Shown: piece after piece, positions 1-54,999 of the stretch | Layout of the letters: every line of letters begins with the position of its first letter | Numbering within the stretch: the stretch's first letter is position 1 | Origin: Pseudomonadota bacterium | Lineage (GTDB): Bacteria > Pseudomonadota > Alphaproteobacteria > GCA-2731375 | Direction of reading: 5' to 3' | Length of the DNA stretch: 54,999 bases | NCBI GenBank assembly: GCA_027623205.1 | Contig: JAQBYC010000002.1 | Location: 71,657 to 126,655 of the forward strand | Translations under genes and position numbers: made by a program | The notes under the pieces: generated by a model | Seen by the model: the letters and a program-made list of their open reading frames with translations, nothing else | Database searches by the model: none | Told to the model about the DNA's origin: nothing

Positions 1-1393
1 GCCCGACCAATGCCGTCTCCATTACTGTCCAGGTGCCGCCCGGGCCCTGCACCTTGCCCGTCTCATCGTGGGCTTGAAAGTTCTGTTTGCCCCGTTCATA
101 TGCCCGCACGGTGCGCGTCGCCGCATTGCCGATCAGGACAAGATTTCGCTCGCCCATGCTGTCATTTATCACCGGGCTTTTGGCAAAGGCCGCAAGGGGC
201 CAGGCCCTTGCGGCGCCGAAGGCTCTGATGCCGAAGATGTAATCTTTCAGCTTTAGGGGCGAGTTGGCCTTAGCCACGGCGGGAAACATCAGGTTGGGCG
301 CGGCGAAATAATCCTTGTAGACCACGTCCGAACCATAATCCCGGCTGTGGCCCGTATCCAATGCCAGCACCGTGGTATCGGGATGTCTTTGGCGCCAAAA
401 CGCCCATGTAGTGATGGCTACAGGCCGCGTTTTGAGGCGAATACCGCTTTTTGCCAGGGGCCCGGCCACGGGTTCGCCGGTAAACTGGTTCCACAGGCTC
501 AAGGTTTCCCAATCAAACATCAGCTTGTTGGAACGATATAGCAGTCCCGATGAGCCGAATACCAACGGCCGGGTCCGGTCTGGCAACAGGGTCTCGTACA
601 GAATGCCGGAGCCGCACAGGGTGCAATAAGCTAAAGCCACGGGAACACCGCCGATGCTGTCGTTGAACATCTCGTGCCAACCCATGATGCGCAAGGGATA
701 GGCGCGGGCATCGCCGGCAATTTCGACGCCGAATACCAGGTCGTCCCCGGCCAGGTAATTCGCCGCCGCTGCCTTGATCATATGGGGATAATCCAGGGAC
801 GGAATGCCGGTCATGGCCCCGACACCGCCCCAGACGATCTCTTCCATACGCACGCGCATGCTGGCCCCGTTTTGCCAGCCAGGGCGAAAGAAAACAGCGA
901 ATTTCGGGTCGATCCGTTGCAGCGTATCCACCATCAGGGCGGCGAAACTGGGGTGGGGGCGAAGCGTTCCGTTGGCTTCCTGCCATAGCATCCATTGGAA
1001 CCAGCCATCCGCCTGATGCCCGGTTAAATCCTTCAGGGCCGCCAGGACGGGGGCTTCGTCATGGTTGGAGAATTGCAGGGCCAGAATAAGGCCGGCCACC
1101 ACATCCTGGTTGCCCCGTTGACGCAAAAAATCCAGCGCCTCGCCGGCCCTTTCCGGTGAACCGAGAATGACCGCCTGGGCCGCACCGGCGACGGCATCGT
1201 CACGAAGCCCGTGGCCGGCATGAGCAAGGGGCGCGGCGAAAAATAGCGCCCAGGCGACAAATAGAACAAAAGCCCGCCGGAAAACGTGATCCAGCACAAG
1301 GACGTTTTCACCGACGACCGCGCCATCCCCTTCCGGCAAGGTGGAGACGGCCGCTGGTTTCATGGCGGGCTGAACATACGCGATTTTCGGCAT
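1..1393 (-). CDS. DUF3179 domain-containing protein (3' end cut by window edge)
   Basis: This long minus-strand frame is open from about 1444 to the left edge, so no stop codon is visible; 464 residues are seen. The ATG at 1393 has a GGAG nine bases upstream and is preferred; ATG 1408, 1402 and 1363 and a GTG at 1297 are alternatives. Residues about 36-59 form a basic-then-hydrophobic stretch ending APLAHA, like a Sec signal peptide; if the peptide is real, the GTG start would fit it best. From about residue 195 the sequence reads as DUF3179: FGVEIAGDARAYPLRIMGWH, then a CTLC pair (Cys257, Cys260), LVFGSSGLLYRSN, and a tail with GDARAYPL-like repeats. The family has no established reaction; members are often exported. 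Family assignment is from recalled motifs, so function is left open. An in-frame TAG precedes the 5' end. Confidence 0.8.
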   Translation of the reverse strand, partial: MPKIAYVQPAMKPAAVSTLPEGDGAVVGENVLVLDHVFRRAFVLFVAWALFFAAPLAHAGHGLRDDAVAGAAQAVILGSPERAGEALDFLRQRGNQDVVAGLILALQFSNHDEAPVLAALKDLTGHQADGWFQWMLWQEANGTLRPHPSFAALMVDTLQRIDPKFAVFFRPGWQNGASMRVRMEEIVWGGVGAMTGIPSLDYPHMIKAAAANYLAGDDLVFGVEIAGDARAYPLRIMGWHEMFNDSIGGVPVALAYCTLCGSGILYETLLPDRTRPLVFGSSGLLYRSNKLMFDWETLSLWNQFTGEPVAGPLAKSGIRLKTRPVAITTWAFWRQRHPDTTVLALDTGHSRDYGSDVVYKDYFAAPNLMFPAVAKANSPLKLKDYIFGIRAFGAARAWPLAAFAKSPVINDSMGERNLVLIGNAATRTVRAYERGKQNFQAHDETGKVQGPGGTWTVMETALVG

Positions 1394-1507
1394 TGGCGGC
1401 ATCTCCATGCGGTCTGGAAAGAACCGGTATGGCACCACTGAAATCTAGCATGAGCGGGACCCCCCTGCCAGCCAAGCGGATCGGGCTGCCCCCACAGCCT
1501 TTCCGGA

Positions 1508-1972
1508 CTATTGGCAATGGACCGCCGCCAGTATCTTATTCACCTTGTCGCCATCATCTGACAGGGGCAACAGCAATTGCTGCATCCGAATGAGGCGGCC
1601 GGGGCTCTGCCGAAAATCGATGCGTGCGAATTGCGGCACGGCACGATCCACCACCCGGTGATAGAGCGCCGCAACCTCGTCCGCACGGGCACCATAATCG
1701 ATTTCCGACAGATGGCGCCCGGTCAACTCGCAGTCGAACCGGCGGACGACCTCGGTGCCGACCAAGCGAAAGCGTATCTGCAGCGGCTCCGTGTTCATGG
1801 CGCGGTCGCCGACATCGGCCAGCATCAATTTGGGCAACAGACGGGGAATATCGGCAGGATTCAGATCCTTACGCGCCGGCATGGACCGCTGGCCGCACAA
1901 CCGCCGCCAGTACTCCAGCGTCTGCCGCAACGCCACGTCGGCGCCCGCATCCAAAACCGTCACCGCTTCCAT
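1508..1972 (-). CDS. PAS_5-type (PF07310-like) sensory domain protein
   Basis: A 154-residue protein made almost entirely of one PAS-like domain. The pattern LEYWRRLCGQRSMPARKDLNP, then LLPKLMLADVG, then IRFRLVGTEVVRRFDCELTG matches the PAS_5 family common in alphaproteobacteria, where a single PAS domain occurs without a kinase or output domain. The start at 1972 is chosen because GGAGG lies four bases before the ATG; the frame extends to a TTG at 2005 with no good ribosome binding site. It has no signal peptide or membrane segment, so it should be cytoplasmic. It lies downstream of a flavin reductase on the same strand, separated by about 250 bases containing a repeat element, so co-transcription is uncertain. 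Ligand and partner are unknown. Confidence 0.75.
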   Translation of the reverse strand: MEAVTVLDAGADVALRQTLEYWRRLCGQRSMPARKDLNPADIPRLLPKLMLADVGDRAMNTEPLQIRFRLVGTEVVRRFDCELTGRHLSEIDYGARADEVAALYHRVVDRAVPQFARIDFRQSPGRLIRMQQLLLPLSDDGDKVNKILAAVHCQ

Positions 1973-2170
1973 GTGCCCTCCGGACGGTACCCCCACCGCA
2001 AACAAGATAGAGGCTCCGAAGTGCGCAACGTATGGTTAATACGGCGTTAACGAAGTGATGGTCATCACTAAGGCGCGGAATTTTCGCCCATTCGACAGGC
2101 GATCCGTAAAATTCCCAGCCAGCCTGGCGCACATTTGACCCAAATGGGCTCAGGATCTTCGGCGCAGAGC

Positions 2171-2230
2171 CACTGACCTATTGACCTACGTCACGTTCAC
2201 GATTCCCATGAATTGAAAACTGCTCTAACC
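2171..2230 (+). repeat. Dispersed intergenic element, copy 1 (3'-end associated)
   Basis: This copy contains the degenerate core ACGTCACGTTCACGATTCC followed by AATTGAAAACTGCTCT, which is shared with copies near 9.0, 21.4, 29.6 and 47.7 kb. Its right end overlaps the stop codon of the flavin reductase (2225-2227), so the element abuts that gene's 3' end. Confidence 0.6.
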
Positions 2231-2725
2231 GCCGTAAAAAACCTTGTCGCCCAATTCCTTCATCTCCAATATGGCTTCATCTGCCCGGCCTTCCGGCGCC
2301 TTGGCGACATTGGCGTCGATCACCTCACCGACCATGATGTGGTGATCGCCCCGTTCGACGATTTCGACGATCCGGCATTCCACGCTGGCGATGGCGTTGT
2401 CCAGAATGGGCGCGCCGCTGCTCCCGGTGTGGAATGGCTCGCCGCTGACGCTATTGCCGTCCCGGGTTGCCGGTTTGAAGAAGCCAAAGGCCAAGCCCTG
2501 TTGACCCTTGCCCAGCATATTCAGGGCAAAATGACCCGCCGTCTTGGCGATGGCGTAGGCGCCGGAATCCGCCTTGACCCCAACCACCAGCAGCGGCGGG
2601 GCGAAGGCGGTTTGCGTCACCCAGTTGACGGTGGCGGCGGCGACCTCGCCGCCGTGCTCCGCCGTCATGACATAGATGCCGTAGGGTATCATGCGCAGAG
2701 CTGTCTTTTTTGCGTCGTCATCCAT
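2225..2725 (-). CDS. Flavin reductase family protein (FMN-binding split barrel)
   Basis: A 166-residue protein of the NADH:flavin reductase-like split-barrel family. The segments IPYGIYVMTAEHGGEVAAAT, VNWVTQTAFAPPLLVVGV and FALNMLGKGQ fit the flavin-binding core, and length is typical (150-190 residues). Such proteins reduce free FMN or bind it to supply a partner monooxygenase, but some only bind flavin. The ATG at 2725 is preferred because AAGGA lies eight bases upstream; the frame extends 20 residues further without a better site. The GST pseudogene lies 68 bases upstream on the same strand. No dedicated two-component monooxygenase is adjacent, so the partner is unknown. The stop codon lies inside an intergenic repeat element. 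Confidence 0.85.
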   Translation of the reverse strand: MDDDAKKTALRMIPYGIYVMTAEHGGEVAAATVNWVTQTAFAPPLLVVGVKADSGAYAIAKTAGHFALNMLGKGQQGLAFGFFKPATRDGNSVSGEPFHTGSSGAPILDNAIASVECRIVEIVERGDHHIMVGEVIDANVAKAPEGRADEAILEMKELGDKVFYGG

Positions 2726-2793
2726 GCTCTTTATCCTTCGCCGTAATGATTTGCCGTCTGTGGTTTGTTTGGCTTGGCCGCCCATGCCGACAA

Positions 2794-3405
2794 TCAGGCT
2801 TCGGCGCTGGGCCGGGCCTGAACGCGCTGATGCCAGGCATTTATGTTCCGCAGATTTGGATCAATGGGCTGATCCACGCCGGCAAAGAAACTGACAAAGC
2901 CGTACAACAGGATATCGGCCAGGGTGAAGCGCTCGCCGACGACAAAGGTCTTGCCCGCCATCTGACCGTCCAGCCATTGCAGACCGTCCTGCGCAGATGC
3001 CTTCAGATCGTCCGCCGCCTGGGGAATGCAGCGCATGCGGTCCTGAAACATTTTCAAACCCGTGGAATAGCGGAAACCATTGCCCATGGGTTCGCAGATA
3101 TTGAGGTCGATGCGGCGGGTCCACATTCGCGTTTCGGCCTTCTCCTCGGCAGTTGCGCCCACCAGTGGCGGTTCGGGATGCCGGTCCTCAAGATACTCAC
3201 AAATTGCCGTGATTTCGGTCAGAATGCTGCCGTCATCCAGCTCCAGAGCCGGGCATTGTCAGGTTGGATTGACTTTCAGATAGTCGGCTTGGCGATTGAC
3301 CCCCGCCATGATGTCGACTTCCTCCTTGGGCAGTTCGATCGCTTTTTCGGCCATGAACATGCGAACGACATGGGGGTTTGGTCCTATGGAATTGAATAAC
3401 TTCAT
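2794..3405 (-). pseudogene. Glutathione S-transferase with in-frame UGA at codon 49
   Basis: The 203-codon frame reads as a GST: an N-terminal thioredoxin-like part (start MKLFNSIGPNPHVVRMFMAE), then NPT, a TGA codon (3259-3261), QCPALELDDGSILTEI, and a complete C-terminal helical domain ending at 2794. Reading frame is the same on both sides of the TGA, so this is a nonsense codon and not a frameshift. GSTs usually have glycine here (NPxGxxPALxxDDG), and GGA to TGA is a single change. The C-terminal half looks intact, so the lesion is recent, a sequencing error, or read through. Start 3405 has GGAGG 11 bases upstream. TGA is used as a normal stop elsewhere in the window (for example etfB). 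Substrate is unknown. An intact product cannot be made without readthrough. Confidence 0.75.
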
Positions 3406-3534
3406 AATGCTGCAGTCCTCCCCAAGATGAATTCGTCTCCACCTGGGCATGTAAAACCAACACGGTGTAAATGGCAAGGTAAAGTCGTGCGAAACCATCA
3501 TCGCGCGAGATGCTGAATGGTGCGGATCCGGCCG

Positions 3535-4761
3535 TTATTTGCGCCCGCCGGCCAGGCGCACGGAATCGGGATGGGCGCGCAGACGGGACATGGCGAAAAC
3601 ACCCAGAAATGGCCCTATGGCCAGCACCGCGAAGGCGTATTGCCAGCCCCAGGCCGCAGCCAGGGGCGGCACCAGATGCACCGTGAACAAGGTCAACAGG
3701 AAACCGGCACAGGTTTGCACGGTCAACATGGTACCGACGAATTCGGGGGGCGATAGTTCGGCGATGGAAGCCGAAAACTGCGCCGAATCCGCGACCACCG
3801 TCACCCCCCAGACCGTCGCCAGCAGGATCAGCAGCCATGGCGGACCACCGAACAGAAAGCCTATGGCCAAGGCGCACAGGCCCGAGGCGGTCATGGCGCC
3901 CATGGTCAGGGTCGTGCGGCCATAACGGTCAGCCAGGACGCCACCCGCCAAACAGCCAATGGCGCCACCGATGCCCATGGCGCCAAAGGTCGCCAGTCGC
4001 GACCACCAGGCCGCCGCATCAACCGCCATGACCTGGCGAAACGAAGCATCCAGAAACACCACCAGCCAGGCCCACATGGCATAAAGCTCCCACATATGGC
4101 CCAGATAGCCGAAATTCGCCCAGCGCAGGGCCGGTTGACGAAAGGCGCGCAAGGCGGCGCCGGGGGTGAATGGCGGTGCGGGCGCCAGATTTGGCCCCAG
4201 CCGCACCAGATTGATAAATAGTGCCGACAGCAGCGCCAGGATGGATGCCGCCAGAATGGTAAAGCGCCAATCCACACCGCCAAACGCATTGAACAGATGC
4301 GGCGCCGCCGAACCCAGGGTCAAGGCGCCGACCAACAGGCCGATCAGCAAACCCACGTCGCCGCGGGCCCAGCTGACCGCCATCTTCATGCCAACGGGAT
4401 AAATTCCGGCCATGCAGACGCCGGTGACAAAGCGCAGCAGGATGACCGCGGGAGAGGTCGGCTCCACCGTCAGCAACAAGGCGTTGGCCAGGGCGGCGAC
4501 CAAGGCGCTGGCCATAAAAAACCGGCGCAGATCCAGACGGTCGGCCAGACTGAACAGAGCGGAAATCACCGTGCCGGCGACAAAGCCGATTTGCACGGCC
4601 GAGGTCATCATCGAGGCTTGACGGGACGAAAGGCCATGTTCAGCGATCAGCGACGGCACCACGGCAGACGCGGAAAACCACAGGCCCAGGGCTGCCACCT
4701 CGCAAAATGCCAACAGCGCCAGGGACCAACCGCGCCGCCCGTCCGCCAGTTCCGCCCCCAT
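3535..4761 (-). CDS. MFS transporter, 12-TM type
   Basis: A 408-residue hydrophobic protein with the layout of the major facilitator superfamily: two sets of about six membrane segments joined by a more polar loop near residues 195-215. The segment LADRLDLRRFF after TM2 resembles motif A (GxLaDrxGrr), and a second copy (GGVLADRYGRTTLTMGAM) appears in the C-terminal half, as expected from the internal duplication. The start at 4761 has AAAGG about eight bases upstream. It sits in the inner membrane as a secondary transporter; sequence alone does not give the substrate. It lies 130 bases upstream of the GST pseudogene on the same strand. The divergent neighbour is the HIG1-type protein at 4921. 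Confidence 0.85.
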   Translation of the reverse strand: MGAELADGRRGWSLALLAFCEVAALGLWFSASAVVPSLIAEHGLSSRQASMMTSAVQIGFVAGTVISALFSLADRLDLRRFFMASALVAALANALLLTVEPTSPAVILLRFVTGVCMAGIYPVGMKMAVSWARGDVGLLIGLLVGALTLGSAAPHLFNAFGGVDWRFTILAASILALLSALFINLVRLGPNLAPAPPFTPGAALRAFRQPALRWANFGYLGHMWELYAMWAWLVVFLDASFRQVMAVDAAAWWSRLATFGAMGIGGAIGCLAGGVLADRYGRTTLTMGAMTASGLCALAIGFLFGGPPWLLILLATVWGVTVVADSAQFSASIAELSPPEFVGTMLTVQTCAGFLLTLFTVHLVPPLAAAWGWQYAFAVLAIGPFLGVFAMSRLRAHPDSVRLAGGRK

Positions 4762-4920
4762 CAGTAAAGCCTTTCAAACGAAGCCAACCCGGCCGGAATA
4801 TTGCGCGCCGATACGCGCGAAACCATGCTAGGACTACAAATACCTTCGGCAATCCCACCAGCCAAACACTACCGTCTGTACTCTTATGAACGACCACACC
4901 AAAGACCACGAGGTCCAGTG

Positions 4921-5118
4921 ATGTCCAGCCTGCTGACGATCTTTTTGGGCCTTACCCTGGCCGCCGTGCTGGGCGTATTGCTGTTGGGCGTTTACAATAT
5001 GGGACGTGGCGGCAAGTTCAACGGCAAATACGGCAATTTGCTGATGCGCTGGCGCATTGCACTGCAATTGCTTGCCGTTGGTATCATGGTGATGTTGTTT
5101 TACATCAATCGGAACTAG
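4921..5118 (+). CDS. HIG1-domain twin-transmembrane protein
   Basis: A 65-residue protein with two hydrophobic helices (about residues 3-25 and 45-62) separated by the polar turn MGRGGKFNGKYGNLLMRWR. The GGKxNxKYxNxLMRWR pattern is the HIG1 (hypoxia-induced gene 1, PF04588) signature; bacterial members are often annotated as twin transmembrane proteins. Mitochondrial relatives associate with cytochrome oxidase; whether the bacterial ones do is inferred, not shown. The ATG at 4921 is chosen because GAGG lies seven bases upstream; the longer frame from 4801 has no such site and would add 40 non-conserved residues. It precedes the cobalamin adenosyltransferase by 26 bases and is probably in the same transcript; this pairing is common upstream of etfBA in alphaproteobacteria. 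Confidence 0.8.
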   Translation: MSSLLTIFLGLTLAAVLGVLLLGVYNMGRGGKFNGKYGNLLMRWRIALQLLAVGIMVMLFYINRN

Positions 5119-5144
5119 ACCACGACGCAGGCAGGGAAAACCAT

Positions 5145-5708
5145 ATGGTCAAGCTGACGAAAATCTATACCCGTGGCGGCGATGGCGGCCAAACCAGCCT
5201 GAGCGACGGCAGCCGGGTAGCCAAGGACGATTTGCGGGTCGCGGCCTATGGCGATGTCGATGAATTGAACGCCGTTATCGGTCTGGCGCGGCTGCATGCC
5301 ACCGGCGTTTCGGATGAGATGCTGGCCCGCATTCAGCATGATCTTTTCGATCTGGGCGCTGATCTATCCACCCCCATCGTCGAGACGCCGAAACATCCGC
5401 CTTTGCGCATCCTGGACAGCCAGGTGGACCGGCTGGAGCGCGAAATCGACGCTCTGGGCAAGGCACTGTCGACCTTGAATTCCTTTGTCCTGCCTGGCGG
5501 CACGGCATTGGCGGCACATTTGCATCTGGGCCGCACCGTGGCCCGGCGGGCGGAACGCCTGGCCGTCACTTTAGCCGGCGGGGAACAGGTCAACCCCGCC
5601 GCCCTGCGCTATCTCAACCGCCTGTCCGACCACCTGTTCCAACTGGCGCGCCACGCCAATGATGATGGCAAGGTCGACGTCCTATGGCAGCCGGGCATTA
5701 ACCGTTAG
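5145..5708 (+). CDS. pduO: Cob(I)yrinic acid a,c-diamide adenosyltransferase, PduO type
   Basis: A 187-residue enzyme of the PduO-type ATP:cob(I)alamin adenosyltransferase family, which transfers the 5'-deoxyadenosyl group of ATP to Co(I) corrinoid to give adenosylcobalamin. The N-terminal ATP loop YTRGGDGGQTSLSDG, the GDVDELNAVIGLAR segment, VLPGGTALAAHLHLGRTVAR and the C-terminal NRLSDHLFQLAR are all present, and the length is normal. It acts in the cytoplasm as a trimer. It follows the HIG1 gene by 26 bases. Placement near etfBA and acyl-CoA dehydrogenase-type genes fits supply of coenzyme B12, for instance to methylmalonyl-CoA mutase, but no mutase gene is in this window. No B12 riboswitch is visible upstream. 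An intergenic repeat copy follows the stop codon by 20 bases. Confidence 0.93.
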   Translation: MVKLTKIYTRGGDGGQTSLSDGSRVAKDDLRVAAYGDVDELNAVIGLARLHATGVSDEMLARIQHDLFDLGADLSTPIVETPKHPPLRILDSQVDRLEREIDALGKALSTLNSFVLPGGTALAAHLHLGRTVARRAERLAVTLAGGEQVNPAALRYLNRLSDHLFQLARHANDDGKVDVLWQPGINR

Positions 5709-5728
5709 GGACCTGCATTCCGCCATCT

Positions 5729-5812
5729 GGTGCAATGTCCAATTTATTGGAGTCGCCAACGCGACGTAAGTGAGTGGTTCAGTCACTCTATTCTGAAGAT
5801 TCTAGGCACATT
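5729..5812 (-). repeat. Dispersed intergenic element, copy 2 (reverse orientation)
   Basis: The reverse complement reads AGAATAGAG...CACTTACGTCGCGTTGGCGACTCC...ATTGGACATTGCACC, colinear with the copy near 47.6 kb. The conserved end lies 20 bases from the 3' end of the adenosyltransferase gene, in the gap between two convergent genes. Confidence 0.55.
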
Positions 5813-5826
5813 CGGATCACCGCGCT

Positions 5827-6441
5827 CTAGGACGGGGCGTAGGCTTGGCGCAGGGCGCGTTCGACCATTTCCAGCCGGTCCTGGCCGTAGAACATGTCGC
5901 CATCGACGAAATAGGTGGGCGAACCGAACACGGAACGCTCGATGGCCTCGTCAGTATTGGCTTGATAGATGGCCTGTATTTCGTCCGACAAGGCGGCCGC
6001 CAACATGGCCTCTGGGTCCAGGCCGACGCTTTCAGCAATCCCTGCCAGGGTCTCGCGATCGGCCAAATCAGCATCATGAAGCCAGTGATCCCGCAGCATG
6101 GCATGGGCCAATTGATCCACATTGTGGCCTTGCCTCACACCGGCGATCACCATGCCGTTGCACAGGGCCATGTCGTTGTAGTGGTGGGCGGGATAGCCTT
6201 CCATCACCGGGGCGCTGCGCTCTTCGGACCAGCGGTCGATCTCGCGGCGAAAGAAATAGGCCCGGTGCTTGGGGCTCCGCTCGCGAAATGACGAGGCCCC
6301 GCCCGCCGGGACCACCTGATTCAAATCGATGGGCCGGTGCACGATCGCGCGGCCCGCGGCCTGGGCGATTTCCATGAACCGGGCCGAGCCAAGATAGGCA
6401 AAAACGGAATGCGCGGAATAGAAATACTCGATCTCGGACAT
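5827..6441 (-). CDS. 2-hydroxychromene-2-carboxylate isomerase / DsbA family protein
   Basis: A 204-residue protein with the DsbA-like thioredoxin fold used by kappa-class GST and 2-hydroxychromene-2-carboxylate isomerases. The N-terminal IEYFYSAHSVFAYLGSARF corresponds to the family's FDFxSPxxYLA motif with Ser in place of a CXXC pair, and FGSPTYFVDGDMFYGQDRL near the C terminus is the typical cis-Pro region (GxPTFxxxGxxFxGxDRL). The AHHYNDMALCNGMV segment is also family-like. The start at 6441 is preferred because GGAG lies about six bases upstream. It is cytoplasmic and probably glutathione-dependent; the real substrate is unknown, as only some members act in naphthalene breakdown. It is convergent with the adenosyltransferase and divergent from the VOC gene. 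Confidence 0.85.
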   Translation of the reverse strand: MSEIEYFYSAHSVFAYLGSARFMEIAQAAGRAIVHRPIDLNQVVPAGGASSFRERSPKHRAYFFRREIDRWSEERSAPVMEGYPAHHYNDMALCNGMVIAGVRQGHNVDQLAHAMLRDHWLHDADLADRETLAGIAESVGLDPEAMLAAALSDEIQAIYQANTDEAIERSVFGSPTYFVDGDMFYGQDRLEMVERALRQAYAPS

Positions 6442-6537
6442 GGTTTGCTCCAATGTGTTGCGGGTCCCCGGAGAATATCATCAGGACTGGCGCCCCGCAG
6501 TCAAGCCGCTGGACGCTGGATCGTAAGGAGAACAAAC

Positions 6538-6972
6538 ATGGTCATTCCCATACGCACCATCGATCACGTCGTCGTCATGGCCGCCAATATTGAAAAGTCG
6601 ATCGCCTTCTATTGTGACGTTTTGGGCGGCAAGGCCCGTTATTTGCAGCGCTTCCGGGATGGCAGGCTATCCAGTCTGCCGATCTTTCTGGGCGGCGCGG
6701 TGGTCAATCTGCAACGCCTTGAGCAGCCGGCCTATATCGTCGCGGACCGGTTGGAATCGGGCACGGTTGATGTCTGTTTCCGCTGGGACGGCACCATAGC
6801 CGAGGCCGAAGCACACTTAAACCAGGCCGGGGTAGCGGTCATCGAGGGGCCGGTGCCGCGCTGGGCGGCCGATGGGGTCTGGGGCCAATCGGTCTATTTC
6901 CGCGACCCGGACGGCAATTTGCTGGAATTTCTTTCGACGGCCGAGCCAATGGAGCCACTGTTTGCGGAGTGA
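6538..6972 (+). CDS. VOC family (glyoxalase/dioxygenase-fold) protein
   Basis: A 144-residue single VOC module. It has the two beta-alpha-beta-beta-beta halves of the fold: IDHVVVMAANIEKSIAFYCD at residues 6-25 and GQSVYFRDPDGNLLEFLS near the C terminus, the latter being the most conserved VOC motif. AAGGAG lies seven bases upstream of the ATG at 6538, which fixes the start; a longer open frame from 6337 is rejected because it overlaps the divergent gene. VOC proteins include glyoxalases, extradiol dioxygenases and resistance proteins; sequence does not say which this is. It is transcribed toward etfBA, but 170 bases with a promoter-like sequence separate them. Confidence 0.88.
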   Translation: MVIPIRTIDHVVVMAANIEKSIAFYCDVLGGKARYLQRFRDGRLSSLPIFLGGAVVNLQRLEQPAYIVADRLESGTVDVCFRWDGTIAEAEAHLNQAGVAVIEGPVPRWAADGVWGQSVYFRDPDGNLLEFLSTAEPMEPLFAE

Positions 6973-7015
6973 TGCGACAATCGCGTCCTTTTGTCACGAT
7001 TAGCGCCGCCACGCG

Positions 7016-7044
7016 TTGACTCGTCTTTCCTGCTTCACTATTTT
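7016..7044 (+). promoter_or_regulatory. Candidate sigma70-type promoter for etfBA
   Basis: TTGACT (7016-7021) and TATTTT (7039-7044) are separated by exactly 17 bases. They lie about 100 bases upstream of the etfB start, between the VOC gene and etfB, which suggests that etfBA has its own transcript. No start site is measured. Confidence 0.45.
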
Positions 7045-7145
7045 GCGGCGCAGCATTAGCCAGTGGGCGCGATAATCCGTCCACCCGGCGCGCAGGAACG
7101 GGATCCCGCGCTGCCGGAAGACCATTCCCTGAGAAGAGGCCGCCG

Positions 7146-7895
7146 ATGAAAGTTCTCGTCGCAGTCAAGCGCGTGGTTGACTACAACGTCAAGATCCGGG
7201 TCAAAGCCGATCAAACCGGGGTCGACCTGTCGAATGTCAAGATGTCCATGAATCCGTTCGACGAAATCGCCGTCGAGGAAGCTCTGCGCATGAAGGAGGC
7301 CGGCACGGCGGACGAGGTCATCGCGGTCTCGATCGGTGTGCAGCAGTGTCAGGAAACCATCCGTACCGCCCTGGCCATGGGCGCCGACCGCGGCATCCTG
7401 GTTAAGACCGACGCTGTTTTGGAGCCGTTGCACGTGGCCAAGATACTGAAGGCGGTGGTGGATGAAGAACAGCCGGGCCTGGTGATCCTGGGCAAACAGG
7501 CGATCGACGATGATTGCAATCAGACCGGCCAGATGCTGGCCGCCTTATTGGGCTGGCCGCAAGGGACCTTTGCCTCGGAAATAGAATTTGCCGACGGCAA
7601 GGCCAATGTAACCCGGGAAGTGGATGGCGGTCTGCAAACCCTGAAGCTGAACCTGCCCATGATCGTCACCACTGATTTGCGCCTGAACGAGCCGCGCTAT
7701 GCCTCGCTGCCGAACATCATGAAGGCGAAGAAAAAGCCCATCGACGAAAAGACCCCGGAAGCTCTGGGCGTCGATATGGCGCCGCATCTGACCACCCTTA
7801 ATGTGGCGGAACCGCCCAAACGGCAGGCCGGCGTGATTGTCGAAAATGTTGCCGAACTGGTGCATAAGTTGCGTAACGAAGCAGGGGTGATCTGA
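7146..7895 (+). CDS. etfB: Electron transfer flavoprotein subunit beta
   Basis: A 249-residue ETF beta subunit of normal length. ETF is a soluble heterodimer carrying FAD and AMP that takes electrons from acyl-CoA and related dehydrogenases and passes them to ETF:ubiquinone oxidoreductase. The start [19 protein letters not shown], the [19 protein letters not shown] segment and the recognition-loop region [19 protein letters not shown] (residues about 181-199) are characteristic. The ATG at 7146 is preceded by a GAAGAGG purine stretch. Its TGA overlaps the etfA ATG by one base (TGATG), so translation is probably coupled. Downstream genes include a 3-hydroxyacyl-CoA dehydrogenase, consistent with fatty acid or amino acid oxidation. 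Confidence 0.97.
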
Positions 7896-8842
7896 TGTCC
7901 GTCCTGGTAATTGCCGAACATGATAATGTCGATTTGAAGCCGGCCACGCTGGCCGTCGTGACCGCCGCCACCGCCCTGGGCGGCGATGTGGATATCCTGG
8001 TGATCGGCAGCGGTTGCGCCTCGGTTGGGGAAGCGGCGGCGAACGTCGCCGGCGTGGCCAAGGTCCTGGTTGCGGATGCGCCGGAATATGCCCACATGCT
8101 GGCCGAACCCATGGCCGACCTGGTGGTCCCTCTGGCACGGAATTATGCCGCCGTCATGGCGGTGGCGAATACGGTTGGCAAGAATTTCATGCCCCGGGTC
8201 GCCGCCCTATTGGATGTTTCGCAGATTTCCGAGATATCGGCTATCGTAAGTCCCGATACCTTTATCAGGCCCATCTATGCCGGCAACGCCATGGCCACGG
8301 TGCAATCGTCCGATGCCATCAAGATCATTACCGTGCGGCCCACGGGATTTGAGAAGGCCGCGGCCGAGGGCGGCGCGGCCAGTGTGGAAAACCTCGCCTC
8401 GGCGGGCGATCCGGGCCTGTCCGCTTTCGTGGGCGAAGCACTATCGAAATCCGAGCGGCCGGAGCTGACGGCGGCGAAGATCATCATCTCTGGTGGCCGC
8501 GGCATGCAGTCTGGCGATAACTTCCCGATGATCGAGGCGGTCGCGGATCTGCTTGGCGCGGCGGTCGGCGCCTCCCGGGCAGCGGTCGATGCCGGCTTCG
8601 TGCCGAACGACTATCAAGTCGGCCAGACCGGCAAGGTCGTGGCCCCGGAATTGTATATCGCCGTCGGCATCTCGGGCGCCATTCAGCATCTGGCCGGCAT
8701 GAAGGACAGCAAGGTGATCGTCGCCATCAACAAGGATGAAGAAGCGCCGATCTTCCAGGTCGCCGATTACGGTTTGGTCGCCGATCTGTTCAAGGCGGTG
8801 CCGGAGCTGGAGGAAGAGCTGAAGAAGCTGCCGCCGGCCTAG
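7895..8842 (+). CDS. etfA: Electron transfer flavoprotein subunit alpha
   Basis: A 315-residue ETF alpha subunit. The N-terminal domain starts [11 protein letters not shown]; the C-terminal FAD-binding domain includes [20 protein letters not shown], then [19 protein letters not shown] and [19 protein letters not shown], which together form the PROSITE ETF-alpha signature. It pairs with EtfB, encoded directly upstream with a one-base overlap, to carry electrons from flavoprotein dehydrogenases to the quinone pool. Length and domain order are normal. The gene is followed by about 240 non-coding bases that hold two tandem copies of the dispersed intergenic element, before the 3-hydroxybutyryl-CoA dehydrogenase gene. 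Whether transcription continues past these elements is not clear from sequence. Confidence 0.97.
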
Positions 8843-8943
8843 AGCGCATTTAGTCTAAATATGCTCGGTTTCTTTGGAAAAGATCAATTCGGCGAAACGC
8901 TCATGTCGTACCAGCGTCTCTGATTAGGTGTAATTTGCGCTAG
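8841..8943 (+). repeat. Dispersed intergenic element, copy 3 (divergent)
   Basis: It begins AGAGCGCATTTAG directly at the etfA stop codon and ends GTAATTTGCGCTAG, resembling the ends of the following copy but with a diverged middle. The last bases are shared with the start of copy 4. Confidence 0.5.
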
Positions 8944-9045
8944 AGCATGTTTCCTTAAAACATGCCCGGACTCTTTAAGATTAGAGCTATTCAACCAAAT
9001 ACTTACGTCGCGAGAGCGACTCCTGTTAATTGAAAACTGCGCTAG
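8941..9045 (+). repeat. Dispersed intergenic element, copy 4 (full length)
   Basis: A full-length copy. It starts TAGAGCATGTTTCC, contains a small hairpin (GTTTCC..AAAACATGC), the block GACTCTTTAAGATTAGAG, the stem-loop GTCGCGAGAGCGAC, and ends TTAATTGAAAACTGCGCTAG. It matches the copy at 47.6 kb along its whole length and is a good type sequence for the family. Confidence 0.7.
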
Positions 9046-9083
9046 GGAACCGCCGGTAAAGTTCACTGGCAGAAAGATAAACA

Positions 9084-9956
9084 ATGATCCAGACCATTGG
9101 CATTATCGGCGCCGGACAGATGGGCAACGGTATCGCCCATGTCCTGTCCGTCGCCGGCTATGACGTCCTGCTGACGGACACTTCCAATGCCCAGATGCAG
9201 AAGGCACTAAAGGTAATCGAAGGCAATTTGGCGCGCCAGGTTGACCGGGGCCTGCTGGAACAGGCTGCCATGACAACGGCGCTGGCCCGGATCAGGACCG
9301 TGGCCGGCCTGCCTGAACTGGCCAACGCGGATCTGGTGATCGAGGCGGCAGCCGAGGACGAAGACATCAAGCGCCGGATCCTGTCGGATCTGGGATCGAT
9401 ACTGAAGCCGGAGGGCTTGATCGCCACCAATACGTCCTCCATCTCCATCACCCGTCTGGCCGCCGTATCGGGCCGCCCGGAAAAGTTCATGGGCATGCAT
9501 TTCATGAACCCGGTGCCGGTAATGGAACTGGTCGAACTGATCCGCGGCATTGCCACGGACGAGGCAACCTTCACCGCCGTGCGCGAGGTGGTGATCAGGG
9601 TCGGTAAAATTCCCGCCAACGCCGAGGATTTCCCCGCCTTTATCGTCAACCGCATCCTGATGCCCATGGTCAACGAGGCGGTCTATACCCTGTATGAAGG
9701 TGTCGGAACCGTAGAAGGCATCGACAGCGCCATGCGACTGGGTGCCCACCATCGCATGGGGCCGTTGGAACTGGCCGATTTCATTGGCCTGGATACCTGC
9801 CTCGCCATCATGCAGTCGCTGTACGAGGGTCTGGCCGACAGCAAATACCGGCCCTGTCCCCTGTTGGTCAAATACGTCGAAGCCGGCTGGCTGGGCCGCA
9901 AGACAGACCGCGGCTTCTACGACTACCATGGCGATAAACCGGTCCCCACACGGTAG
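9084..9956 (+). CDS. hbd: 3-hydroxybutyryl-CoA dehydrogenase
   Basis: A 290-residue enzyme of the 3-hydroxyacyl-CoA dehydrogenase family, which oxidises (S)-3-hydroxyacyl-CoA with NAD(P)+ in the cytoplasm. The Rossmann loop IGAGQMGNGIAHV is at residues 8-20, TNTSSISI at about 115-122, and the catalytic His lies in MGMHFMNPVPVMELVE (His139). The C-terminal helical domain carries GAHHRMGPLELADFIGLD and ends GRKTDRGFYDY, the usual tail of the short (about 285-residue) form. It lacks the hydratase fusion of FadB-type proteins. The position after etfBA is a frequent alphaproteobacterial arrangement and fits use in beta-oxidation, butanoate or PHB metabolism. The symbol could equally be paaH, given functional overlap. 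Confidence 0.93.
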   Translation: MIQTIGIIGAGQMGNGIAHVLSVAGYDVLLTDTSNAQMQKALKVIEGNLARQVDRGLLEQAAMTTALARIRTVAGLPELANADLVIEAAAEDEDIKRRILSDLGSILKPEGLIATNTSSISITRLAAVSGRPEKFMGMHFMNPVPVMELVELIRGIATDEATFTAVREVVIRVGKIPANAEDFPAFIVNRILMPMVNEAVYTLYEGVGTVEGIDSAMRLGAHHRMGPLELADFIGLDTCLAIMQSLYEGLADSKYRPCPLLVKYVEAGWLGRKTDRGFYDYHGDKPVPTR

Positions 9957-10024
9957 ACTGCTCTTCTAAACTTGGCGTTGACCCGGGATCGGCCCCAGTT
10001 TGACCGTTTGACATGGGCGTTGCC

Positions 10025-10052
10025 CCGGGCACATTGGTCCACATGTGCCCGG
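10025..10052. terminator. Strong hairpin between convergent genes
   Basis: A perfect 10-bp stem CCGGGCACAT / ATGTGCCCGG has an 8-base loop (10035-10042). No T-tract follows on either strand, so this is a hairpin that may terminate or protect transcripts, not a textbook intrinsic terminator. It lies 69 bases after the 3-hydroxybutyryl-CoA dehydrogenase stop codon. Confidence 0.4.
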
Positions 10053-10065
10053 AGCCATTTGTGAA

Positions 10066-10112
10066 GCGCGATTGAAGCAATTACTAAAGTCGCGTTCGCG
10101 ATTCCCATTACA
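10066..10112 (+). repeat. Dispersed intergenic element, partial copy 5
   Basis: Contains GCAATTACTAAAGTCGCGTTCGCGATTCCCATT, which matches the central stem-loop part of the family. The conserved TTGAAAATTGCTCT end is missing. It lies in the gap between two convergent genes. Confidence 0.5.
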
Positions 10113-10138
10113 TGGACATTATGCTGGACGGCCAGACC

Positions 10139-10525
10139 CTACGCCCGCTCGATCAGTTGATACATCACGCCGTGACCATCGCGCGGATGTACGAATACCT
10201 GGGTTCCCGATTCTATAATCCGGGCACCGTTGGCTTTCATCTCAGCAGCCGCTGCCGCCAAATTATCTACGGCCAACGCGACCAGATGCACGCCTTCGCC
10301 GTATTTTTCGAGCGCAACAGCAATGGCGCCGTCTGCCCCGAGAGGTTCCGCAAGTTCGATAAAACGTCCCTCGTCACCCAGCGGCAAAATCGCCCGCGTC
10401 ATGCCTAGACTGGGTATTTCATCGGGGCCCTTGCTCGCCTTCATGCCAAGCTTGGTCTCATAATCTTTAAGACTCTGATCGAGATCCTTGACGCGCACCA
10501 CGATATGGTCGATCCATTTCGGCAT
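10139..10525 (-). CDS. VOC family protein (methylmalonyl-CoA epimerase-like fold)
   Basis: A 128-residue single VOC domain. It starts MPKWIDHIVVRVKDLDQSLKDYETKLG, has the central VHLVALAVDNLAAAAAEMKANG helix-strand unit, and ends with FVHPRDGHGVMYQLIE, which resembles the metal-binding end of glyoxalase_4 / methylmalonyl-CoA epimerase proteins (xxHPxxxxGxxxEL). GGAGGA lies about seven bases upstream of the ATG. The protein could be an epimerase acting on a CoA thioester, which would fit the acyl-CoA neighbours, but the match is to the fold, not to the specific enzyme. It is transcribed convergently with the 3-hydroxybutyryl-CoA dehydrogenase. The next upstream gene on the same strand, the flavin monooxygenase, ends 188 bases away. 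Confidence 0.82.
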   Translation of the reverse strand: MPKWIDHIVVRVKDLDQSLKDYETKLGMKASKGPDEIPSLGMTRAILPLGDEGRFIELAEPLGADGAIAVALEKYGEGVHLVALAVDNLAAAAAEMKANGARIIESGTQVFVHPRDGHGVMYQLIERA

Positions 10526-10713
10526 AATTCTTCCTCCCAGAGTTTGTGTTTCCTGTGAATATTCGCACAGTTTACCCCGCCGTGTCCTGATCGCGGACTC
10601 GCAAATTATTTATGCTCTTTTGGCGTGTTCCGCGCCATCGGCAAATCAAACCGCCGCCGTCGAAGACGGCTCGGGGTCAATGCCTCCACGGCCGACAGGA
10701 AATGCAGCGTCTA

Positions 10714-11901
10714 TCAGCCTTCTTCGAGTCCGGTGCCGCCATAGAGCCATTGCAGCCGGTCATAATAGTCTTCCACCGTCAGGTTCCCCATGATGTGATT
10801 ACGAACCCGGGCGTGGGCGCCGTCGGGGTGGTAGATATGATCGCCGATGGCGCGAGCGCCCAGTTGGACCCGTGCGGTACGGATCATGCGCTGATCGTTG
10901 TAGGCGGCGAAGGCGCGGTCAATGTCGCCGCTATTGCGTTCCATCATGTGGGAGAGGCATACCGCGTCTTCCAACGCCATGCAGGCCCCCTGGGCGTAGT
11001 ATTGCAGCATGGGATGGGCGGCATCGCCCAACAGCGTGACCCGGCCATCGACCCAGTTCTCCACCGGATCCCGGTCGCATAATACCCACAGCTTCCAATC
11101 GCTGCCGTGGCGAATGACTTTCAGAATCTTTTCACTGATATGCTGAAAGCCCCGCAATACTTCCTCGTGGCCGACCGGCTTGCCGGCAACCGGCTCGGGG
11201 GCATGATTGTGATAGGTGGCGACCAGATTGAAGACCTTCCAGTCGGACAACGGGTAATGCACGATATGACAGCCCGGCCCGGCCCACAGGGTGGCGGCGT
11301 TCCAGCGCAAATCTTCCGGCATTTGTTCGGTCGGAATGACCGACCGATAGGTGGTGTGGCCCGATACCCTGGGCTGAGCATCTCCCACCACCTGGCGGCG
11401 CACGCTTGACCACAGGCCATCTGCGCCGATCAGGGCCGTACCCGCGACCTGTTCGCCATTGGCCAGATTGGCGTTGACGCCCCGACCATCCTGGTCATAG
11501 CCGACCACGTCGGCGCTGACCTGTAATTCTATCAGGGCATTGTCCTGGCAGCCTTGCAGCAGGACGGCGTACAGATCGCCCCGGTGGACCACCGCATAGG
11601 GGTTGCCGAATCTTTTACGGAAAGGCTCATCCAGGGGGATGTGCATGATCTCTTCGCCGCTCATGGCGTCCATCAGACGCAGTTTATCCACATAGACGGC
11701 GTTTTTTCGCGCGGCATCGCCAACGCCCAGATAATCGAAGGAATGAAACGCGTTCGGGCCCAATTGGATACCGGCGCCGATCTCGCCCAGGACGGGGGAT
11801 TTTTCTAGAACGATGCTGCGGTAACCCTTTTGCGCCAGACCCAAGGCGGCTGCAAGACCACCGATGCCGCCACCGGCGATGATCAATCTTGTTTCACTCA
11901 T
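10714..11901 (-). CDS. FAD-dependent monooxygenase, 3-hydroxybenzoate 6-hydroxylase-like
   Basis: A 395-residue class A flavoprotein hydroxylase. The FAD dinucleotide fold IIAGGGIGGLAAALGLAQKG is at residues 7-26, GADGLWSSVRRQV (the DG motif) at about 159-171, and the second FAD motif GRVTLLGDAAHPMLQYYAQG at about 285-304. EIGAGIQLGPNAFHSFDYLG closely resembles the N-terminal region of 3-hydroxybenzoate 6-hydroxylases and salicylate hydroxylases. Such enzymes use NADH and O2 to add a hydroxyl group to an aromatic acid; gentisate would be the product if the specific guess is right. No gentisate dioxygenase gene is in the window. The gene is separate from neighbours, with 188 bases after it and 131 before the SDR remnant. 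Confidence 0.85.
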   Translation of the reverse strand: MSETRLIIAGGGIGGLAAALGLAQKGYRSIVLEKSPVLGEIGAGIQLGPNAFHSFDYLGVGDAARKNAVYVDKLRLMDAMSGEEIMHIPLDEPFRKRFGNPYAVVHRGDLYAVLLQGCQDNALIELQVSADVVGYDQDGRGVNANLANGEQVAGTALIGADGLWSSVRRQVVGDAQPRVSGHTTYRSVIPTEQMPEDLRWNAATLWAGPGCHIVHYPLSDWKVFNLVATYHNHAPEPVAGKPVGHEEVLRGFQHISEKILKVIRHGSDWKLWVLCDRDPVENWVDGRVTLLGDAAHPMLQYYAQGACMALEDAVCLSHMMERNSGDIDRAFAAYNDQRMIRTARVQLGARAIGDHIYHPDGAHARVRNHIMGNLTVEDYYDRLQWLYGGTGLEEG

Positions 11902-12032
11902 GATTTTGTCCGCGTCCTTTTTGGGGCTGGCCGGGGTAGACCGATGTTTCGATCATATTGATGACGGTGGCAACCGCAAGGCATGCACCCTAAGATCGGC
12001 GTGCTGAAATAATCCCAGGGGGATGCAAAAGC

Positions 12033-12356
12033 ATGACCGCGGATCGTCCCCATTGCCGGGTTATCGGGGTTGGCGCGGGCACTGGGTTGGCCTGTGCGCG
12101 GCGCATTGTCGAAGGCGGCTACATGGTTTTGCCGCGGAAACCGAGCATACAACGGCCTATCCCGGCGATATCGCCGAGTTGCACGGCGACCGAAAGGCGC
12201 TGCAACGAATGATGGCCGAACAGGGCTTGCCAAAGGCGGTGGTCAATAACCCCGCCCTGGCGACGTTCGCCCCCTAAACGGAGTTGGATGCCGCACTGTT
12301 CGAGCGCAATTTCCGGGTCAACACCACCGGCCTGCTGGTTACGGCCCAGGCACCGC
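12033..12356 (+). pseudogene. Degraded short-chain dehydrogenase/reductase (SDR) fragment
   Basis: The plus strand encodes an SDR-like N terminus, VIGVGAGTGLACARRIVEGG, from an ATG at 12033 with GGGGGA upstream. After about codon 30 the homology moves to another frame: GDIAELHGDRKALQRMM, then AVVNNPALATFAP, an in-frame TAA (12275-12277), and TELDAALFERNFRVNTTGLL. The NNPA and NFRVNTTG segments correspond to the SDR NNAG motif and the helix alpha-E region. There is thus one frameshift or deletion near 12120 and one nonsense codon, and the gene stops at the 3' end of the crotonase gene, so the catalytic Tyr-Lys half is gone. This is a remnant, with the right end probably cut by an old rearrangement. 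Confidence 0.7.
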
Positions 12357-13154
12357 TTATTTGCCGGTGAAGTTGGCTTTGCGTTTTTCGACGAACGCCG
12401 CCACGCCTTCGCGGTAGTCGGCGCGTTTGGCACAGTCGGCAAAGCATTCGGCTTCCAACTGCAACTGGGATTCGAACTCGTTCTCCAAAGAGCGGTACAT
12501 CAGCTTCTTGCCCATGCCATAGACATGGGTGGGGCCGTTTGCCAGGCGGGTGGTGAGCTTGCTGCAGGCTTCATCCAATTCCGCGCCGGGCACCACGAAA
12601 TTGACCAGACCCATATCCGCCATCTGCTGCGCCGTGTAACGGTCGCCCAGCAGGGTCATCTCCAGGGTCTTCTTGATGCCGATGGCGCGGGGCAGATGGA
12701 ACGAGGAGGAGCCATCCGGGGTGGTGCCAATGTTGCAATAGGCCAGCGTAAAAAAGGCATCCTCTTCCGCGATCACAAGATCACAGGCGGCCGCCAACGA
12801 GACGCCGGCGCCGGCCGCCGCGCCACGAACCTTGGCCACGATCGGCTTGGGCATGCGGCGCATGGAAAACATGATGGTGTGGAGGTCGTGAATGCGATGC
12901 AGAAAATAGCTCTGGGTCTCGGCTTCGTCATGGCTGTTCAGATATTCGTGCATGTTCTTCACATCACCCCCGGCCATGAAATGATCGCCGGCGCCTTCCA
13001 GCACCACGCAGCGGACAGCCGTGTCGAACTCCACCTGATGGAACAACGCGTCCATCTGGCTGCGCATTTCCATGGACAGGGCGTTGCGCGCTTCAGGCCG
13101 GTTCATGGTCAGGGTGGCGATGCCATTGGCCACGGTCATTTCTAAATCAGCCAT
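12357..13154 (-). CDS. Enoyl-CoA hydratase/isomerase family protein
   Basis: A 265-residue crotonase. The oxyanion-hole strands are visible in GDHFMAGGDVKNM (about residues 55-67) and VRGAAAGAGVSLAAACDLVI. At the position where hydratases carry the second catalytic Glu (PExxLGxxPGxGGT), this protein has LAYCNIGTTPDGSSSFHLPR, with Asp in place of the Gly/Gly pair. That pattern is closer to PaaG-like isomerases, which use the Asp, than to true hydratases. The reaction is therefore probably isomerisation of an enoyl-CoA, but this needs alignment. The start at 13154 has GGA eight bases upstream; a longer frame to 13247 is unlikely. It follows the TetR gene on the same strand by about 117 bases. 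Confidence 0.88.
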   Translation of the reverse strand: MADLEMTVANGIATLTMNRPEARNALSMEMRSQMDALFHQVEFDTAVRCVVLEGAGDHFMAGGDVKNMHEYLNSHDEAETQSYFLHRIHDLHTIMFSMRRMPKPIVAKVRGAAAGAGVSLAAACDLVIAEEDAFFTLAYCNIGTTPDGSSSFHLPRAIGIKKTLEMTLLGDRYTAQQMADMGLVNFVVPGAELDEACSKLTTRLANGPTHVYGMGKKLMYRSLENEFESQLQLEAECFADCAKRADYREGVAAFVEKRKANFTGK

Positions 13155-13271
13155 CGTTGGTTTCCTTTCGGGGATTGTTCGTAGGTTTGTCACGCCAACT
13201 GCTGGCGGCTTCGAGATATCGACTTGCTGCTGGCAAACTACCGTCAAGTTACCCGCCTGCCTAGACGGTTT

Positions 13272-13877
13272 TTAGGCGCCACCCGGATCAACGTCCGACA
13301 TCTCCAACATGACACACAGGGCCCATGTCGTATCGTGAATGGGCTGGGTGCTACGCAGTACCCGCGCCAGCATAAGGGCGCCTTCCAAGCCGGCGATGAT
13401 GGCGGTGGCGGTGGCCGGGATTCGCGCCGCCGGCCAGTCATGGCGGGCCAGCATGGCCGCCATCACCGCCAGCCAATCGGCGAACACGGCTTGTCCGGCT
13501 TCCGTTATGGCCGCGGAAGCGGGCGTGGTTTCCAGCAGGGTCATGGTGATGGGGCAGCCGTCACGGAATTTCGAGGCCTCCAGCCAATGCGCCAGCATCC
13601 CGGTATAGCGGCGCAGGAAATCGGCGGGGCTGTCCGCCTGTTTCGCCAGTTCGGCAAATGTATCCGTCACCAAACCGCCCGCCGCCGCGACCGCCGCCGC
13701 GCCGATCTCTTCCTTGCCATCGGGAAAGTAGTGATAGAGGGAGCCTCGCGCCGCCCCACTGGCGGCCAGAATGTCGCGCAAACCGGTGCCGCTATAGCCC
13801 TGGCGGCGAAACAACTTCGCGGCAGCCCAGATCAGGGTTTCGCGCTGTTTGGGCTGCTGCTTGCTTTGTTGGCTCAT
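13272..13877 (-). CDS. TetR/AcrR family transcriptional regulator
   Basis: A 201-residue repressor-type protein. The N-terminal helix-turn-helix reads TLIWAAAKLFRRQGYSGTGL, then RDILAASGAARGSLYHYFPDGKEEI (about residues 14-57), with the family's GxLYxHFxxKExL pattern. The C-terminal half is a ligand-binding and dimerisation domain with a LfrA/YxaF-like feel (LLETTPASAAI, IIAGLEGALMLARV). A palindrome in its own upstream region suggests autoregulation. The crotonase gene is downstream on the same strand, and the orphan molybdenum-hydroxylase cluster ends just upstream, so either may be a target. No ligand can be read from sequence; acyl-CoA or aromatic compounds would suit the neighbours. Confidence 0.9.
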   Translation of the reverse strand: MSQQSKQQPKQRETLIWAAAKLFRRQGYSGTGLRDILAASGAARGSLYHYFPDGKEEIGAAAVAAAGGLVTDTFAELAKQADSPADFLRRYTGMLAHWLEASKFRDGCPITMTLLETTPASAAITEAGQAVFADWLAVMAAMLARHDWPAARIPATATAIIAGLEGALMLARVLRSTQPIHDTTWALCVMLEMSDVDPGGA

Positions 13878-13891
13878 AATATTTGTAATTA

Positions 13892-13907
13892 TATAGACCG
13901 GTCGTCA
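13892..13907 (-). promoter_or_regulatory. Candidate TetR-family operator
   Basis: The perfect palindrome GACCGGTC (13896-13903) sits in TATAGACCGGTCGTCA, 15 bases upstream of the tetR start. TAGACCGGTC resembles the half-site described for the YxaF/LmrA group of TetR repressors. On the minus strand it lies just upstream of a TATAAT-like sequence, a position where binding would block transcription. Confidence 0.4.
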
Positions 13908-13957
13908 TAATACCAGCTTGAACTGTTTTCGTTATGCATCAAGTCAGCGGACCGCCG

Positions 13958-16276
13958 TTACGGCTTGCGGTTCATCGCGCGCCAGAGGCGTTCGGGGGTG
14001 GCCGGCATGTCAATATCGGTAACGCCGAGGGGCTTCAGGGCATCCAGGATGGCGGCAACAATGGTTTGCGGCGAAGCGATGCAGCCGGCCTGGCCAGAGC
14101 CCTTGACGCCCAACGGATTGGCCGCCGTGGGCGTATGGCGGAAATGCACCGCGAAGGACGGCAGGTGGCTGGCCCGGGGCAGGGTGTAGTCCAGCAATGT
14201 GCCGCTCAATAATTGCGCGGTATCGGGATCGTAGGCGAGGTTTTCCATCAGGGCCTGGCCGATCCCCTGGGTGACGCCGCCATGCACCTGGCCCTCGGTC
14301 AGGCGGGGATTGATCAGAACGCCATAGTCATCGACCATAAGATACCGGTCCAGGCGCAGGGCACCGGTCTGCCGGTCGATCTCAACTTCGGCGACATGGC
14401 AACCGCTGGGGAAAGTAAAGGGCGCATCTTCCCGCCGCGCGTAACTGTCCAGGCCGTTTACGCCAACCCCGCCCGCCAGTTTTGGGTCCCGCGCCGCCGC
14501 CGCAACCGCCCGCAGCGAGACCGAACGGTCGCTGCCGGCGACGCCGAAGGCGCCGTTTTCGAATGCCAGCGCCGCTTCGTCGGCCTGCAGCATCTGCGCC
14601 GCCACCGGACGGGCCTTGGCCAGCACCGCCGCCATGGCGGCCACCAGGGCACTGCCGCCCATATGCATGGACCGGGCGCCGCCGTGGCCATTGCCGGCGC
14701 GCACCTCCGCGGTGTCGGCCTGGATATAGCGGAAGCTGTCCAGCGGCAGGCCAAAAGTGGCGGCGGCGATCTGACTGAATGCCGTTTCATGGCCCTGGCC
14801 GTTGGATTCGGTACCCAGGCGCAGTTCAATGGCGCCGTCGGTCGCGAACCTGACCTCGGCCCCTTCGGCGTTGGCGCCGCGGGCGGTTTCCAGGAAGCAG
14901 CCAACGCCCATGCCACGCAGGCGTCCGGCAGCCGCCGCAACCCGGCGCCGGGCTTCAAAGCCGGCCCGGTCGGCCAGGCGGACGGCGCTTTCGATATTGC
15001 CCTTGAAATCGCCGGTATCGATCTCGATGCCCAAAGCGGAGCGGAAAGGAAAGCTGTCGATGGCATTCAACAGACGCAACGCCACGGGATCGATCCCGGT
15101 GCGCAGCGCGGCGGCCTCGATCAGGCGTTCGATGATGTAGTTGGCTTCGGGCTTGCCGGCGCCGCGATAGGCATCGACGGGCACCGTATTGGTGAAGGCG
15201 CCGCGCACCGCCATGAACACGTTGGGAATCGCGTAGATACCGCCCATCGCCGTCGAGGCCGCCATGGTCGAAACGCCCGGCCCGAACGAGGAAAGATAGG
15301 CGCCCATGTTCGCGGTCATGGCAACGGAAAGCGCAAGGAACCGGCCCTCCGCATCCAGCGCCAGGCGCGCCGTCGCATGGATATCGCGCCCTTGCGTGCT
15401 GCTCATGAATTCTTCATTGCGCTCGGCCACCCATTTTACGGGTCGCCCCAGACGCCGTGCGGCCCAGAGCAGAAGCACCCATTCCGGATAAACGAAATTC
15501 TTCAGGCCAAAGCCGCCCCCCACATCAGGCGCGGCGACGTGCAGTTGCGCCTCCGGCACCTTGAAAACAGCGCCGGCCAACTGACCACGGATACCATGCA
15601 CGCCCTGGCCGGTCAGCAGCAAATCCAGGCTATCCGTGGCCGGGTCATAGCGGCCGATCGCGGCCCGCGGCTCGCTGGGCGCCGGCGAGACCCGGTTGTT
15701 GACGATCCCAAGCTCGACGATATGGGCGGCGCCGGCGAAGGCCCGGTCGACCGCCGCGCGATCGCCCTTCTCGAACAGGTAGGCGAGGTTGCCGGCGGCT
15801 TCAGGCCAGATTTCCGGGGCGCCGGGCGCCAGCGCCGCGCGGCCATCGACCAGCGCCGGCAGGGGATCGTAATCAACCTGGATCAGTTCCAGGGCATCAA
15901 GCGCCGTATTGAGGCTTTCGGCAACCACGAAGGCCACCGGATCACCCACATGGCGCACCCGCCCGCGCGCCAGGGCGTACCGTGGCGGCACGACAATGGG
16001 CGCAACCGTCTCGACCACCGCCGCGGCGGCGCAGGGCAATGGCCCGATCCCGTCGGCCGCCAGGTCGGCCCCCGTATAGACACCGGCAACGCCGGGCAGC
16101 GCCGCGGCGGCACTGATATCAATGCCCTTGATAACGGCATGGGCATGGGGTGAACGCAGCACGGCGCCATGCAGTTGGCCCGCCAAATTCATATCGGCGG
16201 TGAATTTGGCCGCGCCGGTGAGAAAACGGTGATCTTCCCGGCGTGGCACGGATTGACCAAGATCGGCGCCACTCAC
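13958..16276 (-). CDS. Xanthine dehydrogenase-family molybdopterin-binding subunit, orphan
   Basis: A 772-residue large subunit of the molybdenum hydroxylase family (CoxL / aldehyde oxidase type). Typical motifs are APDVGGGFGLKNFVYPEW, VDAYRGAGKPEA, GTESNGQGHETAFSQIAA and GVKGSGQAG. In most family members the last motif carries the catalytic Glu (GxGE); here codon 729 (14090-14092) is CAG, giving Gln. These enzymes hydroxylate aldehydes, purines or N-heterocycles with a Mo-cytosine dinucleotide cofactor, and normally need a 2Fe-2S small subunit and an FAD medium subunit. Neither is encoded nearby. The start is GTG at 16276, preceded by AGGGA. The gene is last in a cluster with CoA-transferase and M81 genes. 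Substrate is unknown, and the Gln substitution raises doubt about activity. Confidence 0.87.
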   Translation of the reverse strand: MSGADLGQSVPRREDHRFLTGAAKFTADMNLAGQLHGAVLRSPHAHAVIKGIDISAAAALPGVAGVYTGADLAADGIGPLPCAAAAVVETVAPIVVPPRYALARGRVRHVGDPVAFVVAESLNTALDALELIQVDYDPLPALVDGRAALAPGAPEIWPEAAGNLAYLFEKGDRAAVDRAFAGAAHIVELGIVNNRVSPAPSEPRAAIGRYDPATDSLDLLLTGQGVHGIRGQLAGAVFKVPEAQLHVAAPDVGGGFGLKNFVYPEWVLLLWAARRLGRPVKWVAERNEEFMSSTQGRDIHATARLALDAEGRFLALSVAMTANMGAYLSSFGPGVSTMAASTAMGGIYAIPNVFMAVRGAFTNTVPVDAYRGAGKPEANYIIERLIEAAALRTGIDPVALRLLNAIDSFPFRSALGIEIDTGDFKGNIESAVRLADRAGFEARRRVAAAAGRLRGMGVGCFLETARGANAEGAEVRFATDGAIELRLGTESNGQGHETAFSQIAAATFGLPLDSFRYIQADTAEVRAGNGHGGARSMHMGGSALVAAMAAVLAKARPVAAQMLQADEAALAFENGAFGVAGSDRSVSLRAVAAAARDPKLAGGVGVNGLDSYARREDAPFTFPSGCHVAEVEIDRQTGALRLDRYLMVDDYGVLINPRLTEGQVHGGVTQGIGQALMENLAYDPDTAQLLSGTLLDYTLPRASHLPSFAVHFRHTPTAANPLGVKGSGQAGCIASPQTIVAAILDALKPLGVTDIDMPATPERLWRAMNRKP

Positions 16277-16323
16277 AATTGCGTTCCCTTACCTGAGATT
16301 AACCGGAACATTTCGAGATCTTA

Positions 16324-17820
16324 TCAAGCTTCGTGTGCGGGACCCAGGGGATAATAGCGCACACCGGGGCGCAACTTGGTGTAGCGGCAAGCAGCGGGAT
16401 TAGCGATATAGCCACCGGGCGCGATCGCGGCAAAGGTGGTTTCGGAGATGGGGTCGAAATGGGCCCGATAGTGACAGGTGCTTTTCAAAACGATGATGGC
16501 CTGATCCTGCAGCACCAGGCCCAGATGTTCGAAGACACTGCGATCAAGCGCCTGAACGCGGCGGCTGCTGACCGCCACCTTGACCCCACCGATGGACAAC
16601 AAGGCGGACGGACCCACATTGTAAGGCTTGCCCTGGGATACCGGTCCCGTGGTGTCATAACGGCCATCGTTGATGACCTCCACCGTGAAGCGGCCATGAA
16701 ACGGTTCGACGCCGGGCAAAGCCGTGCGGCCGCCCAAATCCAGCGTCAATTCCGCACCGACACCGGCGGCATGGGCGGCCGCGGCGGCCAGTTCGTCCCG
16801 CACCACCCCGAACAGGGCGCCCTGGGCATCATGGGCCACCAGGGCCGCCAGCATGCCCATCGTATCGCCGCTGCCACCACAGCCAGGATTGTCCTGGGTA
16901 TCCGCCACCACGATGGGCTTTTGGGCCGTCGCGGCCAGGCGCATGGCTTCCCGCACCGCGTCGTCGGGCGATAGCAGGGGTTCGGCGAATTCCGCCTCTT
17001 TCAAGGCGATCATCTGGGTGATCTCGTCCACCGCGGCGTCGGCGGCTTGCTGGCTGTAGGCATGGGCACTGACAGACGGGCCGCAGGCCGCCAGATCCGA
17101 TGGCGGGAAACCCGCCAGATAGGCCAGGGACAGCATCTCACCAGTCTGCCGCGCCACCACCGCCTCGACAATGCCCTTCGATGGCTGCACCAGGGTGCAC
17201 TGAAAATTCAACGGCAGCAGAAACGGCAACTGCCGCAGCGCCCGCCCGGCGGGGCGGCCTTCGATCAGCAGGCGCTTCATGGCGGCCGAGGCGCGCTGGC
17301 CCGTAGCGTACTGATCGACATGAGGATAGGTGCGATAGGGCAGAAGGGCATCCGCGTGGGCAACCATGGCCGGGGTGACATTGGCGTGATAGTCCAGGCT
17401 GATGACAATGGGCGCCGCGGCACCGACCACGGCGCGGACCCGGCGCAGCAGTTCACCTTCACCGTCTTCATGCTGGACCGAAACCATGGCTCCATGCAGG
17501 TCCAGATAGACGCCATCAACCGGCAAGGCGTCCGACAGCCGGCCGATGATTTCACCGGCAATGCGCTCATAGGCATGCGCGGTGACCGTGCCGCCCGGCG
17601 TTGTGGAGGTCCACAACAGGGCCGCCAGTTCATGATTGCCATCGTTGCCGGCGATAAAGCCGGCGGTGGCGGCGCCACTGACCGCGAATGCCGTCAGAAT
17701 CTCCTCGCCGCGCAGAATACCGGGGCGGTCCGCCGGCCTGGCGAAATGCTCATAATCCGTCAGCTCCGGCACGAAACAGTTGGTTTCATGCATAAATCCG
17801 CCGATTGCGATGCGCGCCAT
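16324..17820 (-). CDS. M81 family metallopeptidase (MlrC-like)
   Basis: A 498-residue protein of the microcystinase C (MlrC) / M81 family. The N-terminal IAIGGFMHETNCFVPELTDY, the central VYLDLHGAMVSVQHEDGEGE, LDYHANVTPAMVAHADAL and TYPHVDQYATGQRA, and the later DTQDNPGCGGSGDTMG are the conserved segments; Asp and His in these are the expected zinc ligands. The C-terminal domain begins near residue 300. MlrC cleaves the last peptide of microcystin breakdown, but most homologues are in bacteria that never meet microcystin, so another amide substrate is likely. GGAGG precedes the ATG at 17820, which is two bases after the CoA-transferase stop codon, so the genes are co-transcribed. It is followed after 47 bases by the molybdenum-hydroxylase gene. 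Confidence 0.9.
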   Translation of the reverse strand: MARIAIGGFMHETNCFVPELTDYEHFARPADRPGILRGEEILTAFAVSGAATAGFIAGNDGNHELAALLWTSTTPGGTVTAHAYERIAGEIIGRLSDALPVDGVYLDLHGAMVSVQHEDGEGELLRRVRAVVGAAAPIVISLDYHANVTPAMVAHADALLPYRTYPHVDQYATGQRASAAMKRLLIEGRPAGRALRQLPFLLPLNFQCTLVQPSKGIVEAVVARQTGEMLSLAYLAGFPPSDLAACGPSVSAHAYSQQAADAAVDEITQMIALKEAEFAEPLLSPDDAVREAMRLAATAQKPIVVADTQDNPGCGGSGDTMGMLAALVAHDAQGALFGVVRDELAAAAAHAAGVGAELTLDLGGRTALPGVEPFHGRFTVEVINDGRYDTTGPVSQGKPYNVGPSALLSIGGVKVAVSSRRVQALDRSVFEHLGLVLQDQAIIVLKSTCHYRAHFDPISETTFAAIAPGGYIANPAACRYTKLRPGVRYYPLGPAHEA

Positions 17821-17822
17821 GT

Positions 17823-18518
17823 TCAGATACCTCCAGCCAGATCAGGTGCGGTCAGTTCGCGGCAATCAGGGCCGAAGGTCAAGGGCGCATCGGTGGCGGC
17901 CGCCAGTTCGTCATGCCCCAGGCCGGGAATGATTTCACGCACCACAAGCCGGCCCTGGTCGATATCCAGCACCGCCAGGTCCGTATAGACCCGGCTGACC
18001 ACACCGCGCGCCGTCACTGGATAGCTGCATTCCGTGACCAGGCGGGCAGCGCCGCGCCGGGTGGTGTGGCGCATGATGACATGCACCGCCTTGGCGCCCA
18101 TGGCCAGGTCCATGGCGCCGCCGATCAAGGGGCCCTTGTCGGCCGAAAGGGCATCCCAATTGGCCAGATCACCGTTGGCGGCCACCTGAAAGGCGCCCAG
18201 GATGGTGAGGTCCAAGTGGCCGCCGCGGATCATCGCGAACGAGGCGGCGGAATCGAAGATGCTGGCGCCATCCCGCAAGGTCACCATCTGGCTGCCCGCA
18301 TCGACCAGTTCCGGATCCCCCTGCCCCGGCGGCGCCACCGGACCGACGCCCAAAACACCGTTTTCCGAATGATAGAAGATCTCCCGCTCGGCCGGGGCAT
18401 AGTTGGCCGCCAGCACCGGCATGCCCAGCCCCAGGTTCACATAGGCGCCGTCGGCCAGATCCTGGGCCGCGCGCCAGGCCATTTGATGGCGGGTCAGGGG
18501 GGTGATCATGCCATGCAA
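17823..18518 (-). CDS. CoA-transferase subunit B (3-oxoacid / 3-oxoadipate type)
   Basis: A 231-residue beta subunit of a family I CoA-transferase. The active-site segment HSENGVLGVGP contains the Glu that forms the glutamyl-CoA thioester, and VNLGLGMPVLAANY near residue 30 and GHLDLTILGAFQVAANGDLANW are typical. These enzymes move CoA between succinyl-CoA and a 3-oxoacid or 3-oxoadipate; the sequence does not settle which. It lies three bases after subunit A, forming the usual A-B pair. The start could be the first ATG (18518) or the one nine bases downstream (MITPLTRHQMAW). It is followed after two bases by the M81 gene. Product would be cytoplasmic. Confidence 0.92.
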   Translation of the reverse strand: MHGMITPLTRHQMAWRAAQDLADGAYVNLGLGMPVLAANYAPAEREIFYHSENGVLGVGPVAPPGQGDPELVDAGSQMVTLRDGASIFDSAASFAMIRGGHLDLTILGAFQVAANGDLANWDALSADKGPLIGGAMDLAMGAKAVHVIMRHTTRRGAARLVTECSYPVTARGVVSRVYTDLAVLDIDQGRLVVREIIPGLGHDELAAATDAPLTFGPDCRELTAPDLAGGI

Positions 18519-18521
18519 CGC

Positions 18522-19196
18522 CTAATGCCGCCGCGGCGCCCGCAGCACCCGTTGCACGTAGATCCCGGGCAGATGCACTTCTTCGGGCCGCAGGCCGGTT
18601 TCGGAAATCTCGTCCACTTCGACGATCGTGGTTTGCGCCGCCGTGGCCATGGCAGAGCCGAAATTGGCCTGGGTACCGCGAAAATACAGGTTGCCGTAGC
18701 GGTCCGCTTTCTGCGCCCGCAGCAGCGCGAAATCGGCGGTCAAGGCTTCTTCCAGCACACAGGTCCGGCCATTGAAGTCGCGCTGCTCGCGCCCCTCGAC
18801 CAGGCTGGTGCCGGTCGCCGTGGGCGTATAGAAGGCAGGAATGCCCGCACCACCGGCGCGAATACGTTCAGCGAAGGTGCCTTGGGGAAGAATATCGAGC
18901 GTCATCTCGCCGCGCTTCCATTGCCGTTCATAGCTGGCCGGCGCCGCATCGGGGCCGCGGAAGGCCGTGGTGATGACATGATCGACCCGCCGGTTGTCGA
19001 ACAGCGAGGGATCGCATTCATCGATGCGGCGAATGGCGTTCATGATCAAGGTCAACCCGGTCAGGTTCATGGCGCCCAATGCGCGCACCAGCGTGCCCGG
19101 GATACCGGCATTGCCGAACCCGCTGATCATGATCGAGGCGCCCGCGTGAATACCGGCCATGGCCGCGGCAGGATCGCCAACCACCTTATTTATCAT
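18522..19196 (-). CDS. CoA-transferase subunit A (3-oxoacid / 3-oxoadipate type)
   Basis: A 224-residue alpha subunit of a family I CoA-transferase. The CoA-binding glycine loop ISGFGNAGIPGTLVRALG is at about residues 24-41, and GIPAFYTPTATGTSLVEG and the tail EEVHLPGIYVQRVL match ScoA/PcaI subunits. With subunit B just downstream it would form an alpha2-beta2 enzyme. The C-terminal HLPGIYVQRV form is shared by succinyl-CoA:3-ketoacid and 3-oxoadipate transferases, so either substrate is possible; 3-oxoadipate would link to protocatechuate or catechol breakdown, for which no other genes are seen here. It heads a four-gene minus-strand cluster. A copy of the dispersed repeat lies 40 bases upstream, between this gene and the response regulator. 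Confidence 0.91.
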   Translation of the reverse strand: MINKVVGDPAAAMAGIHAGASIMISGFGNAGIPGTLVRALGAMNLTGLTLIMNAIRRIDECDPSLFDNRRVDHVITTAFRGPDAAPASYERQWKRGEMTLDILPQGTFAERIRAGGAGIPAFYTPTATGTSLVEGREQRDFNGRTCVLEEALTADFALLRAQKADRYGNLYFRGTQANFGSAMATAAQTTIVEVDEISETGLRPEEVHLPGIYVQRVLRAPRRH

Positions 19197-19235
19197 GCTG
19201 GTCGATCAAGCTCATGATCCTTCATGCCGCCTTCG

Positions 19236-19314
19236 CCTAAACATGCTCTGACTCTTCTGCATAGAGTCGCTGACGCAATCAGAGTCTGAGCATGTTTCGA
19301 AGCAACATGCTCTT
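19236..19314 (-). repeat. Dispersed intergenic element, copy 6 (left-half type)
   Basis: The reverse complement begins AGAGCATGTTGCTTCGAAACATGC and continues TCAGACTCT, matching the first third of the copy at 47.6 kb; a second AGAGTC...GACTCT unit follows, so the copy is itself palindromic with AGAGCATGTT-type ends on both sides. It ends five bases from the stop codon of the response regulator. Confidence 0.6.
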
Positions 19315-19318
19315 GGGA

Positions 19319-20005
19319 TCAGGGCACCAGCCGATAGCCGCCGGATTCCGTGACCAGAATTTCCGCGCTGGAGGGATCGGATTCGATCTTCTGCCGCAGA
19401 CGGTAAATATGGGTTTCCAGGGTGTGCGTCGTCACGCCGGCGTTGTACCCCCAAACCTCGTTCAACAAAACATCCCGGCTGACCGCCTTTTCGCCCGCCC
19501 GAAACAGGTATTTCAAGATCGAGGTTTCCTTTTCCGTCAAGCGAACCTTCTGGTTGCCGCCATTTTCCAGCAACAGTTTGGCCGACGGCCGGAATGTGTA
19601 GGGACCGATGGCGAATACCGCATCCTCGCTCTGTTCATGTTGACGAAGATGTGAACGGATGCGAGCCAGCAAAACGGCAAACTTGAACGGTTTGACGACG
19701 TAATCGTTGGCGCCGGCTTCCAGACCCAGGACGGTATCGGCGTCGCTGTCAGCGGCCGTCAGCATGATGATCGGACTTTTCACCCCGGCCTTGCGCAGCA
19801 TCTTGCATACTTCCCGGCCATCCAGATCGCCCAGGCCCACGTCCAGCAGAAGCAGATCGAAATGGTTTCCCTTGGCTAAACGCAGCGCTTCGGCGCCGGA
19901 ACGCGCCTCGGTGGTGATAAATTCATCATGCAATCCCAGTTGCTCGGCCAAGGCGCCGCGCAAATGGTCTTCATCATCAACCAGCAGAATTTTCTTCGCC
20001 GTCAT
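19319..20005 (-). CDS. OmpR-family response regulator
   Basis: A 228-residue two-component response regulator. The receiver domain (residues 1-120) has the acidic pair Asp10-Asp11, the phospho-acceptor Asp55 (LLLLDVGLGD), the Thr of MLTAAD and the Lys of VVKPF. The C-terminal winged-helix domain (about 130-228) carries KVRLTEKETSILKYLFRAG, SRDVLLNEVWGYN and HTLETHIYRLRQKIE, as in the OmpR/PhoB group. It binds DNA when phosphorylated. No histidine kinase gene is adjacent, so this is an orphan regulator within the window. It is divergent from ribA, with 190 bases between the starts, where the promoters should be. A repeat element adjoins its stop codon. Confidence 0.93.
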   Translation of the reverse strand: MTAKKILLVDDEDHLRGALAEQLGLHDEFITTEARSGAEALRLAKGNHFDLLLLDVGLGDLDGREVCKMLRKAGVKSPIIMLTAADSDADTVLGLEAGANDYVVKPFKFAVLLARIRSHLRQHEQSEDAVFAIGPYTFRPSAKLLLENGGNQKVRLTEKETSILKYLFRAGEKAVSRDVLLNEVWGYNAGVTTHTLETHIYRLRQKIESDPSSAEILVTESGGYRLVP

Positions 20006-20195
20006 CGCACACCCCAGGGCCGCAGCATGAATCGGATGTCATATACAACAGGATATAGGCAGCCGCCGCAATTCCAGCAAGCACAAATGGAACCGGCCGC
20101 CATGCGCCAGAACGGCGGCCCGGAATTAACCGGGACGGCGGAAGCGCCAAAAACATCGCCAATCGGCCGTTGGCGGTATATTGTCGGCGGCGATC

Positions 20196-21311
20196 ATGAC
20201 CAGCACCAACGCCAATATAATCGCCGTTGACCGGGCCATCGCTGAATTCCGGCGGGGCCGTCCCGTGTTGTTGGAATCGGCCAACGGCGACAAGGCGTTG
20301 GCCTTGGCGGCCGAACAAGCCAGCCCCGATAGTCTGCGCGACCTGTGCACCCGAGGCCATGGGGCGGACGGCGGGAACGCGGTATTGGTGCTGACCGAAA
20401 GCCGGGCCCACGCCCTGCATATCAAACCCACCGGGATGGGTGTGGTGCTGTTACCCGTCGATCACAACACCGATGCCGGCCTTGTTCAGACCCTGGCCGA
20501 CGGCAGCACCGATCTGGCCCAGCCCCTGCGCGGGCCCTTTCCACGCGACCGCCGCGCCCCGCATGCCACCGAAACCGCCGCCGTACAACTGGCCAAGGCG
20601 GCGCGGCTGCTGCCGTCCGCCGTGGTGGTGCAAATCGCGGATGATCGCGATGCATTCGCTGCCGAGGCGGATTATTTGCGCGTCACCACGGCACAGATCG
20701 CAGCTTATGAACAGGACACGGCGCTGACCCTGCGTCGGGTGGCCGAGGCCCCGGTACCCTTGGCCGGAGCCGAGAACTGCCGGGTCATCGCCTTTCGCCC
20801 CGCCGACGGCGGGGTTGAGCATCTGGCCATAGTTGTTGGCGATCCGGATCGCCATCATCCGGTCCTGACCCGGCTGCATTCTGAATGTTTTACCGGCGAT
20901 TTACTGGCCTCGTTGAAATGCGATTGCGGCGAGCAGTTGCGCGGCGCCATCGTCCTGATGGCGGAACAGGGCAGCGGCGTGCTGTTGTATCTGGCTCAGG
21001 AAGGCCGGGGTATCGGTCTGATGAACAAATTGCGGGCCTACAGCCTGCAGGCCGACGGCTTTGATACGGTCGAGGCCAATTTACGCCTTGGCTTTGATGC
21101 GGACGAGCGGGTGTTTCTGCCAGCGGCCGAGATGCTTCGCCTGCTCGGCTTTTCCCAGGTCCGTCTTTTGACCAATAACCCGGACAAAGTGGCCGGGCTG
21201 GAAGCTTGTGGCATCACGGTCAGCGAACGTGTCGCCCATGCCTTTCCCGCCAACGTGCACAACGACTTCTATTTACGCACCAAGAAGGACCGTTCCGGCC
21301 ATCTGTTGTAA
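20196..21311 (+). CDS. ribA: GTP cyclohydrolase II with N-terminal extension
   Basis: A 371-residue enzyme. The C-terminal part (from about residue 195) is GTP cyclohydrolase II: the three zinc-binding cysteines are in SECFTGDLLASLKCDCG (Cys231, 242, 244), followed by LAQEGRGIGLMNKLRAY and TNNPDKVAGLEACGI. It opens GTP to 2,5-diamino-6-ribosylamino-pyrimidinone phosphate, the first step of riboflavin synthesis. The N-terminal 190 residues are a degenerate domain seen in alphaproteobacterial RibA proteins and do not carry a clear DHBP synthase active site. The ATG at 20196 is chosen over a TTG five codons earlier. It is monocistronic as far as can be seen, and an intergenic repeat follows its stop. 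No FMN riboswitch is visible upstream. Confidence 0.93.
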   Translation: MTSTNANIIAVDRAIAEFRRGRPVLLESANGDKALALAAEQASPDSLRDLCTRGHGADGGNAVLVLTESRAHALHIKPTGMGVVLLPVDHNTDAGLVQTLADGSTDLAQPLRGPFPRDRRAPHATETAAVQLAKAARLLPSAVVVQIADDRDAFAAEADYLRVTTAQIAAYEQDTALTLRRVAEAPVPLAGAENCRVIAFRPADGGVEHLAIVVGDPDRHHPVLTRLHSECFTGDLLASLKCDCGEQLRGAIVLMAEQGSGVLLYLAQEGRGIGLMNKLRAYSLQADGFDTVEANLRLGFDADERVFLPAAEMLRLLGFSQVRLLTNNPDKVAGLEACGITVSERVAHAFPANVHNDFYLRTKKDRSGHLL

Positions 21312-21330
21312 TACCAACCCGCGTTGATAT

Positions 21331-21395
21331 AAGCGAGCAATTGACCCAATTACCGAAGTCGCGAGTGGGACTCCGTTTAATTGAAAACTGCTCCT
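21331..21395 (+). repeat. Dispersed intergenic element, copy 7
   Basis: Contains GAGCAATTGACCCAATTACC, then the stem-loop region AGTCGCGAGTGGGACTCC and the conserved end TTTAATTGAAAACTGCTCC. It sits between the convergent genes ribA and the 2Fe-2S reductase, with its conserved end 15 bases from the reductase stop codon. Confidence 0.65.
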
Positions 21396-21409
21396 AACTA
21401 AAAATTACG

Positions 21410-22405
21410 CTAATCACGCCGCAGGCGGCGCAGATCCCGCAGTTCAAACGCATCCGTAAGGATATCCTGCAGGGCCGCGCCGGCTAAAAAGGCTAGCTTT
21501 TTGGCCGTCTGCACCATCGGTGGATAACCGCACAGATAGACCCGCCAGCCTGACAAGTCACGATGTTCGGCCAGGGCTACGGTTTCGGCCCGGCCCGCCC
21601 GGGCGCCCGGCACCGCGCCGCCCTCGTCGCCAGACAGGCAGGCTACATACTGAAAATTCTTATTCGCCTTGGCCAGGGCCTGTAGTTCATCGCCATAGTA
21701 AAGGCCCATGGCCGTCCGGCTGCCATGGTACAGATGGATTGGGCCCTTATGGCCGTCCGCCAACGCATCCCTGAGAATGCCGTAGAGCGGCGCCAAGCCG
21801 GAGCCATTGCCGATCAGCAACAACGGCCGGTCGGGTTCCCCGCCGATATAATAGCAATCCCCATTTGGGCCCTGGATATCAAGCGGTTCCCCGACCGCCA
21901 GTTCATGGCAGATCCAGTTGCTCATCCTGCCCCCGGCCAGACGTTTGACATGCAATTCAAGCGCATCATCAAACCGCGGTACGCTGGCCAGGGAATAGGA
22001 GCGCACCAGCCCGTCCCCGCGGCGCAGGTTGATGAATTGTCCGGCGTGATAAAACAGCGGCGTCGCTGTTCGCAGACGAAGGCGGCAGACGCTGAGGGTT
22101 AGCTGGGTAACTTCGCTGACCATGGCGCGGCCGAACAACTCCGCGTCCGCCGGCGCTTCAATTTCCAGGTCAACGTTGGGGCGGCAGACGCAGGGCAGAA
22201 AATAGCCCTGCTGTTTTTGGCCTTCCCGCAGGCCCGCCTGGGATGCTTCGGGCAAAGTGCCCGTTCGCAGCCGCATCATACAGGTCAGACAGGTCCCGTT
22301 CCGGCAGGAAAAAGGAATTTCATGGTCCGTCCGCTCCAGACACTCCAAAACCGTCTCGCCCGCCGCCAGAGCATGACGTTCACCGGCAAAACTGATCGCC
22401 GCCAT
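21410..22405 (-). CDS. 2Fe-2S / FAD / NAD(P)H oxidoreductase (phenol-hydroxylase reductase type)
   Basis: A 331-residue modular reductase. Residues 1-85 are a plant-type ferredoxin domain with Cys34, Cys39, Cys42 and Cys72 in the Cx4CxxCx29C spacing. Residues about 90-185 form the FAD domain, with RSYSLAS (135-141). The NAD domain (190-331) has LLLIGNGSGLAPLYGIL (196-212) and ends near YLCGYPPMV. This order is that of reductase components of oxygenases. Its stop codon lies just after an intergenic repeat. It starts six bases after the truncated haemoglobin gene ends, so the two are almost certainly co-transcribed. That pairing suggests it reduces the haemoglobin, in place of the fused reductase of flavohaemoglobin; this role is inferred. 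Confidence 0.88.
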   Translation of the reverse strand: MAAISFAGERHALAAGETVLECLERTDHEIPFSCRNGTCLTCMMRLRTGTLPEASQAGLREGQKQQGYFLPCVCRPNVDLEIEAPADAELFGRAMVSEVTQLTLSVCRLRLRTATPLFYHAGQFINLRRGDGLVRSYSLASVPRFDDALELHVKRLAGGRMSNWICHELAVGEPLDIQGPNGDCYYIGGEPDRPLLLIGNGSGLAPLYGILRDALADGHKGPIHLYHGSRTAMGLYYGDELQALAKANKNFQYVACLSGDEGGAVPGARAGRAETVALAEHRDLSGWRVYLCGYPPMVQTAKKLAFLAGAALQDILTDAFELRDLRRLRRD

Positions 22406-22411
22406 GGCGGC

Positions 22412-22780
22412 TTATCTGTTCAGCACATCGTCGCGCGTGCCGCCGGCAATTGCCATGACTTCGGCGATGCAATTTTCATCCACCTCCAGTTCTTCCAAAG
22501 TCGCCTGCAAATGCCCGGCAACCCGATCGAAATGGCTATCATTCAAGCCATCCGCGACCAATGGCGCGTGGGCGGCCCGTAAATCCTGGCCGGTATATTC
22601 GTGGGGTCCGCCAAACGCCATGGTGAGAAAGGATTTCTGCTTGGCCCGCTGGTCATCCATATCCGTGCTATCAAAAAAATGCATGACATGCGGATCCATC
22701 AGAACCTTGCGGTAAAAAAGGTCCACCGCGGCATCGACCGCGACGGTCCCGCCGATCCGCTGGAACAAGCTTTCAGACAT
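22412..22780 (-). CDS. Group I truncated haemoglobin
   Basis: A 122-residue globin of the TrHbN/GlbN type. Family landmarks are LFQRIGGTVAVDAAVDLFYR at the start, the CD turn HFFDSTDMDDQRAKQ, the conserved FLTMAFGGPHEYTG, and HAPL with the probable proximal His71. Tyr23 in FYRKVL is the likely B10 tyrosine that stabilises bound O2. Group I truncated haemoglobins typically detoxify nitric oxide to nitrate or bind O2. The ATG at 22780 is preferred over a TTG two codons earlier; AGGGG lies about nine bases upstream. The ferredoxin-type reductase gene follows after six bases and is a good electron-donor candidate. It is divergent from the L,D-transpeptidase. Confidence 0.93.
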   Translation of the reverse strand: MSESLFQRIGGTVAVDAAVDLFYRKVLMDPHVMHFFDSTDMDDQRAKQKSFLTMAFGGPHEYTGQDLRAAHAPLVADGLNDSHFDRVAGHLQATLEELEVDENCIAEVMAIAGGTRDDVLNR

Positions 22781-22873
22781 GGGCAACTATCCCCTCATTT
22801 CGCTGTCGAAGTCTCTTCGGACCGCGAATATATGTTATTCTTGTTAACCGCGTCGATCCAGGGGTCATTTATT

Positions 22874-23371
22874 GTGCGTATCCAAGTAACCGCCGACGGC
22901 TGGCTGCACCATGGTAAGCGCCGTTACCTTTGTGCGCTGGGCCGGGGCGGCATCCGTATTGACAAGCGGGAGGGTGACGGCGCCACGCCCGCCGGTCTGT
23001 ATCCGCTGCGCCAGCTGCTGTATCGAGCCGACCGGCTGGCCAGGCCGGTCAGCAAACTGCCCTTGGCGAAAATCCGGCCCACGGACGGCTGGTGTGACGA
23101 TCCCGGCGATGCCGCCTACAACACGGCGGTCGTGTTGCCCTACCCTGCCAGCGCCGAGGCCATGTGGCGGGCGGATGGGCTGTACGATCTTGTCGTGATC
23201 ACCGGACACAACGCCGACCCGGTGGTGCCGGGCCGGGGCAGCGCCATATTCATCCATCTGGCCGGCCGCGATTACAGCCCCACCGAAGGCTGTGTCGCCC
23301 TGGCGCAGGGCGACCTGCTGGCCATACTGCCCCTTTTGGCGGACGACAGTGAAATCCAGATCGATCCTTAA
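22874..23371 (+). CDS. L,D-transpeptidase family protein (YkuD domain)
   Basis: A 165-residue single-domain protein of the YkuD / L,D-transpeptidase catalytic family. The catalytic motif HxxxxxxxxxxxGC is seen as IFIHLAGRDYSPTEGCVAL, with His128 and Cys140. The start DGWLHHGKRRYLCALGRGG and the KREGDGATPAGLYPLRQLLY segment fit alphaproteobacterial members of this short type, which carry no PG-binding or LysM domain. Start is taken as GTG at 22874, with AGGGG nine bases upstream; the longer open frame to 22601 overlaps the divergent haemoglobin. No signal peptide is evident in the short form, which leaves the location unclear for an enzyme that cross-links murein. Its stop codon overlaps that of yggS (TTAA). 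Confidence 0.85.
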   Translation: MRIQVTADGWLHHGKRRYLCALGRGGIRIDKREGDGATPAGLYPLRQLLYRADRLARPVSKLPLAKIRPTDGWCDDPGDAAYNTAVVLPYPASAEAMWRADGLYDLVVITGHNADPVVPGRGSAIFIHLAGRDYSPTEGCVALAQGDLLAILPLLADDSEIQIDP

Positions 23372-24072
23372 GGGTATGGCTTGCGGGCGCCAAAGATCGC
23401 CGTACCCACCCGGACCAGGGTGGCGCCGAACTGTATCGCCACTTCATAATCCGCGCTCATGCCCATGGAAAGTTCGCCCAAGCCATTACGCTGGGCAATT
23501 TGCCGCAACAGGGCGAAATGCAGGCTGCATTCTTCATCCACCGGGGGAATGCACATCAAGCCCCGCACGGACAGGCCCAGTTCGTCCCGGGCCAGGGCAA
23601 TGAAGTCATCCACCTGTTCCGGCCAGACCCCGGCTTTCTGCTCCTCTTCGCCGGTATTGACCTGGATAAAACAATCCAGGCGCCGGCCCTGTTTGTCCAT
23701 TTCGCGGGCCAGCGCCCGGGCCAGTTTGGGACGGTCCACGGTTTCGATGACATCGAACAGGGCAACCGCATCCCGCACCTTGTTGGTTTGCAACGGCCCG
23801 ATCAGGTGGAGGCGCAGATCATTGTGGGCCGCCTTCAGGGCCGGCCATTTGCCTTGCGCCTCCTGTACCCGGTTTTCGCCGAAGCGGCGCTGGCCGGCCT
23901 GGATTGCCGGCAAAATGGCTGCCGCTGATTGGGTTTTCGATACCGCCACCAGGGCGGCATCTTCTGGTTCGCGGCCAGCGGCGACGGCCGCTGCCGCGAT
24001 CGCCGCCAGGACAGCCGCCAAATTGGCGGCCACATCGACCTGTTCAACGGCTGGTTCCTCGGGCGGGCTCAT
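23368..24072 (-). CDS. yggS: YggS/PROSC family pyridoxal-phosphate homeostasis protein
   Basis: A 234-residue member of the alanine-racemase-like fold type III family. The PLP lysine is Lys46 in LVAVSKTQSAA. The sequence continues with FGENRVQEAQGKWPALK, LHLIGPLQTNK, IETVDRPKLA, VNTGEEEQKAGV, GLMCIPPV and SMGMSADYEVAIQFGATLVRVGTAIFG, all signature segments. It is a cytoplasmic PLP-binding protein that controls free PLP levels; no enzymatic reaction is established. An Ala-rich N-terminal stretch (residues 12-32) is an extension relative to many homologues. The stop codon overlaps that of the convergent L,D-transpeptidase gene by four bases. The start at 24072 is close to the divergent ThiE-like start at 24088, so the two probably share a short promoter region. 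Confidence 0.95.
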   Translation of the reverse strand: MSPPEEPAVEQVDVAANLAAVLAAIAAAAVAAGREPEDAALVAVSKTQSAAAILPAIQAGQRRFGENRVQEAQGKWPALKAAHNDLRLHLIGPLQTNKVRDAVALFDVIETVDRPKLARALAREMDKQGRRLDCFIQVNTGEEEQKAGVWPEQVDDFIALARDELGLSVRGLMCIPPVDEECSLHFALLRQIAQRNGLGELSMGMSADYEVAIQFGATLVRVGTAIFGARKPYP

Positions 24073-24087
24073 GGCATCCTTATCCTT

Positions 24088-24693
24088 ATGTCTGCCGCGA
24101 GCCTAACAAAACTGTCGCTCCGCCTCAATCGCCGGGCGGGATATTCCGGCCGGCTGCCCGGCGTGATCCTGCTGACGGATGCGACACGCCTGGCGGATCC
24201 CTTGCCGGCCGCGGCCGCCTTGCCCCCTGGCGGCGCCATCATCCTGCGTCATTATGGTGTTGCGGGGCGCGAAGCCCTGGGCCGGGAACTTATGGCGCTT
24301 TGCCGCCGCCGCGGCCTGTCCCTGTTGATTGCCGCCGATTGGCGCCTGGCCTGGAAGCTGGGCGCCCACGGCGTACACCTGCCGGAATGGCAGGCGGCCC
24401 GGCCGCCGCCATGGCCGCGCAAACCAGGGTGGCTGCTGACCGCCGCGGCCCATTCCGGGCCGGCCCTGTTGCAGGCGGCGCGCCTGGGCGCCCATGCGGC
24501 GCTATTGTCGCCGGTCTTCGCCACCGCCAGCCATCCCGGCGCCCGGACTCTTGGTCCCACGCGCCTTGCCGGGTTGATCCGGCAAGCGGGCCTGCCGGTC
24601 TATGGCCTGGGCGGGATCACGGCCGCCAACGCGGCGCGATTGAGGCCCACCGGTGTAGTCGGCTTCGCCGCCATTTCCGGCCTGGAAGCTTAA
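24088..24693 (+). CDS. ThiE/TenI-like thiamine phosphate synthase family protein
   Basis: A 201-residue protein with the TIM-barrel ThiE/TenI pattern: [41 protein letters not shown], a [16 protein letters not shown] stretch and [15 protein letters not shown] near the C terminus. Members either couple HMP-PP with HET-P to thiamine phosphate or, in TenI-like proteins, act elsewhere in the thiazole branch. The ThiE Lys/Thr-rich phosphate loop (PTxTK) is absent here; the loop has SHPGART, which points to the TenI-like side. The start at 24088 lacks a good ribosome binding site and overlaps the yggS upstream region, so a later start is possible. Its stop codon overlaps that of cysNC (TTAA). No TPP riboswitch is visible upstream, but the gap is only 15 bases. 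Confidence 0.75.
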
Positions 24694-26570
24694 TTCCGGG
24701 CCCGCGTGGCATCGATGGCAAATCGAGTCTGAATATACCCGACCACCCGCTCGACAGCCTTGTCAACCGTCAGAGACGCGGTATCAACCACCAGGTCCGG
24801 CGCTTCCGGCACTTCATAGGGCGCGGAAATACCGGTGAACTCGGGAATATCACCGGCGCGCGCTTTCTTATACAGACCTTTGGGATCGCGCTGTTCGCAG
24901 GTGGCGAGGTCCGCCTTGATAAAGATCTCGGCAAATTGCGCGCCGCCGGCCAGGCGCGCGCGGTCACGGTCCGAACGATAGGGCGAGATGAAGGCCGTGA
25001 TACAGAGCATGCCGGCGCGGCTGATCAGCGCCGCCACTTCGCCGACCCGGCGGATATTTTCCGCCCGGTCTTCCGGCGAGAAGCCCAGATCGCCGTTCAG
25101 GCCGTGGCGCACATTGTCGCCATCCAGCACATAGGTCTGATAGCCCAGATTGAACAGGCGCCGCTCCACCGCCACGGCAACGGTGGATTTGCCGGCGCCG
25201 GACAGCCCGGTGAACCACAACACCCCGCCCTTGTGACCATTGCGGCGTTCGCGGTTTTCCGCGGTGACATCATGGGCCACCCGTTGAATATTGCTGGACC
25301 GGCGGGCGACAAGGTGACGCTGGTCGGCATAGCCCTGCATGGAAATGATGCCGCCGCCGGCAATGCTGTAATCGTCGACCAGAACAAAGCGCCCGGTTGG
25401 CGGCGACGCGGTGAAGGTGTCCAGGGCCTGCATGCTGTCCGCGCGCAGGGTCATTTCCGCCACCTCGTTGCGCGCGACTCTTGCCGAAACTTTCGTGGAT
25501 AGATCATTGGTATCGATCACCCGGTCGATGGATTGCACCACCACGCCCACCTCGGCGGTGTTCAGCTTCATGGTATAGCGGCTGCCCACGGCCAGATCCC
25601 GGTCGCCCAGCCAGAACAGCCGGGCCAGGAAGACATCCGATTCGACGGGTGGATCGGTTTCGTGGGAGGCCACCTCCCCCCGCGCCACGAAAATCTGTTC
25701 TTCCAGGGTGATGCCGATACTCATCCCGGCACTGGCCTGGATCGGTTGCGAGGGAACATTCCAGGCCTCGATGGTTTTCACTTTGCCAACGCGGTTGGCG
25801 GGCGAAAACAACAAACTGTCGCCGACGCGCAGGACACCGGTTTCAATGCGCCCGGCGATGATCCGGCGTTCGTCGAAACGATAGACGTCCTGAACGGGAA
25901 ACCGCAAAGGCAGGTGGTCTGGCTGGGTCATCACCTGGAAATCATCCAGGGCCTGCAGAATGGTGGGGCCCCGATACCAGGCCATGGCTGCGGATGGGTG
26001 CGCGATATTGTCACCCTGACGCGCCGAGACCGGAATGAAATGGCGCGGCGTCACCCCAAGTTCTTCCAAATAGGCGCCATAGTCCCGCACAATCATCTCA
26101 TACCGATCGCGGCCGTAATCCACCAGGTCCATCTTGTTGACCGCGACCATGACCTGGCGGACCCCTAACAGATGCAGCAGATAGCCATGCCGGCGGGATT
26201 GCTCCCTGATGCCCTCCGCGGCATCGATCAACAGCAGGGCCGCATCGGCGGCGGCGGCGCCGGTAACCATATTCTTCAGGAACTCCTTGTGGCCCGGCGC
26301 ATCGATGATCACATAGCCGCGCCTGGCGGTGCGAAACCAGATTTGCGCGGTATCGATGGTCACGCCCTGGTCACGCTCCGCCTGCAGCGCATCCATCAGA
26401 AAAGCCCATTCAAACGGCATGCCCCGGCGTTGGCACATGGCCTGGATGGCCGCGAATTTTCCTTCGGGCAAACTGCCGGTATCGTGAAACAGCCGCCCCA
26501 CCAGGGTCGATTTACCATGGTCCACATGGCCGACGATGGCGACCTTGAGGCTTTCCTGCGCCGCGTCCAT
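24690..26570 (-). CDS. cysNC: Bifunctional sulfate adenylyltransferase subunit 1 / APS kinase
   Basis: A 626-residue fusion. The N-terminal GTPase half (residues 1-430) has the P-loop GHVDHGKS (14-21), DAPGH (90-94) and NKMD (145-148), as in the EF-Tu-like CysN. The C-terminal APS kinase domain begins about residue 440, with its P-loop GLSGAGKS (455-462) and [20 protein letters not shown]. CysN with CysD makes APS from sulfate and ATP; the kinase part then makes PAPS. Start ATG 26570 is preferred, as TAGGA lies nine bases upstream; the next ATG nine bases further out overlaps that site. It follows cysD by 11 bases in the same operon. The frame stays open into cysD (to 27293), but that region is a shadow, not a CysD-CysN fusion. 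Confidence 0.95.
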
Positions 26571-26581
26571 CGCACCCATTC

Positions 26582-27376
26582 CTACATATAGCCCTGGGTG
26601 CGCAGACGTTCGAAGGCGTCCTCGGCCTCGTGGTCCATGGCCCGGCCGGACCGTTCGGAGATTTTCGTGGTCTCCAGTTCGGCGATGATCTCGGGAATGG
26701 TGCCGGCGTCGCTGGCAATGGGAAAGGTGATATCCGCATCGCCCAGGGAGCGGTAGCGCTTGCCGTCGCGGGCAAAATACAGCGGCACCGTGGGGATGCT
26801 TTCCCGCAGGGTATAGCGCCAGATATCGATTTCGGTCCAATGCAGCAGGGGATGAATACGCAGATGGGTGCCTGGCGGGAAGGTCGTATTGAATTGGCCC
26901 CAGAATTCGGGGGGCTGTTCCTTGATCTCCCAGGTGCCCCGCGCGCCACGGGGCGAAAAATAGCGTTCCTTGGCCCGGCTGCCTTCTTCGTCGCGGCGAA
27001 TGCCCGCGATAACGCCGTCGAAGCGGTGGCTTTCCAGCAAAGTTCTCAGACCGGCGGTCTTGCGCGCCGCGGAACGGGCGGCGGGCGGCAGGGTCGCATC
27101 CATCTCCTCCACCGGCGGACAGGTATCGGAAATGAAATTCAGCCCCCATTCCGCGACATAGCGGTCGCGAAACGCGTACATCTCCGGGAACTTCTTTTCC
27201 GTATCGATATGCACGGCGGGAAATGGCACATGGCCGAAAAACGCCTTGCGCGCCAGCCAGATCATGACATTGGAATCCTTGCCCAAAGACCACAGCATGG
27301 CCAGCTTATCGATCCGGTTGAACGCCTCGCGCAAGATAAAGATGCTCTGGCTTTCCAGAACGTCGAGATGGTTCAT
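26582..27376 (-). CDS. cysD: Sulfate adenylyltransferase subunit 2
   Basis: A 264-residue ATP sulfurylase small subunit of the PP-loop family. The loop SLGKDS (residues 30-35) matches the SxGKDS pattern, followed by [20 protein letters not shown] and the C-terminal [19 protein letters not shown]. It activates sulfate with ATP to APS, acting with the GTPase CysN. The start at 27376 has AAGGA about a dozen bases upstream; the frame extends to 27502 but the added residues are not conserved. The gene precedes cysNC by 11 bases. No cysH, cysI, cysJ or sulfate ABC transporter is in the window, so the pair may serve PAPS supply for sulfation or for assimilation elsewhere. It is divergent from the methyltransferase gene. 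Confidence 0.95.
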
Positions 27377-27590
27377 GACGGCTGTTGGTCCTTGGGGCAA
27401 TCGTCTTTCGACGCCGAAACGGCTGGATAAAGGACTGAATAGCGCCGGATGAAAGCGTTTATTTGCCCATGAAGTCAAGGCTGAACTGGCCTTGGTCGAC
27501 AATCACAGACGCGTTGTCAGGCGTCCGGTCGGCAGCTAGACTGGGCTGCGGGTCGATAATTCCATGCCGGTAATAATATGAAGCGGTTGC

Positions 27591-28157
27591 ATGCGCCTTA
27601 ATCTCGGTTGCGGCTTTGACAAGAAGGCCGATTGGATCAACGTCGATAAGAGCCCGCTCTCCGAACCGGACGAGCTGGTGGATCTGGAGGCCATCCCGTG
27701 GCCCTGGCCGGACCATAGCGTTCAGGAAGTCCAGTTGCGTCATGTCCTGGAGCATTTGGGCGCCACGTCAGATGGTTATTTGGCGATCATCAAGGAATTA
27801 TGGCGGGTTTGCCGCCCCGGCGCGCTGGTCCGCATTGTGGTGCCCCACCCCCGCCATGATCACTACCTGAACGATCCAACCCATGTGCGGCCGATTACCG
27901 TGCAGGGCCTGGAAATGTTTTCCCAGGCGCGCAATCGGGAATGGCGAAAAAAGGGCATTCCCAACACGCCTTTGGGCCTTTATCTGGGTATCAATTTCGA
28001 GATCGTGTCATTTGACGTCCTGCCGGACGAGCCCTGGCGCGGCCGCCTGCAACGGGGTGAATTGCAGCCGGCGCAGTTACAGGAAGCCATGCGGATGTAT
28101 GCCAACGTCATCATGGAAACCACCATTGTCATGCGGGCGATCGAAATCGAGGCCTGA
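27591..28157 (+). CDS. Class I SAM-dependent methyltransferase-like protein
   Basis: A 188-residue protein with a partial class I methyltransferase fold. Motif I reads RLNLGCGFDKKADWINVDKS (residues 2-21), then LVDLEAIPWPWPDHSVQEV (motif II-like) and ELWRVCRPGALVRIVVPHPR (motif III-like). Its C-terminal part, with HYLNDPTHVRPIT and EMFSQARNREWRK, is seen in methyltransferases found beside sugar-modification genes. Target and activity are unknown; the protein could be an inactive homologue. The first ATG, close to the divergent cysD promoter region, has no clear ribosome binding site. It is transcribed toward the porin gene, with a hairpin and a promoter-like sequence between them. Confidence 0.78.
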   Translation: MRLNLGCGFDKKADWINVDKSPLSEPDELVDLEAIPWPWPDHSVQEVQLRHVLEHLGATSDGYLAIIKELWRVCRPGALVRIVVPHPRHDHYLNDPTHVRPITVQGLEMFSQARNREWRKKGIPNTPLGLYLGINFEIVSFDVLPDEPWRGRLQRGELQPAQLQEAMRMYANVIMETTIVMRAIEIEA

Positions 28158-28207
28158 AGGCTGGCCGTATTGCCGCCCGGTCTTCGCTCTCCGGTGTCCC
28201 GGAAAGC

Positions 28208-28224
28208 CAACGGCGCCGCCGTTG
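28208..28224 (+). terminator. Small hairpin after the methyltransferase gene
   Basis: CAACGGC / GCCGTTG form a perfect 7-bp stem with a GCC loop, 51 bases after the stop codon. No T-run follows, so termination is only a possibility. Confidence 0.3.
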
Positions 28225-28268
28225 TTGCAGCATTACCACAGTGTTCGATTATCGACACAGTTACGGAA

Positions 28269-28298
28269 TTGATGACTTGCCTTTCCGGCGGTTAAAAT
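28269..28298 (+). promoter_or_regulatory. Candidate porin promoter
   Basis: TTGATG (28269-28274) and TAAAAT (28293-28298) are separated by 18 bases. They lie about 90 bases upstream of the porin ATG. This would give a leader of about 85 bases ending in a GA-rich ribosome binding region (AGAGAGAGAAGG). Confidence 0.35.
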
Positions 28299-28388
28299 GC
28301 TCAATGATGTTGAGGTGACTGTGCTTCATCGGTCCGTAACGCGTGTTACGCTGGCCACCAGGCAATAGAGAGAGAGAAGGTAATTGCA

Positions 28389-29525
28389 ATGAAAAGTATT
28401 CTATATGGAACGACAGCCCTGATGGCCGTCAGCCTTGTGGCTGGCTCGGTTAGCGCGGCTGAGAAGATCAAGCTGGGCTTGGGCGGCTACTGGCGTGGCG
28501 CCATTCACGTGGGCGATGCCGACAACGACGGCGCCGGCGCCGCCGGCAGTGATCTGCGGGACCACGGTTTCGGCCAGGAATCTGAAATCTACTTCAGCGG
28601 CAACACCACCCTGGACAACGGTATCAAGTTCGGCGTGATGGTGCAGCTCGAAGGCGAGACATCGGGCGACCAGATCGATAACACCTACATCTGGACCGAA
28701 GGTGCGTTTGGCCGCGTCGAGTTCGGCGAGACCTGGGGCCCCAGCCTGCTGATGTCATACGGCTCGGTCGGCGACAAGCTCGACGGTCACGGCGACTTTG
28801 CCTCGAATAACGCCGGCACCAACTGGAACGGCCTGGGTATCAACACCTATGGTGGCGACGCCGGCATCCTGCAGACGCCGGATCAAAAGATCACCTACTT
28901 CACCCCGCGCATGGCCGGCTTCCAGGTAGGCGCCAGCTATATGCCGGAAAACAATCCTGCCGCCACCAACTCCACCGCTGGCGGGCTTAATTCCCAGGTC
29001 AATGGCCTCGTCGGCAACGAATTGTTCGATATTGCCGCCAACTACGTCGGCAAGTTCGGCGGCGTCGACGTTGCCGCTTTCGGCAGCTGGTTCACCTCCG
29101 ATACCGAGGCCACCGCTATTGGCGCGGTCCCCGGCCGGGACGTCGACGGTTATTCGGTCGGTGGCCAGATTGGCGTCAGCGGCTTCACGGTTGGCGGCCG
29201 CTACACCAATATTGACGACCTGCTTGGCGCACAGCCCACCACCGCAGCCACTGCCGGCGACCGGGAAACCTGGCGCATGGGTGCGGCATACGCTTCCGGA
29301 CCCTGGTCGGTCGGTGCCAACTACATCAAAGCGACCGGCGATATCGGCGGCGTGAACCGGGATGACGAGACCGTGTATTGGTCCGTTGGCGGCGACTATA
29401 ATCTCGGGCCTGGCATCACGCTTTTTGCCGGCGTCCAGTTTTGGGATTATGAGGACTCGTCGAATACCGCTGCGACACAAGGCGATTCGACCATTGGCGT
29501 GTTCGGTACGCTATTCTCGTTCTAA
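28389..29525 (+). CDS. Gram-negative outer-membrane porin (Porin_4 type)
   Basis: A 378-residue porin. Residues 1-23 are a Sec signal peptide (MKSILYGTTALMAVSLVAG, cleavage near SVSA|AEK). The mature part has alternating beta-strand sequences: IKLGLGGYWRGAIHVGDAD, EIYFSGNTTLDNGIKFGVMV, AFGRVEFGETWGPSLLMSYG, and YWSVGGDYNLGPGITLFAGV, and ends GVFGTLFSF with the terminal Phe recognised by the BAM complex. It forms a general diffusion channel in the outer membrane, probably as a trimer. Short acidic patches such as DADNDGAGAAG lie in predicted loops and periplasmic turns. A GA-rich ribosome binding site precedes the ATG. It is a single-gene unit, with a candidate promoter upstream and a strong intrinsic terminator downstream. 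Confidence 0.95.
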   Translation: MKSILYGTTALMAVSLVAGSVSAAEKIKLGLGGYWRGAIHVGDADNDGAGAAGSDLRDHGFGQESEIYFSGNTTLDNGIKFGVMVQLEGETSGDQIDNTYIWTEGAFGRVEFGETWGPSLLMSYGSVGDKLDGHGDFASNNAGTNWNGLGINTYGGDAGILQTPDQKITYFTPRMAGFQVGASYMPENNPAATNSTAGGLNSQVNGLVGNELFDIAANYVGKFGGVDVAAFGSWFTSDTEATAIGAVPGRDVDGYSVGGQIGVSGFTVGGRYTNIDDLLGAQPTTAATAGDRETWRMGAAYASGPWSVGANYIKATGDIGGVNRDDETVYWSVGGDYNLGPGITLFAGVQFWDYEDSSNTAATQGDSTIGVFGTLFSF

Positions 29526-29549
29526 ACAGCCAACATACATCTGGTATGG

Positions 29550-29584
29550 GAACGTGGGGCCGGTTGGCCCCACGTTCTTTTTTT
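29550..29584 (+). terminator. Intrinsic terminator of the porin gene
   Basis: A perfect 12-bp stem (GAACGTGGGGCC / GGCCCCACGTTC) with a GGTT loop is followed at once by seven T residues (29578-29584), 24 bases after the porin stop codon. It is the clearest rho-independent terminator in the window. Confidence 0.93.
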
Positions 29585-29593
29585 GCCTGAACA

Positions 29594-29654
29594 GCGCAAT
29601 TGCACCAATGACTTGGATCGCTAAAGCGAATCCAATTGATTGAAAATTGCTCTA
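29594..29654 (+). repeat. Dispersed intergenic element, copy 8
   Basis: Contains GCAATTGCACCAATGACTTGG, ATCGCTAAAGCGAATCC and the conserved end TTGATTGAAAATTGCTCTA, which touches the stop codon of the minus-strand glycosyltransferase-like gene. It sits between the porin terminator and that gene. Confidence 0.65.
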
Positions 29655-30857
29655 CCGCCGCCGGCGCAGCAGGTCGGTGCGGATCTGTTGCGCAATGGTG
29701 GCGGCGGCCGCCGCGACGGCCGCCACGCAGGGTATGGGGGTCTGCAATAAAAGCCGCCGGATCAGGTCCCGGTCCGCGCCTTCGACATTTCCCGGCAAAT
29801 CCTTCCGATCCACCCCCAGCGAGGCCATGCAGCCAGTCCGCCCATCGGCGGTTTGCCGCAGTTTCGCCAGGCCGCAGGGCGCCTCGCAATAGTCACTGCG
29901 GTATTGCGCTTGAATGGGATGCAGATTGCGGTGCCGGCCCAGCAGCAGCTCCGACGGCGCGGAGGTGAAGACGGCGGCCCCCGGATGCTGTTCCAGCTTA
30001 CTGAGATGCGCCGGACCGGAATCGGCATACACCGCATAGTCAAACCGCCGCATCACCCCCAGAAGCGCCGCGACCGAACCGGTGTCTTCGATATATACCA
30101 GATCCGGCGCGGCGGCATCCAAGGCGGACCGCAGGATTCCGGACTGGTTCTGGGCCGGGTTCAAGACAATTTGCACCTCCATGCCGTCGCCGCCAAGCAA
30201 TCCGTGCAGGGCCAGGATCAAGGCCGGCGGCAAGGTACGAAGCGGCGACGACGCCAGGGGCAGAATACCGATGCGTAACGGACCATCCCTGGCCGCCACC
30301 GCGGCCACCGGTGTCCGGCCCGGCGCCGGCAGGCCAAACAACTGGTGGAGCGCGGCTTCCATGTCGACCGGCCAAAATTCTATCTCCCGGCGGGCGGGCA
30401 CATCATTCAGGTCGATGATGGCATCAAAACGCTGCAATTCGGCGTGGGCGATCCAGGCCGGATGGACCGCCAGTCCCGGCACCCCGGCATAGACATCCGA
30501 GGCTGAGTCGCTGCCCAACAGGGCGACCGCTTTCGGTTGCGCCCGCGCCATGAACGCCTCGAGAAACAGCCGGATCGCCACATGCTCGCCGATGGCGGGC
30601 GGGGGCGACAGGAACAGTACGGTGCGGCCGCGGTAGGGGTGCCGCCGCCAGCGCTCGACCTTGACCGGCCGGATCTTGGCATTGCCCAGTTCCCGCAGCA
30701 TCCCCGTGCGGCCGCGCACGATTTGGCGATGAAAACTGTCCGAGGCGGTGACATAGATGACGTCCCGGCGGCCTTGTTGCGGCGGCAGGGCGGTACTGTT
30801 GGGGGTTGGAAATTGGAAATTCGCCAGGCTGCTAAACACCGGTAACGACTTCGCCAC
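29652..30857 (-). CDS. Glycosyltransferase family 9-like (heptosyltransferase-like) protein
   Basis: A 401-residue protein. The C-terminal half has a GT-B/GT9-like look: RIGILPLASSPLRTLPPAL, then a donor-site stretch DYAVYADSGPAHLSKLEQHP, which is the GT9 pattern SGPxHLAxxxGxP with Gln/His in place of the usual Gly. FTSAPSELLLGRHRNLHPIQ follows the family's trade-off with GPTxPxxxxP. The tail has an unusual C..C segment (YCEAPCGLAKLRQTADGRTGCM). The start is uncertain; GTG at 30857 has GGAGG ten bases upstream and is preferred to the ATG at 31007, whose upstream region is not conserved-looking. Cytoplasmic or peripheral inner-membrane sugar transfer in LPS synthesis is the likely role, but acceptor and donor are unknown. 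It may also be a degenerate member. Confidence 0.6.
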   Translation of the reverse strand: MAKSLPVFSSLANFQFPTPNSTALPPQQGRRDVIYVTASDSFHRQIVRGRTGMLRELGNAKIRPVKVERWRRHPYRGRTVLFLSPPPAIGEHVAIRLFLEAFMARAQPKAVALLGSDSASDVYAGVPGLAVHPAWIAHAELQRFDAIIDLNDVPARREIEFWPVDMEAALHQLFGLPAPGRTPVAAVAARDGPLRIGILPLASSPLRTLPPALILALHGLLGGDGMEVQIVLNPAQNQSGILRSALDAAAPDLVYIEDTGSVAALLGVMRRFDYAVYADSGPAHLSKLEQHPGAAVFTSAPSELLLGRHRNLHPIQAQYRSDYCEAPCGLAKLRQTADGRTGCMASLGVDRKDLPGNVEGADRDLIRRLLLQTPIPCVAAVAAAAATIAQQIRTDLLRRRR

Positions 30858-31235
30858 GTGCCCTGCCCCTCCAGCGACCCGTGGCCGGGCCGATGACCAG
30901 CCACCGGTCCGCGCCGGTTCGCGCGAACCGGCGAAATTCGACCACCCCTCCGCCTTAACGGTTTGCCTTTTGCTTGGCAAGTTTTCTTTGCCTGGAAATT
31001 GCCGCATGGACGGGGTTTCCCGTCGTCATCCCGGCGGCAGGCAGGCCGGGCGGAACTCTTGCAATATCGCGGACTGCGAAAATGCCGATCTCTTGTGCGG
31101 AATTGACGGGCCAGCCGGTTTTGCCGGCGGGCCCACGCCGGCCCGGCAACATTTACCTATCCGCTCGCCGCCTTCGGGCTAAGTGACAGAAAAGATTAGG
31201 CTGATTATTGGCGCAGTTCTTGCATTTAATTCCCT
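30858..31235. other. Non-coding stretch between two divergent genes
   Basis: About 380 bases hold no convincing gene; short open frames here have no ribosome binding site or recognisable product. Two GC-rich inverted sequences near 31120-31149 (TTGCCGG...CCCGGCAA) could form a hairpin with a bulge. The gene at 31236 must have its promoter here; I see no clear consensus. Confidence 0.5.
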
Positions 31236-32108
31236 ATGACAATGCCCACCGTACAGCCGGCGCGTTTCGGTGCCGTCACCGACTATTATATGCCGGGCCG
31301 GGAACAGATGGAGCCCGGGACCAATGCCCTGGTTAACGGCGGCAATGGCGCTGTCGACGACCGTACAGTCGCGCAGTCGGGCCACGCGCCGGAGGACGGC
31401 CAATTCTTTGGCCCGGATGGCATGACATTCAGCGATTTGCTGGATGTGTTGAACCCACTGCAGCATATTCCGGTGATCGGCGAGATCTATCGCGCCGCAA
31501 GCGGGGATGAAATCTCGGCCGGGGCCCGCATGGCCGGGGGCATTCTGTACGGCGGACCACTGGGTTTTCTGGGGGCGCTGGCCAATTCAATCGTGGCGGA
31601 AGCAACCGGCAAGGATATCGGCGGCAACGTCGTGGCGCTGTTTTCCGGTGATGGGGATGCGAACGGCGACGGGCAGCTCGCCGCGGCTTCCCCGGCCCAT
31701 GACAACGCGGCGGCGGCCGACCGCAATGTTCTCGCGGCAACAGGGGACAAAGCCGACGTGGCGGCGAGCGCCGCGGCCGTGGCCCTGCCAGCGTTCCCCC
31801 TGGCGGGCCGGCCCAAGGCGCCGTTTGCGTCCAATCCGGTCCAGGCGCTGCACGGCGGCACGGTTCCCCGGGCGGCGTTATGGGCATCCGGGCAATCTGC
31901 GCCGGCATTAAGTCCGGCCGCGTTTCATACGTTGTTAAACACTTTTGCCGACACGTCCAGTAGCCCGCTCCCCGGCGCCCCGGGGCACCAGGGAGGCCAA
32001 GGCCTGGCCGCGGGCGGGGAAACGCCGCCAATCCATACGGGTACAATTCGGGAAGCAGGGCTGGCGATCAACCAACTGTTACGTCCCCACGCCAAAGAGC
32101 GCGACTAG
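31236..32108 (+). CDS. Conserved hypothetical protein with a single hydrophobic core
   Basis: A 290-residue protein not assignable to a named family. Residues about 55-120 form a conserved-looking unit: FFGPDGMTFSDLLDVLNPLQ, HIPVIGEIYRAASGDEI, then GARMAGGILYGGPLGFLGAL and ANSIVAEATGKDIG. This reads like one helical, glycine-rich hairpin that could insert into or lie on a membrane. Residues 125-265 are Ala/Pro/Gly-rich low-complexity sequence. The C terminus is AGLAINQLLRPH. No signal peptide is obvious. Similar core motifs occur in uncharacterised Rhodospirillales proteins, as far as I can recall. It is transcribed toward the DUF3576 lipoprotein with a 94-base gap. Function is unknown. Confidence 0.72.
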   Translation: MTMPTVQPARFGAVTDYYMPGREQMEPGTNALVNGGNGAVDDRTVAQSGHAPEDGQFFGPDGMTFSDLLDVLNPLQHIPVIGEIYRAASGDEISAGARMAGGILYGGPLGFLGALANSIVAEATGKDIGGNVVALFSGDGDANGDGQLAAASPAHDNAAAADRNVLAATGDKADVAASAAAVALPAFPLAGRPKAPFASNPVQALHGGTVPRAALWASGQSAPALSPAAFHTLLNTFADTSSSPLPGAPGHQGGQGLAAGGETPPIHTGTIREAGLAINQLLRPHAKERD

Positions 32109-32202
32109 ACCTTCCATAACAATTTGCCGGTTCTTATTCCGCACCGGGCCGCGACGGTGTATATAGGCAGGACACGGTTGGTTGTTTTTGGAGTGGTTTT
32201 CT

Positions 32203-32760
32203 ATGACCTTGACGCCGCATCTCGGACGGATCTGGTATCACGTCGGTGTCTATATGGCGGCGGCGCTGCTGCTGGGGGCCTGCGGCTTGGCCGATACCGA
32301 ACAGAATTACCCCGAACGATCGGGCCGTGCCGCCAATCCCAACCCGACCGGGGAAAAGGATTCCGTGTTCGGGTCGGATGGCTTGACCCTTTTCGGCGGC
32401 AAGAAACCGGATGGGCCAGGCGGCGGCGGCGGCGGCATCGGCATCAACAGTTTTCTTTGGCGGGCTTCCCTGGACACCCTGTCTTTCATGCCGCTGAATT
32501 CCGCCGACCCGTTCGGCGGCGTCATCATTACCGATTGGTACAGCGCACCTGATAGTCCCGATGAGCGCTTCAAGATGACAATCTATATCATTGATCGGCG
32601 TCTGCGGGCCGACGGCATCAAAGTCGCGGTTTTCAAACAGACAAAAAACCAGGAGCAACAGTGGCTGAATGTCGAGGTCGCCGACGATACCGCGACACAA
32701 TTGGAGAACGCCATTCTGGTCCGGGCCCGGCAATTGCGGCTGGATACCGTGGCGCAATAA
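32203..32760 (+). CDS. DUF3576 domain-containing lipoprotein
   Basis: A 185-residue predicted lipoprotein. The N-terminal segment ends in the lipobox LLGACG, with the lipidated Cys at residue 27. The mature part has SVFGSDGLTLFGGKKP, a Gly run, GINSFLWRASLDTLSFMPLN, SADPFGGVIITDWYSAPDSP, then KMTIYIIDRRLRADGIKVAV, the pattern of DUF3576. The start at 32203 is chosen because GGAG is nine bases upstream. It should be anchored at the outer membrane. In alphaproteobacteria it commonly lies just upstream of leuS and lptE, as here; a role in envelope or LPS assembly is suggested by that context only. About 186 bases without a gene separate it from leuS. Confidence 0.88.
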   Translation: MTLTPHLGRIWYHVGVYMAAALLLGACGLADTEQNYPERSGRAANPNPTGEKDSVFGSDGLTLFGGKKPDGPGGGGGGIGINSFLWRASLDTLSFMPLNSADPFGGVIITDWYSAPDSPDERFKMTIYIIDRRLRADGIKVAVFKQTKNQEQQWLNVEVADDTATQLENAILVRARQLRLDTVAQ

Positions 32761-32946
32761 GGCCGGAAAACCACGCCCGCCAAGCGCCGGTTTTGCCGCT
32801 TAAATTCCTGGGCATTTGGCGTATTGTCGGACGTTGTCGTTTCTCGCGAAACCCTAAATAGAGACGCCCGGCGTCGCCTGATGGTACGTTTTTAGGGCAT
32901 ATGATTGGCTCCTCCGATGTTGGGGCGGCCGGGGAGAATGAAGTCC

Positions 32947-35529
32947 ATGGCGCGTTACAATGCCAAAACAACCGAGGCGAAATGGCAGGCGGCCTGGACG
33001 GCTGCCATGACCTTTCAGGCGGTGGAAGATCCGGATAAGCCAAAATACTATGTCCTGGAGATGTTTCCCTATCCCTCGGGACGCATTCATATGGGTCATG
33101 TGCGCAATTATGCCATGGGCGATGTGGTGGCACGCTATAAACGGGCCCGTGGGTTCAATGTCCTGCATCCCATGGGCTGGGATGCCTTCGGGTTGCCGGC
33201 CGAGAATGCGGCCCTGGAAAAACGGGTCCACCCCGCCAAATGGACCTACGAAAACATCGCCAATATGCGCCGGCAATTGCAAGCCATGGGCCTGTCCCTG
33301 GATTGGTCGCGGGAATTCGCCACCTGTGATGTGGAATATTATCGGCACCAGCAAAAACTGTTTCTGGATTTACTGCACCGCGATTTGGCCTATCGCCGGG
33401 AATCCTGGGTCAATTGGGACCCCGCCGAGCAGACCGTCCTGGCCAACGAGCAGGTGATCGACGGCCGCGGCTGGCGCTCCGGCGAACCGGTGGAACGGCG
33501 GCAATTGTCGCAATGGTTCTTCCGCATTACCGCGTTTCAGGACGAGTTGCTTGACGCCCTGGGCGCGCTCAACCGCTGGCCGGACAAAGTCCGTCTCATG
33601 CAGGCCAACTGGATCGGCCGATCTGAAGGGGCCAGATTATGTTTTGCCGTGAAACAGCAGGACTGGGAGATCGAGGTTTTTACCACGCGGCCGGATACGA
33701 TCTTTGGCGCTTCTTTTCTGGCCCTGTCGCCGGATCATCCCCAGGCCGCCGCACTGGCGGCGAAGAACCCGGAAATTGCCGCCTTCATCGCCCAGTGCCG
33801 GCGTCAGGGTACCTCGGAAGAGGCGGTTGAAAAGGCCGAGAAGCTGGGATTCGATACCGCTTTACGGGTCCGGCACCCGTTTCTGCCGGAGGTTGAATTG
33901 CCGGTTTATATCGCGAATTTCGTTTTGATCGACTATGGCACGGGCGCCATTTTCGGTTGTCCGGCCCATGATCAGCGGGATTTGGATTTTGCCCGGAAGT
34001 ATCATCTGGCGGTACGGCCCGTTGTGGTTCCGAAAGGCATCGAGCCCAGCGATTTTGTTGTCGATACCGAGGCCTATACAGGGCCCGGACGGCTGGCTAA
34101 TTCCGAATTCCTTGATGGCATGAGCATCGATGATGCCATCGCGGAAGTGGCGCGGCGGGCCGAGGCGGGCAAATTCGGTACCCGGGAGATCATGTATCGC
34201 CTGCGCGACTGGGGTGTATCCCGGCAACGCTATTGGGGTTGCCCCATTCCGGTGGTCCATTGTGGTGACTGCGGCGTGGTGCCCGTGCCCGAGGCGGACC
34301 TGCCCGTCACGCTCCCTGATGACGTGACCTTTGATCGCCCCGGCAACCCGCTTGACCGCCATCCCACCTGGGGCGCCACCGACTGTCCAGCCTGTGGCAA
34401 GGCGGCCCGGCGGGAGACCGATACTTTTGATACTTTTGTTGATTCGTCATGGTATTTCGCCCGGTTTTGCAGCCCGCGGGCGGAACAGCCTCTGGACCGG
34501 GCGGCGGTGGATTACTGGTTGCCGGTGGATCAATATATTGGCGGCGTCGAGCATGCCATTCTGCATTTGCTTTATGCCCGGTTTTTTACCCGCGCCATTG
34601 AAACATGCGGTCATTTGGCGGTCGGTGAACCTTTTTCCGGGTTGTTTACCCAGGGTATGGTTTGCCACGAGACCTATCGGGATGAAGATGGCAACTGGCT
34701 GGAACCGGCGGAGGTGATCCGTAATGCCGCCGGCCAGCTTAGCCGCATCGACAATGACGCGGCGGTGACGGCGGGCCGGTCTGAAAAGATGTCAAAATCC
34801 CGCAAGAACGTCATTGATCCAGAGGATATCATTGAACGTTACGGCGCCGATACCGCCCGCTGGTTCATGCTGTCCGATAGCCCGCCGGAGCGGGACTTGG
34901 AATGGACCGACGGCGGTATTGAAGGCGCGTGGCGGTTTACCGGCAGGATCTGGCGCATCATAGAGGAGGCAGCCGCGACTTTGCCGCCGCCCGGATTGGC
35001 CGTGCCGGAAAATTTCAGCGACCCAGCCATGACCCTGCGCCGTATGACCCATCGGGCCATTGCGGCTGTCACGGATGGTATTGAACGGTTTCAGTTTAAT
35101 GTGTCCGTGGCCCGGTTGTATGAATTGGCCAATGCGTTGGGGTCTTTCCAGGTTGCGGGCGGGTCGGACGGCGGGGCAGCGGATCAACGCTGGGCCCAGC
35201 GGGAAGCGATCGAAAGCCTCGTGGTCATGATCGGGCCCATGATGCCCCATCTGGCGGAGGAGGCCTGGCAGGCCCTGGGGCAATCTGGGTTATTGGCGGA
35301 TGCGCCTTGGCCTATTGTTGATGCCAGCCTGTTATTTGAAGACACCGTTACCATAGCGGTGCAGTTGAACGGAAAAGTACGCGCCACATTGGAAATCCAG
35401 CGCGGTCTTTCCGAGGGCGAGGTGCGGGAAGCGGCGCTGGCATTGGACAAGATCAGAACGGCGGTGGCGGATAAAGCGATCCGCCGGGTGATCGTCGTGC
35501 CCAATAGAATAGTCAATGTTGTTGTTTGA
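32947..35529 (+). CDS. leuS: Leucyl-tRNA synthetase
   Basis: An 860-residue class I aminoacyl-tRNA synthetase. The HIGH motif is [15 protein letters not shown] (HMGH at residues 48-51), and the KMSKS motif is exactly KMSKS at 614-618. The editing domain lies about 220-420, with the hallmark [46 protein letters not shown] is in the anticodon-binding region and [13 protein letters not shown] near the end is family-conserved. It charges tRNA-Leu with leucine. The ATG at 32947 is preferred to that at 32938, because GGGGAG lies ten bases upstream of the former and one base from the latter. The 3' end overlaps lptE by 14 bases, so the two are translationally coupled. Confidence 0.98.
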
Positions 35530-36073
35530 GTACCTCAGCCGGCGATATTTCGCACAGGCGCTGATAGCTGCTGTCCTGGTAGGCGGTTTGTCCGGTTGCG
35601 GCTTTCAGGCGATGTATGGGTCCCGTGTCGGGCCGGCGAGGAATGCCGCCGCCAATACCGGTGATGTCGTAAGCGACATGGCATATGTGGATGTCGCCCC
35701 AATAGCCGACCGTGTTGGACAATTGGTGCGCAATCGGCTGCTGGATCTGCTGCATCCTGACGGTATGGCGGATGTGCCGGTGTTTCGCTTGACTGCTGTA
35801 TTAAGCGAGGCGCGGGAAGGGCTGGCAATTCAGCAGGATGATAGTACGACCCGCTATAATTTACGCCTAACTGCCAAATTTCGGTTGATCGACAGCCGCG
35901 ATGGCGCCGAGTTGTTGAACCTCACCACGCGGGCCATAGCAGCCTATAATGTTGTGCAATCGGACTACGCCAATCTGATTAGTGAAAAAGATGCCCGCAA
36001 ACGCGCGGCGCTCAGTGTGGCCGAAGGGATTCAAGACCGGATCGCGGTCTATTTTTCCCGCCGGCGAGAGTAA
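35516..36073 (+). CDS. lptE: LPS assembly lipoprotein LptE
   Basis: A 185-residue outer-membrane lipoprotein. The lipobox is LSGC, with Cys28, preceded by the hydrophobic [20 protein letters not shown]. The mature part carries [35 protein letters not shown] and the later [17 protein letters not shown], fitting the LptE fold (plug of the LptD barrel). It helps deliver LPS to the outer surface. Low sequence identity is normal for this family; assignment rests on lipobox, size and position between leuS and holA, the fixed alphaproteobacterial order. It overlaps leuS by 14 bases and precedes holA by 17 bases, so leuS-lptE-holA is one operon. Confidence 0.88.
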
Positions 36074-36090
36074 AGGGCTCGGGAGTTCTC

Positions 36091-37137
36091 GTGGTCAAGG
36101 TAGCGAACCGCAGTATTGAAGCTTTTCTGGGTGCGCCCGGCGCCGGGATCGTCGCCGTTTTAGTTTATGGTGAGGACAATGGCTTGGTTCGCGAACGCGC
36201 GGCTCGCCTGGCCGCCGCGGTGGTGGATGATGCCAATGATCCGTTTCGGGTCGCCGAAGTGACGGCCGCCATGCTGAAGGAGGCGCCGACCCGTATTTTC
36301 GATGAAATGGCCGCGCTATCCTTGACCGGGGGGCGGCGCCTGGTTCGCCTCGGCGGTGCGGTTAATGGCAACTGCGCAGCGATCCAGGCGGTCTTGGACG
36401 ACCCTGCAATTTCTGCCACGGATAGTTTTCTGCTGGTGGAGGCGGGGACTTTGGCGCCCCGCGATAGTTTGCGAAAACTGTTCGAAACCAGCACCCGCGC
36501 CGCAGCAATTGCCTGCTATTTGGATGATGGCCGGGCTCTGGAGGCGCTGATCGTGGAAATCATGGGTCACCGGGGCTTGCAAGTAGAGCCTTCGGCGATG
36601 GCCTATTTATGCAGTCATTTGGGCACGGACCGCCAGATTACCCGTTCGGAACTTGAAAAACTCGCATTGTACAAGGGTCAAAACGGCGGTGCGGTCAGTC
36701 TGAACGATGCCGAAGCCAATGTGGGGGATGGCGCCCCGATGGCGCGGGACGATGTCGCCCTGGCAACCGCAAGCGGCGACCAGGCGGGCCTGGACCGGGC
36801 GCTCATGAAATGCCGCGCCGCCGGCGAGTCACCGATTGCAATTCTGCGTGCCGTGTTCCGGCATCTAGAGCGATTACACTTGTTGTCCCTGAAAGCGGCA
36901 AGTGGCGGCGATCTTGGACATTTGATCAAATCGCACCGGCCGCCCATTTTTTTCAAGCACCAACCCCTGGTGCGGAGGCAATTGCAGGATTGGCGCCCAC
37001 GGCGGCTGGCCCAAGCCCTGGCTATTCTGATCGAGGCCGAATTGGATTGCAAAACCACTGGCGTACCCGCGGATGCGATTTGTGGCCGGGCGCTGATCCG
37101 CATTGCCAATGCAGCCCGGCCACGGTCCGGCAGATAG
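36091..37137 (+). CDS. holA: DNA polymerase III subunit delta
   Basis: A 348-residue delta subunit of the clamp loader. The N-terminal AAA+-like domain starts with VLVYGEDNGLVRERAARLA and lacks a Walker A loop, as expected for HolA. LTGGRRLVRLGG, DSFLLVEAGTLAPRDSLRKLFE, and the helical C-terminal domain with SELEKLALYKG and FRHLERLHLLSLKAASG are typical. Delta opens the beta clamp within the clamp-loader complex. The start is GTG, with GGGAG five to six bases upstream. It ends the leuS-lptE-holA operon. The 137 bases after it, up to the convergent parB stop codon, hold no gene and no clear terminator. Confidence 0.94.
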   Translation: MVKVANRSIEAFLGAPGAGIVAVLVYGEDNGLVRERAARLAAAVVDDANDPFRVAEVTAAMLKEAPTRIFDEMAALSLTGGRRLVRLGGAVNGNCAAIQAVLDDPAISATDSFLLVEAGTLAPRDSLRKLFETSTRAAAIACYLDDGRALEALIVEIMGHRGLQVEPSAMAYLCSHLGTDRQITRSELEKLALYKGQNGGAVSLNDAEANVGDGAPMARDDVALATASGDQAGLDRALMKCRAAGESPIAILRAVFRHLERLHLLSLKAASGGDLGHLIKSHRPPIFFKHQPLVRRQLQDWRPRRLAQALAILIEAELDCKTTGVPADAICGRALIRIANAARPRSGR

Positions 37138-37274
37138 GCTATTTTCCGGATCGACCGCGCTACGCCTTATCCGGCTTTTCAATACTTATACACCCATAAG
37201 TCGCATGAATTCAGGAATCAGTGCGGTTTAGGGGAATTGTCGATGCCTTGACCTGTCGTAAACCCGAAGCGTTG

Positions 37275-38156
37275 TCAGGACGACAACTGTTGGCTTAAAC
37301 GTTTGAGGATTTCGTCGAACTGATCCAGCGAGGTGAAGGTTATGCGAACTTCACCGCGCTCTCCCTGATGGCTGATTCTTACCGCCAGGCCTAGTTTTTC
37401 CGATAATTGTTTTTCCATGGCGCGGGTGTTTTCATCCCGCCCAGAGGCCGAGGGCGCCACTGCCGCCGTTGCTTTTTGCGGTTTTCTGACTAAAACCTCG
37501 GTCTGCCGTACATTCAGGCCTTTGCGCAGAACGGTTTGCGCCAGGGCTACCGGGTCAGCAGCCGCTAACAGGGCCCGGCCATGGCCGGCGGACAGACTGC
37601 CGTCCTGCAGCAAGGCTTTTACCGCATCGGGCAAACCTAACAGGCGCAAAAGATTGGCCACATGACTGCGGCTCTTGCCAACGGTGCGGGCCAGGTCTTC
37701 CTGTGTATTGGCGAACTCGTCCATCAGGCGGCGGTAGCCTTCGGCCTCTTCCAGCGGGGTTAGATCCTGCCGCTGCACATTTTCGATCAGAGCCACTTCC
37801 AAGGTCTGATTATCGTCCAGCTCTTTGACAATAACCGGAACTTCATACAATTGCGCGGCTTGTGCGGCGCGCCAGCGGCGTTCACCGGCAACGATTTCAA
37901 AACTGCTGTTATCGTCACCCATACGGCGCACCAGGATCGGCATCAGAATGCCTTTTTCCCGGATTGATTCGGTCAGAGCCTGCAATTCTTCGGAATCGAA
38001 ATAATGCCGCGGCTGATAGCGGTTCGGCTTCAGGCTTTCGATGGGTACCGTCCGGCCTACCCGCAAGCGGTCCAACGCCGGCTGGTCATCGGGATCCTCC
38101 GCCAGCAGGGCCGAAAGGCCACGGCCAAGACCCTTGCGTGGTTGCTCCTCACTCAT
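37275..38156 (-). CDS. parB: Chromosome-partitioning protein ParB
   Basis: A 293-residue ParB. The N-terminal CTPase/ParB-Srx domain carries PIESLKPNRYQPRHYFDSE, the GERRWRAAQ box (91-99) and ENVQRQDLTPLEEA (125-138). The central helix-turn-helix (about 150-175, TQEDLARTVGKSRSHVANLL) reads parS sequences, and the C-terminal part forms the dimer. ParB loads at parS, spreads as a CTP-dependent clamp, and works with ParA to move the origin. Its ATG overlaps the parA stop codon (ATGA, 4 bases). Two perfect parS sites lie within 3.5 kb, near rsmG and mnmG. Confidence 0.97.
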   Translation of the reverse strand: MSEEQPRKGLGRGLSALLAEDPDDQPALDRLRVGRTVPIESLKPNRYQPRHYFDSEELQALTESIREKGILMPILVRRMGDDNSSFEIVAGERRWRAAQAAQLYEVPVIVKELDDNQTLEVALIENVQRQDLTPLEEAEGYRRLMDEFANTQEDLARTVGKSRSHVANLLRLLGLPDAVKALLQDGSLSAGHGRALLAAADPVALAQTVLRKGLNVRQTEVLVRKPQKATAAVAPSASGRDENTRAMEKQLSEKLGLAVRISHQGERGEVRITFTSLDQFDEILKRLSQQLSS

Positions 38157-39022
38157 GCTGCCGCTGCTAGGCGCTCGCGCCGCAGCATTTCGCTGGCCAA
38201 CTGCATATAGGCCAGACTGCCTGCGCATTTGTGATCGTACAACAAGGCGGGTTTGCCATGGGACGGCGCCTCAGACACGCGAACGTTGCGTGGGATAATA
38301 GTTTTATAAACCTTGTCGCCCAGAAAACCACGGACATCCTGGGCCACTTGATCAGAGAGATTATTGCGCTTGTCATACATGGTCAAGACGACACCCAGAA
38401 TTTCCAATTCCGCGTTGAAACTCGTGCGGATCCGATCGATGGTTTTGATCAGCATGGATAGGCCTTCCAAAGCGAAGAACTCGCATTGCAGGGGCACCAC
38501 CACCGACTTTGCCGCGACCAAGGCATTGACCGTCAACAAATTCAGGGATGGCGGACTGTCGATCAAGACGTAATCCAGATTCTCCTCTCCGGCGGCCAGA
38601 GCCTCGCGGAGACGATAGGCCCGGCGCGGCATATCAATCAATTCCAGTTCGGCCCCGGTCAGATCAACGGTCGAGGGAATGATACTCAAGCCGGGAACGG
38701 AAGTTGCTACCCGGGCCTGTGCCGCGGTCGCCTCTCCCATCAGGACATCGTACGAGCTGACGTGCCGGTTGGCGCGATCGATGCCCAGGCCGGTACTGGC
38801 ATTGCCCTGGGGGTCGAGGTCCACCAGGAGCACCCGACGGCCGATCGCGGCCAGGCCGGTTCCTAGATTTATGGCCGTGGTGGTTTTGCCCACGCCGCCC
38901 TTTTGATTGGCGATGGCGATGATATGCGGTGGCCGTTTGGTTCCGCCCTCGCGCGCCGCTTCAGCAGCAACCGGGACAGCCATAGGGGCGCCTTGATTCT
39001 TGGATCGTGGAAAATCAGACAT
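38153..39022 (-). CDS. parA: Chromosome-partitioning ATPase ParA
   Basis: A 289-residue deviant-Walker ParA/Soj ATPase. The P-loop KGGVGKTTTAINLG (residues 41-54) has the signature Lys before GGVGKT. Further conserved segments are VLLVDLDPQGNASTGLG, DYVLIDSPPSLNLLTVNAL and VLTMYDKRNNLSDQVAQDVR. ATP-bound ParA on the nucleoid is depleted by ParB-parS to drive origin segregation. A 30-residue N-terminal tail precedes the ATPase fold. The start at 39022 has GGAG about seven bases upstream. It overlaps the end of rsmG by eight bases. The rsmG-parA-parB order is standard. Confidence 0.97.
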   Translation of the reverse strand: MSDFPRSKNQGAPMAVPVAAEAAREGGTKRPPHIIAIANQKGGVGKTTTAINLGTGLAAIGRRVLLVDLDPQGNASTGLGIDRANRHVSSYDVLMGEATAAQARVATSVPGLSIIPSTVDLTGAELELIDMPRRAYRLREALAAGEENLDYVLIDSPPSLNLLTVNALVAAKSVVVPLQCEFFALEGLSMLIKTIDRIRTSFNAELEILGVVLTMYDKRNNLSDQVAQDVRGFLGDKVYKTIIPRNVRVSEAPSHGKPALLYDHKCAGSLAYMQLASEMLRRERLAAAA

Positions 39023-39641
39023 GGCTTATCTCCGTTAGTTGCAAAATTGAGCCCGATTCATCCGTGACACTTGGGAAGCGTCGGGCTGTCATTTTCCAAT
39101 ATTTTGTGGCGTCGGTCAATTCGGCATCTATATCTTGTCCTTTCAGCAGGAGTATCTGTCCACCAGGGGCCAGATGCCCAGATGCCAGAAGCAGCAGCCG
39201 CGGCAACGGCGCCAGAGCCCGGGCGGAAATGGTTTGAGCGGCCTGAGGGGGTAACGCCTCGATTCTTTCATTATGCACAGTCACTTCGACGCCGGTGACC
39301 CGCGCGGCTTCACGCAGGAAGGTGCATTTTCGACCATCGCTTTCGACCAGATGAACATCCCTGACTCCGGCGATTGCCAAAACCAGGCCGGGAAAGCCAG
39401 CCCCGCTGCCCAAGTCCAACCAGGGTGTTACCACCCCATTGATCTCATCAAGTTTACAAAATTTGCAGAGTTGGATCGAATCGAGCATATGGCGCCGCCA
39501 AAGATCATCCAGACTCCGTCGGCTAACCAAATTTATCCGCTGGTTCCATTTACGCAACAGAGCGGCGTAGATTTCAAGACGCCCCAATGTTTCACGTGAA
39601 ACATTGGCGGCCTTGCTAAATTCCGCTGGGGCCATTGCCAT
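39015..39641 (-). CDS. rsmG: 16S rRNA (guanine527-N7)-methyltransferase RsmG
   Basis: A 208-residue SAM-dependent methyltransferase that makes m7G527 in 16S rRNA. The SAM-binding motif is WLDLGSGAGFPGLVLAI, the N-terminal part reads YAALLRKWNQRINLVSRRSL, and RHMLDSIQL carries the conserved His-Asp-Ser. The start at 39641 has AGGGG four bases upstream; a frame to 39707 overlaps mnmG and is rejected. The gene is 31 bases after mnmG. A perfect parS site (39588-39603) lies within its first 20 codons and is translated as NVSRET, so the peptide sequence and the binding site are both constrained. Confidence 0.95.
   Translation of the reverse strand: MAMAPAEFSKAANVSRETLGRLEIYAALLRKWNQRINLVSRRSLDDLWRRHMLDSIQLCKFCKLDEINGVVTPWLDLGSGAGFPGLVLAIAGVRDVHLVESDGRKCTFLREAARVTGVEVTVHNERIEALPPQAAQTISARALAPLPRLLLLASGHLAPGGQILLLKGQDIDAELTDATKYWKMTARRFPSVTDESGSILQLTEISHV
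39588..39603. other. parS: parS centromere-like site 1 (inside rsmG)
   Basis: TGTTTCACGTGAAACA is the consensus 16-bp parS palindrome with no mismatch. The palindrome extends to 24 bp (39584-39607). It lies inside the 5' coding part of rsmG, 0.6 kb from the start of parA, where ParB can load. Confidence 0.95.
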
Positions 39642-39672
39642 AGGCCCCTGCCTGTTGCCTTGACCTGGTCCT

Positions 39673-41538
39673 CTAGGCAACGGCACGCCGTTTACCCCGG
39701 CGCACATGGGCCAGCAAAATAGTCAAAGCCGCCGGCGTAATACCTGGTATTCTGCCGGCAGCCCCCAGAGTTGCCGGTCCGTGAGTTTTCAACTTTTCTC
39801 GAACTTCATTGGAAAAACCCTGCACACGGTCATAATCAAAATCCCTGGGCAATTCCAGCGCCTCATCCCGACGGTAGGCTTCGATATCCGCTTGTTGCCG
39901 GCCCAAATAACCAGCATAGTGGGCCTCGATCTCCAACTGTGCGGCAACGGTTTCAGATACACGTGACAATTCCGGCCAAAGCGCGGCCAAAGACTTCATA
40001 TTCACCTCTTTGTAGGCAAGCAACTCCATGCCCGTCCGGCGACGGCCATCGGAATTTACCGGAACACCTTTCGCACTTGCTTCGTGTGGCGTCACCCGAT
40101 GGCTTTCCAAGAACTGCCGCGCATCATCAAGCGCCGCCAACTTGATCTTGAAGGCAGCGGCCCGCGGCGCCTCGACGCAGCCCACGGACAAGCCCAAGGG
40201 AGTCAATCGCTGATCTGCGTTGTCCGAGCGCAGCAGCAAACGATATTCCGCGCGGGAGGTGAACATCCGGTAGGGTTCCTGCGTACCCCGGGTAACCAGA
40301 TCGTCGATCATCACACCGATATAACCATCGGCACGGTCCAACAGCAACGGCGCACCACCTCCCGCTGCAAGGGCGGCATTCAACCCGGCCATCAAACCCT
40401 GCGCCGCCGCCTCTTCGTATCCGGTCGTCCCGTTAATCTGTCCGGCCAGATACAAACCGGGCAACCGCCGGGACTCCAAACTTGGCCACAGCTCCCGCGG
40501 ATCGACAAAATCATATTCAATGGCATAACCGGGCCGGATCATGCGCGCCTGTTCCAAACCCGGGATGAGCTGCAAAAAAGCCGATTGGACATCCTCTGGC
40601 AGCGAGGTGGAAATGCCGTTGGGATAAACAGTGTGATCGTCCAGGCCTTCTGGTTCCAAAAAGATTTGATGCCGGCCACGATCCGCAAACCGCACTACCT
40701 TGTCTTCAATGGAGGGACAATACCGCGGTCCCGTGCCCTCAATCTGCCCCGAATAAATCGGCGCCCGATCCAGGTTGGCGCGGATCAGATCATGCGCCGC
40801 GACCGTCGTTCCGGTAATATGGCAATCAACCTGAGGATTCGTAATCGCTTTCGTCAGAGTGGAAAACGCTTCCGGTACGGCATCGCCGCACTGCCGTTCC
40901 AATTGCGACCAGCCAATCGTCCGTCCATCCAATCGTGGTGGTGTCCCGGTCTTGAGACGCCCCATGCGCAAATCAAGGTCATATAACCGCGCCGATAGGC
41001 CAACGGCCGGCGCCTCGCCAATGCGGCCAGCCGGCCAGTTTTTCTCACCAATATGAATCCGGCCGCGTAAGAATGTGCCCGTGGTAACAACCACGCGCCC
41101 GCCGATGACAGCCTCGCCATCGGCAAGTATTACGCCCTCCACGGCGCCATCCCGAACCAGCATGTCCTCTACCGCACCGGCCTGAATGCGCAGATTTCCG
41201 ATCTCGGACAAGGCTTGCTGCATGGCCAACCGATACAGGGCGCGGTCGGCCTGGGCCCGCAGGCCACGCACAGCCGGCCCCTTGCTGCGATTAAGCAGGC
41301 GGAACTGAATGCCGCCCGCATCCGCGACCCGACCCATCAGGCCATCCAAGGCATCCACCTCCCGCACCAAGTGGCCTTTACCCAAGCCGCCAATCGCTGG
41401 ATTGCATGACATCTCGCCAATAGTATCCAGACGGTGAGTCAGCAACAGGGTTCGCGCGCCAACCCGTGCGGCGGCGGCCGCCGCTTCGCAGCCCGCGTGG
41501 CCCCCACCGACCACAATGACGTCATAGTTTTTCATCAT
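39673..41538 (-). CDS. mnmG: tRNA uridine-5-carboxymethylaminomethyl modification protein MnmG
   Basis: A 621-residue FAD-dependent tRNA-modifying protein (GidA). The dinucleotide loop [20 protein letters not shown] is at residues 6-25. Later segments are GMEIR-like [44 protein letters not shown] and the C-terminal [20 protein letters not shown], as in GidA proteins. With MnmE it installs cmnm5 at the wobble uridine of several tRNAs. The start at 41538 is one of two adjacent ATGs; no strong ribosome binding site is visible. The open frame runs further upstream to 41589 over the parS site and is taken as non-coding. The gene is followed by rsmG and parAB. Confidence 0.97.
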
Positions 41539-41597
41539 CGGCAAAATAGCCAGACAGGGCCTCAAAGTCAAAATTTCCAAACAAAACAATCTGTCAA

Positions 41598-41613
41598 TGT
41601 TTCACGTGAAACA
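41598..41613. other. parS: parS centromere-like site 2 (mnmE-mnmG gap)
   Basis: A second perfect TGTTTCACGTGAAACA lies in the 96-base gap between mnmE and mnmG, just upstream of mnmG. It is 2.0 kb from site 1. The flanking sequence differs from site 1, so this is not a recent duplication. Confidence 0.95.
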
Positions 41614-41634
41614 TAAAAAACCAGATCGCCTACC

Positions 41635-42957
41635 TTATTTGCCTATACAAAAGTCACTGAACACAACATCTAGAATATCCTCCACATCGACGCGGCCGGT
41701 GATACGCCCCAAATGGCGGGCTGCCAGACGAACATCCTCCGCCACCAGCTCTGCCTCCACCTCCACAAGCCCCCGTCGCAGAGCGTCCCGGCAATCTTCA
41801 AGACCTTGCCGGTGGCGCAACCGCGTCAAGCCCGGCGGCCCGCCGAGCGCCATGCGCGATTTCGCCTCCCATTCAAGGCGCGCCATCAGTTCAACCAATC
41901 CTACGCCGGTCTTGGTTGACAGCGCCAGGCCATGGGCGGGCGCCGCAGCCGCCAGATCGACTTTATTTGCGATCAAAATACCGTCATCCACCGCCAAAGC
42001 CAGAACCTCGACCGGCGGAACCGGAGTCGCGGAACAATCATAAAGCACAAGCTTCAAATCTGCCCGTTCACCCCGCGCCCGAGCCCGGCGAACCCCCTCC
42101 ACCTCAATTTCATCGTCGCTTTCCCGCAGACCCGCCGTATCCGCCAAGACCACGGGATAGCCGCCCAAATTCAAATATACCTCCACGATATCCCGGGTCG
42201 TGCCGGCCTGGCTCGAAACAATAGCGGCCTCCCGTCGCGCCAAAGCGTTCAACAGGCTAGATTTTCCCACATTGGGGGCGCCCAGGATCACCATATGGCA
42301 ACCCTCCCGCAGCCGCTCACCCCGTTGGCCGTCATCCAAATGGACAGACATTTCATCGGCCAAACGTTCAAGAACCGGCTTCTGTCGCGCAAAAAGACCG
42401 TCAGGCAGCTCTTCATCAGGAAAGTCGATTTCCGCCTCCAAATGCGCCAGGGCACCGATAAGATCCGCCCGCCAACCTTCATAAAGGCGTCCCAGGTCCC
42501 CCGCCATCTGCCGCTCGGCCTGCCGCCGCTGCGCTTCCGTCTCCGCGGCGATCAGGTCCGCCAGACCCTCGGCCTGGGTTAAATCCATTTTGCCGTTTTG
42601 AAAGGCCCGCCGGGTAAACTCCCCGGCCTGGGCAAGACGGCAGCCGGGAAATCTCCCCAACGCTTCCAAAAGCGCGGTAATTACCGCCGGACCGCTATGA
42701 CCATGCAACTCAGCCACGTCCTCGCCGGTAAAACTCTCCGGTGCGGGGAACCAGAGCACCAATCCACGATCCAGGGTCTGGCCCCCAACCGGATCGACAA
42801 AAGCCGTCAAATGGGCCCGCCGCGGCAGCGGCAGAGCCCGGCCATTCATGACCGCCGCCAGAACCGCGCCCGCCTGGGCCCCCGATATCCGCAGAACCGC
42901 CACACCGGCCCGCCCCGACGCAGTCGCCAAGGCATAGATGGTATCGCGGGCCGACAT
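41635..42957 (-). CDS. mnmE: tRNA modification GTPase MnmE
   Basis: A 440-residue GTPase. The N-terminal tetrahydrofolate-binding domain (1-120) includes SFTGEDVAELHGHSGPAV and QAGEFTRRAFQNGKMDLTQA. The G domain inserted in the helical part has the P-loop GAPNVGKS (226-233), DTAG (273-276) and NKVD (331-334). The C-terminal FCIGK is the family's conserved CIGK end. With MnmG it makes the cmnm5 wobble modification. Its ATG overlaps the stop codon of the nitroreductase gene by one base (TGATG), so translation may be coupled to that gene. Confidence 0.97.
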   Translation of the reverse strand: MSARDTIYALATASGRAGVAVLRISGAQAGAVLAAVMNGRALPLPRRAHLTAFVDPVGGQTLDRGLVLWFPAPESFTGEDVAELHGHSGPAVITALLEALGRFPGCRLAQAGEFTRRAFQNGKMDLTQAEGLADLIAAETEAQRRQAERQMAGDLGRLYEGWRADLIGALAHLEAEIDFPDEELPDGLFARQKPVLERLADEMSVHLDDGQRGERLREGCHMVILGAPNVGKSSLLNALARREAAIVSSQAGTTRDIVEVYLNLGGYPVVLADTAGLRESDDEIEVEGVRRARARGERADLKLVLYDCSATPVPPVEVLALAVDDGILIANKVDLAAAAPAHGLALSTKTGVGLVELMARLEWEAKSRMALGGPPGLTRLRHRQGLEDCRDALRRGLVEVEAELVAEDVRLAARHLGRITGRVDVEDILDVVFSDFCIGK

Positions 42958-43520
42958 CACCAAATATGCAAATAATCTGCCGGGTTCGGGCGTTTCTTGG
43001 TCGGCGCTACGCTTTTTGCCGTACCAATATGAAGGAAGCCTACCAACACATCCTTGGGGGCCAGACCCAATGATGCCTTGACGTTCTCATCATAACAGGG
43101 CGCCCCGGTCACCCAAATTGCGTCGTAACTCTGGGCATATAACGCGTTCATCAGGTTTTGCACTGCCGCCCCCGTCGCCATCACCTGTTCTATGGGGGGC
43201 ACTTTCGGATGATTTTCCACAATTTCAGACCAAACCGCCAGAACCAGCGGCGCCCGGACGGCCTTACCTCTGGCCTTTTCAATCTCATCAGATCCCGCGT
43301 CGGGCTCCCGCTTCACCAGGGCCGCGGCGAAAATATCGCCCAAATCCCGCCGCCGTCCACCGCGAATACTCAAAAACCGCCAAGGCCGCAACGCACCGTG
43401 GTCCGGTGCCCGCATAGCGGTTTCCAGCAGGCTCAAAACCTCGCCATCACTGGGCGCCGGTTCCGCCAACATACCCGCTGGCGTCGATTGCCGTCCCAAC
43501 AAACATTCCATGGCATCCAT
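42957..43520 (-). CDS. Nitroreductase family protein
   Basis: A 187-residue FMN-dependent nitroreductase-fold protein. The N-terminal MECLLGRQSTPAGMLAEPAP, the FMN-binding AMRAPDHGALRPWRFLSI and the C-terminal GLAPKDVLVGFLHIGTAK match the YdjA-like NfsB/Nfn group. The start at 43520 is preferred since GGGGAG lies eight bases upstream. It should use NAD(P)H to reduce nitro compounds or quinones in the cytoplasm; natural substrate is unknown. Its stop codon overlaps the mnmE start by one base. The gene and those at 43.5-47.5 kb are not part of the usual rho-mnmE arrangement. Confidence 0.85.
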   Translation of the reverse strand: MDAMECLLGRQSTPAGMLAEPAPSDGEVLSLLETAMRAPDHGALRPWRFLSIRGGRRRDLGDIFAAALVKREPDAGSDEIEKARGKAVRAPLVLAVWSEIVENHPKVPPIEQVMATGAAVQNLMNALYAQSYDAIWVTGAPCYDENVKASLGLAPKDVLVGFLHIGTAKSVAPTKKRPNPADYLHIW

Positions 43521-43560
43521 CGGCCAAACTCCCCTATCCAGCAGCACCGATACCGGCCGC

Positions 43561-43806
43561 CTATTTGTTGTCCTCACCTTGTCCCATGGCTTTGGCCCAA
43601 AAGGCCTTTTGCATCGTATCCCAACCTTGCACCCCCGCCGGCAGCCACGTTTTCAACAGCCCTTCCATATCCGCCCCGGCAACGGCATCCTTCATCCGGC
43701 TCTGCATCTCGGCCAATACAGCCTCCTGCATCGGTGCGACATCCGGCAACCCCAAAAAGGCACGCGCTTCCTGCGGGCTACAATCAATATCAATCTTGAC
43801 TTTCAT
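43561..43806 (-). CDS. DUF6489 family small protein
   Basis: An 81-residue protein. The sequence MKVKIDIDCSPQEARAFLGL, PDVAPMQEAVLAEMQSRM and the tail LLKTWLPAGVQGWDTMQKAF match a small alphaproteobacterial family (DUF6489) of unknown function. It is predicted cytoplasmic, mostly helical after residue 10, with no membrane segment. A GAAGAA stretch precedes the ATG. It lies 40 bases upstream of the nitroreductase gene, so they may be co-transcribed. The segment GWDTMQKAFWAKA resembles phasin-like helices, but that is not enough for a functional call. It is divergent from the YyaL-like gene. Confidence 0.8.
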   Translation of the reverse strand: MKVKIDIDCSPQEARAFLGLPDVAPMQEAVLAEMQSRMKDAVAGADMEGLLKTWLPAGVQGWDTMQKAFWAKAMGQGEDNK

Positions 43807-43915
43807 TTCTTCAATATCCTGCTTTTGCCCGCGCCATCAACGTGCCAAACTTAGTCCAGGGGATCAATTGGGGCAATGGCGTCCCGGCTTGTGCTGCTGA
43901 TAGGGGAATAGGGGC

Positions 43916-45964
43916 ATGGTGAACCAGCTTGGGGCAGAGACCTCGCCCTATCTATTGCAACACAAGGACAACCCAGTACATTGGCGCGCCTGGGGTGATG
44001 AGGCCCTGGCCGCAGCCCGTGAAAGCGGCAAACCAATTTTGCTGTCCATCGGTTACGCCGCCTGCCATTGGTGTCATGTCATGGCCCACGAATGCTTCGA
44101 AAACCCTGCTATCGCCACCTTGATGAACGAACTCTTCATAAATATCAAGGTAGACAGGGAAGAACGCCCAGATATCGATGCGGTGTACATGGCCGCGTTG
44201 GGTTTAATGGGACAGCAGGGTGGCTGGCCGCTGACCATGTTTTTAACCCCCGAGGGGCAGCCTTTCTGGGGCGGCACATATTTTCCTCCCGAAGCACGTT
44301 ATGGCCGGCCCGGCTTCCCGGATATCATGCGCCGCATCACCGAGGTCTATCATACGGACCCCGCTTCCGTACGCAAGAACAGCGAAGCCGTGCTGCACTC
44401 CCTGAACCAACTTGCCGCCGGCGATCCAACCGCCCCTGCTATCCAGATTGGCATTGATATGCTGGACCGGGTGGCACAAATAATGTGCGAACAGGTCGAC
44501 CCGGTTCATGGCGGTGTCGGCCAGGCGCCAAAATTCCCACAGACATATGCAATCGAAATGGTCCTGCGCGGTTGGTTACGCCAGCCTGACGACACCATGA
44601 TGGCAGCGGTCGACAGAACTCTGACCGGCATGTGCCAGGGCGGTATCTATGACCATCTGGCGGGAGGTTTTGCACGCTATTCAACGGACGAGCAGTGGCT
44701 GGCGCCGCATTTCGAAAAGATGCTGTACGACAATGCGCAACTCATAGATATTCTGACATTAGCCTGGCAGGCCGGACAGAATCCACTGTATTATCAAAGA
44801 GTTAAGGAAACTATTGCCTGGACACTGGATGAAATGGTGGTCGCGGGAGGCGCCTTTGGCGCCACCCTGGACGCCGATAGCGAAGGCGAGGAAGGCCGTT
44901 TCTATGTCTGGCAGGAAGCGGAAATCGACGCTGTCCTGGGCCAGGACGCGGGCGTCTTCAAAGCGGCCTATGATGTCTCCCCAGCCGGCAATTGGGAAGG
45001 CAAGGTAATCCTTAACCGATCCGCCCGGCCGGATCTTGGTTCCGATGCCGAGGAAGCCTTATTGCGGCGTTGCCGTAATAGGCTACTGGATCGACGCCGC
45101 GGTCGCATCCGGCCCGGTTGGGATGATAAAGTCCTGGCCGATTGGAATGGCCTCATGATCGCCGCCCTGGCCAATGCCGCTGCCGTCTTCGCTCAACCGG
45201 TCTGGGCGAAGGCAGCCATTGACGCCTTTGATTTCGTCACCGCCAAGCTTTGCCCGGATGGCACCCTGATGCACGGCTATCGCCACGGCCAGGCCAAACA
45301 TCGCGCCCTATTGGATGATTATGCCAATATGGCCCGTGCCGCCCTGATGCTCTATGAAATCCATGGCGACGACCGCTATCTGCGGCAGGCCCAGGACTGG
45401 GTTGCCGCTGTCGAAACCCATTTTGCCGACGCGGAACGGGGTGGTTACTATTTCTCCTCCGCGCAGGCCACCGACGTCATTGCCCGCATGCGGCACGGTA
45501 ACGACAACGCGGTGCCGTCAGGCAATGGCGTAATGATCGGGGTACTGACCCGGCTTTGGCTTTTGACCGGCGACGGCACATATGGCCAAAAGGCCGAAGC
45601 CGTGGCGCGATCGTTTTCGCCGCAAATGGCCAGCCATGCCCTGGCCATGACCACATTGTTGAACAACGTTGAATTTATGCTTCACCCTGTGCAAATTGTT
45701 ATCATGGGTGAACGGGCCGACAAAGCCCTCCAGGAGATGTTATCCGTGGTGCATGGCCTTGCCCTTCCCAACAAGGTCCTGCAAGTATTGACGCCGGGAC
45801 AGACCCTGCCCGCCGGCCATCCTGCAACCGGCATGGCGCAGCTTGGCGGCCAGGCCACGGCTTATATCTGTATCGGGCAGACCTGTTCCCTGCCCCAGAC
45901 CAAGACCGCGGACCTGCGCACCGCATTGAATATGGTGACCAAAACCTCGCACCCGGTGCGATAA
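43916..45964 (+). CDS. Thioredoxin domain-containing protein, YyaL/SPATA20-like
   Basis: A 682-residue protein. The N-terminal domain (about 1-165) is thioredoxin-like, with the redox pair Cys50 and Cys53 in ACHWCHVMAHECFENPAIA. A six-hairpin glycosidase-like (alpha/alpha toroid) part follows, with GGIYDHLAGGFARYSTDEQW, HFEKMLYDNAQLIDIL and DADSEGEEGRFYVW, and the C-terminal segment contains GNGVMIGVLTRLW. This domain pair defines the YyaL family. A function as a thiol- or sugar-related enzyme is not established. AGGGG precedes the ATG at 43916. It is followed four bases on by the MGMT gene. Length is normal. Confidence 0.93.
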   Translation: MVNQLGAETSPYLLQHKDNPVHWRAWGDEALAAARESGKPILLSIGYAACHWCHVMAHECFENPAIATLMNELFINIKVDREERPDIDAVYMAALGLMGQQGGWPLTMFLTPEGQPFWGGTYFPPEARYGRPGFPDIMRRITEVYHTDPASVRKNSEAVLHSLNQLAAGDPTAPAIQIGIDMLDRVAQIMCEQVDPVHGGVGQAPKFPQTYAIEMVLRGWLRQPDDTMMAAVDRTLTGMCQGGIYDHLAGGFARYSTDEQWLAPHFEKMLYDNAQLIDILTLAWQAGQNPLYYQRVKETIAWTLDEMVVAGGAFGATLDADSEGEEGRFYVWQEAEIDAVLGQDAGVFKAAYDVSPAGNWEGKVILNRSARPDLGSDAEEALLRRCRNRLLDRRRGRIRPGWDDKVLADWNGLMIAALANAAAVFAQPVWAKAAIDAFDFVTAKLCPDGTLMHGYRHGQAKHRALLDDYANMARAALMLYEIHGDDRYLRQAQDWVAAVETHFADAERGGYYFSSAQATDVIARMRHGNDNAVPSGNGVMIGVLTRLWLLTGDGTYGQKAEAVARSFSPQMASHALAMTTLLNNVEFMLHPVQIVIMGERADKALQEMLSVVHGLALPNKVLQVLTPGQTLPAGHPATGMAQLGGQATAYICIGQTCSLPQTKTADLRTALNMVTKTSHPVR

Positions 45965-45968
45965 CCCA

Positions 45969-46415
45969 ATGCCACAACAATCCATGCACTCGCCCATTGG
46001 CGATCTTACCATCACCTGCGAGGACGGCGCCGTCGTTCTGTTGGATTGGGGTTGGGCCAGGGATCAATCAATTGACGACCTGCTGAATGAAGCGAAAGCG
46101 CAGTTGGAGGCATATTTCGATGGCAGCAGAAAAACCTTCGATCTGCCGCTGATGCCCGCCGGGACCGATTTTCAGCGCCGGGTCTGGCAATCAATGCAGA
46201 CAATTCCCTATGGGGAAACAAGGAGTTATGGTGCCATGGCCAGAGATCTGGGCAGCGCCGCCCGGGCCGTTGGCGCGGCCTGTGGGGCCAATCCAATTCC
46301 TGTGCTCATCCCCTGCCACAGGGTCCTCGCCGCCGCCGGCATGGGCGGCTACTCGGGCGAAGGCGGCCTGAAAACCAAAATTTCACTCTTACGTCTGGAA
46401 GGCGCCTTGTTATAG
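45969..46415 (+). CDS. ogt: Methylated-DNA-protein cysteine S-methyltransferase
   Basis: A 148-residue suicide DNA-repair protein that takes the methyl group from O6-methylguanine onto its own cysteine. The acceptor is Cys116 in PVLIPCHRVLAAAG, and TDFQRRVWQSMQTIPYGETRSYGAMA and ARAVGAACGANP are the conserved helix-turn-helix and arginine-finger segments. The N-terminal domain (1-60) is short relative to Ogt from enterobacteria. It acts in the nucleoid. It starts four bases after the YyaL-like gene, so the two form a unit. Confidence 0.95.
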   Translation: MPQQSMHSPIGDLTITCEDGAVVLLDWGWARDQSIDDLLNEAKAQLEAYFDGSRKTFDLPLMPAGTDFQRRVWQSMQTIPYGETRSYGAMARDLGSAARAVGAACGANPIPVLIPCHRVLAAAGMGGYSGEGGLKTKISLLRLEGALL

Positions 46416-46549
46416 GTTTAGCCGTCTTCGCGCCATCAACCTGAGTGACAAGCTTTGCTCCATCAGGCTATTGTCCCACCAACCAATTGCTACCGCCCGG
46501 TAATCCGACAATAATCGTAACCAATATACTTGGGAAAGGCTCCACGAAC

Positions 46550-47524
46550 ATGGTCAAAGCAATCCGATTTCATAAAGCAGGCAGCCCATCGGTGATGGCC
46601 TGGGAAGAGGTCAAACTCGGCAAGCCCAAAAAGGGTCAGGCCCTGATCCGGCACACCGCCATCGGCCTTAATTACGTCGATACCTATCAACGTAGCGGCA
46701 TGTACCCCATGCCCATGCCTTCGGGATTAGGTATGGAAGCCGCCGGCGTGGTCGAGGCCGTTGGCGCCGGTGTCAAGCATGTCAAGCCCGGCGATCGGGT
46801 CGCCTATGGCAGCGGCGCTCCCGGCGCTTATTCCGAAGCACGCATCATGGATGCCGCCACCTTGGTAAAAATCCCGCGCGGCATATCCGATGAAGCCGCC
46901 GCCGCCATGATGCTCAAGGGCATGACGGTGGAATACCTAATCCGGCGCACCTATCCGGTAAAAAAGGGCCAGACTGTATTGTTTCATGCGGCCGCCGGTG
47001 GCGTTGGTCTGATTGCCGGGCAATGGCTGAACGCGCTTGGTGTCCGCGCCATTGGCACCGCGGGCGGACCCGCCAAGGTGAAGCTTGCCAAAGCCCATGG
47101 CTATGCCGAGGTTATCGATTACACCAAAAAGGATTTCGCCAAGGAAGTTGCGCGCCTGACGAAAAATGCAGGCGTGCCGGTGGTCTATGATTCGATCGGC
47201 CAGTCGACCTGGAATGGTTCTCTCGATTGCTTGCAACCCCGCGGCTACCTGGTCTCCTTTGGCAACGCTTCCGGCCCGGTGGAAAGTTTCGCGCCAGGCA
47301 TTCTAGGGGCCAAGGGATCCCTCTACCTGACGCGTCCCAGCCTGGTTGCCTATACCGCCAACCGCAAGGAATTGGAAGCCAGCTCCAAAGCTCTGTTCGC
47401 CATGGTGAAAAGCGGCAAGGTCAAAATCGAAATCAATCAGACCTATGCGCTAAAGGACGCAAAACAAGCCCATAAGGATCTGGAAAGCCGCAAAACCACG
47501 GGATCAACCATACTTATTCCCTAG
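46550..47524 (+). CDS. qorA: NADPH:quinone oxidoreductase (zeta-crystallin type)
   Basis: A 324-residue member of the medium-chain dehydrogenase superfamily without catalytic zinc. The start MVKAIRFHKAGSPSVMAWEE, GLNYVDTYQRSGMYPMPMPS and GMEAAGVVEAVGAGVKHV are typical of QOR. The NADPH loop is HAAAGGVGLIAGQWLNALGV (about residues 145-164), and the tail has LKDAKQAHKDLESRKTTGST. It reduces quinones by one- or two-electron transfer, possibly for stress protection. The start at 46550 has AAAGG ten bases upstream; the open frame from 46445 is not used. A strong terminator follows. Confidence 0.93.
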   Translation: MVKAIRFHKAGSPSVMAWEEVKLGKPKKGQALIRHTAIGLNYVDTYQRSGMYPMPMPSGLGMEAAGVVEAVGAGVKHVKPGDRVAYGSGAPGAYSEARIMDAATLVKIPRGISDEAAAAMMLKGMTVEYLIRRTYPVKKGQTVLFHAAAGGVGLIAGQWLNALGVRAIGTAGGPAKVKLAKAHGYAEVIDYTKKDFAKEVARLTKNAGVPVVYDSIGQSTWNGSLDCLQPRGYLVSFGNASGPVESFAPGILGAKGSLYLTRPSLVAYTANRKELEASSKALFAMVKSGKVKIEINQTYALKDAKQAHKDLESRKTTGSTILIP

Positions 47525-47568
47525 TTTTGTGGGAAATGACGGAAAATACGCGCAAAGATAACAGATTT

Positions 47569-47605
47569 AGGGCCGCGCCGCTGCCAGCGCGGCCCTTTAC
47601 TTTTC
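47569..47605 (+). terminator. Intrinsic terminator after the quinone oxidoreductase gene
   Basis: AGGGCCGCGC (47569-47578) and GCGCGGCCCT (47587-47596) form a 10-bp stem with an 8-base loop; TTACTTTTCC follows as the T-rich tract. It begins 45 bases after the stop codon. Confidence 0.88.
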
Positions 47606-47709
47606 CTAGAGCATATTGCTTCGAAACATGCTTGGACTCTTAAGAATAGAGCAATTGAGCCAATTATTTAAGTCCCAATAGCGACTCCGATTAATTGAAA
47701 ATTGCTCCA
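47606..47709 (+). repeat. Dispersed intergenic element, copy 9 (full length)
   Basis: This copy runs CTAGAGCATATTGCTTCG, AAACATGCTTGGACTCTTAA, GAATAGAGCAATTGAGCC, then AGTCCCAATAGCGACTCC and ATTAATTGAAAATTGCTCC. It is colinear with the copy at 8941-9045. Its conserved end lies 20 bases from the rho stop codon, in a convergent gap directly after the qorA terminator. Confidence 0.7.
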
Positions 47710-47728
47710 ATACAAAGGACCACCGGTA

Positions 47729-48985
47729 TCAAGTGTTCATGGAATCGAAAAACTCGTTGTTATCCTTGGTTGCCTTCAACTTACCCAACAGGAAGTCCAT
47801 GCTGTCCATGGCGCCCATGGGGTTGAGAATGCGCCGCAGCACCCACATTTTCGCCAAGGCGCCCTTTTCCACCAGCAGTTCCTCTTTGCGGGTGCCGGAT
47901 TTGATAATGTCGATGGCCGGAAATACCCGCTTGTCGGCCAATTTCCGGTCCAGCACAATCTCCGAGTTGCCCGTCCCCTTGAACTCCTCGAAGATAACCT
48001 CATCCATCCGGCTGCCGGTATCGATGAGAGCGGTGGAGATAATGGTCAACGAGCCGCCCTCCTCGATGTTCCGCGCCGCACCGAAGAATCGTTTCGGCCG
48101 TTGCAGGGCATTGGCGTCCACGCCGCCGGTCAGCACCTTACCCGATGACGGCACCACGGTATTATAAGCCCGCGCCAGCCGGGTAATCGAATCCAATAAA
48201 ATCACCACGTCGCGCTTATGTTCCACCAGGCGTTTAGCCTTATCAATCACCATCTCCGCCACCTGAACATGGCGCGAGGCCGGCTCGTCAAATGTCGAGC
48301 TGATCACCTCCCCTTTCACCGACCGTTTCATATCAGTGACTTCCTCCGGGCGCTCATCGATCAACAGAACGATCAGGAAGCATTCGGGATGGTTGGCCAT
48401 GATTGAATGGGCAATGGATTGCAGAATAACCGTCTTGCCTGTCCGCGGCTGTGCCACAATCAAGGCGCGTTGACCTTTGCCGATAGGCGATACCAATTCG
48501 ATCACCCGGCCGGTCTTATCCTCCAGGGTCGGATCATTCCGTTCCATGATAAGCCGCTCATCTGGATACAACGGCGTCAAATCATCGAAATGAACCTTAT
48601 GCTTGGCTTCTTCCGGATCACTGAAATTGATGCTTTTAACCTGCAACAACGCAAAATAGCGCTCGCCATCCTTTGGCGCGCGGATTTCCCCTTCCACCGT
48701 ATCACCGGTACGCAGGGAAAAACGCCGAATCTGCGAGGGCGAAACATAAATATCATCCGGTCCCGGTAGATAGTTCGCTTCCGGCGCACGCAAAAACCCA
48801 AAGCCATCCTGAAGAATTTCGAGAACACCAACGCCGGTAATTTCTTCGTTATGTTCAGCCGCGAGCTTCAATATCGCAAACATCTGCTCTTGCCGACGCA
48901 ACGCAGACGCGTTTTCTACTTCCTGTTCCTCCGCATAGGCCAGGAGATCGACTGGCGACATCGCCTTTAATTCTTGCAATTTCAT
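47729..48985 (-). CDS. rho: Transcription termination factor Rho
   Basis: A 418-residue hexameric RNA-dependent ATPase of the normal length. The N-terminal helix bundle is [20 protein letters not shown], followed by the RNA-binding cold-shock domain [19 protein letters not shown]. The ATPase has the Walker A region [12 protein letters not shown] (about 174-185), the arginine finger and the Q/R loops in [20 protein letters not shown]. It releases RNA at Rho-dependent terminators. The ATG at 48985 is chosen since it gives the family start; the frame extends 28 residues upstream without conserved sequence. An intergenic region of 252 bases lies upstream and probably holds its promoter and any autoregulatory leader. 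Confidence 0.97.
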
Positions 48986-49158
48986 TTGATTGCCGTTTGC
49001 TTGTTGGAAAGGGAAAATAGGTGTGACATCAGTTTCGTTGAACAACGCTGCAATAGCGGCTTCAACCATTCAGATGGTGAAAAAAGAGGCTCGCCGGGAG
49101 GAAAACTCGAAACGCGGCACCGGACGGCACCGTCGGCCTTGGATCGTACCCTGCACCT

Positions 49159-49186
49159 AACATAGGTAAAGCCATAACAAAAGCAA
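49159..49186 (-). promoter_or_regulatory. Candidate rho promoter
   Basis: On the minus strand TTGCTT (49186-49181) and TATGTT (49164-49159) are 16 bases apart, about 175 bases upstream of the rho ATG. The -10 box is weak. A long leader would fit Rho autoregulation known in other bacteria, but this is inferred. Confidence 0.3.
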
Positions 49187-49237
49187 GAAATTGCCGCAAA
49201 TAAACCCGCATTTTTATGACGACAAGAACGCCATGCT

Positions 49238-50002
49238 CTATCGGGCCGAATAACCACCATCGATCAGCAGATCCGACCCAGTCATGAAACGGGAATCATC
49301 GCTGGCCAGATAGACCGCCGCGCGGGCAATTTCCGCCGGTTGACCTAGCCGGCCCATGGGATGGGCCGGCCCCCATTCCCGTTCGGCGGTTGCCAAATCA
49401 CCAAATTGCTGGGCCAGCCGGTCTGTCGCAACGCCACCCGGTGACAACGTGTTCGCCCGAATATTCTGTTCCGCATACTCCAAGGCAATGACCTTGGCCA
49501 GTTGCAACAAGGCCCCCTTGGTCGCACAATAGGCGCCACGCAGCGGCGTTGCGACCCTCGCCATCTGCGAGGCGGTAATGATAATGGATCCACCACCAGC
49601 TGATAACATCTGTGGAATCAGGAATTTAGATGTCAGAAAGACCCCCGTCAGATTGACCGCCAGGGCCTGGTTCCAATCTTCCAGAGACAGATCAACAATC
49701 GTGGCGGGCCGGGTCAGAGTGGCGGCATTACACATGCCGATCGTGATGGGCCCAAATCTCTCCGCGACCGTGCGAACCGCAGCTTGTACCGAGGTTTCAT
49801 CACGCACATCGCAACCGCAGGCCATGGCGCGGCCACCAGCCGCCGCAATCGCCGCCGCCTCTACCTCGGCAGTGGCGGCATCAACATCCAACAGTCCCAC
49901 CGCAGCGCCTTCACCGGCGAAAGCCTGGGCGCTGGCCAAACCAATGCCACGCGCGGCACCTGTTATTAACGCGACTTTTCCAGCCAGACGCCCGTCCAAC
50001 AT
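49238..50002 (-). CDS. SDR family oxidoreductase
   Basis: A 254-residue classical short-chain dehydrogenase. The cofactor loop is TGAARGIG (14-21); Asp39 after the second strand suggests NAD(H) preference. The NNAG position reads CNAA, and the active site has Ser145, Tyr158 and Lys162 in ASQMARVATPLRGAYCATKG. The tail AVYLASDDSRFMTGSDLLID is typical. The start at 50002 is favoured, as GGAG lies eight bases upstream. The substrate is unknown. The gene lies between hemJ and rho on the same strand, 23 bases after hemJ, so it is probably at the end of the hem operon, although nothing ties it to haem synthesis. Confidence 0.92.
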   Translation of the reverse strand: MLDGRLAGKVALITGAARGIGLASAQAFAGEGAAVGLLDVDAATAEVEAAAIAAAGGRAMACGCDVRDETSVQAAVRTVAERFGPITIGMCNAATLTRPATIVDLSLEDWNQALAVNLTGVFLTSKFLIPQMLSAGGGSIIITASQMARVATPLRGAYCATKGALLQLAKVIALEYAEQNIRANTLSPGGVATDRLAQQFGDLATAEREWGPAHPMGRLGQPAEIARAAVYLASDDSRFMTGSDLLIDGGYSAR

Positions 50003-50025
50003 AGCGCAATCTCCTGCAAAAACCA

Positions 50026-50478
50026 TCAAAATGGCCGCACAATCACCATAATTACAATAATTATCATAAAAACCGTCGGAATTTCATTGATTTTTCGGTA
50101 AAAGCCGGTCGTGTGTATGTTTCGATCTTCGGCAAACGCCCTGCGCCAGCGCGATAGCCATGCATGCGTGCCGCCCAGGCCGACAATAGCACAAAATAGC
50201 TTAATCCAGATCCATTTCTCCTGAAAATCTATCAAACCTGGCGTAAATAGTAGAAAAATTCCCAAAATCAGCGCCAACATCATTGCAGGATTTATAATCG
50301 CCCGTAGTAATCGCCGTTCCATCACCTTGAACGTTTCCGACAGCTCCGAGCCGACCGCCGCGTCCGCATGATAGACATACAGCCGCGGCAAATATAACAT
50401 GCCTGCCATCCAGGCGATTACCGCGATTATGTGCAGCGCCTTGATCCAACGGTACCATTCCAGGAAAAATTCACTCAT
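50026..50478 (-). CDS. hemJ: Protoporphyrinogen oxidase HemJ
   Basis: A 150-residue membrane protein with four hydrophobic helices. The conserved His and helix pattern ALHIIAVIAWMAGMLYLPRL, then YVYHADA and the later INPAMMLALILGIF are the HemJ signature. HemJ oxidises protoporphyrinogen IX to protoporphyrin IX, using haem b and probably the quinone pool in the inner membrane. Start 50478 overlaps the hemH stop codon by four bases (ATGA), which ties it to hemH. With hemE and hemH here, three of the late haem steps are encoded in one run. Confidence 0.93.
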   Translation of the reverse strand: MSEFFLEWYRWIKALHIIAVIAWMAGMLYLPRLYVYHADAAVGSELSETFKVMERRLLRAIINPAMMLALILGIFLLFTPGLIDFQEKWIWIKLFCAIVGLGGTHAWLSRWRRAFAEDRNIHTTGFYRKINEIPTVFMIIIVIMVIVRPF

Positions 50479-51530
50479 ACGGCACTTCCATGGCCACACG
50501 CAGCAAAACCATCAGGACAACAGCGCTTGTCACTCATACCGCCGCTCCGCGCCCCAGGGTCAGGCCATGACAACGCATTCCGCGTCATTGCTGCCAGACC
50601 ATCTATGAATTTCCCATGAATGCCCACGGTCGGAACCCGGGCATATTCGATTATCCCCTTCTTTTCCGCCAGATGCCGATAATCGATGTCCAGTTCCACC
50701 AAGGTTTCTGAATGTTCCGAAACAAAGGCCACCGGCACCAGCACGACGCCCACGCCGTCTTTACCGGCCAGGGCTATTTCATCCTCGGTCGCGGGTCCAA
50801 TCCATTCCAGAGGCCCGACCCGGCTTTGATAACAAACACGCCAGTCCAGATCCTTAAATCCACTCGCCGCCAAACCTGCGACAAGCGCTGCACAGGTTTG
50901 TTCCACCTGCCATTGGTACGGATCGCCACCAGCAATTATCTTTTTCGGCAAGCCATGGGCAGACAGCAATAATCTGATCGGCCCTTTATCCAGCGCAGCC
51001 CGAAGTAGAGGCACGGTCAATGCCACTTGAGCTGCGATAAATCCTGAATTCCGGGCATAACAGCAGATTGTTCGCTCCGGCGCCCGCAGACCCGCCAGCT
51101 CTGCGGCGCGGTGCCAGTCATTCATCGACGAGCCCGAGGTCGTCGATGAAAACTGCGGATACAGAGGCAATAGAACAACCTGATCAGGGCCAAAATCAGC
51201 TACTATCCGCGCCACCTGATCACTGAATGGATGCCAATAGCGCATACATGGAAAAACTTTGACCGTGCCCAGGTCCGCCAAAGCCACCTCCAGCGCCCTT
51301 GCCTGCTTTTCCGTTTGCATTCGAATGGGCGAACTGCCACCGATCTTGGCATAAATTGATCGAGCATGAGCCGCCCGGCGCGATGAAATCAGGCGAGCCA
51401 GAAACCAACGAACCGGGGCCGGCGCGGTTATAATCGCTGGATCACTGAACAAATTCCGCAAAAATGGCTTAACTGAATCAAGATTGTCCGGACCGCCAAG
51501 ATTGAACAGAATTACTGCGATCCGAGACAT
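50475..51530 (-). CDS. hemH: Ferrochelatase
   Basis: A 351-residue protein that inserts Fe2+ into protoporphyrin IX. Family motifs are ILFNLGGPDNLDSVKPFLRN, LPLYPQFSSTTSGSSM, LLLSAHGLPKKII with the catalytic His, and FVSEHSETLVELDIDYR with the second catalytic His and Glu. The C terminus carries Cys-Cys-Pro and a later Cys (CCPDGFAACGHG), resembling the [2Fe-2S] cluster ligands of some bacterial ferrochelatases. The enzyme is membrane-associated. It is 35 bases after hemE and overlaps hemJ by four bases. Confidence 0.96.
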   Translation of the reverse strand: MSRIAVILFNLGGPDNLDSVKPFLRNLFSDPAIITAPAPVRWFLARLISSRRAAHARSIYAKIGGSSPIRMQTEKQARALEVALADLGTVKVFPCMRYWHPFSDQVARIVADFGPDQVVLLPLYPQFSSTTSGSSMNDWHRAAELAGLRAPERTICCYARNSGFIAAQVALTVPLLRAALDKGPIRLLLSAHGLPKKIIAGGDPYQWQVEQTCAALVAGLAASGFKDLDWRVCYQSRVGPLEWIGPATEDEIALAGKDGVGVVLVPVAFVSEHSETLVELDIDYRHLAEKKGIIEYARVPTVGIHGKFIDGLAAMTRNALSWPDPGARSGGMSDKRCCPDGFAACGHGSAV

Positions 51531-51565
51531 TTATGGCTGTCCCTCCTTATCCGCGGATGCCACCC

Positions 51566-52612
51566 TCAGCCACGCAGCATTTCAGCCAGACGACCAACAT
51601 TTTCCGGTGGCGTTTCAGGTACGATGCCATGGCCCAGATTGAAAATAAAGGGTCCATGGCCCAGGGTATCCAGAATTCGTTTCACTTCGGTTTCCATAGC
51701 CGCACCGCCAATGACCAGAAGCCGGGGATCCAGATTACCCTGCAAGGTCACTTTGCCTTGTGCGTTCGATCCCTGCAATTCCGCGGCGGCCCAGTCCAAT
51801 GGCACGGTCCAATCCAGACTGACCCCATTGACCCCCGCCACCTGGGCAAAAGCCTTATACCCAGCCCCGGCGCCACGAGGAAAACCGATAATCGGGAGTT
51901 CGGGATAGCGCTGCCGTAATAACACGGCAATCTGTTGTACCGGCTCGATACACCACCGCTGAAAAGCGGTTTCCGATAACGCCCCGGCCCAAGTATCAAA
52001 CAATTGTACCGCCTCAGCACCAGCATCCACCTGCTTGCCAAGATATTCCACCGTCGCGGCGACCAGCAATTGGATCAGTTGGCCAAAGCCGTCCGGATCG
52101 GCATAAGCCCATTGTTTCACCATCGCATGATCACGGCTGCCCTTGCCTTCCACCATATAAGTCGCCACGGTCCAGGGTGCGCCGGCAAAACCGATCAGCG
52201 CCACATCATTGGGCAACGCCGCTGCCAACCGCCCAACAGTCTCGTACACCGGTGCCATCCGCTGGTGCAAATTGTCCATGCGTAATGCCGCCAATTCCGT
52301 GACATTACGGATTGGCTCCAGGATCGGCCCTTCACCTTCGCGATAATCCAGGGCCTGACCTAATCCATGGGGGATCAACAAAATATCGGCAAACAGTATG
52401 GCCGCATCCATGCCGAACCGCCGGATCGGCTGCAGGGTAACTTCGGTAGCTAGGTCAGGGTTGAAACAAAGGTCCAGAAAGCTCCCCGCCTGTTCCCGCG
52501 TTGCCCGGTATTCCGGTAGATAACGGCCCGCCTGCCGCATCAGCCAGAACGGCGGCCGGGTTAGCGTTTCGCCCCGCAAGGCACGAATAAGCAATTTTTC
52601 GTCTGTCTGCAT
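51566..52612 (-). CDS. hemE: Uroporphyrinogen decarboxylase
   Basis: A 348-residue enzyme that removes four carboxyl groups from uroporphyrinogen III. The N-terminal signature is [18 protein letters not shown] (23-40), the [15 protein letters not shown] segment carries the catalytic Asp, and [19 protein letters not shown] is the second signature. It is cytoplasmic. The gene begins directly next to the candidate oriC; hemE as the gene flanking the origin is the arrangement known in Caulobacter and Rickettsia. Its promoter must lie in the 52.6-53.0 kb region. Confidence 0.97.
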
Positions 52613-53037
52613 TATTCGTGTCCTATATCTGTAGACTCAATTTCGTTTTCCGTCTTTTTGCATATAAATTTTTTTAAAGATAGATAGTGGAAGATAGTGA
52701 ATCCCTGTGAAAGTTGGGGATTAAGGCCGATCCCCCGATTCGTCCCGAAAATAGTCCCCAGACCAGACATCTAGTTTACCGATGTGGATAAATCGGTAAA
52801 TCTGGTTAGAATTAAGCGGATCAACATCGGGATACTCTGGATAAGAAATTTACTGTTTGAAAATTCACGGCATATCGATTCGAAGGTGGGATGTTATTCA
52901 TAGCTTAAAAAGTAGGGGTACGGATAACCCCTCAAGGTGTGCAGTTTTCGCTGTCAGTCCGGAAAACACGGTTTATCCCCGTCACTAACAATTTTTGTCA
53001 TCCAGATTTTTCATCTGTAGAAGGCCGCTAAACCGCA
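52613..53037. other. oriC: Candidate chromosomal replication origin (oriC)
   Basis: A 425-base non-coding region between divergent hemE and the PPRP gene, visibly AT-rich against the surroundings. It contains a perfect DnaA box TGTGGATAA (52783-52791), a one-mismatch box TCTGGATAA (52836-52844) and weaker ones at 52894-52902, 52919-52927 and 52973-52981. An A/T run at about 52655-52687 could be the unwinding element. In Caulobacter and Rickettsia the origin is known to lie between hemE and a homologue of this PPRP gene (RP001 type). Together with parAB and two parS sites 11-14 kb away, this supports an origin, but no function is tested. Confidence 0.8.
52775..52800. promoter_or_regulatory. 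Inverted repeat enclosing the best DnaA box
   Basis: TTTACCGAT (52775-52783) and ATCGGTAAA (52792-52800) are perfect 9-base inverted repeats that flank the eight bases GTGGATAA. The central DnaA box overlaps the last base of the left arm. The symmetry suggests either a cruciform or a binding site for a dimeric protein that would compete with DnaA. Confidence 0.55.
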
Positions 53038-53856
53038 ATGACCAAGTTCCATTTACATCTGGTATCCGATGCCACAGGCGATACCTTGCTTTCGCTGGCA
53101 GCGGCGGCTTTGGTGCAATTCGAGGGCGCGGAGCCGAACCGTCATATGTGGACCATGGTACGTTCCAAAGCCTTGCTTTCGCCGGTCATTGCGGCCATTG
53201 AAAAAAATCCTGGTTTGGTCATGTTCACTTTGGTGGATCATCATTTGCGGGAAATTCTGCGTGAGGAATGCCGCCGCCTGCAAATCCCGTGCGTCCCGGT
53301 GCTGGACCCGGTTCTTGGTGCTCTGGAAAATTTTCTTGGTGCTGAAAGCCGTGAAATGCCGGGTCGGCAGCACGTTATGGATGCGGATTATTTTGAGCGG
53401 ATAGATGCAATTCAATTTAGTTTGCATCATGACGATGGTCAGGCAGTCGATGGTTTCCACCGGGCGGACGTTATCCTGGTAGGTATTTCCCGCACTTCCA
53501 AGACACCCACGTGCATGTACCTGGCCAATCGTGGCCTGAAAGCTGCCAATATTCCGCTGGTGCCGGGTATTCCGCTGCCAGATCAATTAATGCAATTGGA
53601 CGACGTCCTGATAATCGGTTTGACGGCATCGCCGGATCGACTCGTCCAGATACGCCGCAACCGATTGAAATATTTGAACCAGGAAGAAGACACGGACTAT
53701 GTGGATATACAGTCGGTGAAAGAAGAAGTGGTCAATGCCCGGCGATTGTTTGGCCAGAAAGGCTGGCCTCAAATTGATGTCACTCGTCGCTCAATTGAGG
53801 AAACCGCTGCCGCAATCATTGGATTGCATACTCAACGAATGGAAGCAAAGACTTAG
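53038..53856 (+). CDS. ppsR: Pyruvate phosphate dikinase / PEP synthase regulatory protein (DUF299)
   Basis: A 272-residue bifunctional kinase/pyrophosphorylase. The P-loop GISRTSKTPT (149-158) and the N-terminal HLHLVSDATGDTLLSLAAAA are family signatures; PGIPLPDQLMQLDDVLIIGL and DVTRRSIEETAAAIIGL follow. It reversibly phosphorylates a Thr on PEP synthase or PPDK, using ADP (inactivation) and Pi (activation). The substrate type cannot be told from sequence. It lies directly right of the candidate oriC and runs away from it. It is 19 bases from the convergent gene. Confidence 0.95.
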   Translation: MTKFHLHLVSDATGDTLLSLAAAALVQFEGAEPNRHMWTMVRSKALLSPVIAAIEKNPGLVMFTLVDHHLREILREECRRLQIPCVPVLDPVLGALENFLGAESREMPGRQHVMDADYFERIDAIQFSLHHDDGQAVDGFHRADVILVGISRTSKTPTCMYLANRGLKAANIPLVPGIPLPDQLMQLDDVLIIGLTASPDRLVQIRRNRLKYLNQEEDTDYVDIQSVKEEVVNARRLFGQKGWPQIDVTRRSIEETAAAIIGLHTQRMEAKT

Positions 53857-53875
53857 TTTCAGGCCAAACGAGGAA

Positions 53876-54889
53876 CTAATCCTCTGGCAGCTCGGGCCAA
53901 TGAAAAGGGATTTCCGGTGCGGCTAATTCAAGCCGGGGAAGAACCGCTGCATCCTTGACGCGTAGCCAGGGTTTTAATAGATCCCGATCCCGGTGCTGCC
54001 GTTCGCCAGGTCGCGCCGCCGCCGTGCGCTCCAGGCGCAGACGGTACAACATTGGAAAGGCATCGTCGTTTGACCCCGAACCGCTTGATCCCGTCAAAGC
54101 ATAGTTGCTTAAGTCCTTGATCCCGGCCGCAATAGCGGCTTGTTGAAAGCGCTGCCGTGCCGAACCGTCGGGCTGGATCAGCAGATATTGTTCAACCAAG
54201 GGACCCTGATCCAGAATGGTCAAGCGACAATCTTCCTGCCCGGCGACAAAAACCATAAAACGCTGGCTATGGGCGGACAGCAACTGGGTTGCCATGGCAG
54301 CCGCACTTTTCCGCCCGGCGGCGTTGGCGGAAAAACCGAAATACTCGAAGAACTTCCCTTCCAGCGCCTCAACATAGTCTTCACCCCGTTCAAACAATCG
54401 CTGATCGATGTAGCCCAGTTGTTTCCCAAGCTCCCTAATTGCCGTATCGGTCAACCGCTCCAGTTTCACATGCATATGGCTAAGTATCATGCCATCGCCT
54501 GTCACGCTCTCCTGCGCCAATATTGCATAATCGAGGCCTAAGAGACGGCGCAATAATGCGTCGCAGCCGGGATCTTCCAGATGACAATGGCTTGCCTTGA
54601 AGTCCGAGAGGTCCAGATCCGGGGCCAGGCGCTGAATGTTGCGCCACGTCACGCGGTTTGAACTGCGGAGGCGAAAATGTTTTTTCAGCGGGCGGGGTAA
54701 AGTGCCATCGATCAGGAACATCAACACCGTATTCTGATGCCGATGCTCGATCCAGGCATTGCCAAGGCTGGGCAACAACTGATCCACGGAGACGAATGGA
54801 TATGGTTTCCCGTCGGATATAAAACGAAAGAAACTGTCGATTAGACTATGGCCCAGAAGTTGCGTGGTCAGCCGAGCCCGATTTATCAA
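53876..54889 (-). CDS. Uncharacterised protein next to the origin
   Basis: A 337-residue frame with no recognised family. The sequence starts at a TTG (54889); no ATG or GTG occurs within its first residues except a GTG in YPFVSVDQLLP, so the true start is uncertain and could be GTG (about residue 34). The frame is open 15 codons further upstream to a TAG. It has no signal peptide or long hydrophobic segment, and a mixed charged composition. MFLIDGTLPRPLKKHFRL and IHVKL-like MHVKLERLTDTAIRELG may be conserved, but I cannot name a domain. It converges with the PPRP gene, 19 bases apart. About 110 bases to the right window edge show nothing. Confidence 0.6.
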   Translation of the reverse strand: MINRARLTTQLLGHSLIDSFFRFISDGKPYPFVSVDQLLPSLGNAWIEHRHQNTVLMFLIDGTLPRPLKKHFRLRSSNRVTWRNIQRLAPDLDLSDFKASHCHLEDPGCDALLRRLLGLDYAILAQESVTGDGMILSHMHVKLERLTDTAIRELGKQLGYIDQRLFERGEDYVEALEGKFFEYFGFSANAAGRKSAAAMATQLLSAHSQRFMVFVAGQEDCRLTILDQGPLVEQYLLIQPDGSARQRFQQAAIAAGIKDLSNYALTGSSGSGSNDDAFPMLYRLRLERTAAARPGERQHRDRDLLKPWLRVKDAAVLPRLELAAPEIPFHWPELPED

Positions 54890-54999
54890 GTATGGATCGG
54901 CCTTGACAGGATCTGGCAGTGGAATGATGCCTGCCTATCCGGTTGACTCCCATGCCCACTAGATCTAGCGTTGGGCATGGATGTCCTTGCCCGTGACGA

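Follow-up and report, generated by a model that had tools for sequence, protein, structure and literature searches.

The gap between hemE and the PPRP gene is very probably the chromosomal replication origin of a marine alphaproteobacterial genus

This study investigated whether the AT-rich gap between hemE and the adjoining PPRP gene constitutes the chromosomal replication origin (oriC) of an alphaproteobacterium, as a first-pass annotation had proposed from sequence alone. The window, the whole 54,999-bp stretch of DNA that was analyzed, is the terminal part of contig C74, which measures 126,655 bp, in an assembly of 5.0 Mb and 228 contigs, and the contig stops 1.96 kb to the right of the gap. 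The source is a marine alphaproteobacterium of a genus known here from metagenome assemblies only; its relatives with a PPRP 79-93% identical were environmental assemblies labelled Alphaproteobacteria or Rhodospirillaceae, which we take, judging from isolate names, to be mostly marine. Our analyses indicate with high confidence that the gap is oriC of the hemE/COG1806 type, on the combined grounds of synteny and gap size kept in many genera, ab initio enrichment of DnaA boxes, the densest box cluster on the contig, a skew minimum, nearby parS sites and an unwinding-type module. The locus is, on good support, a new example of an established origin type, that of Caulobacter, rather than a new kind of origin.

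The limits given for the gap were exact, and Pfam assigned the two flanking genes as named:

51566..52612, minus strand: hemE, uroporphyrinogen decarboxylase, flanking gene (PF01208, E 1.5e-118)
52613..53037: hemE/PPRP intergenic region, predicted oriC (flanks, 41% GC, densest DnaA-box cluster on contig C74)
53038..53856, plus strand: PPRP gene (Kinase-PPPase, DUF299/COG1806), flanking gene (PF03618, E 5.3e-95)

The 425-bp gap thus separates two divergent starts, that of hemE (52612, minus strand) and that of the PPRP gene (53038, plus strand). A GC scan against the window mean of 60% identified no 425-bp stretch of the window with a lower GC content, and the AT content of the gap also exceeded the genome average (41% vs. 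60% GC). The proven Caulobacter origin is located between hemE and the COG1806 gene, and that of Rickettsia has been placed there too (PMC1914354). The gap resembles Cori of Caulobacter crescentus (hemE/CC0001) in its flanking genes, AT-rich tract, DnaA sites of unequal strength and GANTC sites (PMC1914354, PMC3973325, PMC4468827). It shares its flanking genes with the Rickettsia prowazekii origin (hemE/RP001) as well, although the 384-bp Rickettsia gap is far AT-richer (82.6%; PMC1914354).

The divergent hemE/gap/PPRP junction was retained in most of the best 80 related loci, with gaps mostly of 340-600 bp. Four loci were left out of the statistics, namely L136, which had no hemE in reach, and L114, L134 and L149, which had gaps larger than 800 bp; these last three come from two Minwuia assemblies and another alphaproteobacterium, and their gap measured approximately 1.6 kb, not 0.4 kb. 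To the right of the gap, a congener carried, in order, PPRP, a protein without a Pfam match, maf, aroE, a coaE-like open reading frame, a dnaQ-like exonuclease gene and secB; from its reading frame, we take the frame between aroE and the dnaQ-like gene to be coaE. The window stops just beyond the second gene of this series. That gene, on the minus strand at 53876-54889 and adjoining PPRP, encodes a conserved protein of 337-360 aa without a Pfam match, and in the congener the same Pfam-less protein lies between PPRP and maf, within an otherwise old gene cluster.

We then analyzed the DnaA boxes of the gap. A search with TTATNCACA identified one perfect box, as annotated earlier, and two single-mismatch boxes (52836-52844 and 52894-52902) where the earlier reading had listed one. 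The chance expectation for perfect plus single-mismatch boxes was 20.8 per window. Since this amounts to approximately 0.16 per 425 bp, the three observed boxes are unlikely to have arisen by chance (Poisson P ~6e-4), and no 425-bp stretch elsewhere in the window exceeded three. In a Markov control matched to the composition of the gap, 0.41 sites of at least 9 bits were expected, compared with five observed, and none of 4000 samples reached five. The following sites were identified, with bits given by a position weight matrix (PWM):

52705..52713, minus strand: weak predicted DnaA box CTTTCACAG, second member of a tandem pair (aligned manually with TTATCCACAG, the box found ahead of the trio-like repeats in other genera)
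52715..52723, minus strand: predicted DnaA box TAATCCCCA (9.7 bits; GGGGATTA invariant in 11 congeners)
52752..52760, plus strand: weak predicted DnaA box TAGTCCCCA (8.4 bits)
52783..52791, minus strand: perfect DnaA box TTATCCACA (14.9 bits; congeners have TTATCCCCA at the same place)
52836..52844, minus strand: predicted DnaA box TTATCCAGA, single mismatch (12.1 bits)
52894..52902, plus strand: single-mismatch box TTATTCATA, not conserved (<5 bits in the clade PWM)
52973..52981, plus strand: predicted DnaA box TTATCCCCG near the PPRP end (12.8 bits; TTATCCCC invariant in 11 congeners)
52998..53006, plus strand: weak predicted DnaA box TCATCCAGA (9.6 bits)

Only one of these boxes is a perfect match of the E. 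coli type. The most conserved boxes, those of the TTATCCCC type, had been missed in the earlier list: TTATCCCCG at 52973-52981 and TAATCCCCA at 52715-52723 were both conserved more strongly in relatives than TTATTCATA. A word count without a prior motif across 77 gaps yielded the same type, with GGGGATAA/TTATCCCC the strongest word (present in 57 gaps, compared with 1.1 in shuffles) and GTGGATAA/TTATCCAC among the next strongest (37 gaps vs. 1.1 expected); the most enriched words common to these gaps were TTATCC[AC]C boxes. By description, not by sequence, this main box type is set apart from the G- and W-boxes of Caulobacter.

A weight matrix was fitted on 66 gaps of other genera (consensus TTATCC[AC]CA), in which it identified 7.5 sites per gap. 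When the 127-kb contig C74 was scanned, the gap was the densest 425-bp window at a threshold of at least 7 bits, and in a 359-kb congener contig the top window was the orthologous gap or overlapped it. On a contig of another genus (G013:C9), the maximum fell just upstream of PPRP, at a locus from which hemE is gone and alongside which an insertion element lies. This contig test is not wholly independent because the seed word was chosen after the count that included the 11 congeners. The element in G013 (L068:14790-17152) is an IS21-like istA/istB pair that occupies the position of hemE immediately next to the origin gap, and approximately 90 near-identical istB-like copies occur in that genome.

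The A/T cluster reported in the gap was real. The 33-mer TCTTTTTGCATATAAATTTTTTTAAAGATAGAT, at 52653-52685 and with 15% GC, had the lowest GC content of any in the entire window, and it adjoins a run of triplets:

52653..52685: AT-rich tract, probable duplex-unwinding element (15% GC; TTTT-AAA and ATAGATAG near invariant in 11 congeners)
52679..52699, minus strand: DnaA-trio-like repeats CACTATCTTCCACTATCTATC, adjoining the AT tract (in-frame CNA triplet runs)

Read on the minus strand from the box side, a box and a weak box come first, followed by a short spacer, the triplet repeats and the AT tract. Other genera keep this order, with TTATCCACAG as the weak box and repeats resembling CCACCACCACAGCTACC, and a published arrangement runs likewise from box through spacer and trio to unwinding region (PMC8287927). 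Alignment of 11 congeners revealed an invariant core comprising the TTTT-AAA AT tract, ATAGATAGT, TGAATC...GTG, GGGGATTA, GATTC, GGATAA, a TTCGATTCG-like block and TTATCCCC near PPRP. In-frame C-N-A runs at the trio position had a mean length of 2.53, compared with 1.26 in shuffles, and a run of at least three was found in 45% of gaps with a lead box, compared with 0.2% elsewhere in gaps; the window's own CNA run of two is short compared with most congeners. On this sequence comparison, the box pair, trio-like repeats and AT tract are a conserved unwinding-type module.

The module was compared with the basal unwinding system (BUS) of Bacillus subtilis, which consists of tandem DnaA boxes and DnaA-trios. 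The published trio criterion is (.A.){3,} (PMC8287927); our test took at least three consecutive trios no more than 16 bp from a DnaA box and scored CNA units in place of the exact pattern. The gap and the BUS share one order, in which a box pair and a short spacer are followed by triplet repeats that include CTA units (3'-GAT-5' when read on the opposite strand) and then by an AT tract. They differ in that the gap triplets are degenerate (C-N-A), and the central A is often missing on the bound strand.

These features suggest how initiation may proceed. DnaA, encoded elsewhere in the genome, would bind the TTATCC[AC]C boxes, and a DnaA filament would grow from the tandem weak pair at 52705-52723 toward hemE over the trio-like repeats at 52679-52699, presumably with that polarity. 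The filament would open the AT tract at 52653-52685, where the helicase would be loaded, and the sites at 52783, 52836 and 52973 may help nucleate or regulate DnaA assembly. Replication would proceed in both directions from the gap. An origin fixed for a marine alphaproteobacterial genus would define its replication start and replichore orientation, and its known position would allow growth rates to be estimated from read depth. The 77 compared gaps further yield a map, open to testing, of the boxes, trio-like repeats and methylation sites of the whole group.

Three GANTC sites of the gap were invariant in the genus according to the congener alignment:

52699..52703: GANTC (GAATC), between the box pair and the trio-like repeats
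52737..52741: GANTC (GATTC)
52877..52881: GANTC (GATTC), within TCGATTCG

The 77 gaps contained 232 GANTC sites, compared with 55 expected at the flank rate and 125 in shuffles. The host genome encodes GcrA and a 373-aa open frame with a RAMA domain, a domain found among the control genomes in Caulobacter only; the frame is consistent with CcrM. The Caulobacter origin also holds several GANTC sites (PMC3973325). GANTC methylation may have a role at the origin. Unlike in Caulobacter crescentus, CtrA sites (TTAA-N7-TTAA) were not conserved in the window's genus. The gap had one single-mismatch site at a position that is not kept, and most congeners had at most one, at differing places. CtrA control of the origin thus found no support. 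A bolder proposal, that origins of this group work with a diverged DnaA-trio array (C-N-A) by a weak box pair and that GANTC methylation by a CcrM-like enzyme, inside the unwinding module, is the cell-cycle switch replacing CtrA, is possible but rather doubtful. No IHF site (WATCAN5WTR) was found in the window's gap, and such sites were sporadic in congeners; because the IHF site is an accessory feature, diverged or absent in the Anaplasma and Neorickettsia origins (PMC1914354), its lack does not exclude membership in the hemE/COG1806 type.

The GC-skew switch that had been suggested as a check was evaluated contig by contig because the assembly is in 228 contigs, and on these contigs it favored the gap. 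The results revealed that the cumulative skew minimum of C74 is located at 124307, 38 bp inside the gap (which starts at C74:124269), and that of the congener contig at 148192, 1.6 kb from its own gap. When arms of 5 kb were used, the skew step at the congener gap ranked 4th of 3494 positions; arms of 10 kb placed it 7th of 3394. Skew was higher on the PPRP side than on the left side in 45 of the 49 related loci with enough flank; in G013, the skew was weak and the locus is disrupted by the insertion element. The claim of leftward gene orientation also held, with hemE, hemH, hemJ/UPF0093, SDR and rho just left of the gap pointing away from it. Gene direction contributes to skew. Third-position skew by strand revealed G excess on the leading strand, in genes leading away from the gap, up to 20 kb and little beyond. 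Skew in the genus is weak past approximately 20 kb, and because the leading-strand G excess fades at that distance, skew alone is weak evidence here.

The parABS locus that had been noted in the window was also recovered, with parA and parB assigned by Pfam:

37275..38228, minus strand: parB (PF02195, PF17762, PF23552)
38153..39022, minus strand: parA (PF13614)
39588..39603: parS TGTTTCACGTGAAACA, perfect motif match
41598..41613: parS TGTTTCACGTGAAACA, perfect motif match

The gap is separated from the two parS sites by 11.2 and 13.2 kb, and the distances are equal in the congener. ParB bound to this pair, 11-13 kb to the left, would segregate sister origins.

The divergent flanking genes also fit a different interpretation, in which the gap is only a hemE/PPRP promoter region where DnaA would regulate transcription, with the origin located elsewhere. 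Promoter clusters of DnaA boxes do exist in the host genome, for example upstream of the class II ribonucleotide reductase gene. However, that cluster has three sites of at least 9 bits, compared with five in the gap, the highest of 25 genome loci with a perfect box, and the AT tract, the order of box pair and trio-like repeats, the skew minimum and the proximity of parS are unexpected for a promoter. We consider this interpretation very unlikely, and promoter and origin roles of the gap may coexist.

Even less probable is an origin adjoining dnaA, as in many bacteria. A different contig (C199) carries the gene, full-length and in one copy, with its GGRDHTTVMHA signature intact, and several moderate box matches occur approximately 2 kb upstream of dnaA in the congener. 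These matches are mostly in coding sequence, however, and are lost in the host genome despite 87% identical DNA, and the host rpsT-dnaA gap contains one weak match only. An origin beside dnaA was rejected, given that no conserved box cluster lies upstream of the gene. That the gap belongs to a secondary replicon or plasmid and not to the main chromosome, a membership that a fragmented genome could hide, has a negligible probability, in view of the core genes hemE, hemH, rho and parAB on the contig by Pfam, the mnmG, mnmE and rsmG that we take from their reading frames to be there also, and a RepC search of three genomes of the genus that found none.

Box pairs that might compete with the hemE/PPRP gap as oriC were located on C30, C72, C151 and C177 and were rejected, each having at most three sites of at least 9 bits. 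The C30 pair (L179:2130-2308) lies upstream of the class II ribonucleotide reductase gene, its two perfect DnaA boxes being separated by 168 bp, and was recognizable in all four congeners examined, with one copy mismatched in L190; its placement suggests DnaA control of nucleotide supply. The C72 pair (L180:4492-4510) lies upstream of lexA, in the gap that separates this gene from a moeA-like one; its two perfect boxes stand face to face, one base apart.
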